From Tubiluchus corallicola (lineage: Eukaryota; Priapulida; Priapulimorpha; Priapulimorphida; Tubiluchidae): a DNA stretch of 64,000 nt. A program made the translations under genes and the position numbers. Below the pieces are notes generated by a model that was not told the origin of the DNA, searched no databases, and saw nothing but the letters and a program-made list of their open reading frames with translations. This document shows positions 1 to 64,000 of this stretch, one piece after another (within the stretch, counting starts at the first letter, position 1; each line of letters begins with the position of its first letter). The stretch covers positions 1,373,947 to 1,437,946 of the forward strand of contig JAQGDQ010000013.1 of NCBI GenBank assembly GCA_030141605.1, given 5' to 3'.

Positions 1-1119
1 TAGTAACATCCATTATTTTTCTAGAAAAGGTGATTTTGTTTTAAATTTGTTTTTGTTAATTGGCAATTTTATAAGTTTATTATCATACTACAAGAGCAGC
101 ATAACCTGATCTGATACTTTGCTAAGTTTGTTCGTCACGTACCGTGTTTTTACAGTACTAAGCATTTTATTTTTAAAATTTTAATCCTTTTATTTCATAA
201 GCTTTCACATTTTTAAATTAACTGAAGTGCCATATACATATATATGTATATAAATAATATAATTACAGATATAATATATAATTATAGATATATAAATATA
301 TCATATGTGTGGATATATATATATATACACACACATATATAATATAATACTTATATTACAAATTTGTATTATATACATGTATCTAATACATACATAACAT
401 ATATACACATTTGCACAGCTGTGTGTTATTTGATTAAAAAAATTATTGTGTTGGTTTTCCTTGTTTTGGATAGTCCTTTGTTTCTTTGTTTTACTCGTAA
501 AGTGACTGTTGTGCCTTTGATATTTATTGTTTCGGTTTTGTAATATACCGATTAGTGAGTTAGCTCATTACTCCACGATCTTTTTACCATCATTTTTACC
601 ACTGTCATTATGAGCATGACTATTACTGCTACCGCCACCACCGTCAAGAACAGCAGCAACAGCAATACTGCAGTAGCAGTATTCGTTCGAAACCTGTAAA
701 TTATAATCGATCTCCTTACCTAAAAACGTTAATGAAGCTGGGAACCAAAATTTTGCAAAACTGTGATAACACTGACCCAGTACTAACAAAAATCATTTAG
801 TGTTACTAAAAATAACTAAAAATAATTGTTTCCTCGTTATTTTTTTGTAGGTTTTTAATTGTACTGATCCTTGCCATAAAGATTTAGTTTCATGGTACAT
901 TTTGTAATTGTTAGCTTGAGTGCTGATCCAAATCAATGCAGAGACTCTACACTACTGTTTTCAGTTTCGACGTTTTCAATCCACTCTTGCATTACAAAAA
1001 GAAATTAAAATTTCCCGAGTGAATCAGATTTCATATGTCTTTTTCATGTAGGATGTAGGCGCATAAACTCAGGTTTTCGTTAACTGAAATATCAACGATT
1101 CGCAAATTAGCTGACGTCT
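1..1119. other. Gene-free AT-rich stretch with a TA/CA microsatellite
   Basis: No ORF here resembles a known protein and no exon with convincing splice signals was seen. The stretch includes an imperfect TA/TATG/CA microsatellite at about 226-420 and a short run of mixed trinucleotides (CAT, ACC, CAG types) at about 585-680. A similar trinucleotide-rich patch lies at 1340-1450. These look like decayed simple repeats. Confidence 0.6.
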
Positions 1120-1292
1120 AAGGATGTCATTAATTAATTACGACGGTGATTGTCAGAATTTTTATAAACCATTGCGGGTAATGAGAGAAAGGAGACACTG
1201 AAAAAATGTTGTCTAGTCGGGATTTAAACCGGAGACCTGTCATTAGTACTTTCACGGTCTACTACCTAAGCTACCAGGCCAGCATGACAAAG
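1120..1292 (-). mobile_element. tRNA-derived SINE, copy A
   Basis: On the minus strand the element starts with a tRNA-like head: an A-box-like block (TGGTAGCTTAGGTAG, 1262-1276) and a B box (GGTTTAAATCC, 1220-1230) about 40 bases apart, as in an RNA polymerase III internal promoter. The body that follows contains TTTTTTCAGTGTCTCC and ends near a TAATTAAT tail at about 1128-1138. The same head, body block and tail occur on the plus strand at 27,672-27,827, so this is a family and not a lone tRNA relic. It is not a functional tRNA: the cloverleaf does not close. Confidence 0.65.
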
Positions 1293-1954
1293 AGAGCAAA
1301 TCCTGGCATTTACAGTCATAATTAAGTAATAATATCAACGGTTGTTAATAATGTTGCTACTGCTGTTGTCATCGCCACTGCCGTTGCTGTTGTTGTTGTA
1401 CCAATTGCAGCAAAGAATACTGCTGTTGCTGCTGCTTCTGCTGCTAGTCCAACTGGCTGCTTTTGCCGTTAATGGCATGTTTTCATTTTTAATTTTCACA
1501 ATTTCATTGCAAATTAGAATTACAATTATAGCCAGTTTTCCAAAAACATGATTATACTGACTAAATTTAATAATTATTAATACTTTGAAACATCGCGAAT
1601 TTGACAGTTTACACTGCAAATAATGACAAAATTTATCAATTATTATACGCCTACCATCTGCTGTGTAAATTCGTTGCATCTAACCAGTATTATTTAGCAA
1701 AAACTTATTAAGGTAGAAAAATGATTGTTGAATTCTGGGTTATAACAACTTAACTCCAGCAAAAATATCGGTAAGAAAATTTTAGAATGATTTTTAAACA
1801 AAAAAATTTCTGGCGTTTGCAAAATTCGCAACTTTATTTCCTAACAACAGAAATATTTATTTTCCAATTGTTTTTAATTCTCAGTACTGTGTGCGGCTGT
1901 GGAGTGACTTCAGACATGCATGATTTTCTTCCCGGGTATTGTAAACGAGTGTAG

Positions 1955-2812
1955 GGAAAAGTGGCACAGGTAAAAATGACAGGAAAGAATCGCACATGTA
2001 AAAATGGCGCAAGTAAAAATGACAGGAAAAAACTGGCACAGGTAAAAATGACTGGAAAAAATGGTACAGGAAAAAATGGTACATGTAAAAATGGTACAAA
2101 TAAAAAATTAAGAAAACATGGCATATATGATATTTTTATGCAAAGAATTACTGTAATAAATCCAGAATGTGCTCAGTAAAGACCAGATGTCCGCCAAAGC
2201 AGCAAAAAGCATAAAACAAAGATAGACAAGCAAACATACAAATATATATATATGTGTGTGTGTGTGTCTGTGTGTGTGTGTGTATAAGTGTTAATTAGAC
2301 TAGGCAAAATATTTTGTTCATTAAAAAGAATTATAATCATTAATGCGCGAGCATTCGACGTTTAGCCAATTGGCGATAGCAATAGACTGACAAATACACG
2401 CCATACGAAGACAGCTTATAAGGCTAAATAATGTACAAGCAAAAGTTACAGAGCGTTCCGCGTTTTTGTAGCGAAGTTGTTGTCTTTCGAAAGAGCTGGA
2501 ACACCTATTTTGAGCCCGCGCCAAAATGTATCTTTCTTATTTCCTATCTACCTTCTCCGCAAAGTTTCGTGGAAATCTGTCTGCGTATTAGTCTTACAGA
2601 TATATACACATAGCTGATAAAAAACAACCAAACAAATAGCGTTAAAACATAACTTTATTGGCAGAGGTAAAAATAATTAAAATAATTAGTCCCCACAATA
2701 ACACTAGTCGTAAACACATATTTTGTAAGTGTGCCATTTTTGGGCCCATTTTTCGTGTATCACTTCTGCGCGCCATTTTACCTGTGTCATTTTTACCGTG
2801 CACCACTGTGAA
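1955..2812. mobile_element. Foldback-like element with sub-repeated inverted arms
   Basis: The left arm (1958-2105) is an imperfect tandem array of a block like GGTAAAAATGACAGG / GGTAAAAATGGCACA. The right arm (about 2755-2812) contains the reverse complement of the same block (CCTGTGTCATTTTTACC). About 650 bases of unrelated DNA lie between. Inverted arms built of short tandem repeats are typical of foldback elements. The boundaries are approximate and no target duplication was established. Confidence 0.45.
2241..2286. repeat. TA/TG microsatellite
   Basis: A short TATA run passes into (TG)n with one TC interruption. Confidence 0.9.
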
Positions 2813-3689
2813 AGAAAGCAGTACCTTGAACAGACTTTGAAATTACCATTTTTAGAGATGTCATTGCAGTAATAATTCTTTAAGTCCCCTGTTTTTCTTT
2901 TTCGCCTATCTGTTGGGATTTTTGTACCAATCTAAGTAAATCTGCATTTCTATGCTTTCTGTTCCCTGTCTAATTGTTTTGATGAAAGTGCATTTTAACA
3001 CAGACAAAAACCCGCTACTGCAGATTAATTTTCAGTTGAGCCCTAATTATCACCTGTGAAGTTGAAAGTGTTACCGCCTTTAGTTTTTGGAATGATCAGG
3101 TGGTTGTTTGCGCGGGTGGAAACAGGAAATTTATCGCTCAGCGTGCAGTTTTTGCAATGTGCGTCTAAATAAGGCATTTCATTCAGGCGTCAAGTGAAGC
3201 GTAGATGAAGATAACCCCAGTAATTGTATATGTATCTGTGAATAATATTCTATAACCGCCTGCGCTAAAAATATGAGTTTGATCTTCAGAGCTTGGGAAA
3301 GGTCAGAGCGACGTATTGGCGTAATTTATCTTATCGAGACTTTTGTCTTCAATGTCACCTTGACCTTGGATGGTGGTGACATTGTGGTTCCTTCATGCGC
3401 AGGCCATCCCAGTCAGCGCATTGATCTGCTCTATCTCCAATTACCAATAAACAAAACACGTCTGTTTGTGATTCATGGATGGCAAAGTCGTTTTAAGGTC
3501 TATTCTGTGCAGTGAAGCCACGCTGGCTGCCTGGTCGTCACGTGTGAGGTATAAATTATGCAAATTACTTCTAATGTCGCCATGATTGTCATCAAAGAGT
3601 CGAATAAAAGTCCAATTGTAAAGTTGCCCAAGTGAAGTAAATTGCAATATAATACGCCTGCTTGAGAAACAGAAATGGAAGGAGAGAGA
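2813..3689. other. No gene recognised
   Basis: An 80-codon ORF on the plus strand (3273-3515) lacks recognisable motifs, splice context or codon-use signal. I see no supported gene in this stretch. Confidence 0.5.
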
Positions 3690-3871
<182 letters not shown>

Positions 3872-5595
3872 CTAATTTATCAGAGTGGCTCAACTTATTT
3901 CTTTAGCTTTTTCCAAGCTAACAAACAAACAAGTTAAGTTAAAGTGCATGTGTTGTGAGTTTACTACTATTTTACTCTAGTGTGCATTTTGGATATATTT
4001 TTGTGTGTTTAGGTCATTAGGCCGTGCGATAAAACCGTAGTTTATAAAACGCGCTGTTCAACCTCAAAGAGAGCAAGCCGTTTTTATAACCAACTATATT
4101 AAAAAAAATTATATAATTTCTAGATGAGTAAATTCAAAGCCGAAACGCATGCAAAACTTTTAATTTTTAAAGTGTTTAAAAAAACTTAATTTCTGTAAGA
4201 CATCAGAACTATAAAAATTTAATTTCAACATTCAGTACGGAGAAATAATATTTAGAAAAAAAAACATTCATATGGTCATTAGTCAGCCAGAATAAAAAAG
4301 GTTTAAAAAAGATGTTTGATGGGGAATTTGTAGCATATTATGGATTATGTGAATCATTCCATTGGGCGTCTGGCAAGATGATCTGTACGGCGTTAAATTT
4401 GAAGTTTTAATGCCAATCTGAACGAAATGCAAATCACGTTAATCACTAGCGATTTTTGACAGCAAGTGTCTACCAGGGTGTCATAGAACTTTTAAATACT
4501 CGACCATGGGTGCTATGGTGTTTTGTCCAATTTGTGTTAACTATTTTAAGTACTCTGTATCTTTATTTTTTAATGAATCAGTTTTCCGTATAATCTTTTC
4601 GTATTCCCAGAATTTAGTGATACTCACATTTTCAATTACTCATTTTTATGACTGTGTTGTTTTTATCCTTGCTTTTATGATTTCATTTTGCATTTTTCAG
4701 AGTACTCCATTTTAATTTTTTTATTTTTTTATTTTATTTACCATTTGAGTAATGTTGTATGTCAATTTTCAGCACAATTTTTAGCATAGTGTATTTTAGT
4801 CGGTATGAATAGCCTATTTGGCTAATGTTTTTCCGTTGTACATTTGACTTTTAAAAAAAGATTATGTGATATACATTATGTTATGAATATATGGTACGTT
4901 ATATTTTACGTTGCACAATAATTGTAATTAAATTTAGACTATAAAGTTTAATGAAGTTGTATTGTATAAGGCGAGTTTAGAAAAAAAATATCACGAACAG
5001 GACAGTTTGTCATTTTGTGGTTATAACTTTTAATCCGTATGCCCAAAAAATTCTTTCTACTAGGAATTTCTTTAAAAACGGCTTTCTTTATAAACTATAC
5101 AGACCGTACGGAAAGTTATGCTCTAACCAGGTTTAAACACATTTAGCACGTCAGTTTCTATTATATCCAATGATGTTGTTACTGATATATGGGCAAGAAA
5201 TTATGAGAAATAATATTTTTGCCGGCGGGGCGTGTGTGACGCTCGCCTTGGATGGTAACGTACCGCCTTTGAAAAGGCACGTGAAGGTCATTTCGAGGAC
5301 GAGTGGACGACGTGTGTAATGGTAACTTAAACCAAACGTAACTCAGTCGTTTTATCAATGAACTGAGCTGCTGGCCAGCTTAAGTAGATTGGATTGAATG
5401 AAGTGTTCATTCTTACTGTAATAAGTACACGTCTACTTTTGCTTTGCCAGGCAAGTTAGTTAAAAATTAAGTTAAAAATTTTAATGTGTTTTATTTTTTT
5501 GTATTCTTGAGATGGAAATTGACGAATAACAATAAAATGGTCTTTTGAACCCATGGTTATTAATTTTGAAACCTTATTAAGCGAAAAAGTATGAA
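3872..5595. other. No gene recognised
   Basis: AT-rich DNA without a supported ORF. A GC-richer patch at 5,221-5,320 has several CG dinucleotides but no recognisable exon. Confidence 0.5.
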
Positions 5596-5599
5596 AAGT

Positions 5600-5680
5600 C
5601 GGCAATAAGCCTGGATTTGAACTAGGGACTTTTGGATTGTCAGATCAATGCATTGACTGCTTCAAGAATACAACTTTCCG
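5600..5680 (-). mobile_element. tRNA-like SINE head (fragment)
   Basis: On the minus strand TAGTTCAAATCC matches a polymerase III B box. An A-box-like TTGAAGCAGTCAATGCA lies about 40 bases before it. The sequence after the B box differs from SINE copies A and B, so this is a different family or an old fragment. Confidence 0.4.
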
Positions 5681-6512
5681 TGATGATAAGAGATAATTAG
5701 TGTAGTTTTAGTGCAATCGAACTGTACGCTTGAAAGAGTTAGTCAGAATTTTAACACTACAGTATTTATACGAACCAATGAGATTAATTTTTGTAAATAA
5801 TTTAAATAGTTTAAATTAATCGATGATATGTAGCCTTAATTTCAAGTTTAGAAATGATAAATGAATTTTTTAAGAACCACAAAAAGTGGAACAAAAATGG
5901 ATTCGAACCAAGTACAAAATAATTAAGCACGAATAGCATGTGTTTCGCATGAGTTTTCTTTTTAAAATTTTACAAATAGTCTGAATTTTAATTTTGTATA
6001 CCCACTGCACGTACAAAGCTTCAGATATTTAAAGCAAAGCGACTGTTTTACGAATTCTCGACTTTGGCTTTAAAAACGTTTTAGTGATTAAACACATTGC
6101 ACATTAAACAAGAATAAATGGGTTTAGAAAATAATAACTAGTTTTAGTAATAACAACCTACGTCCCTAACCTATATAAACTAGATATTCGAAGTGCAAAC
6201 AATTAAACATAATTTATTATTTATCAACACCAGCTATTTTTAATGCGATAATAGTTTAACTCAGTTTATAAAAATGTCATTTCGAGAAAGAAGTGGCTGC
6301 TAGAAGCGTACAGCTGAATCATGCAGTAAAAGTCTTTTTCTTGTTTATGGAGAAAATTTTGTTGATTAATGGGTTGATTTGAGTTGAGAAAGCAATGAAG
6401 CTTGGTAGCCTAACCAGTAGCAGTTATATTGAACAGAAATGCAAGATATGTAATCACAATGCACCAAGAACAAATTATTAGATTTCGAAATCAAACCTGG
6501 TAGAAAAGAGAA

Positions 6513-6708
6513 TCCAGGTAATAAAGTCACAGCTAGAAATTTCACACAGAAACTCACAGAAAGAATGACACAGGAAAAAAGAAATAACCCTAACCCTAAC
6601 CCTAAATCTAGCCCTAACCTTACCTTAGCCAAAATTGATTGTGACTTTTCTCCTGTGTGACTTTTTTTTTAGCCAAAATTGTGACTTTTTTCCTGTGACT
6701 TTATTGCT
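6513..6708. mobile_element. Inverted-repeat element containing an interstitial telomeric tract
   Basis: AATAAAGTCACAG (about 6519-6531) is repeated in inverse as CTGTGACTTTATT (about 6692-6704). Inside, ACACAGGAAAAAAG is mirrored by CTTTTTTCCTGTG. The centre (6586-6625) is three perfect CCCTAA units plus degenerate ones, the animal telomere repeat. The GTGACTTTT...CCTGTG block is also tandemly duplicated at 6640-6700. The most likely reading is a miniature inverted-repeat element that carries telomere-like sequence. It is not a chromosome end. Confidence 0.5.
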
Positions 6709-7454
6709 CGTCGCCAGATTCAGGTAAATTTATTTGTCCCTTGTAAGACGTACGCAGTGAAAAGATCAAATGCGCAGCAAAATAAGTTATTAATAGTTAG
6801 AGAACGAGCGACGAAAAAAGAAAACGTCTCTTTGCGGCTTTTGTGAGATCAACAGCCATATCAATGTGATCGGATTTTCGTGACTTTATTTTTATTTCTG
6901 CGTTTAAGAAGACCCGTGCTGTTAGTACATGATGCATCTGTAAGACTGTAACAGCGTTTAAAATGTGCACTTATTCATGACTTTCACAGCGGGTAATCGT
7001 GCACTCGACGATGTCTTGAATATTGAGTCCTTGGAAGGTTTTTTACGTTTTTCTACCTCTTATCTCTATAGTTCTGATAACAAGTGAACGTTTATAGGCG
7101 GGTCTGGTTTATAGTTTATTGATCCGGTGTTGCGAAGGGCGCAAAATGTCACCTAGTCGACCTTGTAGGGCTGCCGCTGATACGTCTAATCGTGAATGTG
7201 TTAATTAATGTAGGATATAGGTCACTTCCGCGGCGGGCGTCCTATGCTACTGCTGCTGTCCCGCGGCTGCGGCTACCAGGAAACGGCTACACCTACCGGC
7301 AAAATGCTACGGCTACCAAGTTCCGAAAATAAAAACATTTTTTGGGGGCAAAATTCACAAACCTATAACTTCGTGGCCAGTAATAAATCATGTTTCTACT
7401 TGTTTACATAGATCACGTACATATAGCGCTGGCTTATAACCTTTTAGACTATAT
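6709..7454. other. No gene recognised; one GC-rich patch
   Basis: The stretch 7,225-7,310 is rich in CG, CTGCTG and GGCTAC motifs and differs from its AT-rich surroundings. No exon could be supported in it. Confidence 0.45.
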
Positions 7455-7826
7455 TTAGGCTGGATTATACACTAAAGATATTATGGGGGTCAGATCAGAT
7501 AGAGCCACCCTCTAATTTGCTTGCACTCGTCTCGAATATTTTTACTTATGATATATTTTACAACATTTGCGTAGCTGCGTGCCCAATATTTCAAATAAAT
7601 GGTTTCATAGAAGGGCCCTTACCTCAAATAAAAGGCCTCAAAAGGAATACTTTATCTCAAATGAGGAGCCACTTTAAACTTGGACTTTCAGACTTTCTGC
7701 CTCCTTTTTTAAAGTTGAAATTTGATTTAAGTTACATGAATTATTGAGCAATGCAAAGTATGGGTCCCAATGTTGAGGGGCCCTAGGCTGCAGCCTATGC
7801 TGGCCTATAGGGTAATCCAGCCCCAC
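7455..7826. mobile_element. Possible hAT-like DNA transposon remnant
   Basis: GGCTGGATTA at 7,458 is inverted as TAATCCAGCC near 7,813-7,822. The right end (TATAGGGTAATCCAGCCCC) resembles the short termini common in hAT-type elements. The ORF between (7,517-7,747) has no recognisable transposase motif. No 8-base target duplication was confirmed, so the assignment is tentative. Confidence 0.3.
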
Positions 7827-8296
<470 letters not shown>

Positions 8297-10559
8297 TAAT
8301 TAGCAACAGTACAATTAATTTACTTACATTATATAATTATGGTATTGTAATATGATGAACAGCTCGACAGAGTAGCGACCATTGCTGGTCAGTATTGAAC
8401 CAAATGTGAAATACCTTCAGCTATTACGTTAGAAAATTCTTTTGCTTATTCAGAATGAATATCCGAGATCCGCTTTACGTACCTTCTTAAAAATACAGAA
8501 AATAAAACTAATTTTACAATTCTGTCAGAAATAGAGACGTTTGAGCCTCTCCTCTGTACAACACGTTACTTATCAGTATCCATTTTATTTTATCTATTTT
8601 ATTTAAACCTATTCCCATCAACGCAAGTAATTTATAAGGTGAGAATATTGCAAAAGAACTAAATATATACATATAGGCAAAGCCTACATACAAATGACAT
8701 CACATCTTTACAAATAAAAATTAGAGCTTACGAAAATGAGCACCAATAGCCAGGACTGCTTACAGGTACCTAGTAAAAATTTTTATTTCTTGGGATATTC
8801 TTTGAATGGTTTTTATTCTTTGTGGAAATAGTAAAGAAGTGTAGAAATCTGAGCGTCAGCGCCATTTAATTTAGTAAATTATCTTCTAGTGCGCTAATAT
8901 ATTTTATACAAGTGAGTGAGGTGATGCCCGAGTATTAAATGTGTATAAATTGATCTATTTATCGTAGTTACATCATTCATGCTAAACAGCCTGAATTTGC
9001 CCCAAACTCATTGTAACCGTTTTGATGTTTGCCCTACGCAATGTTAAAAATACTTAATCTCTTTTGATCAGTTTTAAAGGCGAGTTTTTCTTTCTTCATT
9101 ATGATACTTATCTATTTCATTATGTAGTAGTATTTCAGTGTAATATATCACTACAGAGCTATCGTTTTGCTCGTTTCAATGATATTTTAATTAAGCCTGT
9201 AAGCTGTGCCGTATTAAGACCTCACGAGCCCCTCGACACTGAAAAGATTCTGGAACCCCCCTATATGTGTACTTCAGATTAACATAGTGGTAAATTGTAA
9301 AATGAAATTTTATATTTTGAAATGAAAAGAAAACTTGCAGTAAGATATATTCACAGTAAATGATAGTGTATCAGGTTTGGCTTGCTCAAAAAGCAACATT
9401 ATTCTGTTTTATTATCTCCACAGTTTTATAAGTATAACCCACTTGAAATTTATTATGACATCGTGCAATCTATCAGTGCCATCATATAGGCAGAGAGCAG
9501 CTCAGGCTGGTCAGTAACCAGAATCTCGATGCCCACCAGTACTATTATGTTGTAAACAAACACAGAAACCGTCACACATATTCCGATATGTTATACTTTT
9601 GGGTAATTATTCGATTTGAAAAAACTGTATATACCCCGCTGCTTATTTTGTTTAATGACTGTAATAAATTTATTAGAAAAAACGCGCATTTAAGAAGTAG
9701 TGTGCATACTACATTGTTTTATGCGTTTCAATCGGTAAATCATTAATTTTTACACAATAATTATAAACTTTGTTGCCTTGGGCTGTTTTGAAACTACTGA
9801 CGCTGTCGTCATGCGACTAAATCTTTCGTCGCGCTGAATTGTAAGCCAATTTGCTTTGGTGTATGTTTCAACATTATCTAACTTCGTGCACACTGTACAG
9901 ACAGAATTTTAGCACTACCCCAGACTAATGTTTGTAGAAAAAATTATCATTTTTGTCAAAAATTGGATATCTTTTCCTCAAGGCAGTTACGTAATACTTG
10001 AAGCGCGCGTTTATTCAAAATAAAATTGTAACAAAATTCTGGTCATACAAGCAAATTATTGTCCTGCAAAAACGGTTAATTGTAGTTGAAGCTTGTAGGA
10101 AAACGTCTACTTGATTATAAAGCTGAGAATCCCTCTTATTTATTGCTTAGAATTGTAGATCAGCATTTTGGATGCCATATGCCAGCTCTGAAGTAGCTTT
10201 CGCTTGATAGATAAAGAGAATATTTTTCACAGATTACCACTAATTAGTTGAGTGTGTCCTAAACACCATATTGCGCTCCTAACAAGTCGTCTGGCATCTT
10301 TAAAAGAGTTTCCTGCTTTTTTGAACGATTTGTGTAACCGTTCCGAAATTTAGCAGATTGAAAGGCGAACACCAAGTGAAATATAAACCATCTAGGCGAG
10401 TCAGGCTTGTATTGTTTGCGTTTATTACTGCGTTGAAACAAATGATCTCTGAAATGAAAAAATATTCTGGTAAACATGCGGCAGGATTTGTTATCATTTT
10501 ATGGATCGTCAGAAGTTCATAGCAATTGAAAATATTTGAATGATGAAATGTTGCAAGTT
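8297..10559. other. No gene recognised
   Basis: AT-rich DNA. Short ORFs at 9,064-9,282 and 10,259-10,587 show no recognisable domain and no exon-like splice context. Confidence 0.5.
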
Positions 10560-12724
10560 TCAGAAAGAAGTGTGCAGTTGCACGCATCGTTCAGAGAAGT
10601 GAGCAGCATGCATCATTGTGAGAGAAGTGAGCAGCACGCATCGTTGTGAGAGAAATGAGCAGTTTCACGCATCGTTGAGAGAAGTGAGCAGTTTCACGCA
10701 TCGTTGAGAGAGAAGTGAGCAGTTTCCCGCATCGTTGAGAGAAGTGAGCAGCACGCATCATTGTGAGAGAAGTGAGCAGCACGCATCGTTGTGAGAGAAG
10801 TGAGCAGCACGCATCGTTGTGAGAGAAATGAGCAGTTTCACGCATCGTTGAGAGAAGTGAGCAGTTTCACGCATCGTTGAGAGAGAAGTGAGCAGTTTCA
10901 CGCATCGTTGAGAGAAGTGAGCAGCACGCATCATTGTGAGAAAAGTGAGCAGCACGCATCGTTGTGAGAGAAGTGAGCAGCACGCATCGTTGAGAGAAGT
11001 GAGCAGCACGCATCATTGTGAGAGAAGTGAGCAGCACGCATCATTGTGAGAGAAGTGAGCAGCACGCATCTTTGTGAGAGAAATGAGCTGTTTCACGCAT
11101 CGTTGAGAGAAGTGAGCAGTTTCACGCATCGTTGTGAGAGAAGTGAGCAGTTTCACGCATCGTTGAGAGAAGTGAGCAGTTTCACGCATCGTTGAGAGAA
11201 GTGAGCAGTTTCACGCATCGTTGTGAGAGAAGTGAGCAGCGCGCATCGTTGAGAGAAGTGAGCAGCACGCATCATTGTGAGAGAAGTGAGCAGCACGCAT
11301 CATTGTGAGAGAAGTGAGCAGCACGCATCGTTGTGAGAGAAGTGAGCAGCACGCATCGTTGAGAGAAGTGAGCAGCACGCATCGTTGTGAGCGAAGTGAG
11401 CAGCACGCATCGTTGAGAGAAGTGAGCAGCACGCATCATTGTGAGAGAAGTGAGCAGCACACATCGTTGTGAGAGAAGTGAGCAGCACGCATCGTTGTGA
11501 GAGAAATGAGCAGTTTCACGCATCGTTGAGAGAAGTGAGCAGTTTCACGCATCGTTGTGAGAGAAGTGAGCAGTTTCACGCATCGTTGAGAGAAGTGAGC
11601 AGTTTCACTCATCGTTGAGAGAGAAGTGAGCAGTTTCACGCATCGTTGAGAGAAGTGAGCAGCACGCATCATTGTGACAGAAGTGAGCAGCACGCATCGT
11701 TGTGAGAGAAGTGAGCAGCACGCATCGTTGTGAGAGAAATGAGCAGTTTCACGCATCGTTGAGAGAAGTGAGCAGTTTCACGCATCGTTGAGAGAGAAGT
11801 GAGCAGTTTCACGCATCGTTGAGAGAAGTGAGCAGCACGCATCATTGTGAGAGAAGTGAGCAGCACGCATCGTTGTGAGAGAAGTGAGCAGCACGCATCG
11901 TTGAGAGAAGTGAGCAGCACGCATCATTGTGAGAGAAGTGAGCAGCACGCATCGTTGTGAGAGAAGTGAGCAGCACGCATCGTTGTGAGAGAAATGAGCA
12001 GTTTCATGCATCGTTGAGAGAAGTGAGCAGTTTCAAGCATCGTTGTGAGAGAAGTGAGCAGTTTCACGCATCGTTGAGAGAAGTGAGCAGTTTCACGCAT
12101 CGTTGAGAGAAGTGAGCAGTTTCACGCATCGTTGTGAGAGAAGTGAGCAGCACGCATCGTTGAGAGAAGTGAGCAGCACGCATCATTGTGAGAGAAGTGA
12201 GCAGCACGCATCGTTGTGAGAGAAGTGAGCAGCATGCATCGTTGTGAGAGAAATGAGCAGTTTCACGCATCGTTGAGAGAAGTGAGCAGTTTCACGCATC
12301 GTTGAGAGAGAAGTGAGCAGTTTCACTCATCGTTGAGAGAAATGAGCAGTTTCACGCATCGTTGCGGGACAAGTGAGCAGTTTCACGCATCGTTGTGAGA
12401 GAAGTGAGCAGTTTCACGCATCGTCGTGAGAGAAGTGAGCAGTTGCACGTATCGTTATGTGAGAAATGAGCAGTTGCACGCATCGTTGAGAGAAATGAGC
12501 AGTTTCACGCATCGTTGTGAGAGAAGTGAGCAGTTTCACGCATCGTTGTGAGAGAAGTGAGCAGTTTCACGCATCGTCGTGAGAGAAGTGAGCAGTTGCA
12601 CGCATCGCTATGAGAGAAGTGAGCAGTTGCGCGCATCGTTGTGAGAGAAGTGAGCAGCACGCATCGTTGTGAGAGAAGTGAGCAGTTGCGCGCATCGTTG
12701 TGAGAGAAGTGAGCAGTTGTGCTC
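10560..12724. repeat. 28-31 bp minisatellite array of about 2.2 kb
   Basis: Roughly 75-80 copies of a unit like GAGAGAAGTGAGCAG + CACGCATCGTTGT. Two main monomers alternate: one has GCAGCACGCATC (28 bases) and one has GCAGTTTCACGCATC (29-31 bases). CATT/CGTT and AAGTGAG/AAATGAG variants occur in fixed order, which gives a higher-order repeat. The most diverged units (TTGCACG, CGTCGTG, CGCTATG) lie at the 3' edge, 12,420-12,720. All minus-strand ORFs in the array are repeat artefacts. Confidence 0.95.
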
Positions 12725-14951
12725 ACATTATAACGCATAAACGTCTTTCAGATTTAATGAAATTGCTGAGGCAGTCAGCCAGCCAGTCAGTATATCAGTT
12801 ATTCAGTTTAAAGTCAGTCGGTCGTTTAATTAATTAACCAACAAACTGCGTTGCTTTCGTCTATTAATTTCTTTTCCAATTAACCTTTTTCGCTTGTCAT
12901 TCTTAATAAATTCGGCCGTCTAATTAGGTAACAACTTGGCTTCTTTGGGTATCTTCTCATCTCACTGTGAAGTCACTAAAAACATTGCTGTGTTTTGGCT
13001 GCTGCGTTCAATTAACAGTCTAACGTCTACGTACCTTTATAATGTCAAATCATAACCAATCGAGAATTTGGCTGTTGTTGTTACTATTATTATGTTGTTA
13101 CTATTATTGTGGTTTTTGTTGTTATTGTTATGATGTATGCAAAATTTGTTTGAACAAAAATATGCCAATCACATTTGATCTATTTGGTTAAATTCAGACT
13201 TGTTGACTCTAAACCTAACTTCGCTGAACAGCGTCACTTTTTTACTTTCGTCTTTTCTTGAGATTGATACCAAATAGCATGTTAGCATCACGTGTAAGTG
13301 TGTTAATATATAAACTTAACAAATAACGTCAACAAGTTGGCAAAGCGTATAATAGACTCGTATGTAAGTGAATTTCACTAATATTACCGAGTGAGCGATG
13401 TTTCTGGTTGTTTTATAACATTTTCTGTATCGTAGTTAAACATTTCAAAATCACTTTTATATATAAATTTTATTAATTTTTAGTGGTTTGAAATCACTTT
13501 TATGTGAAATGCTCGCAGAATCATTCCTAAACGCCAACTCTTTTCTTCGTAGTTGCTCTTTTCCTTCTACTTTTCATATTATTACCCAGGCCAGTTCTTT
13601 ATGTAGAATAACGATTCACTTTTTTTCCTCGTACCCCTGTCTTTTGCCAACATGTTTCTTTTTAATAAAATGTTTGCTTTATTGTAATGATGTTAGACTT
13701 ACTGTAAGACTTGATTGTTTAAGAAACTTTTTCTCAAACAAAATAAATAAAATCTGGAATCAACTCCCATAATATATTCTTTAATAAAGATTACTTATTA
13801 ATTAAAATATGAAATAAATAAAATAACAACATTTTCATCTGTGAGCTATTTGTTTTGCTTAAACGCAATCAATTCAGTTCTGTTTTGTGCTTTTAAATTA
13901 AATCTGGCAAACTTATTCTAATTCTCTAATTGCTTTGCGCTTGATTTCATGCATCATGTAATCTCTCTTATAACTAATGTCCTTTTAACGTCCTAATCTT
14001 CAAGGATGTGAACTCTAACGCCGCTTGTAAACGTCCAAAAAGACTAGCTGAACAAAACGAGATCATCTCGCGTACTCTACTAAGGACAAAACTTTCTGTC
14101 TTCTAAACAATCGTGACAATAGTTTCAGGTATAAAACTCGTAATTTGGACCAGTCTCTCAGGTGACGGATTGAATTTAGAGGTGACTTCTCAAAGTCACA
14201 TTTGGTTCACCTTTGTAGTTCAAAGACATTGTTCTTCTGGCAGCATTATCGACGAATGGCTGGTTCCTGTTTGATATGATCGAGTTGAATCGGGTAATTG
14301 TGCCTGGCTGTGCTGTGCTAGTGACCATTAAGACAAGTGACTTGATGCATGGATTGTATAACTAATATTAATGTCAGTTTAATGTTAATAAATTGAGCAT
14401 GAATCACACGTCTGAAGCTTGGCGCCTTGCTTTATGGCGCCAATACCCGTCTCTTTACCCCGCTAATGCAGTTTCGGTTTTATCTATAACATCACGCCTG
14501 CCAATCAACATCTACGTTCTATTTTAGTTCTACTTGATGTTTATTACATAACCCTGTCACGCCCACAAAGCGCTGACTCGCAACGTTCAGGAAATCAACA
14601 TCGTTTTCTTAAGTAGTTGTTTTCCTTCTTTTTTAAAATTACAATTTAAAAATTGCGCCAAGGCTGCTATTGTTGAGAGCAACGTTTATGACGGCGATTA
14701 CGATGCTGCTGCTAATGGCATTGGTAGTGGTGATCGACAAACTGTGACCACAGTGAGTGAAAAGTCTCCTCTGACGAGTGTCGAGCTTGCATATTCGGTT
14801 TCTATGCATCAACCAGAATTGCTGAAAATTTCATCAGGGTCAAAGCAATGAGATATTTACATATATATCTATATATATAGCTGTATATATACTAATAATA
14901 GTATAATAATACTAAATAATACTATACATATAATGTATATAATTAAAAGAA
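12725..14951. other. No gene recognised
   Basis: Contains short CAGT-type repeats (12,770-12,825), a small TTG/ATT-rich patch (13,070-13,130) and TA-rich DNA at 14,855-14,950. A 94-codon ORF at 13,488-13,772 has no recognisable motif. Confidence 0.5.
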
Positions 14952-15397
14952 TAGCACTTTATTAAAATGTTTACTTTACATAGTTAAAAATCATGTCAAC
15001 TCGGACTTATTAATAAAAGAAGCTTTACCTTTGTACCCTGATAAGCCTTTTCTTAATGTACGAAGCACTTCAATTCCTTTAACTTTATTTTCAAACACTC
15101 AGCTATTTGTTATTGTATCAATTTCTTTTCTACATGTCTGCTTAATCATTACCATTTGGATTTTGTAAATACCTAATTAGTGGATAAGTTACCGTATCAA
15201 TTTCTTTACTGGTCTGCTTATTTATTGCCTATTTGGGTTCTGTTAAATACTTAATTGGTTCATAATAGGCTCTACCTATATAAACTGGTTGTATGTTTGT
15301 AAAATTTACCACTAATGATGACAGCAGTAGTTTGTCAAAAATAACGTTTCGTATGATTTTAACTATGTAAAGTAAAAGTTTTAATAAAGTTGTGTTG
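14952..15397. mobile_element. Miniature inverted-repeat element
   Basis: The left end CACTTTATTAAAA...TTTACTTTACATAGTTAAAA (14,955-14,990) is inverted at 15,353-15,394 as TTTTAACTATGTAAAGTAAA...TTTTAATAAAGT. The arms are about 40 bases long. The interior holds an imperfect direct duplication of about 85 bases (from GTATCAATTTCTTT at 15,115 and 15,193). No coding sequence is present. Confidence 0.6.
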
Positions 15398-15774
15398 TTT
15401 TAGTTACAAGTAGATATCGAATAACATGTTTTTTCCAGTTATGGCCTATTTTCAGTTTGTTTATCGGATCCTGTTCCAACCAATGTTCCTAACAGCCCAC
15501 CCTAAATTGCTAAAATATTTTAACCACAGCAGTTTATTCTGCTTGTACCTTAAGAGAAGGCTCCAGTCGTTTTGCGTGTTTGGTGTATTTTACTGCTAGC
15601 ACTTAAACTTAGAAAAATGTAACAAAGAAATTTTCAGCAAAACAGTTTATAAAACGTTATATTCCTTTATACTACCGCTGTAAAGAATTTTCACTGGCTT
15701 CTTGAGTTTTCGCACGCGCGTTGTGGCTTCTCTAAGCACGCGCTGCTTAAAGGCAAGTCTTCTAGCAGGTTGGG

Positions 15775-16545
15775 ATTATTTCATTGTTCGCAAAAAATGT
15801 TAGAAGAATTTAGTAATAAAACTGAAATAAGCGCCTCGTGTAACTAGTAAATCACTTTAAAGTTGCTATCCCTTCATGCTTGAGCGCTCCCATTTTCACT
15901 GCCCATTCTTCCAATGACGTCATTCGTTTGAAGAAAAGTATCGCACGGTTAATCTTCACCAAAAGTATAATAAATGTTTTAAAGAAAATTATATAGCTAA
16001 TTTAGCAATATTTTTGCGTGAACATTAGGTAAGCTACAGAAGTTTGAATTAGTTTAAGCAGCGCGTGCTTACGGAAAGCCACGAACCACTTACGAAAAGT
16101 CGCGTTACGTCATGATTTTCAAGTGAATGGGGGCAGCCAAAACGCCTGAAAATTTATATTCGAGGGTAGTATATTTTAAATTTACCGTTTATGAGCAGTT
16201 CTCTGCAAATTTGTTTGTTATATTTTTCTAAGTTTAAGTGATAACAATAAAATAAACCCAACATAGTGCGTGACTTTAAACTAATTCAAACGTCTGCAGC
16301 TCTGCAGCTTACCTAGTGTTCATGCAAAAATATCGCGAAACTAGCTGCCTAATTGCTATTTGTAATTAGATAATCTTATTTTAGTTTTGACGGAAACTGA
16401 TAATGTTTTTCTTCAGCCGATGAACGAGGAAGAGTGTGTGTTCATAATGGGTGCGCCCAAAACTTTACTATTTACGCGAGGCGCTTTTCAGACTTTTATT
16501 ACTAAATCATTTTAACATTTTTCTCAAACATTGAAATAAGCTTAA
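15775..16545. mobile_element. Long palindromic foldback element
   Basis: Arms of roughly 270 bases face each other. ATTTAGTAATAAAA and AAGCGCCTCG (15,808-15,840) recur inverted at 16,478-16,508. The block AACATTAGGTAAGCT...TTTGAATTAGTTTAA (16,020-16,057) recurs inverted at 16,280-16,326. GCACGCGCTGCTTAAA at 15,735 is a further inverted partner of TTTAAGCAGCGCGTGC at 16,055, so the structure is compound. It could fold into a long hairpin. No transposase is inside. Confidence 0.55.
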
Positions 16546-17060
16546 CTTCCCGGACGGATTGGCCTTTCCTTTCACAATTTTTCGCATGATATGTTGCAAT
16601 TAATATTCGAATGCAAAAATGGCCTAGAATAGCCTAGAATGTTGCGGTAATAATTAAATGATTTGTCATGAATTACAGTCTATACATTCTGACATCATTG
16701 GTAGAAAAGACAATTACCATACACTCTTGCGACGCCCGTTTAAACGCAGAATCCCTGCAGAGAAGAAATCCTTTTTCCCACGTTCTGTTTGAGAAATTAA
16801 TTTAGGGAATATCCATTTGCCACTGCTCTAATGTTTTTGAAATGTTTTGTTTAATTATATGACGGTGATTTATTAGAAATGATGACTTGTGTGAAATTGC
16901 TATTAGAGTATAACTATATTTTTATTCTAGCTTGGCTGCTTTAGTAGATACCAATCCTGCCACAACCATTAACGTAACAAATAGGCCTTCCTGTTGAGTA
17001 TTAGGAATGATTTGGAGTATACTGACTGATATGTAAATCACTAATGCTTTTCTTGGATGT

Positions 17061-17235
17061 TATTTACCGGACATCCGGAATGCGTTACGCTTTATTGCGT
17101 AAAAGTCACCTAGTATTGTTTTCAATGAACCCGTTTATCAGACCTGCATTATTACGTTATTTTTTCTCCAGCTATTTCCTATTGATTTTTTATACGCAGC
17201 TTGATACGGCATAACGCATTTCGGATGTCTGGTAA
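17061..17235. mobile_element. Short MITE about 170 bp
   Basis: Terminal inverted repeats: TTTACCGGACATCCGGAATG (left) against the reverse of CATTTCGGATGTCTGGTAAA (right), about 27 bases with few mismatches. It lies 640 bases upstream of the F-box exon. It has no ORF. Confidence 0.55.
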
Positions 17236-17870
17236 ACGAAGCGGTTTGATACTTTCGTATCAGTGGAATATCACTTAACACGAAACACTTGTTCTTGTGT
17301 CTTAGATTTTATTCGTTTCTTTGTGTCGCCATAGATGGCAATGACAGAATCCTTTTCGAAAAAAGCCTATGTGAATCAGTAACGGATCATTGTGGAACTC
17401 AATAGGAATATACTAGAATAAATGCCACAACGATTATCAGAGTCAGATTTGTGATTTACATCTTGAATTCAAGATAGGGCATTGACGGCAATGCAGGAAA
17501 CTTTTTTGTTAATTCACACTTTTTGTGTGGTAGCTGGTTGCGTGGTTATGTTCTTTAAATGCCCAGAAGTGTAAAGGAGTGATGAAACTAGTTCCCTTAT
17601 GTAAGCTTTTTTACATTTTTTGTTATTATATTGTCAGATTTTCTTTTATTTAGCTTTTCAGTACAGTTAAGGTTTGCTTATAGTACACCTAAATTAAAAA
17701 TGGCAAATATTTTCAACTAACTGAGGTTATAAATGGGTCTCATAATAGAATTAAGTGCTAAAGAATGATGCCAAGCAAGTTTACTGCTTTCGTAGTATAC
17801 TCACTAAACAAGCATATTTATGCTGATTATTTTGCTAAATTAAACGTTGTTTATGTATTTATTTTTTCAG

Positions 17871-19661
17871 ATTCTAAGCTACATCTTTGGATTCTTGGGT
17901 GTCTCTGACAGGAAATTTGCATCTTTGGTGTGCCGGCAGTGGTACGATTCATCATTGCATCCTCGTCTTCATCAAGAAATAGTGTTTGTGTTTACGATAA
18001 ACGCCAGCGTAGAAATTGTAAGCTATGTGGCTTGTAGAAAACCTCCACATGTTATTTTCAATGCTTTAGATATTGCCACAGCTAGATCTTTACTTGGCAC
18101 TGTCACATTTTCGTGGGGAGCGAAACTACACAGTCTTTCTTTGAAAGGTTCCGATGTAGCAGAGTCCGACTTGGTTCACATATTGGCTAAATGTATCAGT
18201 CTACGCTGTCTGGACCTATCCGGCTGCAACAGTTTGTTTATGTCTGGCAATGTTCTGAAAGAAACAGAAGATCAGGATAAAGTGAGAATGGCACTGAAGA
18301 ACTTGACTGATCTGCGTCTTTGCAACAACAGGTACATTAGTGACAGTGTGTTCAACAGATTAATGTCTGTGATGCCAAATATATCCAGTTTAGCTCTGGC
18401 TTCCTGTTACATCACGTTTAACAAGTTGTGTATCTTAATCGGCAGCTCTAGGACAAATACCATGATCACGTTCGATAACATTGTGGACTTTTTGAGCACA
18501 AATGCCAGTAGGATAAAGTCACTTGATTTTAGTCGCACCTCGATGGGTAGCAGTTCGTTGATGACTCTTGCTTCTATCCAAGGACTGCGTCTTCGCAGCC
18601 TTCGTTTGACCACCTGTCGGGAGATTAGCGACAAAGCCATGGCTCATCTATGCAAGTATCAGACTGAACTCAGATATCTAGATCTGGAAGGTTGCTTGGA
18701 CATTACGGATACGTCTGGTAAAGCAATTGCAGCTTACTTAACTAACCTGATATCGCTAAATGTTAGTAAATGCCGTGGACTTACAAACAGTGCCATTTGC
18801 CAACTGAGACATTTGCAACACCTGAAAAAACTGGAATTGTCTACCTGCTTACAAGTGACATCGGATGGCTGGATTCAGGCTTTAGACAATTTGCTAGACT
18901 CTAATCGGATTAGTTACCTGAATCTAAGTTATTGTGCACAGGTGGGAGATTCGGCTGTGTCATTAATTGCAGAGAAAATTCCAAATCTGAAGCACTTGGA
19001 TCTGACTGCTTGCAACATGATTACTGATAGAAGCTTGGAAGCAGTCTGTACTAATCTTGTTAATCTGTCTTACTTAAGTGTTGCGTGGTGTCCTGCAATT
19101 GAACATCTCATAATGCGAGTGCGAAAAAATGGCGTATCTAATGAGAGTTTTAGTGCAGACAGTCTTGCTAAAGGTTCAAGCGATGTGTCACAATCATTTG
19201 ATAGCTTCTTGGAACTTTATAGCATTAATAACCTACGTAAATTGAGAACTTTAAGTCTATGTGCTTGTACGAAACTAAATAAACATGCCTTGTACCACAT
19301 GCAACTACCTATGCTTACTAGTTTAGACATTGGTATGATTCCTATATTGTCTGATAAGCATCTGTGTATATTTGCTCTGCAATGTCGTTCCCTAGAAGAG
19401 CTTAATATTAGCCAGTGCCATCAGGTAACTGATAAAGGCTTGATGTATTTTTTACGCAAAAACTCCAAATTGAAAGTGCTGGACATATCAGGTTGTGATT
19501 ATATTACAGCAGCGACGTTGGCATGCGTGGAGCAGTTCTGCATTTCTCTTCGACGTTTAGATGTTTCTATGTGCAGTGGTGTTTCATTAGAAGCTGTGGA
19601 GAACATGGAACTTAACTTGCCTCATCTCAATGTAGTCAAACGTATGCTACATTATAGGTGA
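17871..19661 (+). CDS. F-box/LRR protein, large 3'-terminal coding exon (5' exon missing)
   Basis: Predicted substrate receptor of an SCF-type ubiquitin ligase: the F-box would bind SKP1 and the leucine-rich repeats the substrate. The exon opens at an acceptor (TTTATTTTTTCAG, ending 17,870) in phase 0. It starts inside an F-box (ILSYIFGFL...ASLVCRQWYDSS), so the usual leading LP residues must come from an upstream exon that I could not find. The 596 codons to TGA contain about 12 cysteine-type leucine-rich repeats of the L-x-x-LxLxxC-x-x-(I/V)TD form (for example LRYLDLEGCLDITD, LKHLDLTACNMITD, LKVLDISGCDYIT), as in FBXL/AMN1 proteins. A less regular Ser-rich loop (SADSLAKGSSDVSQS) interrupts the repeats at about exon residues 436-450. 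An ATG at 17,847 lies in the polypyrimidine tract and is an unlikely start. The orthologue was not identified. Confidence 0.85.
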   Translation: MLSYIFGFLGVSDRKFASLVCRQWYDSSLHPRLHQEIVFVFTINASVEIVSYVACRKPPHVIFNALDIATARSLLGTVTFSWGAKLHSLSLKGSDVAESDLVHILAKCISLRCLDLSGCNSLFMSGNVLKETEDQDKVRMALKNLTDLRLCNNRYISDSVFNRLMSVMPNISSLALASCYITFNKLCILIGSSRTNTMITFDNIVDFLSTNASRIKSLDFSRTSMGSSSLMTLASIQGLRLRSLRLTTCREISDKAMAHLCKYQTELRYLDLEGCLDITDTSGKAIAAYLTNLISLNVSKCRGLTNSAICQLRHLQHLKKLELSTCLQVTSDGWIQALDNLLDSNRISYLNLSYCAQVGDSAVSLIAEKIPNLKHLDLTACNMITDRSLEAVCTNLVNLSYLSVAWCPAIEHLIMRVRKNGVSNESFSADSLAKGSSDVSQSFDSFLELYSINNLRKLRTLSLCACTKLNKHALYHMQLPMLTSLDIGMIPILSDKHLCIFALQCRSLEELNISQCHQVTDKGLMYFLRKNSKLKVLDISGCDYITAATLACVEQFCISLRRLDVSMCSGVSLEAVENMELNLPHLNVVKRMLHYR

Positions 19662-19702
19662 AACACGTAACGCACTTTCCGCACAGCAAGCTTTTTTAAA
19701 GC

Positions 19703-19793
19703 TATGTGCAGTTGTGTCTCTTTAAAAGCTGTCGAAAACGTGGATCTTGCTTCCTCTCAATGTAGCCAAGCGAATGTTACATGTTAGATTAAG
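19703..19793 (+). pseudogene. Decayed duplicate of the F-box/LRR gene 3' end
   Basis: About 90 bases downstream of the stop repeat the last coding segment of the F-box/LRR gene. ATGTGCAGTTGTGTCTCTTT, AAAGCTGTCGAAAACGTGGA and CTCAATGTAGCCAAGCG correspond to the 19,570-19,650 sequence with scattered substitutions and a small deletion. It lies in the presumed 3' UTR and is a local tandem duplication remnant. Confidence 0.7.
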
Positions 19794-22336
19794 CGGATGA
19801 GGAACTTAACAAGCACTTGATCCTTGAATGTAAAATCATTATGTAGAACCAAGTCATCATTTCTCTGAAGGAAATTTTTATTCGTGTATTCCTGTGCATA
19901 CGGTATGGCACATTCTCATTGAAATTTAAACCTGTCTGAATTTCTACTAATATCATCTTGAAGGACAGTTATGTTACTTCAGATACTGAGTGGAAAATTT
20001 ACTCTTGATGCAATTGAAACAGATCAACTATTAAAAGATTTCTGTTATTTAAAATGATGTTAGAAATTACTTGCTACTTACCAATCTCTATATTTATTTT
20101 ATAATATTAACTTTAATGTTATTTTTTCTCAGAGTTTATTTATTATATCTGATTTTTAATAATTTTTGCTTTTCTTATGCTTGTTGTTGAATTATGATTT
20201 GAGTGGTTCACAGTGCACTGTGTGTTTAGTCTGGTGTCCGTTGTTTATTGTATTTATGTGTTACAGTAATTGTCCTTCTGTCAGGAAATGATGTGTATCA
20301 GTTTAAATACTGTCCACATCTTCCAAAATTTTCAGTTTTGCAATTGGCAAAGGAAACAGCTGAACACGTTGTGTAATTGCTTATGCAGTTAAGCAACTCT
20401 GGACCTGGCTAGCATATGGCTAATTTGCAATGCAAATTGCCACCCGCCCCTGCTATATTTCTTGTTGAGGGTAGATGTGCATATAATATAGCTGTGCAGG
20501 TTTGTTATCGCTTTTAAAAATTTGACTTTGGTATTATTATACAATGATCTAGGCTCCAGTTCTGCCACAAGCATCGTTCTTAATATGCTCCATATTAAAT
20601 AGTGGACTCTGTTGTGCATTATACTGGAAAAAGACGACGATTTAGTGATTAATATTTAACCTTTACATTATGAGACAAACCATTTAGCTAAAACATTTGT
20701 GGTTACACGTATTGTTACATGTACACTGCGAATGTTGTCCAAATTTTCAACTTCAGTAATTCCTGTATAATAATTATGTAAGTGCATGTAACATTTTAGC
20801 GAAATGGCAAATTTCTATTTACAGACGAAGCTTTATTATTTAATACCCCAATCATTTTTACATAAAAATGTAAAATAGTCACAAATCTTGCCATATCTCA
20901 AAGCTGTATACATAATATCACCGCATTCATCATGGGACGCATTTCAAGCATTTTGCTTGGTGCGTTCTGCAATTCTTGTGCAGCTTAGTGATGAAAACAA
21001 TTTGGATTTAATCAGCGTATCATATTTTAATAGGGTGCTGAGAAAAAACAGTATCGTTGTAAACAGACAATTTTCGATAACTCCAATATAGCAAAATGAT
21101 AAAACCGAGATTGGATTTAATTTTTTGTTTTCCTTGTTCGAAAAAATGAAGCTGCAAACAGCCAACATGGTTATACACCCTTAGTAACCTTTACTCTGCT
21201 AAAAATAGTTTTTTATGTAAAATGTCTCCTGTACTGAAAAATGTCTCTCGTGCAGTATTAAATACATTACAGCAATGGATATTTTTTAATTTAGCAGAAC
21301 AGTACCAATATGTAATATAAATGATTATGTAGTCATTTCTTCCCTTAAACGATGTCTAACTGTGTTCATTTTCATCATCTTTATCAAACCGAGTCAAAGC
21401 TACACTGATTTTTTTTCATTTCGGATTTCAGTTTACATCTGTGCTTGGTGTCTGAAGTTTTTAATTTAGTAAGTGAATACAGTATCGTTAGCTGCGGTCT
21501 CCTTACTTACATTCCTCGACACCTGCAGTCTTTCTTGTCACTTTTTATTTCAACAACAAATTTTCATAACTTAAAGTGTAGTTGCTATTTTTATTATAAT
21601 TATTATTTCGGACTCAAACTTTATTGTAAACTGTCAATCCTAATATTTCTTGAATGTTGATTATCTCAGCAGATATTAGTTAAACCTAAAACTTAAAATT
21701 GCCTTTTAATAAGAGAACTGGCAACCTCTTATGATGAAAAAAGGTGCTAAAGACTTTCCATTCAGCTGCAAAACTATAAAATATTCTCATATTATATATT
21801 TGAAATTATCTTGTACTTGTTTTTAAACATTCTTTAAAGTGTCGTAATTAAATATATATGTATTTATTGTTTGCATGTAAATAAATCATTGCCTTCTTTG
21901 TTATACAATAGCGTCGTTCTTCACTTTTTGAACTCCTCTGAAAATGCCAAACTGGTAACACTGCAAAGTGGGCTTGATTGGATGACAGGCAGTGATCTGT
22001 TCGAGGATTTAGTTCTATGCCATACAGTAGTAGGCACAACATTCCTAGTGATCATAGCTATATAATCGTATTGCTTACTTCTGTACGAAAGTATATATTT
22101 TATACTTAATAAAATAATAATGTGAAACCGGCAACACTGCAAAGTCGTTATCAGTCAGGTAACACTAATCGGCTTTTCATCAAAAATAAATTATTGCTGA
22201 TAAAAAGAATTTTCATGAAGATGCTGGGAACGTTCGAACCATACAAGAGTTTTCTTCGATTTTAGAACTATTTCTGCTTAAAAACTAATTGTCATCTAAC
22301 GAACTGATCACAATAAAACGAGGTTAAATTTGAATC
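19794..22336. other. F-box gene 3' UTR and convergent intergenic DNA
   Basis: AT-rich with no supported ORF. Plus-strand AATAAA motifs at 22,108-22,113 and near 21,881 are candidate poly(A) signals for the F-box gene. Which one is used cannot be told from sequence. CTGGTAACACTGCAAAGT (21,953) and CCGGCAACACTGCAAAGT (22,129) form a direct repeat of unknown nature. Confidence 0.4.
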
Positions 22337-22342
22337 TTTATT
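22337..22342 (-). terminator. Candidate poly(A) signal of the Argonaute gene
   Basis: The minus strand reads AATAAA followed about 25-35 bases later by a T/G-rich stretch (TTTTATTGTG). It would give a 3' UTR of about 1.8 kb containing the pogo-like element. Other weaker sites exist, so this is a guess from motif context. Confidence 0.3.
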
Positions 22343-23199
22343 ACACAAATAATACACAATTAAGCGTACAAACTAACTGCAATTATAAACACAAAACTCT
22401 TGGAAATACGAAGAATAACATAAATTGAGTTGCTAATGTGGCAAACAAACCATGCCTTCTATAAATTCAGTGGAATAAAGAAATTTGATTTGAGATTGAA
22501 AAATATGGAATGCATTAAAATTCTAAAACGATGGATGGTTTGTTGCACCTCAGCATTGAAACGCTTTTAAATGTAGGCTGTTATATAACATTTATAGTTA
22601 TATAGATGTTACCTTTAAACAAACAGTATTATATTTCATAAAGTAAAGCTAATATTTTATATTGTAAATTTATGTATTAGCAACTTTAATTGAAAAAAAA
22701 CTGACAATTTGTAAGTGAATACTAGAGAAAATGTTGTAAACCTATATGCGTGTTACTGTGTATATAGTTACTACTGCAAGTTCTAAAAAGTTGTTGGTAA
22801 AATATATTAACTAAGGTTACAAATCTTATATTACAATAGTTTCTGTTTATCTAAGATCCCGTATAACTAAATTGTGCGCATAAAGCAAGAACTAAAAAAG
22901 AATTAATAAGACACTGACAACTTCTTCGTGATGACTAGTATGATCACGACTAGTTATTATTTTAGTACTTCTAGTAAATAAAGTATTTTACACAGCTGAA
23001 GCAAACTTAACAAAAACTTATTCAAAATTATTGAATGAACAACATTACACTACTTTTCTGTGATAGAGGCTGAAAAATAGAGTTGGAACTAAATGTATGT
23101 GAAATATATCATCAGCTGACTAAGATGCACATATCATAAAACATGCCAGTGTAAAATCCGGATGCAATGGTATATGTACGACTTTAAGTTTATAATTTA

Positions 23200-23991
23200 C
23201 CGTATATACTCGCATATAAGCCGAATTTAGAACTATAAAATACAATACTGAAATCAGGGGGTCGGCTTATATGCGCATGAAACAAAATGAACACAAGGAC
23301 AGACACTAATGCCAATTTTCCAGCCACACATTTTCATCGCTATCTGACTCTTTATTTGGTTGTGTGTCACCAGTGGTGTATTGGAGGGGGGTCGTGGGGG
23401 ATCGCCGTCCACCTACTTTTTATTTAGCAATACACCACTGTGTGTCACCAGTTGCGAGCCGTAACCAAGCTACAGCTAGTGGTGAAGCCGACGTCATCAG
23501 CCAATTGGTAGGCAGCGCGTGGGGAGAAGAGGTCACGTGGCTTATAGAGGAACAGCAAACCAATGAGGCAAACTGAGGCAAACGTGAGCACGCGGCCACA
23601 GAATTTAAAAGTGTGCTGAATTTTGATAATTTTAGTTGTAAAATTATTTGTGCAATACACCATGCCTGGAGAAAAAGAAAACCTATGTCCTATACTGCTG
23701 ACTTCAAGCTTGGTGTACACGTTTTCTGAACAGACACTCTATAAGTTTGAGAGAGAGAACGAAAATTGCACAAAAATTGCCATCACAATATGAACATAAA
23801 CTTTTGGGTTTTCAAAAGTATGTTATTGATCAAAGAAAGGCTGGTGACTTCCCTCTCTGCAGAATTGGCAACATGGATGAGACAAGTTGATGGTCGGCTT
23901 ATATACGGGTTTTTGCAAAAACTGGCCATTTTAAAGCAGTTTTAGGGGGTCGGCTTATATGCGATGTAGGCTTATATGCGAGTATATACGG
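23200..23991. mobile_element. Deleted pogo/Tigger-like DNA transposon
   Basis: Terminal inverted repeats CCGTATATACTCGCATATAA (left) and TTATATGCGAGTATATACGG (right) are perfect over at least 23 bases. They are flanked by TA on both sides (23,198-23,199 and 23,992-23,993), the target duplication of the Tc1/mariner/pogo superfamily. Inner copies of GGGTCGGCTTATAT lie near both ends (23,259; 23,892; 23,947). The interior keeps fragments of a pogo/Tigger transposase in broken frames: YTADFKLGV (about 23,691) of the N-terminal DNA-binding region and RIGNMDET (about 23,862), the motif holding the first catalytic Asp. The body is deleted and non-coding. It lies just beyond the Argonaute stop codon. 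Confidence 0.8.
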
Positions 23992-24165
23992 TAGATCAAA
24001 ATTTGATAAAGAAAGCAAACGAAAAGCCTGACTACTTGTGAGAAAAATATTTGTGCCAACAATCACAGAAATTTGTAGTTAAATAAACCTGCAGGGAAAT
24101 TCATAATTTCTGCCTGCAGTTCTTACAAACATTCTTAACACAGAATGCTCTCTGGTGCGTTAACA

Positions 24166-26591
24166 TTAAGCAAAGTACATTCCTTTGTCCATATCACGGT
24201 GAACTTTAACTGATTTTCCCAACTCCATTAGCGGAATCAATGTTTCTTTTCCTGCTGTGACTGCAGAACCGCCACTGAAATAAAACGAATGAAAATTGTT
24301 TAAAAACACATTAATCCATTTCAAGTGAAATGTCCCTAAAAAGTGGCTTGCATGGTTGCTTTCAGAGATGGCGTGAATAAGTGGATTTTCTTGAGATATG
24401 CGGAGCTGAATTAAATGTCCCTAAAAAGTGGCTTGCATGGTTGCTTTCAGAGATGGCGTGAATAAGTGGATTTTCTTGAGATATGCGGAGCTGAGTTAAA
24501 TGCCCCTAAAAAGTGGCTTGTGAATAAGTGTATTTTCTTGAGATATGCGGAGCTGTTGAGCCAGTGGAGTTGCAAACCAAATCTATTTCTTAACTATAAA
24601 CTGACATAAACAACATCTTAGCTTTAGAAATTGATTTTTTTTAGCAAATCCGGTTAATCTTTTTTATAAAGCATATTTTCATGTTTTATTCAAAAATAAT
24701 TTTTAGCGGAAATCCATTAAGCTGATAATATACCACAGATATTTGGAGAACTACTAAAACAAAGCGCAAAATTATAATTGAAAGTTAAACTAACACAATT
24801 CACGCAATGTTGTCCATTGTCCAAACTTGTTTCAAACAACATACTATCAAAATGGTTGAAAACCTAACAGCCATTGTGGGAGTTTACATTTATAGTTTTA
24901 TACAGCAGTACTACTGACACAAGTTCTATGTGCAATAATGCAGCATGTAGGTGATACAAAATTTCAAGACAATTTTTTTGTTTCATGTATTTTCTTGTTA
25001 CCTGCTGTACTCTTTATCAGCAATATGAGAGCGAGCTCTGAATGCTACAAGGTGAACTGCAACAATACCTACCTGCTGTACTCTTTATCAGCAATATGAA
25101 AGCGAGCTCTGAATGTACACCTACCACCTACCTGCTGTAGTCTTTATCAGCAATATGAGAGCGAGCTCTGAATGCTACAAGGTGAGCATAATAGGCTGGG
25201 GCTGGAATGGAGACGCTTCGTGTGCACCGCACATAGATATGACACAACTGATAAGTTAACTTCTGCAGTTCGTCAGAGGAAAAGTCGTTCTCATCCCAGA
25301 GAACATGGTATTTTGCTGGCCGACTTGTACCCTTGTAAAATAATAAAATAACAATTATATAATACAGAACATTTACAAACATTTAGTCTTAGTAAACTAC
25401 TGCTACTAGTGGAATATCTTGGTTTGCCGGACCTCTCTTTTATCAGAGAATCAGAAAAATACAGTACCATTAAATAGTCCCGTGTACTACGTACACAGTC
25501 TGCTGTTTCGACAGTTGACAGCTAGTTGGCAGGCCGTCACTTTGTTTACATCATTACATCAGTGTAACATAACTGCTCACAAACAAACTGTACTTAACAT
25601 GATTGTTTTTACGTATATCATAGTGCACAAAAGCAAAGTAAAGATGACATAAAAATCGCAAAAGCTAATGGGTCACACAAAAGTATCTTATTTAAGCATG
25701 TGCAGAGAAAATATAGAGTCCATTATGCGAAGTTATTTGAGTCAATGGCCGACAGTTTTTATATACGTTTGCGTAGAAGTGGTGCGTACCAGATGTTTTT
25801 GAGACAATTAGGCAATTGATTTTACATTATCGTAATACAGTAGACTCACAGTAATATAGAATCAATCACAAGATGTCTCCCCACTTTTGTCCTGCTAACT
25901 GAAATATGACTGTATGTCATTTGTGAGAGGTTTATTAAAGGTACCTGAATTCCAAAATGAGAGCACAAAAAGAAATCAAATTCACAAGGATGGATTATTT
26001 TCTTGTCCACTGTAGTACCAGGTGGTACATTCTTAGACTTCCCAACCTAAAAAAAATTGTCAAATTTGAGTCTCATAATAAAGAGAAAAAGTCAAAAACG
26101 TTTAGATAATATAAAAACAATTTTTAATTTTTGTGAAATTTAAAATTGTCAGTAAAACTTAAAACGTACCTGGTCTCTCATATCTGCTGCAAACAATCTC
26201 GTATGGTGGCGTTTTTGAACAACTATAAATGTAACGGGTGGTTTATAATCCTTCTCCAATTTTGCGCATGCCTGTCTCACGGCTTTCAGTTCATACTGTA
26301 GAACCTACATGTGATGAATGAAAGATTAGTTATTATGGTGAATATAAAAAAGCTAAATTTCATTCACTTAAAGACTAAAGGAAATCCGGCCTCACACTTT
26401 GCGTGTAATACACAAAAGAAAAGTGCATTGAAAGAAACATGTAATTAGTAAAGACACATTACCTGCATGAATTGACCTTCGCTGACTCCATCTCTATAGA
26501 AGATCAAAGCTTCTGGCTTCTTTTTATTGGTGCTTTGGTAAAATTTCACTAAAAGATCCTTTGTCATGGAACACATCTCTTCTATAATTTC
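24166..26591 (-). CDS. AGO: Argonaute exons 17-21: PIWI catalytic domain
   Basis: Exon 17 (26463-26591) holds the glutamate finger E796 (EIIEEM) and D829 ([10 protein letters not shown]). Exon 18 (26170-26304) has [14 protein letters not shown]. Exon 19 (25945-26046) has PGTTVDKKI and [13 protein letters not shown]. Exon 20 (25132-25331) starts [12 protein letters not shown] and holds H967. Exon 21 (24166-24274) ends MYFA-stop. Spacings between tetrad residues (39, 33 and 138) fit human AGO2 (40, 32, 138) as I remember them. Confidence 0.95.
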
Positions 26592-26813
26592 CTGTAAAAA
26601 CCAAAATGTTTTATCATCCTAAAACAGGCAACTGTGCTGTATCATTTCCTGTAAAAACCAAAACACTTCACCAACCTATGTCATTTACTGTAGATAGGGT
26701 AAAGCGGGGTAATGTCGGCCACTGGTTAATGTTGCCTCGTCCAGTTTTTATACAATCAAATTAGGTCACGTGACCTAGACAGGATTTCTATATATATAAA
26801 ATATTTATATCGC

Positions 26814-26864
<51 letters not shown>

Positions 26865-29800
26865 CTATATATATATATATATATATATATAGTATTTATA
26901 AAATATTAATGCTAATGCAATTTAAATCATTAAAAATATATAAATGGGGCCGACATTATCCCAATACACCCTACTATCCATCGGGCAACTGCGTTATGTC
27001 ATTTCCCGTAGAAGTATCTGGCACAATACATTTAATTACATTACTTTTAAACTAAAACAAGCAACCTTACAAAAGAAGCATTTTATAACCGTGTGCAACT
27101 TCTGTATAAGTACCACATATAGGTGCAAGGTACTACACAACAAACAGTTGTGCAGCTTATTTGAATATAAGCATTATGCAAATACATGCAATTAATAGTG
27201 ACTACATAGAAACAAGATTAAGCATTTCTAATAAACCACAAGTAATTGTTTAATCTGCTCATTACATAAACAACCATGAATTCACAATACAGATGGGCAT
27301 GAGAGAACTATCGGGCTAGGGCGCCATAAAGAAACAGCTAACAATAGTTTAGATTAGCATTATTTAGCCATGAAAGTAACAGTACAGCGTAAAAACAGTA
27401 AGAAACACTGCCTTGCAGTGATCAACCAATCACCTTCTTAGATTCTTGCACTCGCACTTCTGCAGCATAACGTGTCGCATTACGATCAAGGCTGCCAACG
27501 ATCGCTGCAACAGAAGGTTTTTTCTCCATCGGTGCCGGATGAGTAACATCTGCTCCCAATACTATCACCGGTTTTTTGAAAACGCGACACCTGAAAAAAG
27601 AAGCAGCATGTTAGTCTGACTAACAAACACAAGTATATAAAACAACCTTGTTGGCGAAGGAAACCTCGGGCTTGCTCTGTTGGGATAGCAGCTCAGCTGA
27701 TAAAACAATCGAATACTAATCCTAGGTCTTGAGTTCAAATCTCAACTGGTTCACAATTTTTCAATGTCTCCCTTCTTGTTGTCAAAATGAACAATCTGGT
27801 AATCACAGCCGTGACCTAATTAATAAAACAACCACATTTATTTCACTATTACACTTTCAAAACAGGCTTCAAAAACAAATCTTTGTACTGTACACGCAAC
27901 CCCTTTAAATAATACATAAACGAACTATTTGACTGTTACTGATCATAATTAAAAATTTAGCCCTTTTAGCCTAGGCATTACAATGGTTTGTAATAAAAAT
28001 AGCAGCTTTGTACTATTTTGGCCTATATAGTAAAAAATTATTGACTTTTACATAGAGTCATAACATAAACACATTCGTCATCTGTGAAAAAGCTAATGCA
28101 TGGCATAGGCTTTGTTTGCTCTGTACATTAGTGCTAGCACATTGTCAAACACATCATGTGTGCATCACCAACAGGGAAACATACAAGCTACTCTAGTACT
28201 ATAAGTAAGTGAATACCATAGCTCTCACCATCATCATCAACATCATCGCACACCTGTTATACCTGCTGTAGGCATTGGGCAGGTAGAAATGTAAAACAGA
28301 AACAATCTACCCTCAACACAACAGAAAACTAGACAATGTGATGCAAAATGGCTTATCCGCCATAACATTGGTGTACTGACAGATAATACCCATATTAGAT
28401 ACCTTTTTATTTTTTACTATGAGCATACATTGCAGATGCTCAACCTGCTAAAAGCATAAGCTAATATCACAAGCGTAAAATTACAGAAGCTAAACTTACT
28501 GTATCTCTTGTACTATGATATTATTAGTGCCTCCAAGTTTAGCATTGATTTTCAAGCACAAGTTTGAAACAGTAGCAGGTGCACATTTGAACAGATTTTT
28601 CTCTTGAATGCATTGAGTGACAAGTCCCAACTGCGTGTCAGCAACTTTTTTGACCTCGGCTAAAAAACAGCAAGACTTTCAATGAAAATGCTAAAAACAC
28701 ATTAGTCATCGAAGCAGCCTTAACGTCAAATATATAAATTTCTTAAAAATGTGTGGTATTTGTCTTTTAATTTCATTGGAAAATACCTTGCCCAAATGCT
28801 AATATCATTATTATGTTAAAAGCTAAACAATAAAGTTATTTCTGCGATTAAAAAAACAATTAAGGTAAGATTGTTAGGTAATCAGAAGCAGACCTTCTCA
28901 AAACATGAAATGTGAGAGAAGAAATCATAAAAGGATTAAAAAATATCATACGGCTTCACAATAAGAGCAACTAAAAGCCGAGTTTATTGATATCAGATTA
29001 GATTTCTAACAAGAATCAAAATAGGAATTCTCAAAAAATTATTTAATTAATCAAATTTATTTTCTACATAATACATTTCTGGGACTATCATGTACAAACC
29101 AAACTGTTTTCTACACACAACAAAATAAAAACCAGACCGTCAATGACGGAGTAGGTCCCCTGAAAAAATTGTATAAAATTATGTAAAAAGGTGGTGACCC
29201 TGCGTGGCGTGGGCAACATTTTGCAGTGTTATGCATTATAATGGTTTTTGTAAATTGCATTTGTTTCAAAATTGATCTAGCGAGACTCATTCTATATTTA
29301 CAGAAATACACACAGGTGAGCAAATAACAGTAAAATGTCACTCATTTGAAGTTCTTATCATTATTACTGTGAGACCAAAAGTAACTATCAGACTAAGTAA
29401 GTGCATGAGTGAAATGGTAAACAATCATGTAAGTAAAAAACCTAATTAGTTATTTTATGAAAAGGAAGCCTTCATTCCAATGCCCTCAGCCTTTTTGTTG
29501 TGATGTTCTTCCATTGACCTCTGACCTTTTCTTGAACTTTGTCAAGCTCCCTAGCCGTAAACTTTAATTTGTTATAATTATTACACAATTGTTTGCGACA
29601 TTCCCTTCAGATACCCTTTGGGTGACCTTGGTCATTCAGTTTGACATGCATTTTATGCAAAGATTACCACACACCAAAAATCTAAGATGTAGGACAAAAG
29701 GTTTTGGCAAAATATAGAAAATTAATTTATTTGTCAATGACACTCAATGTGTTAATGACCTGTGTCAAACAGCCTTGGCATTAGCTTTATTTGAATATCT

Positions 29801-32800
29801 TACACAATATGTTTGAGAGATTCACTGTAGATGACCTTTAGGTGACCTAAGATGGGCCAACATTTGTTTGTGTGAAACCCGCCTCACCCCAAGCTTTAAT
29901 TTGATATATTACTCCATATGATTGAGACATTCTCTGTTGATGACCTTTGCGTAACTCCGGGGTGGGCCAAAATTTTGGCAGTCACAAATTCTAGCATTAC
30001 AATATTTTCTATATGTTGCATCTGTTTGCCCGCAAAATTGCCAAAGAATATGTACTTTATATGTTTTGGAAGAAATGGTCATATATACACCGTAGCAACC
30101 GCTACACTTTTGAAAGGCCATATAATCTATTGTCCAAAATTGCTATAAATGCATTTTGTTTACTGCATACATCGCATAGATTTTCAGCAAAATGTGCAAA
30201 ATCAAACTTGAACATTCATGATCCTCTGGGTCGCAACCTTTCAATCCTAGCTCACTCATTTTGACACATGACATACATCTTATGCCAGGATTGCTGCACA
30301 CCGAAGGTCTATTATCTGAGACAAAAGGTTTTGCCTAATTATAGAACATTAAGTCAATTATGGACGATGCTCAATGCTCAACAGATGCATGACGGCAATA
30401 GGTACCCTTACTGACTAATGTCAAGGGATCTAAAACTGCAAACATATCAAAATTGTTAACATATAAAAATGCAGCTTAGCTTCGCATTTCCAAAACAAAT
30501 GCACTAGCAATCACAGTGGGCGAATTAAAATGAAGTTAAGCAATGCAGAGCCTGTCATTAACTAGATGAGGTGCTGCTGGAAAAACTCATCTGCCCTTCA
30601 TGTCCCAATTATTTCTTTGACTGAAGGAAGATGCATAGGAACCTAAAACCCTCAAATTAATTATACATAATTATATGTCCATCAAATGCAAAAAAGTTCC
30701 AGTGTGTCACACATATATCAGTTATTAAACTATGTCTTTCAAACCTAAATTACCAAATTAGATCTTGAATAAATTTAGGTTTGATCAAACGTTCCGGTGT
30801 TGCATGCCTTAAGTAAAGCTAATGTTAGCTTACCATATTCCGGGCACTTTCCCCTCAGTACAACTAGGATGAATTCTACGTTGTGCTGCCTTTGCAGTAT
30901 TGCAAAGTGTGGTCCTATATCACTGGACGCTGTCAAGTATTTAATGCTGATTGGCTTTTTTTTGATGGGCATTCCACTTTCCCCAGCCATACGTTGCAAC
31001 GTACTGATAAAATTTCTGTGGAGAAAATATGATCAATTTCTGTTTTAAAAAATGAACAGCAATAATGGGGTAGAAATGTTGAAACCGACTATTATATCAG
31101 TTCCAGGCAAATCAACTTCAAATTCACGAACACGGATATTTTGATGTGAATCCAGCTACAGAAATCTACTTGGCCCAAGGTATATTTAGTTTAAGAGAAA
31201 AACTTAAATATTTTCAACTTTAGTAAGTGTAAACAAAAATTGAGAACACATTTTAGACAATTGTAATAATTGCAAACAAAAAAATCAGGGTAAATTTCAG
31301 AGGTTGCTTCACTGAATGAGAAAAGAAGATCAAGTTTAAAGAGGAAGAAAAGGGAATTTCAAATTGCATCACGCAAAATTTTTTACACAAAGTTGCATTA
31401 CTCAGCTGTTTGAAAGATCTGTGTAATTGGAAAAGAAAAATCTCAATAATTTAAAACGTTGGCACAATCTGGTAAAGCGGCACTGCGTTGCCGTCCCAGT
31501 ATGCACCACAGATTCACGAAAAAAGTATATTATTGCTCTTATTGACAATATAAAGTAATTTAAACTTTTGCTTAGCTAACGAAGAGTGTGCTACAAATGC
31601 TCTCATTATATATATTTTTTCAAAGTTTACGCAATGGTCATCACTGCAGTTTAAATTTTGTAGAGCTTTATTTAGTATTATTGTTAATATAAGTTCTCTA
31701 TGGAATTACACAGCATGTAAGTAATACAAAATTTAAAAAACGAATTTTTTACGCTTTATTTTATGACGAGTGTTTTCTTGTTCTTTAGAAATCGCAAAGA
31801 AGGTTCAGTGTATCGAGAACATTGCAAACAAATCAACACATAAAGTACTAGATGAGCAGCAATGTAAACACTTAACTTTATTTTTGTTTAACATGTAACT
31901 AGAACACACTTAATTTGTAACAGATTCAACACTGACAACATTCAAATTTTTGTGCAACGCTTTCCATTTCAGTAAAAATTTATCAATTAAATAATTCATG
32001 CAAAATTAAGAGGACTGCAACAAAAATATAAGTAGGATATTATCAGTTTATTACTTACTCGATAGGGCCCCTATCTTTATTTAACCTCGGATTGAAATGC
32101 ACTATTGACCAGTTGTTGATTTCTTTACCAGTATGAAACTGCTTTCCCCTCATATCCCACACTCCATCTCTAGGCTGTACATTTTTTTGCTAAAAGTGAC
32201 ATTAGTTACGGTATTACAATTGATTAACAAATAATCAAGATACAACTGAAAGTCAAAAAATGGTTAACTTTTGTGCAGCGGACGCAAGTACTGCCTGAAT
32301 ATAAGAAACGCTTTGCAAAACGTATTTTTTTATACCGCGCACATACAAAAACAAGCACAAAATTACAGAATAAAAAGCAAGCACAAAAGAGATTGCTTTC
32401 ATTTTCATTTCTACTCGGAACGAAATACAGTAGGAACAGCTTAATGGATGCACTTTGGGACTGAAGTGTTTTGACTCAACTAACCAACTGAGTCAATTAG
32501 CCGAAGGGCTTAGTATATTACTACCATACAAGTATAAGTCATCGCTTATCACCTTAGTATGCATTACAAATGCTTTAAATGAATCTTAGAAATGAATTAA
32601 TGTCAAAAATACCTGTGTGCAATTAGTTAAGAAGCATAATTTATATAAGTAAATTAATAGAAAAGGAAAAATTCTAAAAATCTGATTATTACCATTAAAA
32701 ATCACAAACATTAATGCAAGATCGGTTGCTTCATTTCTTCACGAAGAAGTTGGTTTATGAAATTCTCATAGTGAGGAAAACATTGAAAACCTGTTACTGT

Positions 32801-35800
32801 ATATACTGCACGTATTCACACAAAACACCTAGTCACCTAGTGCTTGAGTTGCAGTTGGTGATGACCTTATAAAAAAGCAGTAGGAGATTCAAAAGCAAAC
32901 GGCTGGTCAAGTGATTAAATGTTTAGCTTCCAGATACAATGAGATTAATTACAGCAGATAAGCGGGTGACAGATTCAAAGCAAAACTGTTAGGCTAAGAT
33001 ATTAGCACATATGATAAACGTACTGTACATGCTTACAAACTGTACCTTGCGGTTCTTAATGTGACTGTTTCTTCATATATTATAATGCACAAAATCGATG
33101 TAAAGATGACACAAAAGCAGTAAGAGCTCTTTGGGCACACACAAATATCTTATTTTAAGTGCGTGAAGTAAAATATTAAGTCGATTAAGCAGAATTATTT
33201 GAGTCAATTATCGACAGTTTTTATAAACATTTGAATAGAAGCGGCCAGTTCCAGGTGGTTTTGAGTCAATTAAGCGACTGAGTCTATTAACCGTAAGTCT
33301 AATAAATGGCGCCTATTGTATATAGGTGGAACGTTACTTGAACTTTGTTTTTAAATTGGCCTAAACATATTGTACTGCAGGTTTCTAAACACTAGAACAA
33401 AAATTTATACTACCACAAATAAACAAATTCTATAATGATTAACAAACATCATCATCGTCTTCAAATGAAAGATTTTTCCCGATCCAAATTCCCTAAATCG
33501 CAGATATGAAGCCAGATAAAAATCTACCTCTTTGTAGCCCAACCGAGGAGCTGGTAGAACTCTCCCTTCTACATCCACCATTCTACAATCAACACTAATG
33601 TTGAACTCTTGCAGAAATGGATCCGTATCAAAACCAGCAGCTTCGACCTAGAACAAGGAACCGTTATTTAAAAACTACAATCTTGCAACAATAAATGACT
33701 AATTTGCTACTAAATTCAAAGCATTATTTCATCCCTTAAACAGATGATTTTCTTAATATACATACCAGTTTATTAATCTCCTTTTCTCTCTCGGGAGCTG
33801 GCTTAGCAGTCTTCCGTATCATGTTGGCCGTTTGTTGGTCAGTAAGTTTCTTTGTGCATTTTTGGCCTTCCAAAATTCTGCAGACCTGCAATAAACATTT
33901 CATGTACTACAAAACTGGCAGACAAGTTATCATCATCTTCATCATCGCCAAGTTATCATCAGCATCATTATTACTAAATTAAGTTACTAAGAGTTTATAA
34001 AGTGCAATATACACGTAAAAACATCATATGAAGATTACGTATGTGCATAAAATAAATTTAAAATTACAAACAAAAGGTAAATAAAATATAAAACATCATG
34101 TACTAACTAAATCTGGTAAATAAAAAGTGTTTCATATGATGTACATAAAGCAAAATAATTAAAAATTATGAAATAGTATTAAAATCTACAACAAAGATAC
34201 AGTTTTAGTAAAAATTTAACGTTATTTGGAAGTTAAATATGAGCCTAGTAGGGGATTCTAGAGGTCTGAGACAGCTGATTTAAAAGTCCGATCAAAAAAA
34301 TGTAGCATTGGTCATAACACTTGGGGTTTCTTGTAGACAGAGTAGCGAGTAGTGAGAGTGTTGCATTAGAAGCCAAAGATTTGTGTGTAAGACAGGGCCA
34401 AGCCTTTCAAAGACATAAAGCATAGAAGGTGGGTGTTAATATGAACTTGAGTGGAACCGACATAAAGCATAGACGGTGGGTGTTGGAAAAAATCATACAA
34501 AAACAGCTCAAATGAAACATAAATCTTGTACTTGGTAAAATGTCAATTCCTGCTAAATATAAGACAGTATTAGTTCCAACTTTAAGCCAAAACTGATACA
34601 GACCCCAAAATGCAAAGGTAAACCTCTCAGAAAATTGTCTCTCACTTATTAGGGTACTTTGCAGTAATTGTACCCGAAATAAACACTCTATCCATATCTA
34701 ACATTATGAAATTTCTGAATTATGTGCTGTATGTAGTAGAAAATGCAATGTAGCTCTGCTTACGTAAATATTTTTGTCGACAAAAGAATTTAAAGAGGGA
34801 AAAAATTGAACAAAACTTAATAAAATGCAGTAAAAATTTAACGTAACTACTTCTACAAATATATACAATATGCTAATCATGAACCAGCACTTGTCGTAAC
34901 TAACAAGCTAAATTGAAAGTTTACTGGATCACAGAAAACACCGTCAAAACTTAACAAATACTTAATATGATTTATTCTAGCTTGTTAATCATCGCTCTCA
35001 GCATTCTAGATATTAAAAGAATTGAGTGAAAATTTCTAGTCTTTGTTAATTCACCAGTTAGCCACAATAGCTTTCTAACAAGTGTTAATGAACACTATAT
35101 ATATAGGAGCATAATTTGAATATCATCGGCAAGCTAATGTTATTTGGTATGAGCGCGACCAACAACAGGTATTAACTCTTTACCTCCAACACACCGTAGT
35201 AAATATAGTAGCACAAATATAAGTGATAACAATGACTAATATTTTATTATCTACACTATAAACACCTCACAATCAATTTATGCAACTACGGTTACTACAA
35301 ATATATATTGTAAAACATTATAATCAGCTAGTTTATTACATGACGGTCTACGGATGAGAAGAGTCGCCGACAAATACCACTAAAATGAACGAAAATTACA
35401 ACAACAACAACAAAAAACTAAAGACGGAAATGCAGATTAGCAAAGAGAGATCAGCCACCACTGGTGATAAGCTACAACATGAGAATCCCAATCATAGATA
35501 CAAAGATGTTAAATAATAAATCGGGGCTGAGGGCCTTGGTGTCTATTACACATGGAAAAAACAAATCACAGTAGGTACCTCTACAGGCAAATAAACATTT
35601 CGGTTCGGGTTGCCAACGTGCAAACACGGCATGTGTGGGTATTTTAAGTGCATGTTATACTGCCTCCGAAAATATTTAGCAACTGTGCACTGCTCTGTAC
35701 CTCCACCTTCAATGTCTAGAGGAAACCTAAAGATTTGATAGTAAACGTTCAGTAAGATTCATGTTATTTTAACACATAAATTTTGCGGCTTTGGCAAAAT

Positions 35801-38310
35801 ATCTAAGCTCAGGTGCAAAAGTGCATAAACCAAAATAGGTAGTGCAAACTACAAAACAGCTCCCTCTAGAGAAGCGTTATAGAAGTAGTATAATGTTCCT
35901 GAGAGCATTAAAGGCAGTGTAAATTGTTTTTGTATTACATTTTCATTACCACATGGCAGCACCATGCATAGTTCAGCTTAAAGAACTTAATATACGCACA
36001 ACAGTCCGACGTATTTACAACTTGTAAGCAAGCATATTTAAAGGCACTGTGACACATACCAAACAATTTTTAATGCATTGATTATACATTTCAATTTTTC
36101 ACACAAGGAAGATGAAGTTTTAATGGAAGTATATGACGGTTACTTTGTATTTAAAATTATAACACAATAAAAAGTTTTACAGTAAGCTCAAAAATCTCAA
36201 AATAAAACAAAGCGATTATAAAACAAAATAAAAATATTAGACTTTTATAGCAATAAGTGAACTGAAGAGTTAAAGAAAGTCTTGAGAAGATGTCAATTTT
36301 GAAAAATGTACTCAGAGGAGTGGTTGCACCCCTAGCTCCCCTATTAGCTATGCCTATAAACTTCAGTTTGTTATCATTTGCAACATGATAATTTAAATTA
36401 CATTAAATGCCTTAGATGGCACACAAATCTGTATTCTGAGCCGCAAAACTACAAGCCCCACAAAAAACAAAGAATACATACGTTTGAGTATGTGCTGGAT
36501 GGCGAGTCACTCCATTGACCTTGTACTTTCTCTTTATCATGCCCATGTGCGTCGCTTGGATTTTCAAGTTTTTGATCTCTTTACCAAACTTGACTCTCAT
36601 GCTGTCTGCCAATGGACGGTTTTGTCCACTCAGATCATCAATGCTCAGAACTTCACACATAAAATCCAAACAGTCCATGGATTTGTAAAATGCTGTGGCA
36701 CTTGCTGGAAAACAAACGTTTTTGCAACAGTCAATAATAGAAATTATTCGCCTAAAACTCAACTTTGCATTACTTAATTTCTTCTTACCCAGTTCGGCAC
36801 ACACCAAAATATAACCCGGTTCAAAATGGTACAACCTATACATGGATGGTTGTGGAGAGACCAGAACCTAATTAATTATTACGGCTAATCTTCAAAAATA
36901 AAGCAGTGAATCGATGACTGCCAATGAAAACAGTCTCCTTTAATAAATTAAGCAGGCAGAGTCAGAAACAACTGCCCAGAACAAATATTCAACCAGCTTG
37001 TTGCCCATAACTTCAGAAGCTAAGGGTAAATCGTGACTAGCTCACCATTCACCTCACTCCAAAAAAGTTTCAATGACAACTTACTGTCAACATTAAGCAT
37101 CGGTCTCCATTGTGCAGGTCTAACTGACTGATAATAGCCAAACCAGACTTCCCGGCCAGCACCGAGATCATTTCTTGAATTAACTTCTGGAGGCTTAAAA
37201 AAGCATCGTCCTACGGAGATGGAACTGAAATGGAAGAAAAATGTGCAGTGTGCTTATACACGAAAAACATCAATACCCGAGTATCCAAAAAATAACATAA
37301 CTACTTGTATTTAAAATGCAACAAAAACACTAAACATTGTACAACTAATTGGATGTATCGCGCAAATCACTCGAAAAGTAAAAAAAAAGCACTACAGCAA
37401 CACTTACTTCATCAATGGTAGGTGACGGAATACAATGTCTAATGCCTGTAGGGTAACATATGGCATAATGCAGGGTTCTCCATTTAACGCCCTAGCAAGT
37501 TCCTGCAAATTAATCTGAGACACTAGCTTTACAGTAACTTTGAAGGTACGTTGACGATCCCTTTCTCCGTCTGTCTGTAGAGTGATTTGCACCTCTGCCT
37601 TTGAAAAGTAAGAAGTCAATGAATTTAAGAAAAACAAAAAAAGTAGAAAAGATTAGATGGAGGACATCTTCACAATGTGGAAGTGTGTTTTTAAAATTCA
37701 ATTAACACTTGGTGATGGAAAAAATTAATTCTTAAAATAAAAATGATAGCCAGCATCCAATTAAGCAAACACATGGCTTTTATTCAGACACAACATTTGC
37801 AATGCTTTGACACAGTTAAGGTCACGTTCACACAATAATCCAACAAAATAAAAATAGAGTAAAAGATACAAAAAAATCAACATTACGACAAGCAAACAAG
37901 ACATACCAAATTGTAAACTTACATATTGTGGGATACAATACCAGAAAAATGACAGAAAAAATAAACTTATATTACTTAAATACAATTTAATCTGTGACTA
38001 TTGTCTGTGGATGGCAATGGAAGAAACCTTTGCACAAAAAACGATGAACAACACTATAGACGAGCAGCTACAAAGATCAGTTCAAAATAATTCTAAAGGC
38101 AGAGAAGAAAGTTGGTCATTAAGCTATGGCTGGAAGTTTTTTTTATCAAAAGAGTTTCAAAAATGTGCAAACGAAACTGGGTGATGGCAATTATTTCTAT
38201 TTTCATTTAACAACAAATAAATAAGCAATAAAAACAACAGAAAATCAATAAGTGCAAGAAGCGGATGAACAGAAAAGAGAGAAAGGGGGGAAGAAACAGA
38301 GAGAGGGGGA

Positions 38311-38401
<91 letters not shown>

Positions 38402-41400
38402 ATTAGCACTACCTGAATTAGATAATCCTAAAATCAAACATGCTTAGCCAAAAGCTTATCAACTATTGGTTAATATCTTCACAGAGATTCTAGTGAGTGG
38501 AGCTCTAAAAGTGTTATGATAAAGATAAGCTGAAAATCCAAATCACTCAAAAGCACATATGTAAAAATGCACAAGCACATGCATTTGAAAACGATAAAAA
38601 ACAGCATACTTTTCCATTGCGTATAGGCAAAGTGTCTGCTGTAAACATGTTTTTTGCACCGTCAAATACCGGCTTCACCTTCTCAAACAGATGAGACTGT
38701 GTCTCTACCAACTTTGTAAAAACTTCTCTAGATAACACAAGAAACATCTAAGCAGTTCATATTCCACAATTTTACCAGTTAGCTTAAGTCTGACCTAAAG
38801 CAGTTCGTTGCTTTTTCAACTGTATTAAAGAAAGCTACATATTTTCTGGAAATGACAATAAAAATAAAAAATGCCCAGTAATTTTGCTTCACGTAGTTTT
38901 GAGAAAACAATTGTTTAATGAATCACCTGAAAATTTGGAATTAATACACCTTAAAAATGCTTTATTATTTTGTAAAAGAAACAAATAAATATTTAAAGTA
39001 CATGTAGTTTCTAAATTAATGGATTTAATAGGTATTAGATTGCATTGAAGGGAATGCTCGTGCATATGACATGTTTTCAGAAAGTGGGACGTACTAGGTA
39101 CTTGCGTGCACTCAAGCGAGACAGAATTATCGGTCAAATTACTACTTAAGCTTTCAGACACACAGGAACAGTCCAAACTGCTGTGGCTATAGGTTGGCAT
39201 TTATTATTGTAGCACCAGCAAAGGGGTGGGCAGTCTACCCAACTGTTCACCCGCACAGCGACTCCTGATTGCAAAATTGCAGAAGTGCCGGGTGACGAGC
39301 CTGAAATGAATGCTCCTGTGGACATACTAAGTTTGTCTAAATATTTCAGCTAAAATGGGTTTACTGGGTTTTTTCTTCAGTTGCCAAAATGTCGCTAAAT
39401 AAGCTTGTGAGCATCACATGGATTAGTTTTAACATTCTCTAACAATTAACAAACACTGTTCTACCAGAGGTAAAACCAAGAAATATAAGTTGACATAAAA
39501 AATGAATAAAGTAGAATGGGGATAAATATAACTTTCCTGCTGTTCTACAATTTCAGTTTAATAAAGTAATTAATGTATAACGAAGTGCAGCTTAGTGTAC
39601 TTCACTAAAGCAAAAGTAACATTTATCTGGTAGAACGAAGCATATAGCAAATTAAGCATACCTGCAGATTTTTTTAGGTACATCTGGCAATACACTGATG
39701 TCATAATGGAACCAAAATCCATTTTTTGGAAATTCAATTGGAAAATGGTTAGCTCTGAGCCTAATTTTTTTCCCCTCCGTACCACCCTCATCTGGTCGAC
39801 GTGGCGGCTTATATTCCATTACGCTCAAGTGATGTAACTGCCCTATCGTGTCCCCCATGCCACCGCTGATTGGCCTCATAGGTATCGGTCCTGCTGGCAT
39901 TTCCGCTGGTTTCGCTGGAAATGTGATACAAAATGTTAAAAAACAAACAGCTGAAAATCATTAAAGGAAAATGATATCAATTTTTTTATAAACATGTTGA
40001 TTTGCCATCACCTTTGGTATACAGCTGATTAACATACCTTAGGAATTGGTAAATACTCCCAATTTATAATGAGACATCTATGTTTTTACAGTGACAGTGC
40101 ATTAAGTGCAATCTAATGGTGCAAAATGTTAAAGTAATGTTTACTGAATCGGCTTTAAGCTTCAAAAAATTCTTGAGTTATATCAAAAAAGTTTTATTTT
40201 GGTCAAGATTGAACAGTAAGTTAGCGTGTAATAAGGTACGAATTTTAGTTTTGATATTTAATTCATTAATATTAACTGGGAGAAAATTTTAATTATACCC
40301 ATTGATATCAAATCTTAGATAATAACTCAGAATAACCTATGGCTGAGAATATGGAAAGGTCAAATAAATACTTTTAAGAGTGATTTACATTCCATAATTA
40401 CAACCAAAACGGCCTAGTTTCTAGATACCAGCTTTCTGGAAATATGTCAAGCAAAAACAGGCACTATATATGCTGGATCAGCAGAACACAACCCAGCTGT
40501 GATGTCATGGCAGCCCTAGCTGTGAAACTAAGCAATAGCCCAGCGACAAACTCAAAATTAAAACTGCAAGCTTAAAAATTAAAGGATTTTTGCTTTTTGG
40601 GATCAATGCCACAGGTTCTTTGCTTACGCACTACGTCTTCATTATTTCACTAGATCATTACCAGCTGTGGTCATAGGACGTTAAATTTTGAAAACCTTAC
40701 CAAACCAGACCAAATAGATAAAAAGGAGGTATGAAAAATCGTTCTGCCATCCTTCAACCCACACAATCCTCAATCAAAAATGTATTAATCTTAAATGTAA
40801 TGCCAAGTTCTGGTTTCAAAAGTAATCTAAACAAGAAAAACATGCGTACTGCCTAATCGCTCGCAGTGCGCTACAATGCTATAAGCGGCAAATTACATTC
40901 TGAAGTGTTACAAAATCAAAATGTTGTAGGAGTGATTAACATTCCCAAAATAAATTAGGATTTTTCAACATGTCACAGCAATAGGTGTCTTTCTGAGCTT
41001 AACTACTTCTTGTGAATAAAGTCTGTTGTTACACAAAAAATGTAACTTTAAAAAACTTCTGCAGTGTTGATGAAACTAGTGCGAGCAAATACTTATAAAA
41101 AAATTGTATGGCTTCTGTAAAAGTAACTGAGAAAAGTAAATGAAAGAAAAAGATGAATTCCCTGCTTGCGAACTGACTTGCAAAGTCTAAGAGACCTAAC
41201 CATAACACGGTTTTTGACGGTCTCTCCTCAACAGTTTTTGAAATTCAGTCAATTTGCAGCTTCAAAAATTTCACAATTAAGTGAATTCCAAGAGCCTACA
41301 ACACCTGAAGAGAAATGAGCACTGATATTAGTGCGAGAGTATTGTAAAAATAGTTGTGTCCAGGTAAATCACATAGTGGTCTAGCAAAAATTTATCACTA

Positions 41401-44400
41401 CATAAAACTGAACTATACTTACCTTTCAATTAAATAAAAACAGTGTAACCTTTTGATAACTTGCTCGCGGTGTTTCTGTTAACGAGTTCCTCTTTTAAGA
41501 CTAATACACTCAGCAAGTGATGAATCAAAACCTTATGAAAACACAGAACTGACGAAAATTGTTTACTACGAAATTTTCAAATCAACTGCCATTGTTTAAG
41601 TTATTCCAAACATGATAGGATCTATTGTTTGATGTCATTCTAAACAAACTCCTTTGGGGGACATTCTGTCTCTCATAATCTTTTCATTATTCTTAGCTGG
41701 CTCTTCCTTCACTTCCACACTCCTCTAGTCTCCATCCACTATGGACATGATCTTTTTATTATTGTTAGTTAGCTCTTCCTTCTCTTTCACACTCCTCCAG
41801 TCTCCATCCACTATGGGCATGATCTTTTTATTATTGTTAGTTAGCTCTTCCTTCTCTTCCACACTCCTCCAGTCTCCATCCACTATGGACATGATCTTTT
41901 TATTATTGTTAGTTAGCTCTCCCTTCTCTTTCACACTCCTCTAGTCTCTCTCCCCCCCTCTCTCTCTCTCTCCTTATTCTACCTCTCTCTCCCTCCCTCC
42001 CTCCCTCTCTCTCTCTCTTTCTCATTTCTCTACCTCTGCCTCTCTCTCCCTCCCTCCCTCCCTCCCATGAGTTAACTTGTGAGCAACCTACACAAACACA
42101 GACATGTACAAATTTTATTTCAGAATAGTTCCCCTCAAATTCTTTCAGTGGTATAAGTTTATAGCTTAAACATTTACTGATGCTTAGTATGTACCTTGTT
42201 ATACCTGTGTTATCTCTGCAAAACTAAAATTGTCTCAGAATAAAACGCAGTTTATAATGGATGAAAGTTTGAAAGCAGCTAACGCACGCATTAGAAGTAT
42301 AAGTTCCTTTATGTAATGATTATCAAACTAAGAATGAAGGCTTATTCTAAATTATCCACTGTTTATTCTGTTACAATGTAACAGTGTGTTCCAGAGCAGA
42401 CTTTTTGTTCAAAATGGTGTGTTGCTAGTGACAATCAGTTCCAATTCTGTACAAAAAGGGCAATTAAGTTGCAAATCTAAAAATGTAACACAAAAGGCAA
42501 ATCAGCACACATTTTAGAAAAAAGTGTTCCTACAAAAGCTATTATCCTCTTTGAGTTTTGAAATTTGAAAGGGAAAAAAACTGATTGAAGCTAGTGAGTA
42601 GACAAATAATTTAGAAAGATTAAAAAGGGTTTAAATAATAGAGAGTAGACAAATAATTTAAAAAAGTGAAAAGGGTATTAAATAATATAATAGAGTAAAC
42701 TCTCATATAGCAGACCTCGTTATAACGGATAATTTCTGCTTGTAATTATACCGGATAAGTCCGTTATAAGAAACTCAAGCGTCCGGACAATGACCTCAAG
42801 TCCGCATGTGATACAATGTGCTGTGTCAGCATTGTCATTAACAGAATGTTTTATCATTCATTAAGAATCATCACAGTCAGGTGCAAGTTGACCTAGGTGA
42901 CTACTATACTGCCATGGCCCATAAATGGGTTTCAATCAAGATTCACACCAGCTTTAATTAATTTGTACCTTTTATCATAGATTAATTAGAGCAATTAGTT
43001 ACTTGCTACAGTAAAGTGACCTGCGAGAAGCGCCAGCTTCTAAATATTTAAAAATCTTCTATGTTAATGTAAAAAATTCTGCCAAACTTAGGTGTCACCC
43101 AGAAAAATTAATAAAGTCAGTTACAATAATACCCTACTTTCCAATAAACCCTTAGACAGTTTTGTTGTGCGCACACACAAATGCGATTAAGTGTACCACA
43201 GCAATGCGTCTTAACTACAACCGTTACATGGTGGGTAAAGGAAAGCCGTTTGCTGCATCAGTTCAGTAAATTCAGTTGTTTTACGCAAACTGTACTTAAC
43301 TATACATTAGTCTGTGGTTAGAGTGATTTATTAGCAGAATCTTGCCTGGGAACAAGAAAACATAAACTAGGTAAGGTTCTAGCTAGCTGTTAAAACTGTT
43401 ACTATTACAACAGGATGGGCTGCAAGACATTGTCAAGATCATCATCGATCGCTAGTACTGTGAAAAGGCTTATTAACACATTACAACTTGTTCGAGCTGC
43501 ATAGAGCATTTGACGCATGTTATGAGATCAAAACTTATAAAAACTTTTTAAACAAAAATTCTCTCTGTAGTAGCAAACTGCAGCAATAGCACTTTTGTAC
43601 ATCATTAAATTGGCAGGTTCAATGGCTAATAATATTTTACCTTTAATATGTTTAGGTATTGCACCTTGCTTAGCTGATTTCTCAACTGGTGATGGTACCA
43701 TTCCAGCTGCTTTTTCTTCACTTTCTTCTTTGAGTGATTCTTTCTCCTCCTCTTTGCCTAAACAAGAGTAGGGTACGTGACATTTGCGCAGAATTAAATT
43801 TGGGCAAGTGACATTTGGGCACGAGTTATTCGGGTATGTAACATTTGGGCATGATCATTTGGGCACGTAACATTTGGGCACAAGTCATTTGGGTATGTGA
43901 CATTTCGGCATGGTCATTTGGGCATGAGTCATTTGGACACCAGGACACTTGGACACGACGTCACTTGGGCACAAGACATTTGGGCACCAACAAAATTTGA
44001 TATTGTACCTAAATTTTTTTCATTTTTGTTTATTAACTTTTTAATAACTCACTATTTTCTTAACTGTCACAATGTTTAATACTACAATTAAAAACCAGTT
44101 AATTGCCTTTCTGTACTTTCCTACCTTCACTGTTACTCTATATGCAGTTTTAAAAATGTCATAAGTTTACATGAACAGTGAGATTTAGTTGTTCATTATT
44201 ACCAATGCAAGTTAAAACTAGTAGACAGAAGAAGCCAACCAGCATTTCCAGTTTGTCCCAAGCAAGCAAATGATAACCTAAAGTTAACGTGCAGCCATTC
44301 ATCGAGAACTTTGCACACTTTAAATTACGTTGTTCATACTAGTTGCCTATTCGAAAGAAAACAGGTCAATTAATGAGAAAAAATGTCTACTACATAATTG

Positions 44401-47400
44401 TCACTTTCAAGATTAAGGTTCTTCATGGCATCTCTTGAGAAATGTTCAGCAACAGAGTTTTTTACGCATGGTGAATGTTTTATTTATTTCTAGTGTCAAT
44501 TACACGAACGTATTCATGAAAATAATTATTTATTTGTTACAGAAACTCTAGGTAAATTTCAAAAATTAGCATTGTAACTAAGCAATCAAAGGATTTACTT
44601 AATAGGCGAAATATAGGCATCGCATTTATAGTGCAAAACAGAAATTATTTTCCTACTCAAGCGTAACGTAACTGGATACTGGCCCCAAATGTCTCATGCC
44701 CAAGTAGAGCCCCAAATGTCTTGTCCCAATGAGCATACGTATCGAAATTTTTTATATAGTCGCAGCATAGCAGATCAGGTAATAAGAATAGCTCAGTAGC
44801 CATGGTGTGCACTTTACCATAAAAGTCAAGCAGTCACAGACCTAGTTAGTACAATGTTGGGTAACCACCAAAACAGTTCGCTCCGTATAGTTTTTCCCAT
44901 TGTTCTATCTGATGCAACTAGTAGAAACAAGTACTTTAGTAGTCAAAATAGAAGAAATTGAAATTTTCCTATTAATTTAGAAATGCAAGATAATGTAATA
45001 ATAATAATTACACCTAAAAAGTGATAGAGTCCACAGATAAACATCAAATTAAAATAAATATAGTTTAATATAGAACAGGTAGTAATTTAATATAGTAACA
45101 AGCTGTGGACACGATCATAGGTCTTGAAGGACTCACATGCTCTCAAAAACTGCAAAAACTAGACCTGTATTGATTTTCTGCAAGAAGATGCGGGGGAAGA
45201 GACTTACTGAAATGTTCAAGATTTTTAAGGAATTCACTGATATCAATGCAAACCAATTTTTTACACTCAATAGAAACAATACACAGGTGGGCAGAGTGTT
45301 ATAAATTGTTCAAAGCACATGGTCAATACTGAAAGGTTCCGGCATAGTTTTTCACAAGCTGAAGTGATAATGTGGAACTCGTTACCGGAATTATTAGTGA
45401 CAGCAAATAACTCCAGGCGAGAAACCTCATATTTTAATACCAGTTTGGTATATTAGGAGGAGAGTAAACCAACATGAATAACTGGACAAGGGTGTTTTTT
45501 GGCTAGCTACTCAGTGGATGAGAGATTGGTGCAAGAGATGGAAATCAAGGTTTACTCAACACGAAGGTGAATTACGAAGCCAAAGGTGCGTTAACTGAAC
45601 TGAATGACAAAAATATTTGATATTTTAATAAAATAGCCTTTGAAACTAATGGGAACTACATCATGCTTTTGCACAGGTAATGGAGCACCTTTCTCTCCAC
45701 TTTCTTCTCCTAGTTTCGGTGTTTGCTGCTCAACTACTTCTTCAGCAGCTTTGGGCAATTGTTTCTTTTTGCCTTTACCTAAATAATAAAAACGTGGTTC
45801 TCATAAAGGTTAGGATAGTTAATGAAAGTCAGTTTATACTGGCACAAATGTACCATTACTTTACATAAACAGTTTAATCAATGTTGGCGGGACTGCAGGA
45901 CACAATCATCGACTGTTGCACACATGGCTAGTTAATTCTTAAATGAGTTAGTTTTGTGCTACAACCGTGATCTCAGCCATAGGTCTGACATCTAAACATG
46001 TAACAATTAATATACATACAAACAGCCTTCAGGAATAAAAACAGTGATATGTCGCATACTCACTAATCTTAGTGCCAATAACAACAACATCCACATGGAT
46101 ACTGAGTCATGACAATGACATTGGCAATAGCTTCATTGCAAATTTACCACTAAGTTTATTTCTTTACTTCGGTTACATTCGAGCCACACCGGTATTATTT
46201 AGTTGATGATGAACAATAACAATTAATTTTAGCAAAATAAGTGAAAAATGCAATAAGTTTCTTCAACTAATATGTGCCGATTTTAATTTTTAATAAGTTG
46301 TTTTGGCTAACCACCTTGTAACTTGTGAATATCATACATCAATACACACATCAACAACTCACAGTGCATAGTGTGTACTTAGATACAAAAATTAAGCGGC
46401 ATCGGACCTGGTTAGTAAATTGCAGGTTGACCACCAGAGAAACTCGCTCTGTATGGTTCATCTGCCACAGTGCCTCAAGCCTCTTCTCTTTCTAATACGG
46501 TAGATGTTTACTTTCTTGGCATTGTTTATTCTTATAATTGTACAATGGTATGTACAAGAAACATATTCTTACCATATATGTTTACTTTTATAGGGTAAAT
46601 ATATGCTTATTATTTGTTTATAAGACAAAATAAAAAAAACAACATTACAATTACGTACAATTATCAAAGCAAACAATTAATAAGTGAGCAATTAATATGC
46701 AACTGGTTGCAGCTGAGCTAACTATATACGTAAGGGAAATGGCTAAGAAAATAGCAAAAAAGTAAGATGCCCTATATCAAAGTAAAAAATGCATTATGCA
46801 ACCATCTTCATTTCATGAATGGTTCTCTTCTTCACCTACGTCTGTTGCCTACCATTACTACTAACCTTCAAAAAAAATTTCAAATGAATTCACACCACCT
46901 TACCTTTTTTACCTTTGCCCTCTTTAGGTGGTAAAACCTCCTGAGTTTTCTCATGCTTCAAGGGCAATGCGAACATAGCACCAGCCTCAGAACAAGTTTT
47001 ATCGTGTTCCTCTGCATGTCCCTGGTTTTCAGCATCTCCGGTTGCTCCTTCAGCTTCCGGTGCTTTACTCGTAGACGCAGCTGCCTGAGTGGATACTAAA
47101 AAAGGAGATCGTATTTCTTAATCAAGATAATTAGCTAGCACGCAAATTTACTAAATTTTTGCAGCATTTTATCTTATTTGAAGTACCTTTACTTAATAAA
47201 GCTCAACAGTTTCAAAACCTATTAAGCGACTATTAAGCTTAGCTTACTAACATAACATCTGATTGAAATTTTCTATTGTGAATGTTCATGAAAACTAACA
47301 AAATCTGTACTAAAGAGTATCCATGCCAACTATCATGTGAGGTGGAAGCACATTGATCATCGTTTTACACATCAAAGGTGAAATACATTAGAAATGTCGA

Positions 47401-48327
47401 GAAACGTAAGAAAAATCAAAGCTTTTCACCAAACCTTGCTTGTACATTTGTCTACTGTACCTGTTCTCTGTGTTACAATCTGAGTACACTTAACTCCTTC
47501 AGGACCGCACCATTCAAAATAAGTCTTAAATGATTTCTGCTACTGTATGAGCACAAACATAACTAAATGATTACAAACTAGGTACTGTTCTATTCAGGAG
47601 AATATCACCTATCCAATCATGCTATTGTTTAAGCATTTATAAGTTATTCAATTGGGTAACATTAAGAAAAACATGCTCTCTTCACTTGAGTCATCGTACA
47701 CACTAATTTATTGATCATCTGCTTGATACAGCCCAAGCTCTGCAGTGTCCTGCTGCTGTTCCACGAAAAAAACCAACCGGTCAGCCTAGGACAAATTAAA
47801 GTCCTTTAACCTTTTAACAGGAATTTTGCCTTGAAAACAGAGTAGACTTGAGGCCAGAGTGTTGTGTATGGATGGTTGAAATTTTCTGCATTAGCCAAAG
47901 TAGTACAAGTGATACTGTACTTCTTTTACAGTGCAAACACTGAAGTTACTGAAAGTTTTTTCAACTTATTTGTCAAAAATCCATTTTAAATTCGTCTAAG
48001 GAAAGCAAAGACATTTCATATATAATTTTGCATGAAAGTCCTTTGTGTCAGGAGAAGAAACCTACAAAAATTATCAAATATAACATAAGCACTGCTTAGT
48101 GAGAACTGTTTTTCATGAACCCATGCAAAATGCAGCAAAAGCTTATGGCATTGAAGGAGTTAATTACAATCACTAGATGAGTGAGATAAAAATAACAATT
48201 ACATGTACAAAAGCAGTTTCTCGTGTTTGTTTCAATAATCAAAAACAGTACACCTTTGCAACCACAAAGCAATGTTAAGATTACCTGGTTGTTTACCCTT
48301 TCGTCCTTTTGATTTCTTTTTTGTCAT
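24166..48327 (-). CDS. AGO: Argonaute (AGO-clade slicer), 21 coding exons
   Basis: Small-RNA-guided RNA endonuclease of RNA silencing. All intron phases close to one 1,019-residue protein. Exons, 5' to 3': 48285-48327, 46904-47095, 45689-45778, 43641-43757, 39662-39914, 38610-38727, 37408-37598, 37085-37224, 36482-36704, 35579-35726, 33766-33885, 33528-33647, 32059-32189, 30834-31015, 28500-28659, 27434-27590, 26463-26591, 26170-26304, 25945-26046, 25132-25331, 24166-24274. Order: Lys/Glu-rich tail (1-150), N domain, PAZ (about 385-530), MID, PIWI, ending in the canonical YFA. The slicer tetrad is complete: D757 (GADVTHP), E796, D829 ([10 protein letters not shown]), H967 (YYAH). MID 5'-phosphate residues Y689, K693, Q705, K726 and K730 are present. 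It belongs to the AGO clade, not Piwi. An in-frame TGA lies upstream of the chosen ATG; a further 5' exon cannot be excluded. Confidence 0.95.
24330..24553. repeat. 85-bp tandem repeat, 2.6 copies
   Basis: The block beginning TGTCCCTAAAAAGTGGCTTG and ending ATATGCGGAGCTGA starts at 24,331, 24,416 and 24,501. The third copy lacks an internal piece (CATGGTTGCTTTCAGAGATG and flanks). It is intronic, close to the acceptor of the last Argonaute exon. Confidence 0.9.
25000..25117 (-). repeat. Two extra copies of the 3' end of Argonaute exon 20
   Basis: The last about 50 bases of exon 20 with its splice donor (TATTGCTGATAAAGACTACA + GCAG/GTA) are repeated twice downstream in the intron, at 25,070-25,117 and 25,000-25,057. 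Each copy keeps a GCAG/GTA donor. The frame beyond the true donor meets TAG at once. Extension to the later donors would therefore truncate the protein and lose the last exon. Confidence 0.85.
25640..25830. mobile_element. Interspersed repeat X, copy 1 (intronic)
   Basis: Shares long diverged similarity with 33,045-33,305: GTAAAGATGACA, then ATTTGAGTCAAT..CGACAG and TTTTTATA..CGTTTG, then TTTTGAG.CAATTA. Repeated GAGTCAATTA-type motifs resemble internal parts of pogo/Tigger elements, but no transposase motif is legible. Confidence 0.5.
26583..26678 (-). repeat. Duplicated acceptor region of Argonaute exon 17
   Basis: The stretch around the exon 17 acceptor (minus TTTTTACAGGAAAT) at about 26,583-26,620 is repeated at about 26,641-26,678 in the upstream intron, with its polypyrimidine tract and AG. 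The second copy could act as a competing acceptor. Confidence 0.6.
26695..26973. mobile_element. TA-flanked MITE with an internal (TA)n tract
   Basis: The left end TAGGGTAAAGCGGGGTAATG and the right end ending in GGGATAATGTCGGCC on the other strand form an imperfect inverted repeat of about 28 bases. TA occurs at both outer edges. The middle (26,798-26,896) is mostly (TA)n, itself palindromic. It lies in an Argonaute intron. Confidence 0.6.
27434..32189 (-). CDS. AGO: Argonaute exons 13-16: MID domain and start of PIWI
   Basis: Exon 13 (32059-32189) has [13 protein letters not shown]. Exon 14 (30834-31015) has [13 protein letters not shown], ending in the guide-stacking Tyr689. Exon 15 (28500-28659) has [16 protein letters not shown] and [12 protein letters not shown], giving the Lys and Gln residues that hold the guide 5' phosphate. 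Exon 16 (27434-27590) has [11 protein letters not shown] with the first catalytic Asp757. All codons split by introns are completed by the next exon. Confidence 0.94.
27672..27827 (+). mobile_element. tRNA-derived SINE, copy B
   Basis: The tRNA-like head has an A-box-like GATAGCAGCTCAGCTGA (27,684-27,700) and a B box GAGTTCAAATCTC (27,731-27,743). The body block TTTTTCAATGTCTCC and the tail (GGTAATCACAGCCGTGACC then TAATTAAT) match SINE copy A at 1,120-1,292 in the opposite orientation. It sits in the intron upstream of Argonaute exon 16. Confidence 0.7.
29562..30360. repeat. Diverged tandem/dispersed repeats in an Argonaute intron
   Basis: A block like CTTTAATTTG..ATATT.. then TTGAGA.ATTC.CTGT.GATG and ACCTTT.GGTGACC occurs at about 29,562, 29,785 and 29,893. 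A second block (GACATGCATTTTATGC ... GACAAAAGGTTTTGGC) occurs at about 29,641 and 30,260. This suggests an old duplicated repeat unit. No coding sequence is present. Confidence 0.55.
31640..31790. repeat. Interspersed repeat Y, one of three copies
   Basis: Similar blocks (TTTA.AG..TTACT...ATA.AAGTTCT.TGTG then ACAGCATGTAAGTAATACAA) occur at about 24,860-25,000, here, and 50,850-50,985. Two copies are in Argonaute introns and one lies upstream of the gene. They are strongly diverged. The class is unknown. Confidence 0.45.
33045..33305. mobile_element. Interspersed repeat X, copy 2 (intronic)
   Basis: Partner of 25,640-25,830. It extends further and ends in GACTGAGTCTATTAACCG. A related piece (AACTGAGTCAATTAGCCG) lies in the same orientation at 32,470-32,520. 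This looks like a pogo/Tigger-type end, but no clean terminal repeat pair was found. Confidence 0.45.
33528..36704 (-). CDS. AGO: Argonaute exons 9-12: PAZ domain and L2 linker
   Basis: Exon 9 (36482-36704) contains [18 protein letters not shown] and [16 protein letters not shown]. Exon 10 (35579-35726) contains the PAZ core [20 protein letters not shown] and CLHVG. Exon 11 (33766-33885) starts [18 protein letters not shown]. Exon 12 (33528-33647) leads into L2 ([15 protein letters not shown]). PAZ binds the 3' end of the guide RNA. An ORF reading through the exon 9 acceptor up to 36,843 is intronic. Confidence 0.92.
33886..35578 (-). other. Argonaute intron 10
   Basis: A 1.7 kb AT-rich intron with a short CAT-rich run near 33,935 and a small direct repeat (GACATAAAGCATAGAAGGTG at about 34,409; the related copy at about 34,460). 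No gene seen. Confidence 0.6.
37085..39914 (-). CDS. AGO: Argonaute exons 5-8: N domain and L1 linker
   Basis: Exon 5 (39662-39914) holds the family motif PPRRP followed by the first N-domain strands ([13 protein letters not shown]). Exon 6 (38610-38727) contains [15 protein letters not shown]. Exon 7 (37408-37598) contains [15 protein letters not shown] and [12 protein letters not shown]. Exon 8 (37085-37224) contains VGRCFFKPP and [17 protein letters not shown]. The order and spacing match animal AGO proteins. The acceptor of exon 7 could be AAAG or the CAG three bases further; I used the one that keeps phase 0. Confidence 0.9.
38278..38398. repeat. (GA)n microsatellite in an Argonaute intron
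   Basis: A purine-only tract with about 70 bases of pure GA. The long ORFs across it are artefacts. Confidence 0.95.
41700..42065. repeat. 72-bp minisatellite followed by a CT-rich tract
   Basis: TCCATCCACTATGGACATGA starts a 72-base unit at 41,731, 41,803 and 41,875. The unit length is a multiple of three, so open frames appear on both strands by chance. At 41,946-42,065 follows a CTCTCC/CCCT tract. Confidence 0.9.
42700..42800. mobile_element. Single end of a pogo/Tigger-like element
   Basis: The sequence AGTAAACTCTCATATAGCAG followed by CTCGTTATAACGG and GTCCGTTATAAG resembles the termini of Tigger-type transposons, including an internal inverted pair of TTATAACGG-like motifs. The opposite end was not found. 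Confidence 0.35.
43641..48327 (-). CDS. AGO: Argonaute exons 1-4: charged N-terminal tail
   Basis: Exon 1 (48285-48327) starts with ATG and encodes a basic peptide ([14 protein letters not shown]). Exon 2 (46904-47095) is Ala/Glu-rich and ends in GKGKK. Exon 3 (45689-45778) starts KGKKK and is Glu-rich. Exon 4 (43641-43757) is Glu/Lys-rich ([14 protein letters not shown]). Exons 2, 3 and 4 all begin after one base of a split codon and end after one base of the next, so each can be skipped or repeated without changing frame. The tail has no recognisable domain. In other animals such tails are variable and low-complexity. Confidence 0.85.
43775..44735. mobile_element. Foldback-like element with CATTTGGGCA sub-repeats
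   Basis: The left arm (43,775-43,992) is about 14 degenerate copies of GTGACATTTGGGCAC-like units. The right arm (44,678-44,735) carries the inverse (CCCCAAATGTCTCATGCCCA, CCCCAAATGTCTTGTCCCA). About 690 bases of AT-rich filler lie between. The build is the same as the element at 1,955-2,812. It lies in an Argonaute intron just upstream of exon 4. Confidence 0.5.
44800..46470. repeat. Direct repeat pair in introns flanking Argonaute exon 3
   Basis: ACCTAGTTAGTACAATG..GGT and ACCACC..CAGTTCGCTC then CGTATAG (44,838-44,900) are matched by ACCTGGTTAGTAAATTG..GGT and ACCACC..GAAACTCGCTC then TGTATGG (46,405-46,462). The pair brackets exon 3. Confidence 0.5.
45105..45470 (+). pseudogene. Decayed LINE reverse transcriptase tail (CR1/L2-like)
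   Basis: Broken plus-strand frames keep the pattern of the C-terminal end of a non-LTR retrotransposon ORF2. [17 protein letters not shown]-like segment is followed by an RR.G (RGDLIE-type) segment, a FFTL-like segment, and [15 protein letters not shown]. In CR1/L2-like elements these appear as GLRDLSYEERL, RGDLIE, FFTL and WNSLPE. Stops and frame changes show it is dead. It lies in an Argonaute intron, antisense to the gene. Confidence 0.6.
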
Positions 48328-51300
48328 TTTAGCTCCGTATCTACAGTTCAATTGTGCTGAACAATATCATAGCGACACCATTCTAGAAAAGAGCAGTATT
48401 TCACTTTGTTGCAACTCCTAGTGTGTGCTGCTACTATACCTTACAAGTTACAGCTATACTTAACACTCAGTGGTGATGCAGAAGCTTACGCTGATTACTT
48501 AGCAAGACCGGCAGTAAGTCGTACTTCAAAGAAATTTTAGTTAAGCAACAAGGAAGAAGGATTTTTCTCTCCAAAAACATGTTAATGGAAATGGCGGTGA
48601 AAACAGAGATTTAGCTGTGAAACAATTTCCCAGATACTGCAATGTTCTTACTCAAATTTTTCTGTTTGTCGACACATTGTTTGTTAACAATAGTGGCTAG
48701 CTGTCAAAAGTGGGCAAGACATGCAGATTTAATAATGTTGTATGCTGCTTTACCATGAGGACAGTGAGGTTTGTTAAAAAGTGACTTGTGTGATGGAATT
48801 TTTGGATAGTTAGCTGGCAAGTAAAACGCCCAAAAAGATGTTTTGAAAAGATTAATTTAAGTTAATACACCTTACAGTTGATATATATTAATGTTAATGC
48901 AAACATCATACAGAGATTCGTATAAATTTCTCCTCCTTTTCTTGACACATTGTCTTTAGTTTGAACACTATAGCAGGAGCAATGTATTCACACCTGAATG
49001 TACTTCGTTACTGTACAAATAAGTTTGAATTAGTTTTTACATAACTAGTTTAGGCTGTAGTTCTGAATATGTTGGTTTTAAAAACTTGCTGGTCATGTAC
49101 TTTCTAGTTTTTGTGCTGGATATATGACCAAAACTATGTTTCATTATCACTTGATAAATGTTATACATTTTTTACATACTAATATTTGTTAGAAACTGAA
49201 TATAATGTTAATTAGATTTCAAACATTCAGGTGTCTAGGCATAAACTAGAAAATTGCAGTTTTACTAACACTACATTATGTTGCGTAATCATCATGATCA
49301 TCATTATGTTTGTATCACTTATAATCGTCTAGTGTTTGTAAAATAAATACTAGTCATGAGAACACATAACCACAATTTAATCTTGGCCATTTCGATTCCA
49401 GCTCTCCCTAACCTTTCTGACACATAAAAAAGCCACCAACTATTTTTTCCAATCCTAACGTCTTCATCACAAATATGATTGATAAGTTTTATAACAAATT
49501 TGCTACCGAGCGAATGTGGTACTGAAAAATTGTGAGTATGCTGGAACTTCGCAACTGTTCTCTGTAAGGATAACCGTATAAATTTATTTAAGTTATAAAA
49601 CTTCATTTACACTATGTGAATGTGACACGCTTTTTAACTTTAATAATTGAACTATTTTTAATTTTGATAACAGTTTATAGTTAATGAAACTGACAAAGGT
49701 TACATTGCTATGAAAATTTGCAATGCCACTAACTATGTATATAGTTTAAAACAAATAAAAATGTTGAACTCCCTTTAAAGTCCCATGCATTTATTTCTCT
49801 AGTTTGAAATAAGTAAATAAATAATCTATTGTTAGACTTTCAGAGAAATAAATAAGTAATCTATCATAAGACTATAAAGGACGTTCAAAATTTATTTGTT
49901 TTCAAGATATTTTAAATTAGTTGAGTATATATCTACAGCTTTTTGCAATGTACTACAAACATGTACTGTACTCTACTGCACTACACATGCTTGGAGATCT
50001 TACAAACAACTACAATTCTCACAGTTTTGATTTCTCGCTGGTAACTGCTAATGGTAAATATTTACAATTGTTACTTTGCAAGAAATGTAAACAACTGTTC
50101 AATATGCACCCAGCTTCTTCACATCAACTAATTCATTGCTCAGTTTTACAGTAAACACATGAATGTATTAGCATCTGCTGTATCACCGGCTGCTTAACTT
50201 AGAGATTAGAGATTAGTAAAGCAGCTGCAAAAGTCAAATTTACATGTAGGTGATAAGAAGTGAAAAAAGTAACACTGCAAAATTAAATCAGCTAGGGGTG
50301 TGTAGGGAATGCGTTCTCGTCTTCCACTGGAAGGTGAGACACATACCTGGCTGCCAATGCATTCTCCTACTTTAGCACCTTTTTGTGAAATACTAATGCA
50401 TAACTATATTTGAGAATTATAATCTTCAAGACTAGATATTTTTAACATTGATGAAGTTCAACTTTTGAATTGAGTTATGGGGCATACACTTAGTTATATC
50501 TGGTGACTAGAAACTAGAATGTTTATTATTTATGTATATTTGGTCAAGCCACTCAGACTTCAGTGTAGGTCATGGAGCATGTAGAAGATGAAAATTACCT
50601 GCCCTTTTGCTCAAAACGTTGGTCATTGCTACACGCATGACTCTGTACAATCATAGCCTGCAAACCGGTAAGGACTACAAAAAATGGTTTCACAGATATT
50701 CAAATTAACCTGGTCTGGTTTCACTGATCCTGATTTCACTAGATTAGGTCATTTGTGAGGCTGTGAGCATTCGCTGGGCATGAAGATGAATGCTTATTAA
50801 CTAACCTGCTATGCTTGCTCAATCGATTAAAGGTGTTTCAAATGACTTACTGTTAAAATGGCTGAACCTATCAGTAATTGCAAAGTTTTACAGTGCTACT
50901 GCTAATACAAGCTCTGTGTGCCATAAGACAGCATTGTAAAGGCAAATTTTTTAAGTTTATGTATGAAGTTTTTTCTTGTCTTGTAAAGCAGAATAATGAT
51001 TTAACAACCTGTAACATGCACATTCTACACCAAAGCATAGCTACTTTAGTACTAATCCAGTATTAGCACTACTATAGCTATCTATATGTGAAGGACAACT
51101 AGGTAGTAAGTGCAGCTACTTAAGAAGCTAACAGAAAGGTAAGGTAAGATAAAACATTAAAACGTTTACATTGTCGTCACATAAAATTTTCTGAATTTTC
51201 ACTATAAACATATATAATTATAATTAGAGTGGCCTCATTGACTCTTATCAAACTTTTATATAGGTATTGACTAGAAAAATTAAAAATTTTCTCTATACTA

Positions 51301-51934
51301 CATTTTCTACCTTATAACAAAATAATAAATACTGGATCATTTTATCAAAGAGTCAAGCTTATATCAACTGGAAGCATTAGTGCTATAAAAGCTTGGGTGC
51401 TAACTTACAGTGGAAGTCTTTTTAGATGACCAGGGGTCGGATTTATTTACACGTTTGTAAGAATTTTTGTTAAGAATTATCATACAAATTTTTTACGATG
51501 TTCACAAGAATTTTCACAAGAATGATTCAGGAACCCTTTTTAGGACCTTCTTAGCTACGAACGATTCATATGAACACAACATTAAAATGCATTTGAATAA
51601 AATTTTGCTGGAGTTAAACATTTAAAGGTATGTATAGAAGTTACTATTTTAGATGATACTAGTTTTTATAATAAATATCAGTCTGGGGCCATAGCTATGA
51701 AGGCGTGTTTTTGCGATCCGGAAAATTAAGAAATTAACACTACAACATGCTTTCAAATTCTTGTTTATGAATATTTGGGAGCAAAATAGTGCAAAAAATA
51801 ATTCTGTCTCACTGTGAGCTGAAAGTGGGACACTGCTCAATAGGAGTTATGCTATATGAGCTTCTTTACGTGAGTGCAGTAAATACTTCTTTCCGTAAAT
51901 AGTTCTGAGACATGGTCAAATTTGACAAGTGATT
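48328..51934. other. Argonaute 5' region and intergenic DNA
   Basis: 48,328-48,400 should hold the Argonaute 5' UTR; a minus-strand CAG (TTGTTCAG) just upstream of the ATG could be an acceptor for a non-coding first exon. No TATA box was evident. One copy of interspersed repeat Y lies at 50,850-50,985. The remaining ORFs show no recognisable motif. Confidence 0.45.
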
Positions 51935-52640
51935 GGGAGAAATTAGAAATGATTCAAGCAAATGCTTTAAAAACCTTATTTAATCTTAGCGAATCAACGC
52001 CATAGTGGAGATTAGTAACTGAAATAGGCATATGGCTACTAAAACATAAAGTGAATTATAGAAGACTGATGCTCTATCAGAATTTCTTGATTAATAAACC
52101 AGAGATTACTATCAGAGAGGCTCAAAATGCAAATAAAAGCAATGCACATGAAAGGACATGGTATAATGAAGTAGTTGAGGCTGCAGAAAAATATGCCATA
52201 GTTGCTGATAAGGGTGAAAGTCATGAAAAAGCCTGAATGGAAGAAAAATAAAGAGTAAGGTTGAAGGAGCAGCACTAAATTAAGATTTTTAAAACCGAGT
52301 GGAAAGGACAAAATTACATAAACACATGCAAACCATAAGAGGTTAAAGATATATTGAAAATAAGGCTGAATATGATAAAAGTTAAAGGAAACTAGTACAA
52401 GAATGAATTTAAAGACCAGCTATTATTCCCAGTGTGTAGGGAAGCTGAGGATACTACTGAACATTTTGCTTAAATGCGGCAAATATGGAGAACGGAAAAA
52501 ATGAAGAACTTGACTACATTAATGACCGGTGAAAAGAAAAATTGTTACAAGTCAGACATCTAATGAATAAATGCATGTAATACAAGATAAAGGCATTAAA
52601 TTGGGAAAAGACAACCAAAAGATCAGAGAAAAATAGACTT
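51935..52640 (+). pseudogene. Decayed LINE reverse transcriptase C-terminal fragment
   Basis: Plus-strand frames with stops read LEMIQANALKTLFNLSESTP, then LVTEIGIWLLKHKVNYRRLM, LYQNFL and later LLFPVCREAEDTTEHFA. This is the order seen at the end of many non-LTR reverse transcriptases: (Q.RALK.ILGLP.STP), (L..ELGI.PLE...YRKLM), then a C..C..DTTEH zinc-knuckle-like motif. Several stops and the loss of the first cysteine of the motif show decay. The longest intact piece is 52,051-52,236. The retrotransposon LTR begins 200 bases later. Confidence 0.6.
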
Positions 52641-53234
52641 TACACCTTATAAAGGTGCCCGCCTTTGATACGTGGAGAGAGTGGAGCATCGCAAACGCAA
52701 TCGCAGTCTGAACAGATGAGCTAATACTCACAGTTTCAAAGCTGACTGCAATTCATCAGCTGATTTCTGGCAAAATTATAGTAACATCTGCATAAAGTAA
52801 AAGATCCTAATATCAGTATAATTCAGAAAAAATACCACTACTGTAATATTCTCTAAAAAAATATAATCATCGGAATTTTAATATTGTTTACACGCACTAT
52901 GGACGCAGCCATTATGGATGCTCTTATGTTATGCACATCTTCGCTATTCGGCGAGCACACCAGATGCTGACCGAAAGATAAACACAGGGCGATGAAACTT
53001 TAGAACCCGGTGAATTCCCGGTTTGGAAAACAAGAAAATAAAAACAAAAAGGATCAAACATAAGCTGATAAATTAGATTAAATGTAGACAAACATATGCG
53101 CTGTTAAAAAAGAGCAAAACAAATTGATGAAATTATAATTAGAAGACTGAAAGTAACAAAGTGTAATGAACAGCCCACCCCTCGGTTACAATGCACAATC
53201 CATGGTAACTTAGCGACGCCGACGCTCAGGCGGC

Positions 53235-53243
53235 TATATAAAG
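53235..53243 (+). promoter_or_regulatory. LTR TATA box
   Basis: TATATAAAG in a GC-richer context (GGCTATATAAAGGGAGGG). Transcription should start near 53,262-53,270. The same motif is at 63,180-63,188 in the 3' LTR. Confidence 0.75.
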
Positions 53244-53324
53244 GGAGGGCCAGGCCATTGACCACACACATCCGAACATTTTCAAAGTGATAAAGAGCTA
53301 CAGCAACTGAAGATTCATCTAAAC

Positions 53325-53347
53325 ATGGAAAAGAAGCAGGATGAGAA
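53325..53347 (+). CDS. Leader mini-exon / uORF of the retrotransposon
   Basis: An ATG in good context (AAACATGG) opens seven codons plus two bases and meets a consensus splice donor (GAGAA/GTAAGT, cut after 53,347). If unspliced, the frame stops after eight codons (TAA at 53,349), so in genomic RNA it is a short upstream ORF ahead of gag. If spliced to the acceptor at 61,382/61,383, the two leftover bases complete a codon and enter the ORF3 frame. It is conserved unchanged in the 3' LTR (about 63,269-63,291). Confidence 0.55.
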
Positions 53348-53399
53348 GTAAGTTTTAACTTACTAGATAAAGCTAGCTTTCAAAACTAGCTAGGATGTG

Positions 53400-54840
53400 T
53401 CAGGAATCTAGAACCTAGAAAAGAGTTCCAGAAATGAAAAGAGTTTCAGAAACACTAGGTTCTAGAAACCAAAAGAGAAGCTAGAAAAGGGTTTCAGGAT
53501 TGAAGCAGTTGCAGAGACAAAAAGAGTTCCAGAAAGTTTCTAGATTTAAAAGAGTTGCTGAGAGTTCCAGGAAAATCCAAGATTTAAAAGAGTTGCTGAG
53601 AGTTCCAGGAAAATCCAAGATTTAAAAGAGTTGCTGAGAGTTCCAGGAAAATCCAAGATCAAAAGAGTTCCAGTAATTTCCAGGAATTAAAAGAGTTCCA
53701 GTAATTTCCAGGAATTAAAAGAGTTCCAGAATTAAAAGAGTTGCAGAAATTTCCTGGAATTAAAAGAGTTGCAGAAATTTCCTGGAATTAAAAGAGTTGC
53801 AGAAATTTCCTGGAATTAAAAGAGTTGCAGAAATTTCCTGGAATTAAAAGAGTTGCAGAAAGTTCCAGAATAAAAGAGTTCCAGAATTAAAAGAGTTGCA
53901 GAAAGTTTAGAGAATAAAAAGTTTCCAGAATTAAAAAGGGGTTACGAGAAATTTCTGGAATTAAAAGAGTTGCAAAGTTCTGGAATTAAAGTTAGAAATT
54001 TCCTGGAATTAAAAGAGTTGCAGAAAGTTCCAGAATAAAAGAGTTCCAGAATTAAAAGAGTTGCAGAAATTTCCTGGAATTAAAAGAGTTGCAGAAAGTT
54101 CCAGAATAAAAGAGTTGCAGAATAGAAGAGTTCCAGAATTAAAAGAGTTCCAGAATTAAAAGAGTTGCAGAATAAAAGAGTTCCAGAATTAAAAGAGTTG
54201 CAGAATAGAAGAGTTCCAGAATTAAAAGAGTTGCAGAATAGAAGAGTTCCAGAATTAAAAGAGTTGCAGAATTGAAAAGAGTTGCAGAATTAAAAGAGTT
54301 CCAGAATTAAAAGAGTTGCAGAATAGAAGAGTTCCAGTAATTTCCAGGAATTAAAAGAGTTCCAGAATTAAAAGAGTTGCAGAAATTTCCTGGAATTAAA
54401 AGAGTTGCAGAAAGTTCCAGAATAAAAGAGTTGCAGAATAGAAGAGTTCCAGAATTAAAAGAGTTCCAGAATTAAAAGAGTTGCAGAATAAAAGAGTTCC
54501 AGAATTAAAAGAGTTGCAGAATAAAAGAGTTCCAGAATTAAAAGAGTTGCAGAATAAAAGAGTTCCAGAATTAAAAGAGTTGCAGAATAGAAGAGTTCCA
54601 GAATTAAAAGAGTTCCAGAATTAAAAGAGTTGCAGAATTAAAAGAGTTGCAGAATAAAAGAGTTCCAGAATTAAAAGAGTTGCAGAATTAAAAGAGTTGC
54701 AGAATAAAAGAGTTCCAGAATTAAAAGAGTTGCAGAATAGAAGAGTTCCAGAATGAAAGAGTTCCAGAATTAAAAGAGTTGCAGAATAGAAAAGTTGCAG
54801 AAAATTCCTGGAATGAAAAAGTTCCACTTAAAAAAAAAAG
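53400..54840 (+). repeat. LTR minisatellite, 15-18 bp unit
   Basis: Dozens of copies of AAAAGAGTTGCAGAATT and AAAAGAGTTCCAGAATT, with longer TTTCCTGGAATT variants near the start and three 36-base units (CTGAGAGTTCCAGGAAAATC) at 53,565-53,660. Copies in the 3' LTR (63,360 to the window end) differ in number and order. It lies inside the predicted R region and so in every transcript unless spliced out. Confidence 0.95.
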
Positions 54841-55267
54841 TTGCAGATCACAAGTCAGCTAGCTATTGATCCGGGGTTATTCGAGATCTTATACAAATAA
54901 GTGAAAGAAGAGACTGGATCATAGTTTTGCTCACTTTTAGTTAAATGTGGAACAGGAACATAGTACCTATACACAGGACTGGCATGAAAATTGCAACTGC
55001 TTAATCTTACTGAAACCTGGACTCTAGCATTCTTTGCATGACCAATTTCAATTGCTATAGAAGATTTCTTTAACTAGAAACAAGAATAGTATTGATGATA
55101 TTGTGGATGTTACCTAACTAAAATTAGCTGTATTTTATAGTAAAGTCAATAGAATAAATTATTTTTAATCTTAGTTCACTTGTTGTTGCTTTTACTCAGT
55201 TTAAATTTGAATTACAAGTAGCCTCAAGATATTGTCAAAGCTGAACCCAACATTTTTTTTATGTAAA

Positions 55268-55283
55268 AATAAAGTAAAATAAA
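55268..55283 (+). terminator. LTR poly(A) signals
   Basis: Two overlapping-style AATAAA motifs (55,268-55,273 and 55,278-55,283), about 80 bases before the LTR end, followed by GT-rich sequence. This sets the R/U5 border close to 55,300. Confidence 0.6.
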
Positions 55284-55362
55284 GTTAGTTGCAGAAGTCA
55301 ATGATAGGTGGCACTTTAACCTAATATCATACCCTTAAGCCGAGCTGTGCCACACTACATTT

Positions 55363-55380
55363 TGGGGGCTCGTCCGGGAT
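55363..55380 (+). other. Primer-binding site, tRNA-Pro
   Basis: TGGGGGCTCGTCCGGGAT, three bases after the LTR end. It is an 18-base perfect complement of the 3' end of eukaryotic tRNA-Pro and the same primer site as in murine leukaemia virus. Minus-strand DNA synthesis would start here. Confidence 0.92.
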
Positions 55381-55450
55381 TTTGAATTTTGTTTTGAGGC
55401 ATTGTGATTCAAACTGAGTAAGAACGGCAAGCTGTAATAAAATTGGTAAA

Positions 55451-56878
55451 ATGACAGCTATATTATCCTACTTAAAATCCTTTCTGACTTCCACTCCTAA
55501 AAGTAGCACTGATACAATTGTGGGAGCACAAAATACAGAGGTCCACACAGAAAATGCTATGCATAAGATGGAAACAGATGGAGCAGAACAAGATAGAAAA
55601 TTCAGCAAGAGAAGAGCAACACTCCCAGCAGCACTGCAAAAAGAAGAAAGCTTGCAGCCGACTACATTACAGATAACACCATCTGTAAAACCAAAAACAA
55701 CTTTATCCAATCTCGGTACACCTAGTACTGAAAGCAAGCGAAAACGTGCGAGACATACAGGCTGGATTGAAGCACCACCTGTAGAAGTACATTCACCATG
55801 GTCAGAATGGTCAACAGAGGGAAATGCATCAGAAGCTGGTGAAGAAGTAGAACCAAGATGGCCACATATAAGTTATACAACACCAAATCAGCCTGAAGTT
55901 GGATGGACACCACTGCCCCATCTTACCAGACAGTCAACTCCAACTGCGACAACACAAGCAAAAGGAGCAGGCAAAATACGCAAAGAAAAGAAGCCTCCTA
56001 CTTTTAAAACAGGAGATGGCTTGCAGTTCAGACAATTTATTGCAAAGTTTGAACTAGTTGCAAAACACAACAATTGGCCAAGAACTGAATGGGTTACCCA
56101 CCTACCCTTATGCTTGGAAGGGGATGCACTTGAAGTTGCAATGGAAATGGATTTGGATTCTGGTGAAGTGACTTACATGTCACTCATCCAAGCACTGGGT
56201 AAACGTTTTGATCCAGCTGAACGCATGCTACAACATCGCAGTGAGCTGAGGCATCGAATGAGAAAATTAAGTGAAACTCCGGAAGAATTTGGAGCTACAG
56301 TTCGACGTTTGTTTGGCTTAGCCTATCCTGGTTTGTCAAAAGAAGCTAGTGAAGCTTTACTAATTGATAAATACCTGGAAGGACTTGGTGACATAGAAGT
56401 CAGAAAGCATGCCAGCCTCCAGGAACCAAAAACGCTTGAGGATGCAATAACAAAAGTTGCACAATATGAGGCAGTGACTAAGGAGGCCGCCGAAGCTAGA
56501 AGCAAGAAGCCGCTACAACCGAGAATCAACCAAGTGAATTATACACACAAAGCATCATCAAGCAAAGAAATAACTTTGGAAGAAATTATGAAAGAGCTGA
56601 CCAGTGTAAAATACCAGCTGCGTGAACTCACTAATAATGAAAAACAAGAAAAGAAGTTTAATGTTGAATCAAATATGCAAAAACAAAATGAGGTGAGAAA
56701 TCAAAATGACTGGCGTGCGAAGGTTGAATGTTACTACTGTCACAAGCCTGGACATGTGATGAGATTTTGCAGAGAAAGATTTCCCAAGATGACACAGTTT
56801 TCGATAGCTACATCTCCAAAAAGACCAAGAGAAGAAGCTGTTGGTTCTGAAAACCAGGTATGCAAGCAGTTAAACTAA
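55451..56878 (+). CDS. gag: Gag of the Ty3/gypsy-type element
   Basis: 475-residue structural protein that would form the virus-like particle and package RNA. The N-terminal 190 residues are Ser/Thr/Pro-rich and probably disordered. About 195-345 is the retrotransposon Gag capsid fold (for example WVTHLPLCLEGDALEVAM, LGKRFDPAERMLQHRSELR, FGATVRRLFGLAYPGLS). A CCHC zinc knuckle is at C427-x2-C430-x4-H435-x4-C440. The frame ends at TAA directly after a G TTA AAC slippery heptamer, so part of translation should pass into pol. The ATG is the first in the frame after the primer site. No interruption was seen. Confidence 0.93.
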   Translation: MTAILSYLKSFLTSTPKSSTDTIVGAQNTEVHTENAMHKMETDGAEQDRKFSKRRATLPAALQKEESLQPTTLQITPSVKPKTTLSNLGTPSTESKRKRARHTGWIEAPPVEVHSPWSEWSTEGNASEAGEEVEPRWPHISYTTPNQPEVGWTPLPHLTRQSTPTATTQAKGAGKIRKEKKPPTFKTGDGLQFRQFIAKFELVAKHNNWPRTEWVTHLPLCLEGDALEVAMEMDLDSGEVTYMSLIQALGKRFDPAERMLQHRSELRHRMRKLSETPEEFGATVRRLFGLAYPGLSKEASEALLIDKYLEGLGDIEVRKHASLQEPKTLEDAITKVAQYEAVTKEAAEARSKKPLQPRINQVNYTHKASSSKEITLEEIMKELTSVKYQLRELTNNEKQEKKFNVESNMQKQNEVRNQNDWRAKVECYYCHKPGHVMRFCRERFPKMTQFSIATSPKRPREEAVGSENQVCKQLN

Positions 56879-59800
56879 AGGAGACCGGGCACGGGGCCAG
56901 TGTCCCGGTCATGAATACACAGGCCTCAGGAATACTACCTTGCACTGGCCCCGTGACGGGAAAGCAAGAGGTAGTTGTAGCTCTGAACAAAGAAGAAGTA
57001 GTTATTCCTCCTCACTCCGATCTGATAAAAAAGAGAAGTGAGAACATTGTAGTTCTACCAGTAGATTATAAATATTGTTGGCATGTAGAATTATTAATCA
57101 ACAGTTTAGATGTAGATTTTGTAATCGATAGTGGAGCCAGTGCTAGCATATTAGATGTTTACATGTATTATAGTATTCCGGAAGAAGAAAGACCAGTCTT
57201 GAAAAGCGCCAAAAAGAATCTTCAAGCAGCTAGTGGACACACACTGATTCAAATGGGAGAAGCTGAATTCCAAGTTATATTAGCTGGAATAAGTACCACT
57301 AGTACAATGATTGTCGCTTCCATTGGAGGGCTCTTCGGAATTTTAGGATTGGATTTTCTTGAACCAAGAAGTGCTGTGCTAGATATGCAGCAAGGAATTC
57401 TCCATATTGGTGAAGTTACTATACAATGTTTCAAGAATTCAGTGGATAGTTCAGATTATGAACATGAGTCTTCTTCAGATAATCAGATTGACTTAGTGTT
57501 GCCAGAAAATATTGGTGAAAGGGCAGCTCCAAAATCTCTGCTCCCTGAGCACTTGCATCAACTAATAGAAGAAATCAGCTCTAAGCTTTCACCTAGCGAG
57601 CAATCTTCTCTCATAAATTTGATACAGGAATATCAGGATATATTTGTGGGGCCCGATAATAAATATGGCAGGACAAACTTGGTAAGACACGTTATTGACA
57701 CTGGTACTGAGCACCCAGTTAAACAAGCTCCGAGAAGACTGGCTGAACAGAAAAGAGCCATTGCTGAAGCTGAAATAAATAAAATGCTCAAAGAACAAAT
57801 TATTGAACACAGCAACAGTCCCTGGGCCTCACCGATCGTGTTGGTGACTAAAAAGGATGGCTCCACACGATTTTGCGTTGATTATTGTCAGTTAAATGAA
57901 AAGACAATTAAAGATGGGTTTCCACTGCCAAACATTCAAGAGATTTTTGACACATTACGTGGGTCCCACTGGTTCTCTACTTTCGACCTAGCTAGCGGGT
58001 ATTGGCAAGTTGAAATGGATGAAACGTCGAAGCCTAAAACAGCTTTTGTTACACGACAAGGATTATTTCAGTTTCGAGTGATGCCGTTTGGCCTTTGTAA
58101 TGCACCAGCCACATTTGAGAGGTTAATGGAAGAAGTACTTAGAGGCTTACAATGGAAGAATTGTCTTGTCTATCTCGATGATATTATTGTTTTTGGCAAA
58201 AACTTTGAAGAGGCTAAAAATAATTTAAAGACAGTATTTTCTCGCTTGAGGAAAGCAAATTTGAAAATCAAGCCATCAAAAAGCACACTGTTTCAGACAA
58301 GTGTTCGGTTCCTAGGGCATGTAGTGGATAGTCAAGGCATCCGATGTGATCCAGACAAAATACTGGCTGTAAAGAATTGGACATTCCCAAAAACACCTAC
58401 ACAAGTACGTAGCTTCTTGGGATTTGCTTTATATTATAGAAAATTCATTCCACATTTTGCCTCAATTGCAGACCCCCTTACTGCCTTGACAAAGAAAGGA
58501 GCAACATTTATTTGGAATGATTCATGTATGGCAGCATTTAACACCTTAATAGATCTTTTAACACGAAGTCCTGCATTGGCATATCCAACACAGGAGGGAA
58601 AATTCATCTTAGATACAGATGCCAGTAACTCTGGGATTGGAGCTGTTTTATCCCAGTTACAAGTCGATGAAGAGAAAGTCATTGCTTATGCTAGTAGGAC
58701 ATTAAACCAGTCACAAAGGCAGTACTGTACTACAAAAAAAGAATTACTGGCTGTTATCACATTTGTAAAACAATTCCACCATTATCTATGGGGAAGACAT
58801 TTTAGGATTCGGACTGATCATGCAGCACTAACTTGGCTCATCAATTTCAAGAACCCAGAAGGTATGATAGCAAGATGGTTATCTATTTTAGACACTTATG
58901 ATTTTAGTGTTGAGCATAGAAAAGGAACACAACATGGGAATGCTGATGGATTATCCAGAAAACCAAATACAAGGGTTAGCAAATGCCCAAGAGAGGACTG
59001 TAATGACGACAGGCATAAAGGCACGAAAGAAGCCCACAGTTCTAAAGAAATTAGCAAGAGGACACGTAACGATATTTTAAAAGTTCCAAACAATGCTGAG
59101 TGTGATTTTATCTATGCAATACCAGCTGGAAATGGAGAAGAGGAAAGCAGTAGTTTCAGAAAAGGTAAAGTAAGATGTAGAAAAGAATGCTTATGCATGG
59201 AAGGTAATTCCAGAAAGGGGGAAGATGGACTTGACAATGTTTATGAAGACCAGGAAGCAGCGCACAGACTGTGCATAACAGAGGCACCTACTTGTGGAAA
59301 GGATGCAGCGCACGACTTGTGTTCTGTAGAGGCTCCTGGTGATATCAGGGAAGCAGCGCAGAAATCGTGTTTGGTAGAGGCTCCTCCTCATATGGAAGAA
59401 GCAGCGCACGATTTGTGTTTAGGAGAGGCTCCCTATATGGCTGAGGAAGCAGCGCATGGTTCATGTTTTGTAGTGGCTCCCAGCAGAATATTGGCAAGTC
59501 AAGAAATAGAGGTAGAAGATGAAGAAGAGAAAAAGTTTGTTTTAGATTTGTCAAGAGAAGATGTTATTAACATGCAACAGGAAGAGGAAGCAGTTTTGTT
59601 ATTCAAGGAGTTGAAAGAAGAAGATTTGGACCGACCCAGCTGGAAAGATGTGAAAGATAAACACCCAGATTTCAAGGCATACTGGAACTTGTTTGATGTA
59701 TTAGAGGTACGAGATGGATTGCTGTACAAGAAGTGGGAAACAGATGTAACACCAAGTGCTCCTGTATACCAGATGGTTGTACCAACTGCATTACGAAGGA

Positions 59801-61014
59801 AATTATTTAGAGCTTTGCATGAAACCAGAACTGGTGCACACCAAGGAATGCAGAGGAGTCTGTCATTATTAAAGCAACGGTATTACTGGCCAGGTTATCA
59901 GGCAGACATTAAAAGATGGTGCCTATATTGTGCTGCTTGTGCCAGAAGAAAACCTGGAAAAGGACCAAAAAGAGGTAAACTGCAACAACAGAGGGCAACT
60001 GGACCATTTGAAAGAATAGCAATAGACATTTTAGGACCACTAGAAGAGACTGATAAGAAAAATAAGGTGGTGATGGTCGTCTGTGACTATTTTACAAAAT
60101 GGGCCGAAGCCTATGCACTTCCTAATCACGAGGCATATACTGTTGCAGATGTGTTGGTGACCGAATTTATATGCAGGTTTGGAGTACCAATTCAAATACA
60201 TAGTGACCAAGGGCCAGACTTTGAGTCAAAGTTATTTCAAGAAATGTGTGCTGTTTTGCAGATTGACAAAACAAGGACAACCCCGTATCATCCACAATCA
60301 GATGGTCTCGTTGAGAGATTTATGAGGACATTACAGCAAATGCTGGCTATATTTGTTAACGATCATCGTGATGACTGGGATGACCACCTCCCTTATGTCA
60401 TGATGGCATACAGGGCAACCGCACATGCGTCTACCAATTGCTCGCCAAACTTAATGATGTTTGGTAGGGAAAACCATTTGCCATTAGATGTGATGGTGGG
60501 ACCTCCACCACAGCCAGAAAGACCTACACAGTGTCCACAGGAATACGTAGAATGGATAAGAGATGTTATAAAAGAGGCACACAATTTTGCTCGAGAATCA
60601 CTGGGAAAAGCTGCAGAAAGACAAAAACGAGATTATGATCAATTTGTGAAAAGGCTTAGCATTGATAAAGGTAACTGGGTATGGTACTGGTATCCACCAG
60701 CTACCAGGAGAAAATTAGGCCAAGGCTGGCAAGGCCCATATCTAGTACTAAAGAAGATTAATAATGTGACATACCAAATCCAGAGAGATGCAAAAGCTCC
60801 TGTTAAAGTAGTTCATATTGACAACTTGAAGCTTTATCATACTGATGAACCACCAATAGACTGGACAGAAATAGAGAAACTAGCAAATTCTGATGATGAA
60901 CAGCAACTAGAAGAATTTGAATTGAGTAGAATTTTTCCTACAGTTAATGAAGAAGTAGCAGAGAAAGAAGAAATGTATACAACAGGAACTACCACAATTC
61001 AAGAAAAAAAATGA
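56851..61014 (+). CDS. pol: Pol: protease, reverse transcriptase, RNase H, integrase
   Basis: Expressed as a Gag-Pol fusion by -1 frameshift. The pol frame opens at 56,851; residues are numbered from the first ATG (56,860, 1,384 codons), which need not be used. Protease: FVIDSGAS with Asp90 (DSG instead of DTG). Reverse transcriptase: FCVDYCQLNEKT and YLDD at 438-441. RNase H: FILDTDAS (Asp585 and Asp587). Integrase: zinc site H987-x6-H994-x26-C1021-x2-C1024; catalytic D1056, D1116, E1152 (DD35E); then a GPY/F module (WQGPYLVLKKINNVTYQI, about 1290). There is no chromodomain; an acidic tail ends the protein. Between RNase H and integrase is a 75-residue tandem repeat. The frame is intact, consistent with recent activity. 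Confidence 0.94.
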   Translation, partial: KPGMQAVKLKETGHGASVPVMNTQASGILPCTGPVTGKQEVVVALNKEEVVIPPHSDLIKKRSENIVVLPVDYKYCWHVELLINSLDVDFVIDSGASASILDVYMYYSIPEEERPVLKSAKKNLQAASGHTLIQMGEAEFQVILAGISTTSTMIVASIGGLFGILGLDFLEPRSAVLDMQQGILHIGEVTIQCFKNSVDSSDYEHESSSDNQIDLVLPENIGERAAPKSLLPEHLHQLIEEISSKLSPSEQSSLINLIQEYQDIFVGPDNKYGRTNLVRHVIDTGTEHPVKQAPRRLAEQKRAIAEAEINKMLKEQIIEHSNSPWASPIVLVTKKDGSTRFCVDYCQLNEKTIKDGFPLPNIQEIFDTLRGSHWFSTFDLASGYWQVEMDETSKPKTAFVTRQGLFQFRVMPFGLCNAPATFERLMEEVLRGLQWKNCLVYLDDIIVFGKNFEEAKNNLKTVFSRLRKANLKIKPSKSTLFQTSVRFLGHVVDSQGIRCDPDKILAVKNWTFPKTPTQVRSFLGFALYYRKFIPHFASIADPLTALTKKGATFIWNDSCMAAFNTLIDLLTRSPALAYPTQEGKFILDTDASNSGIGAVLSQLQVDEEKVIAYASRTLNQSQRQYCTTKKELLAVITFVKQFHHYLWGRHFRIRTDHAALTWLINFKNPEGMIARWLSILDTYDFSVEHRKGTQHGNADGLSRKPNTRVSKCPREDCNDDRHKGTKEAHSSKEISKRTRNDILKVPNNAECDFIYAIPAGNGEEESSSFRKGKVRCRKECLCMEGNSRKGEDGLDNVYEDQEAAHRLCITEAPTCGKDAAHDLCSVEAPGDIREAAQKSCLVEAPPHMEEAAHDLCLGEAPYMAEEAAHGSCFVVAPSRILASQEIEVEDEEEKKFVLDLSREDVINMQQEEEAVLLFKELKEEDLDRPSWKDVKDKHPDFKAYWNLFDVLEVRDGLLYKKWETDVTPSAPVYQMVVPTALRRKLFRALHETRTGAHQGMQRSLSLLKQRYYWPGYQADIKRWCLYCAACARRKPGKGPKRGKLQQQRATGPFERIAIDILGPLEETDKKNKVVMVVCDYFTKWAEAYALPNHEAYTVADVLVTEFICRFGVPIQIHSDQGPDFESKLFQEMCAVLQIDKTRTTPYHPQSDGLVERFMRTLQQMLAIFVNDHRDDWDDHLPYVMMAYRATAHASTNCSPNLMMFGRENHLPLDVMVGPPPQPERPTQCPQEYVEWIRDVIKEAHNFARESLGKAAERQKRDYDQFVKRLSIDKGNWVWYWYPPATRRKLGQGWQGPYLVLKKINNVTYQIQRDAKAPVKVVHIDNLKLYHTDEPPIDWTEIEKLANSDDEQQLEEFELSRIFPTVNEEVAEKEEMYTTGTTTIQEKK
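56869..56955 (+). promoter_or_regulatory. -1 ribosomal frameshift signal (gag/pol)
   Basis: The heptamer G TTA AAC (56,869-56,875) is in gag frame with the gag stop next to it. After a 7-base spacer comes stem 1, GACCGGG (56,883-56,889) with CCCGGTC (56,904-56,910). The loop sequence CACGGGGCCAGTG (56,890-56,902) is perfectly complementary to CACTGGCCCCGTG (56,943-56,955), so a pseudoknot or an alternative long hairpin can form. Slippage by -1 continues exactly in the pol frame. Confidence 0.85.
59254..59481 (+). repeat. Tandem peptide repeat inside Pol
   Basis: Five 15-17 residue units with the pattern EAAH-x-x-C-x-x-EAP (for example EAAHRLCITEAP, AAHDLCSVEAP, AAHDLCLGEAP), residues about 799-874. 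Each has one Cys, mostly one His, and a conserved EAP. It sits in the linker between RNase H and the integrase zinc domain, where Ty3/gypsy elements have no such array as far as I know. Confidence 0.85.
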
Positions 61015-61382
61015 TGAACCGTCCAGTAGCACTTCTGACACAATGCTAGGAAGAGGACAGCGGATGAGGAAACCTCCAAACAGACTTGACCTATAACTTA
61101 ACCATATTTTCTTCCTTTCCTCTGCTGCTGCATTAATTTTCTGTTAAAAGCTGTTATCTGGATTAGTTGCCCTGGGCAAGGCATTAAACTGCATCCAGCA
61201 TAAAAAAAAAAAAAATATAGAAAAGTATGAGTTAGTGACACTTGATAATCACATGTCACTTAGAAATGTATCACTTATTACAATTACAATGTAGAAAAAA
61301 AAAAGAAATAGGCAAAGGTACCTTAGTAAAAAAAACCGTGGAAAATGAAGTTATTAAAACACTATTATTTTGTCTATTTTAG
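61015..61382 (+). other. Spacer between pol and ORF3 with splice acceptor
   Basis: No coding sequence. Has an oligo-A run (61,202-61,214). It ends in a pyrimidine-rich acceptor (TTTTGTCTATTTTAG, AG at 61,381-61,382) that joins in frame with the LTR leader donor. Confidence 0.6.
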
Positions 61383-62331
61383 GAGGGAGACAGTGTACTG
61401 TTGTACAAACTGTGACTATAGGTCTCAAAGGACTGCCTATATGTCAAAACACTGGAAGGCATGTCATGGGAGTAGACAAATTCCCGCTACTTGGCCAACT
61501 AAGCGTCTTGAAAGGCCACCTCAGGCAACCTCTGTTGATAAAAGACCTCTGTCACCAGAAGGATCACCAAGATTGAGCCGCTCCAAATGGAGTACAACTA
61601 GTGACAGCAGTCTGGAAAGAAAAGACGGGAAGAAAGAGCGAGATTTAAAGAGTCATAATCAGAGGTCGGAACAGGAAAGCAAAATCAAAACAGCAAAATC
61701 ACCCAAAACAAAAAGAGGAACTTCCCCAGTTACAGTAAGGCCTGAGTTAAGTAATCCGAAGAACAGGGCCTTCAAGCCACCAACAAGCAACTCAACCTTC
61801 AGAAATTTCAGAAGCAGAAGTATTGTGAGGCAGAACAGCACCCATAACCTGACCAACCAAGTTAGAAAACCAACTAGACCTGCCTTACCACACTATAAAC
61901 CATACAAGGAAACACAGTCGAAAAATCTGCCAGTATTCCTTGCACCGCAGTCGGACAAGGTGCCACGAAAAGCTCCACCTCCATGCACAGAGCTAGATCA
62001 GATAGTCATGAGGGAAAAGATATTAAAATTAAAAAATGAGATCATGGAACTAGAGGAGCGATGCAGGGTAGCAGCTCTAAATAAGTGGGAAGCAGTTTTA
62101 GAGAAGAAGAGTAAAGAAATTACGGAGAAGAAAGAAAAAGAGTGGAATGAGGCAGTTGATCGTATGTATGAGAGAATGGAAACAACTGTAAGCAAGTTGG
62201 TGAGAAAGGAGGTGGAAAAGTTGGCTGAAAAGAAGAACACTGAAGGTCAACAACAAATGCCACCCACAAATACAGATATTTCTATAGATCTAGCTGTCTC
62301 CTCGGATGACTTCTCCAGTGAAGAGGACTAA
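61383..62331 (+). CDS. ORF3: C2H2 zinc-finger and coiled-coil accessory protein
   Basis: Placed where retroviruses have env, but it has no signal peptide or membrane segment. The frame is open from 61,345 (328 codons from that ATG). The sequence before 61,383 looks like intron, so the real start is probably the spliced leader codons at 53,325-53,347. Directly after the acceptor is a C2H2 finger, C20-x2-C23-x12-H36-x4-H41 (numbering from the 61,345 ATG), with the usual Tyr two residues before the first Cys. Residues 55-220 are basic, Ser/Pro-rich and probably disordered. Residues 225-305 are a Glu/Lys coiled coil (EKILKLKNEIMELEERC). The tail is acidic. A nucleic-acid-binding, multimerising role is an inference; no homologue is recognised. 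Confidence 0.75.
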
Positions 62332-62770
62332 GGCCATGCAGCTACGTTCCAATATATATTCATACCTACGTTCAACCTACGTTCATATATACATTCCAAT
62401 ATTTCCTAGATAAATTAGATTAAAAATTATATATCTTTTATATATATATATATATCATTTGAAGGAATATATCAGCATATCTACAACGGGTTGTTCCAGT
62501 ATTATATACTTGCTTATTTACTTATATTGTTTACTAGAATGGTGCTATCAAGAATATGTATGGATGTATAAAAATTCCGTTATATTTTACAAGTAAATAA
62601 AGCTGTATTCAGTTTAGTAAGTATATAAGCTGTATTGGATTTCAATATCAGGATGGCAAAGAAACAAAAAAAAAAAATTTTAAAGGAGCAGTCAACAAAA
62701 CTCAACAATAGTTTGGTAAGCATACCTGATGCTGACAGGAGACAGAGCACCTGAGGGCAGGTGCAGTTTT
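62332..62770 (+). other. 3' untranslated part of the retrotransposon
   Basis: AT-rich, with a TACGTTC direct repeat (62,342-62,390), a short (TA)n and AATAAA at about 62,595. No ORF seen. Confidence 0.6.
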
Positions 62771-62783
62771 AAGAAAGGGGGAA
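62771..62783 (+). other. Polypurine tract
   Basis: AAGAAAGGGGGAA lies two bases upstream of the 3' LTR (TGTAAT at 62,785). It primes plus-strand DNA synthesis. Its G-run form is similar to that of gammaretroviruses. Confidence 0.88.
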
Positions 62784-62784
62784 T

Positions 62785-64000
62785 TGTAATATTCTCTAAA
62801 AAAAATATAATCATCGGAATTTTAATATTGTTTACACGCACTATGGACGCAGCCATTATGGATGCTCTTATGTTATGCACATCTTCGCTATTCGGCGAGC
62901 ACACCAGATGCTGACCGAAAGATAAACACAGGGCGATGAAACTTTAGAACCCGGTGAATTCCCGGTTTGGAAAACAAGAAAATAAAAACAAAAAGGATCA
63001 AACATAAGCTGATAAATTAGATTAAATGTAGACAAACATATGCGCTGTTAAAAAAAGAGCAAAACAAATTGATGAAATTATAATTAGAAGACTGAAAGTA
63101 ACAAAGTGTAATGAACAGCCCACCCCTCGGTTACAATGCACAATCCAGGGTAACTTAGCGACGCCGACGCTCAGGCGGCTATATAAAGGGAGGGCCAGGC
63201 CATTGACCACACACATCCGAACATTTTCAAAGTGATAAAGAGCTACAGCAACTGAAGATTCATCTAAACATGGAAAAGAAGCAGGATGAGAAGTAAGTTT
63301 TAACTTACTAGATAAAGCTAGCTTTCAAAACTAGCTAGGATGTGTCAGGAATCTAGAACCTAGAAAAGAGTTCCAGAAATGAAAAGAGTTCCAGAAACAC
63401 TAGGTTCTAGAAACCAAAAGAGAAGCTAGAAAAGGGTTTCAGGATTAAAGCAGTTGCAGAGACAAAAAGAGTTCCAGGAAAATCCAAGATTTAAAAGAGT
63501 TGCTGAGAGTTCCAGGAAAATCCAAGATTTAAAAGAGTTGCTGAGAGTTCCAGGAAAATCCAAGATCAAAAGAGTTCCAGTAATTTCCAGGAATTAAAAG
63601 AGTTGCAGAAATTTCCTGGAATTAAAAGAGTTGCAGAAATTTCCTGGAATTAAAAGAGTTGCAGAAATTTCCTGGAATTAAAAGAGTTGCAGAAATTTCC
63701 TGGAATTAAAAGAGTTGCAGAATAAAAAAGAGTTGCAGAAAATTCTTGGAATGAAAGAGTTCCAGAATTAAAAGAGTTGCAGAATTAAAAGAGTTCCAGG
63801 AATTAAAAGAGTTCCAGAATTAAAAGAGTTGCAGAATAGAAGAGTTCCAGAATAAAAGAGTTCCAGGATTAAAAGAGTTGCAGAATAGAAGAGTTCCAGA
63901 ATTAAAAGAGTTGCAGAATTGAAAAGAGTTGCAGAATAGAAGAGTTCCAGAATTAAAAGAGTTGCAGAATTGAAAAGAGTTGCAGAATTGAAAAGAGTTG
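62785..64000 (+). repeat. 3' LTR, incomplete at the window edge
   Basis: Nearly identical to 52,842-53,520, including the TATA box and leader donor. I noted about three substitutions and two A-run length changes in that part. The minisatellite part diverges in copy number, and the LTR continues beyond the window. Confidence 0.92.

Follow-up and report, generated by a model that had tools for sequence, protein, structure and literature searches.

A candidate spliced zinc-finger gene in a young Ty3/gypsy-type retrotransposon of Tubiluchus corallicola

Behind pol of a Ty3/gypsy-type retrotransposon of Tubiluchus corallicola lies an open reading frame (ORF3) encoding a C2H2 zinc finger. We consider it likely that ORF3 is the third gene of this young element and that it is expressed from a spliced subgenomic mRNA. 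The gene itself, its coding constraint, a layout found throughout the clade, and the conserved state of exon 1, of both splice sites and of their phase are all visible at the level of the DNA.

Element architecture and predicted splice

The window, i.e. the whole stretch of 64,000 nucleotides analysed here, holds at its end an LTR retrotransposon of Ty3/gypsy type, with all parts on the + strand in the order 5' LTR-gag-pol-ORF3-3' LTR. The 5' LTR (52842..55359; 2.5 kb, its 3' end predicted from the primer binding site and the related element C1477) has its TATA box at 53237; a tandem array of 17-bp units occupies approximately 53.4-54.8 kb. It is followed by a primer binding site, TGGGGGCTCGTCCGGGAT (55363..55380), which we take to be of the tRNA-Pro type. 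Matches to a Ty3 capsid-like domain and a zinc knuckle in gag (55451..56878) both lie below the Pfam cut-offs; pol (56860..61014) contains protease (under the cut-off), reverse transcriptase (RT), RNase H and integrase. The features of a Ty3/gypsy element are thus present, namely LTRs, primer binding site, gag, and a pol with integrase behind RT-RNase H, and in the window copy neither the gag nor the pol frame is interrupted. The 3' LTR (62785..64000) contains a second copy of exon 1 and donor and runs past the end of the window, with 49 more bases left on the contig. Since the two LTRs share 99.5% identity over their first 570 bases (1 mismatch, 2 gaps), the insertion is young.

Among the best named relatives of the RT region are a pseudoscorpion protein (56%) and a Pinctada (pearl oyster) protein (64%), the latter carrying the name Gag3-Pol3 in one source. 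The integrase part of pol displayed no relative among viral contigs, and an Rfam search of the window gave nothing at gathering score. No envelope gene was found, ORF3 being the sole + strand ORF of at least 80 aa behind pol in the window and having no Pfam envelope match.

Several minor features accompany this architecture. The gag and pol genes have 19 bases in common (56860-56878), read in different frames, as in -1 frameshifting. Four 48-nt tandem repeats (EAAHxLCxxEAP; 59253-59480) are located in pol between RNase H and integrase. The LTR array consists of long 17/33/28-bp tandem repeats (53400-54810 and 63350-64000), without any ATG between 53435 and 54752. Far upstream, at 17847-19661, the window contains an unbroken 604-aa frame (TTG start listed), which by eye resembles an F-box/leucine-rich-repeat host gene.

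The coding part of the predicted exon 1 (53325..53347, +) begins with an ATG at 53325-53327 in the LTR and encodes MEKKQDE plus the two bases AA. It abuts the splice donor GTAAGT (53348..53353, +; context GAG AA/GTAAGT), so that the intron would start at 53348. Behind pol, a polypyrimidine tract with the acceptor AG (61368..61382, +; AG at 61381-61382) reads TTTTGTCTATTTTAG/GAGG and opens the coding part of exon 2 (61383..62331, +). Joined, the two exons form an open frame of 323 aa, in which the junction lysine codon (residue 8) is composed of AA from exon 1 and G from exon 2. The proposal of an earlier note on this DNA, that the LTR start codon and donor join this acceptor in phase, thus holds with regard to the sites and the frame. 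On unspliced RNA, the LTR ATG would yield an 8-codon ORF only, with its stop within the donor (AAG TAA GT). Read from its own ATG, ORF3 spans 61345-62331 (+); this second in-frame ATG (61345..61347, +) lies within the proposed intron, 38 nt before exon 2, and is also present in the diverged relative R.

Splice sites were scored across 53265-62331 with rough weight matrices. The donor ranks fifth of 437 GTs and the acceptor 12th of 927 AGs; with such ranks the score alone is no proof of a splice pair, and the earlier judgement that the pairing is unlikely by chance was overstated on this count. Locally, the donor is clearly at the top of the LTR and leader (3.8 bits, next 0.5), as is the acceptor in the stretch 61015-61500 (2.9 bits, next -0.6). 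It is the conservation of the sites, the same layout in related subfamilies and a probable spliced-RNA fossil that go beyond chance. The donor is further predicted to pair with a downstream ACTTACT in a hairpin (53347..53364, +; 7 bp, -5.9 kcal/mol). The exact window junction, sought as a DNA copy with up to 3 mismatches, had 0 hits genome-wide.

Copies, related subfamilies and a probable spliced-RNA fossil

Comparison was made within the element's own assembly (343.5 Mb, 2344 contigs). Two copies, A and B, are near-identical to the window element. A is C2125, from which C2105 and C44 show no difference over the 4108 bases compared; B is C1790, with which C1045 agrees in full, likewise over 4108 bases. 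The 5' LTR of C1045 is slightly different from that of C1790, so C1045 may be a further copy or an allele. The identical stretches within each of these two groups of contigs lie equally far from the contig ends; redundant contigs in the assembly therefore inflate copy counts.

In both A and B the donor and acceptor strings are exactly as in the window. The gag frame is split and pol open in A, and gag is open and the pol frame split in B; hence the window element is the sole copy found with intact gag-pol. The earlier note had pointed to copies with intact gag-pol and without the sites as evidence against splicing: A and B do keep donor and acceptor, but neither has both frames open. Relative to the window, A displays an apparent tandem duplication in gag, and B an apparent extra 56 bases or so in the first part of pol.

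LTR sequences were read at 15 of 22 places, 11 of them distinct; the seven left out are four on C2105/C44, two 3' LTRs (C1790 and C1045) and a short match. The ATG and the 23-nt exon 1 are retained with unchanged phase in 14 of the 15 rows (10 of the 11 distinct ones), C1184 being the single row without the ATG, and the donor reads GTAAGT in 13 rows and GTAAGC in 2. Indels upstream of exon 1 occur in four rows (R, C1153, C1184 and C541).

The relative R (C2087) is rearranged, and the stretch read contains no match to gag or to the RT region of pol; the evidence taken from it is restricted to LTR head, acceptor and ORF3 codons. Its 20-nt donor/hairpin block agrees with the window at 20 of 20 positions, as compared with just 9 of 33 in the 33 nt that follow. 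R and the window differ at two positions within the final 15 nt of the polypyrimidine tract, and both changes exchange one pyrimidine for another.

A search with the integrase part (111 of 565 candidates scored) delimits a group at 56-78% identity, followed by a drop to at most 48% for all others listed. Beyond the window family it comprises C1477, C1959, C1289, C1816, C1280, C349, C541 and C1060; C2020, C586, C1461 and C2082 were added via ORF3. Directly before the ORF3 start, an acceptor is found in 13 of the 16 loci read (C1477, C1289, C1959, C1816, C1280, C586, C349, C541, C1060, the window itself, A, B and R). The remaining three are C2020, in which the intron is removed, and C1461 and C2082, which carry a deletion. 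In family 2 (the first six of the 13) the acceptor stands immediately 5' of the ORF3 ATG; in C349, C541 and C1060, an ORF3 with the same finger spacing lies just past the acceptor that scores highest in the stretch scored (ranks 1/110, 1/112 and 1/180, respectively).

Families 2, 3 and 4 have the ORF3 ATG in exon 2, 0-6 nt past the acceptor. The window family has no ATG at the start of exon 2 and therefore needs that of exon 1 or the intronic one, so that a start in the LTR is needed in this subfamily only. Comparison of these sequences gives good support to the earlier proposal that an accessory gene for a zinc finger, placed where env would be, is spliced and starts in the LTR, though the LTR start does not extend to the clade as a whole.

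The candidate LTR donor of family 2, AAAG/GTGAGA, is strong at 6.6 bits, the runner-up reaching 1.5 in C2020 and 5.4 in C1477; it is altered in the 3' LTR of C1289. The corresponding leader junction, sought as a DNA copy, had 0 hits in the genome. A leader donor was also sought in C349 and C1060, and none was resolved there. A GTAAGT beside pol of C1816 was excluded as donor evidence, its location in an LTR not being established. C1289 (50000-67000) is chimeric, with LTR head and gag of family 1 followed by pol, ORF3 and 3' LTR of family 2, which suggests recombination between the families. In three more distant elements (C984, C1743 and C2131; approximately 42% in integrase), no such ORF was found in the 2.2-2.5 kb behind the integrase match, where a longer Pol tail is present; the sole finger-motif match among them, in C1743, crosses stop codons and was rejected.

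One family-2 element probably records a splicing event. In C1477 and C1959, pol reads AAAAGATGGT/GTAAGT; in C2020 it reads AAAAGATGGT/ATGAATACATC, pol being joined to ORF3 exactly after TTTTGTTTCAG. The stretch GTAAGT...TTTCAG, 1302 nt in C1477 coordinates, is absent, and its end is exactly the family-2 ORF3 acceptor. GTAAGT occurs once in the removed interval, and this pol donor has a whole-site rank of 12 among 336 in its element. Donor-like/acceptor-like pairs bound 9 of 9,572,500 possible deletions, by a criterion set after seeing the case. C2020 is flanked by two LTRs that are 98.7% alike. In the simplest reading, the deletion probably stems from reverse transcription of a spliced RNA, which would mean that the ORF3 acceptor was used there. 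The donor involved lies in pol and not in the LTR, so C2020 bears on the acceptor and does not itself show the LTR-ORF3 junction.

Two further candidates for such fossils, C1461 and C2082, were rejected, as acceptor and finger were lost by an internal deletion at a short shared sequence that is not splice-like. This shared deletion runs from integrase into the C-terminus of ORF3 and leaves an open fused frame in C1461. Of two pattern matches, in C1080 and C1771, the former agrees with C1477 in 20 bases only and was taken as chance.

The ORF3 protein and its evolution

The predicted protein consists of one C2H2 finger, a basic low-complexity middle part, a charged segment that is probably helical, and an acidic tail rich in serine. 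The finger (61402..61467, +; C-x2-C-x12-H-x4-H) begins seven residues past the junction, with C15, C18, H31 and H36 as ligands of the spliced protein, which agrees with the earlier description of a finger close to the junction. It scores 18.3 against a Pfam gathering score of 27; the finger of C349 is above the cut-off (PF13909, 30.3 against 27) and that of C1477 below. The best profile matches are weak and belong to fingers of host proteins, e.g. ZNF462 and ZHX1. As for the conservation of the ligands, also proposed earlier as a check, the spacing is common to all four subfamilies, but a ligand is lost in C586 and C1289; stops fall in the finger region of C1060 and C541.

Between the window and R, an 80% relative, ORF3 displays a dN/dS of 0.23 (dS 0.454, dN 0.106; 288 codons, 25 skipped, 2 stops dropped). 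In family 2, the ratios of C1477 versus C1959, C1816, C1289 and C1280 are 0.38, 0.52, 0.32 and 0.40, respectively. The same check, suggested in the earlier note, turned out less favourably for C1816 versus C1289 (0.81); ratios are raised because several of the copies compared have decayed. For comparison, the integrase part yields 0.83 (C1477 versus C1816), and gag yields 1.05 at low divergence (window versus C1289). Between the ORF3s of C1477 and C2020, all 4 changes are non-synonymous and none is synonymous. The near-identical copies of the window element differ too little from one another to show selection. Taken together, ORF3 looks to be under coding constraint.

Searches against 5.8 billion proteins with ORF3 alone (E <= 1, 1391 candidates) and with an alignment of two ORF3 sequences (E <= 10, 4603 candidates) found no relative outside its own genome. 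Identity of ORF3 between families 1 and 2 is 24%, with poor conservation outside the finger. Both the absence of matches beyond its relatives and the poor conservation beyond the finger would fit a fast-evolving accessory gene.

Known systems, possible function and rival readings

The earlier note stated that Ty3/gypsy elements usually make only Gag-Pol and sometimes Env. This was overstated, with Cer1 CERV and the ORF3s of rotifers as precedents. A spliced non-Env protein is already known from Cer1 of Caenorhabditis (PMC10309623, PMC3315495), and the nuclear CERV protein is required for the export of genomic RNA (PMC10309623). Cer1 resembles the window element in being a Ty3/gypsy element without env, in having an ORF between pol and 3' LTR that serves as last exon of a spliced mRNA, and in retaining its acceptor among relatives (TTTCAG, or TTGCAG in one species). 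Like ORF3, CERV has no obvious homologs outside its own group, the nematodes, and its potential leucine zipper and Cys-rich possible finger may be likened to ORF3. The two differ in exon number and finger type: of the five CERV exons, three are in the gag frame, and its possible finger is of the C4 kind, whereas ORF3 would have two exons with a start in R of the LTR, and a C2H2 finger. The role in export is shown for CERV and inferred for ORF3.

ORF3s of bdelloid rotifer LTR elements, likewise family-specific and located behind pol, are described as made from spliced messages (PMC5408684). The types given in that source are GDSL, DEDDy, CC, TM and env, and the term zinc finger is absent from its main text. 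In the portions of the literature consulted (including PMC5408684, PMC8220671, PMC2774666 and PMC11963269), we found no gypsy element with a C2H2 ORF3. Spliced ORF3s are already known from Cer1 and env-bearing elements and are stated for rotifers; the literature searched offered no C2H2 ORF3 with its start in the LTR.

Two further groups offer parallels. In complex retroviruses, regulatory proteins such as lentiviral Rev are made from spliced RNA with an early donor, as proposed here, and Rev lets intron-containing RNA exit the nucleus. They differ from the window element in using several splices in place of one, and no env was found here. Errantiviruses and other env-bearing gypsy elements express a third ORF in the env position from spliced RNA, but ORF3 of the window is a charged C2H2 protein without an envelope-type match.

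Where transcription starts, that the 53347-61383 junction is made, and what ORF3 does, we infer as follows. Transcription would begin below the TATA box of the 5' LTR. The donor, located in the first part of R, would then be joined to the acceptor behind pol, fusing an 8-residue leader to ORF3, and unspliced RNA would serve as genome and as gag-pol mRNA. The predicted hairpin, whose sequence is retained in R despite its divergence, may temper splicing at the donor and thereby help to leave a share of the RNA unspliced.

By analogy with CERV and Rev, we tentatively hypothesize that ORF3 is a nuclear nucleic-acid-binding regulator which enables intron-containing genomic RNA to exit the nucleus. 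No sequence feature of ORF3 proves binding of RNA over DNA. More speculatively, this clade may have independently evolved a Rev/CERV-like switch, in which the element governs the export or the splicing of its genomic RNA through a spliced C2H2 protein, a hairpin in the LTR masks the donor, and one subfamily has moved the start codon into the LTR. If so, LTR retrotransposons other than retroviruses would have acquired regulated splicing with an accessory regulator on more than one occasion, and a single C2H2 finger could be recruited to this end. The element would also provide a second testable system, beside Cer1, for the nuclear exit of intron-containing retrotransposon RNA. C2020, with its exact loss of the intron, suggests that such RNA can return to the genome as a DNA copy after splicing.

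The same spliced protein might act on DNA instead, binding the LTR or a target and regulating transcription or steering integration; this is the main rival reading, and we regard it as somewhat unlikely. C2H2 fingers are mostly DNA-binding, the weak best profile matches of ORF3 are to fingers of host proteins, and its tail is acidic and serine-rich, all of which would fit this reading; a single finger, however, rarely confers sequence specificity. The nearest functional precedent within Ty3/gypsy works in RNA export (PMC10309623).

Alternatively, the LTR donor could mainly serve a leader intron before gag, with an acceptor near 55199 and removal of the array, ORF3 mRNA being a minor by-product. 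At 55199 lies the end of a fair acceptor, TTGTTGCTTTTACTCAG, which scores 2.7 bits, and an unspliced gag leader would be approximately 2 kb long with a dozen ATGs. However, the array could presumably not persist in the LTRs if the genomic RNA lost this intron, and this reading would not account for the conservation of acceptor and finger in ORF3. This appears improbable. That ORF3 is translated from the ATG at 61345, by an internal promoter or by reinitiation, with the splice sites being incidental, is very improbable: the in-frame ATG exists and R has kept it, but related subfamilies have their ATG just past the acceptor with polypyrimidine before it, exon 1 is conserved, the two changes between the window and R in the end of the tract are pyrimidine swaps, and C2020 probably arose through use of the ORF3 acceptor. 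A captured ORF that is decaying, has no function and carries its splice sites by chance would fit splice scores that alone are not extreme, but hardly dN/dS values mostly well under 1, presence throughout the clade and a conserved phase, and we consider this reading extremely improbable.
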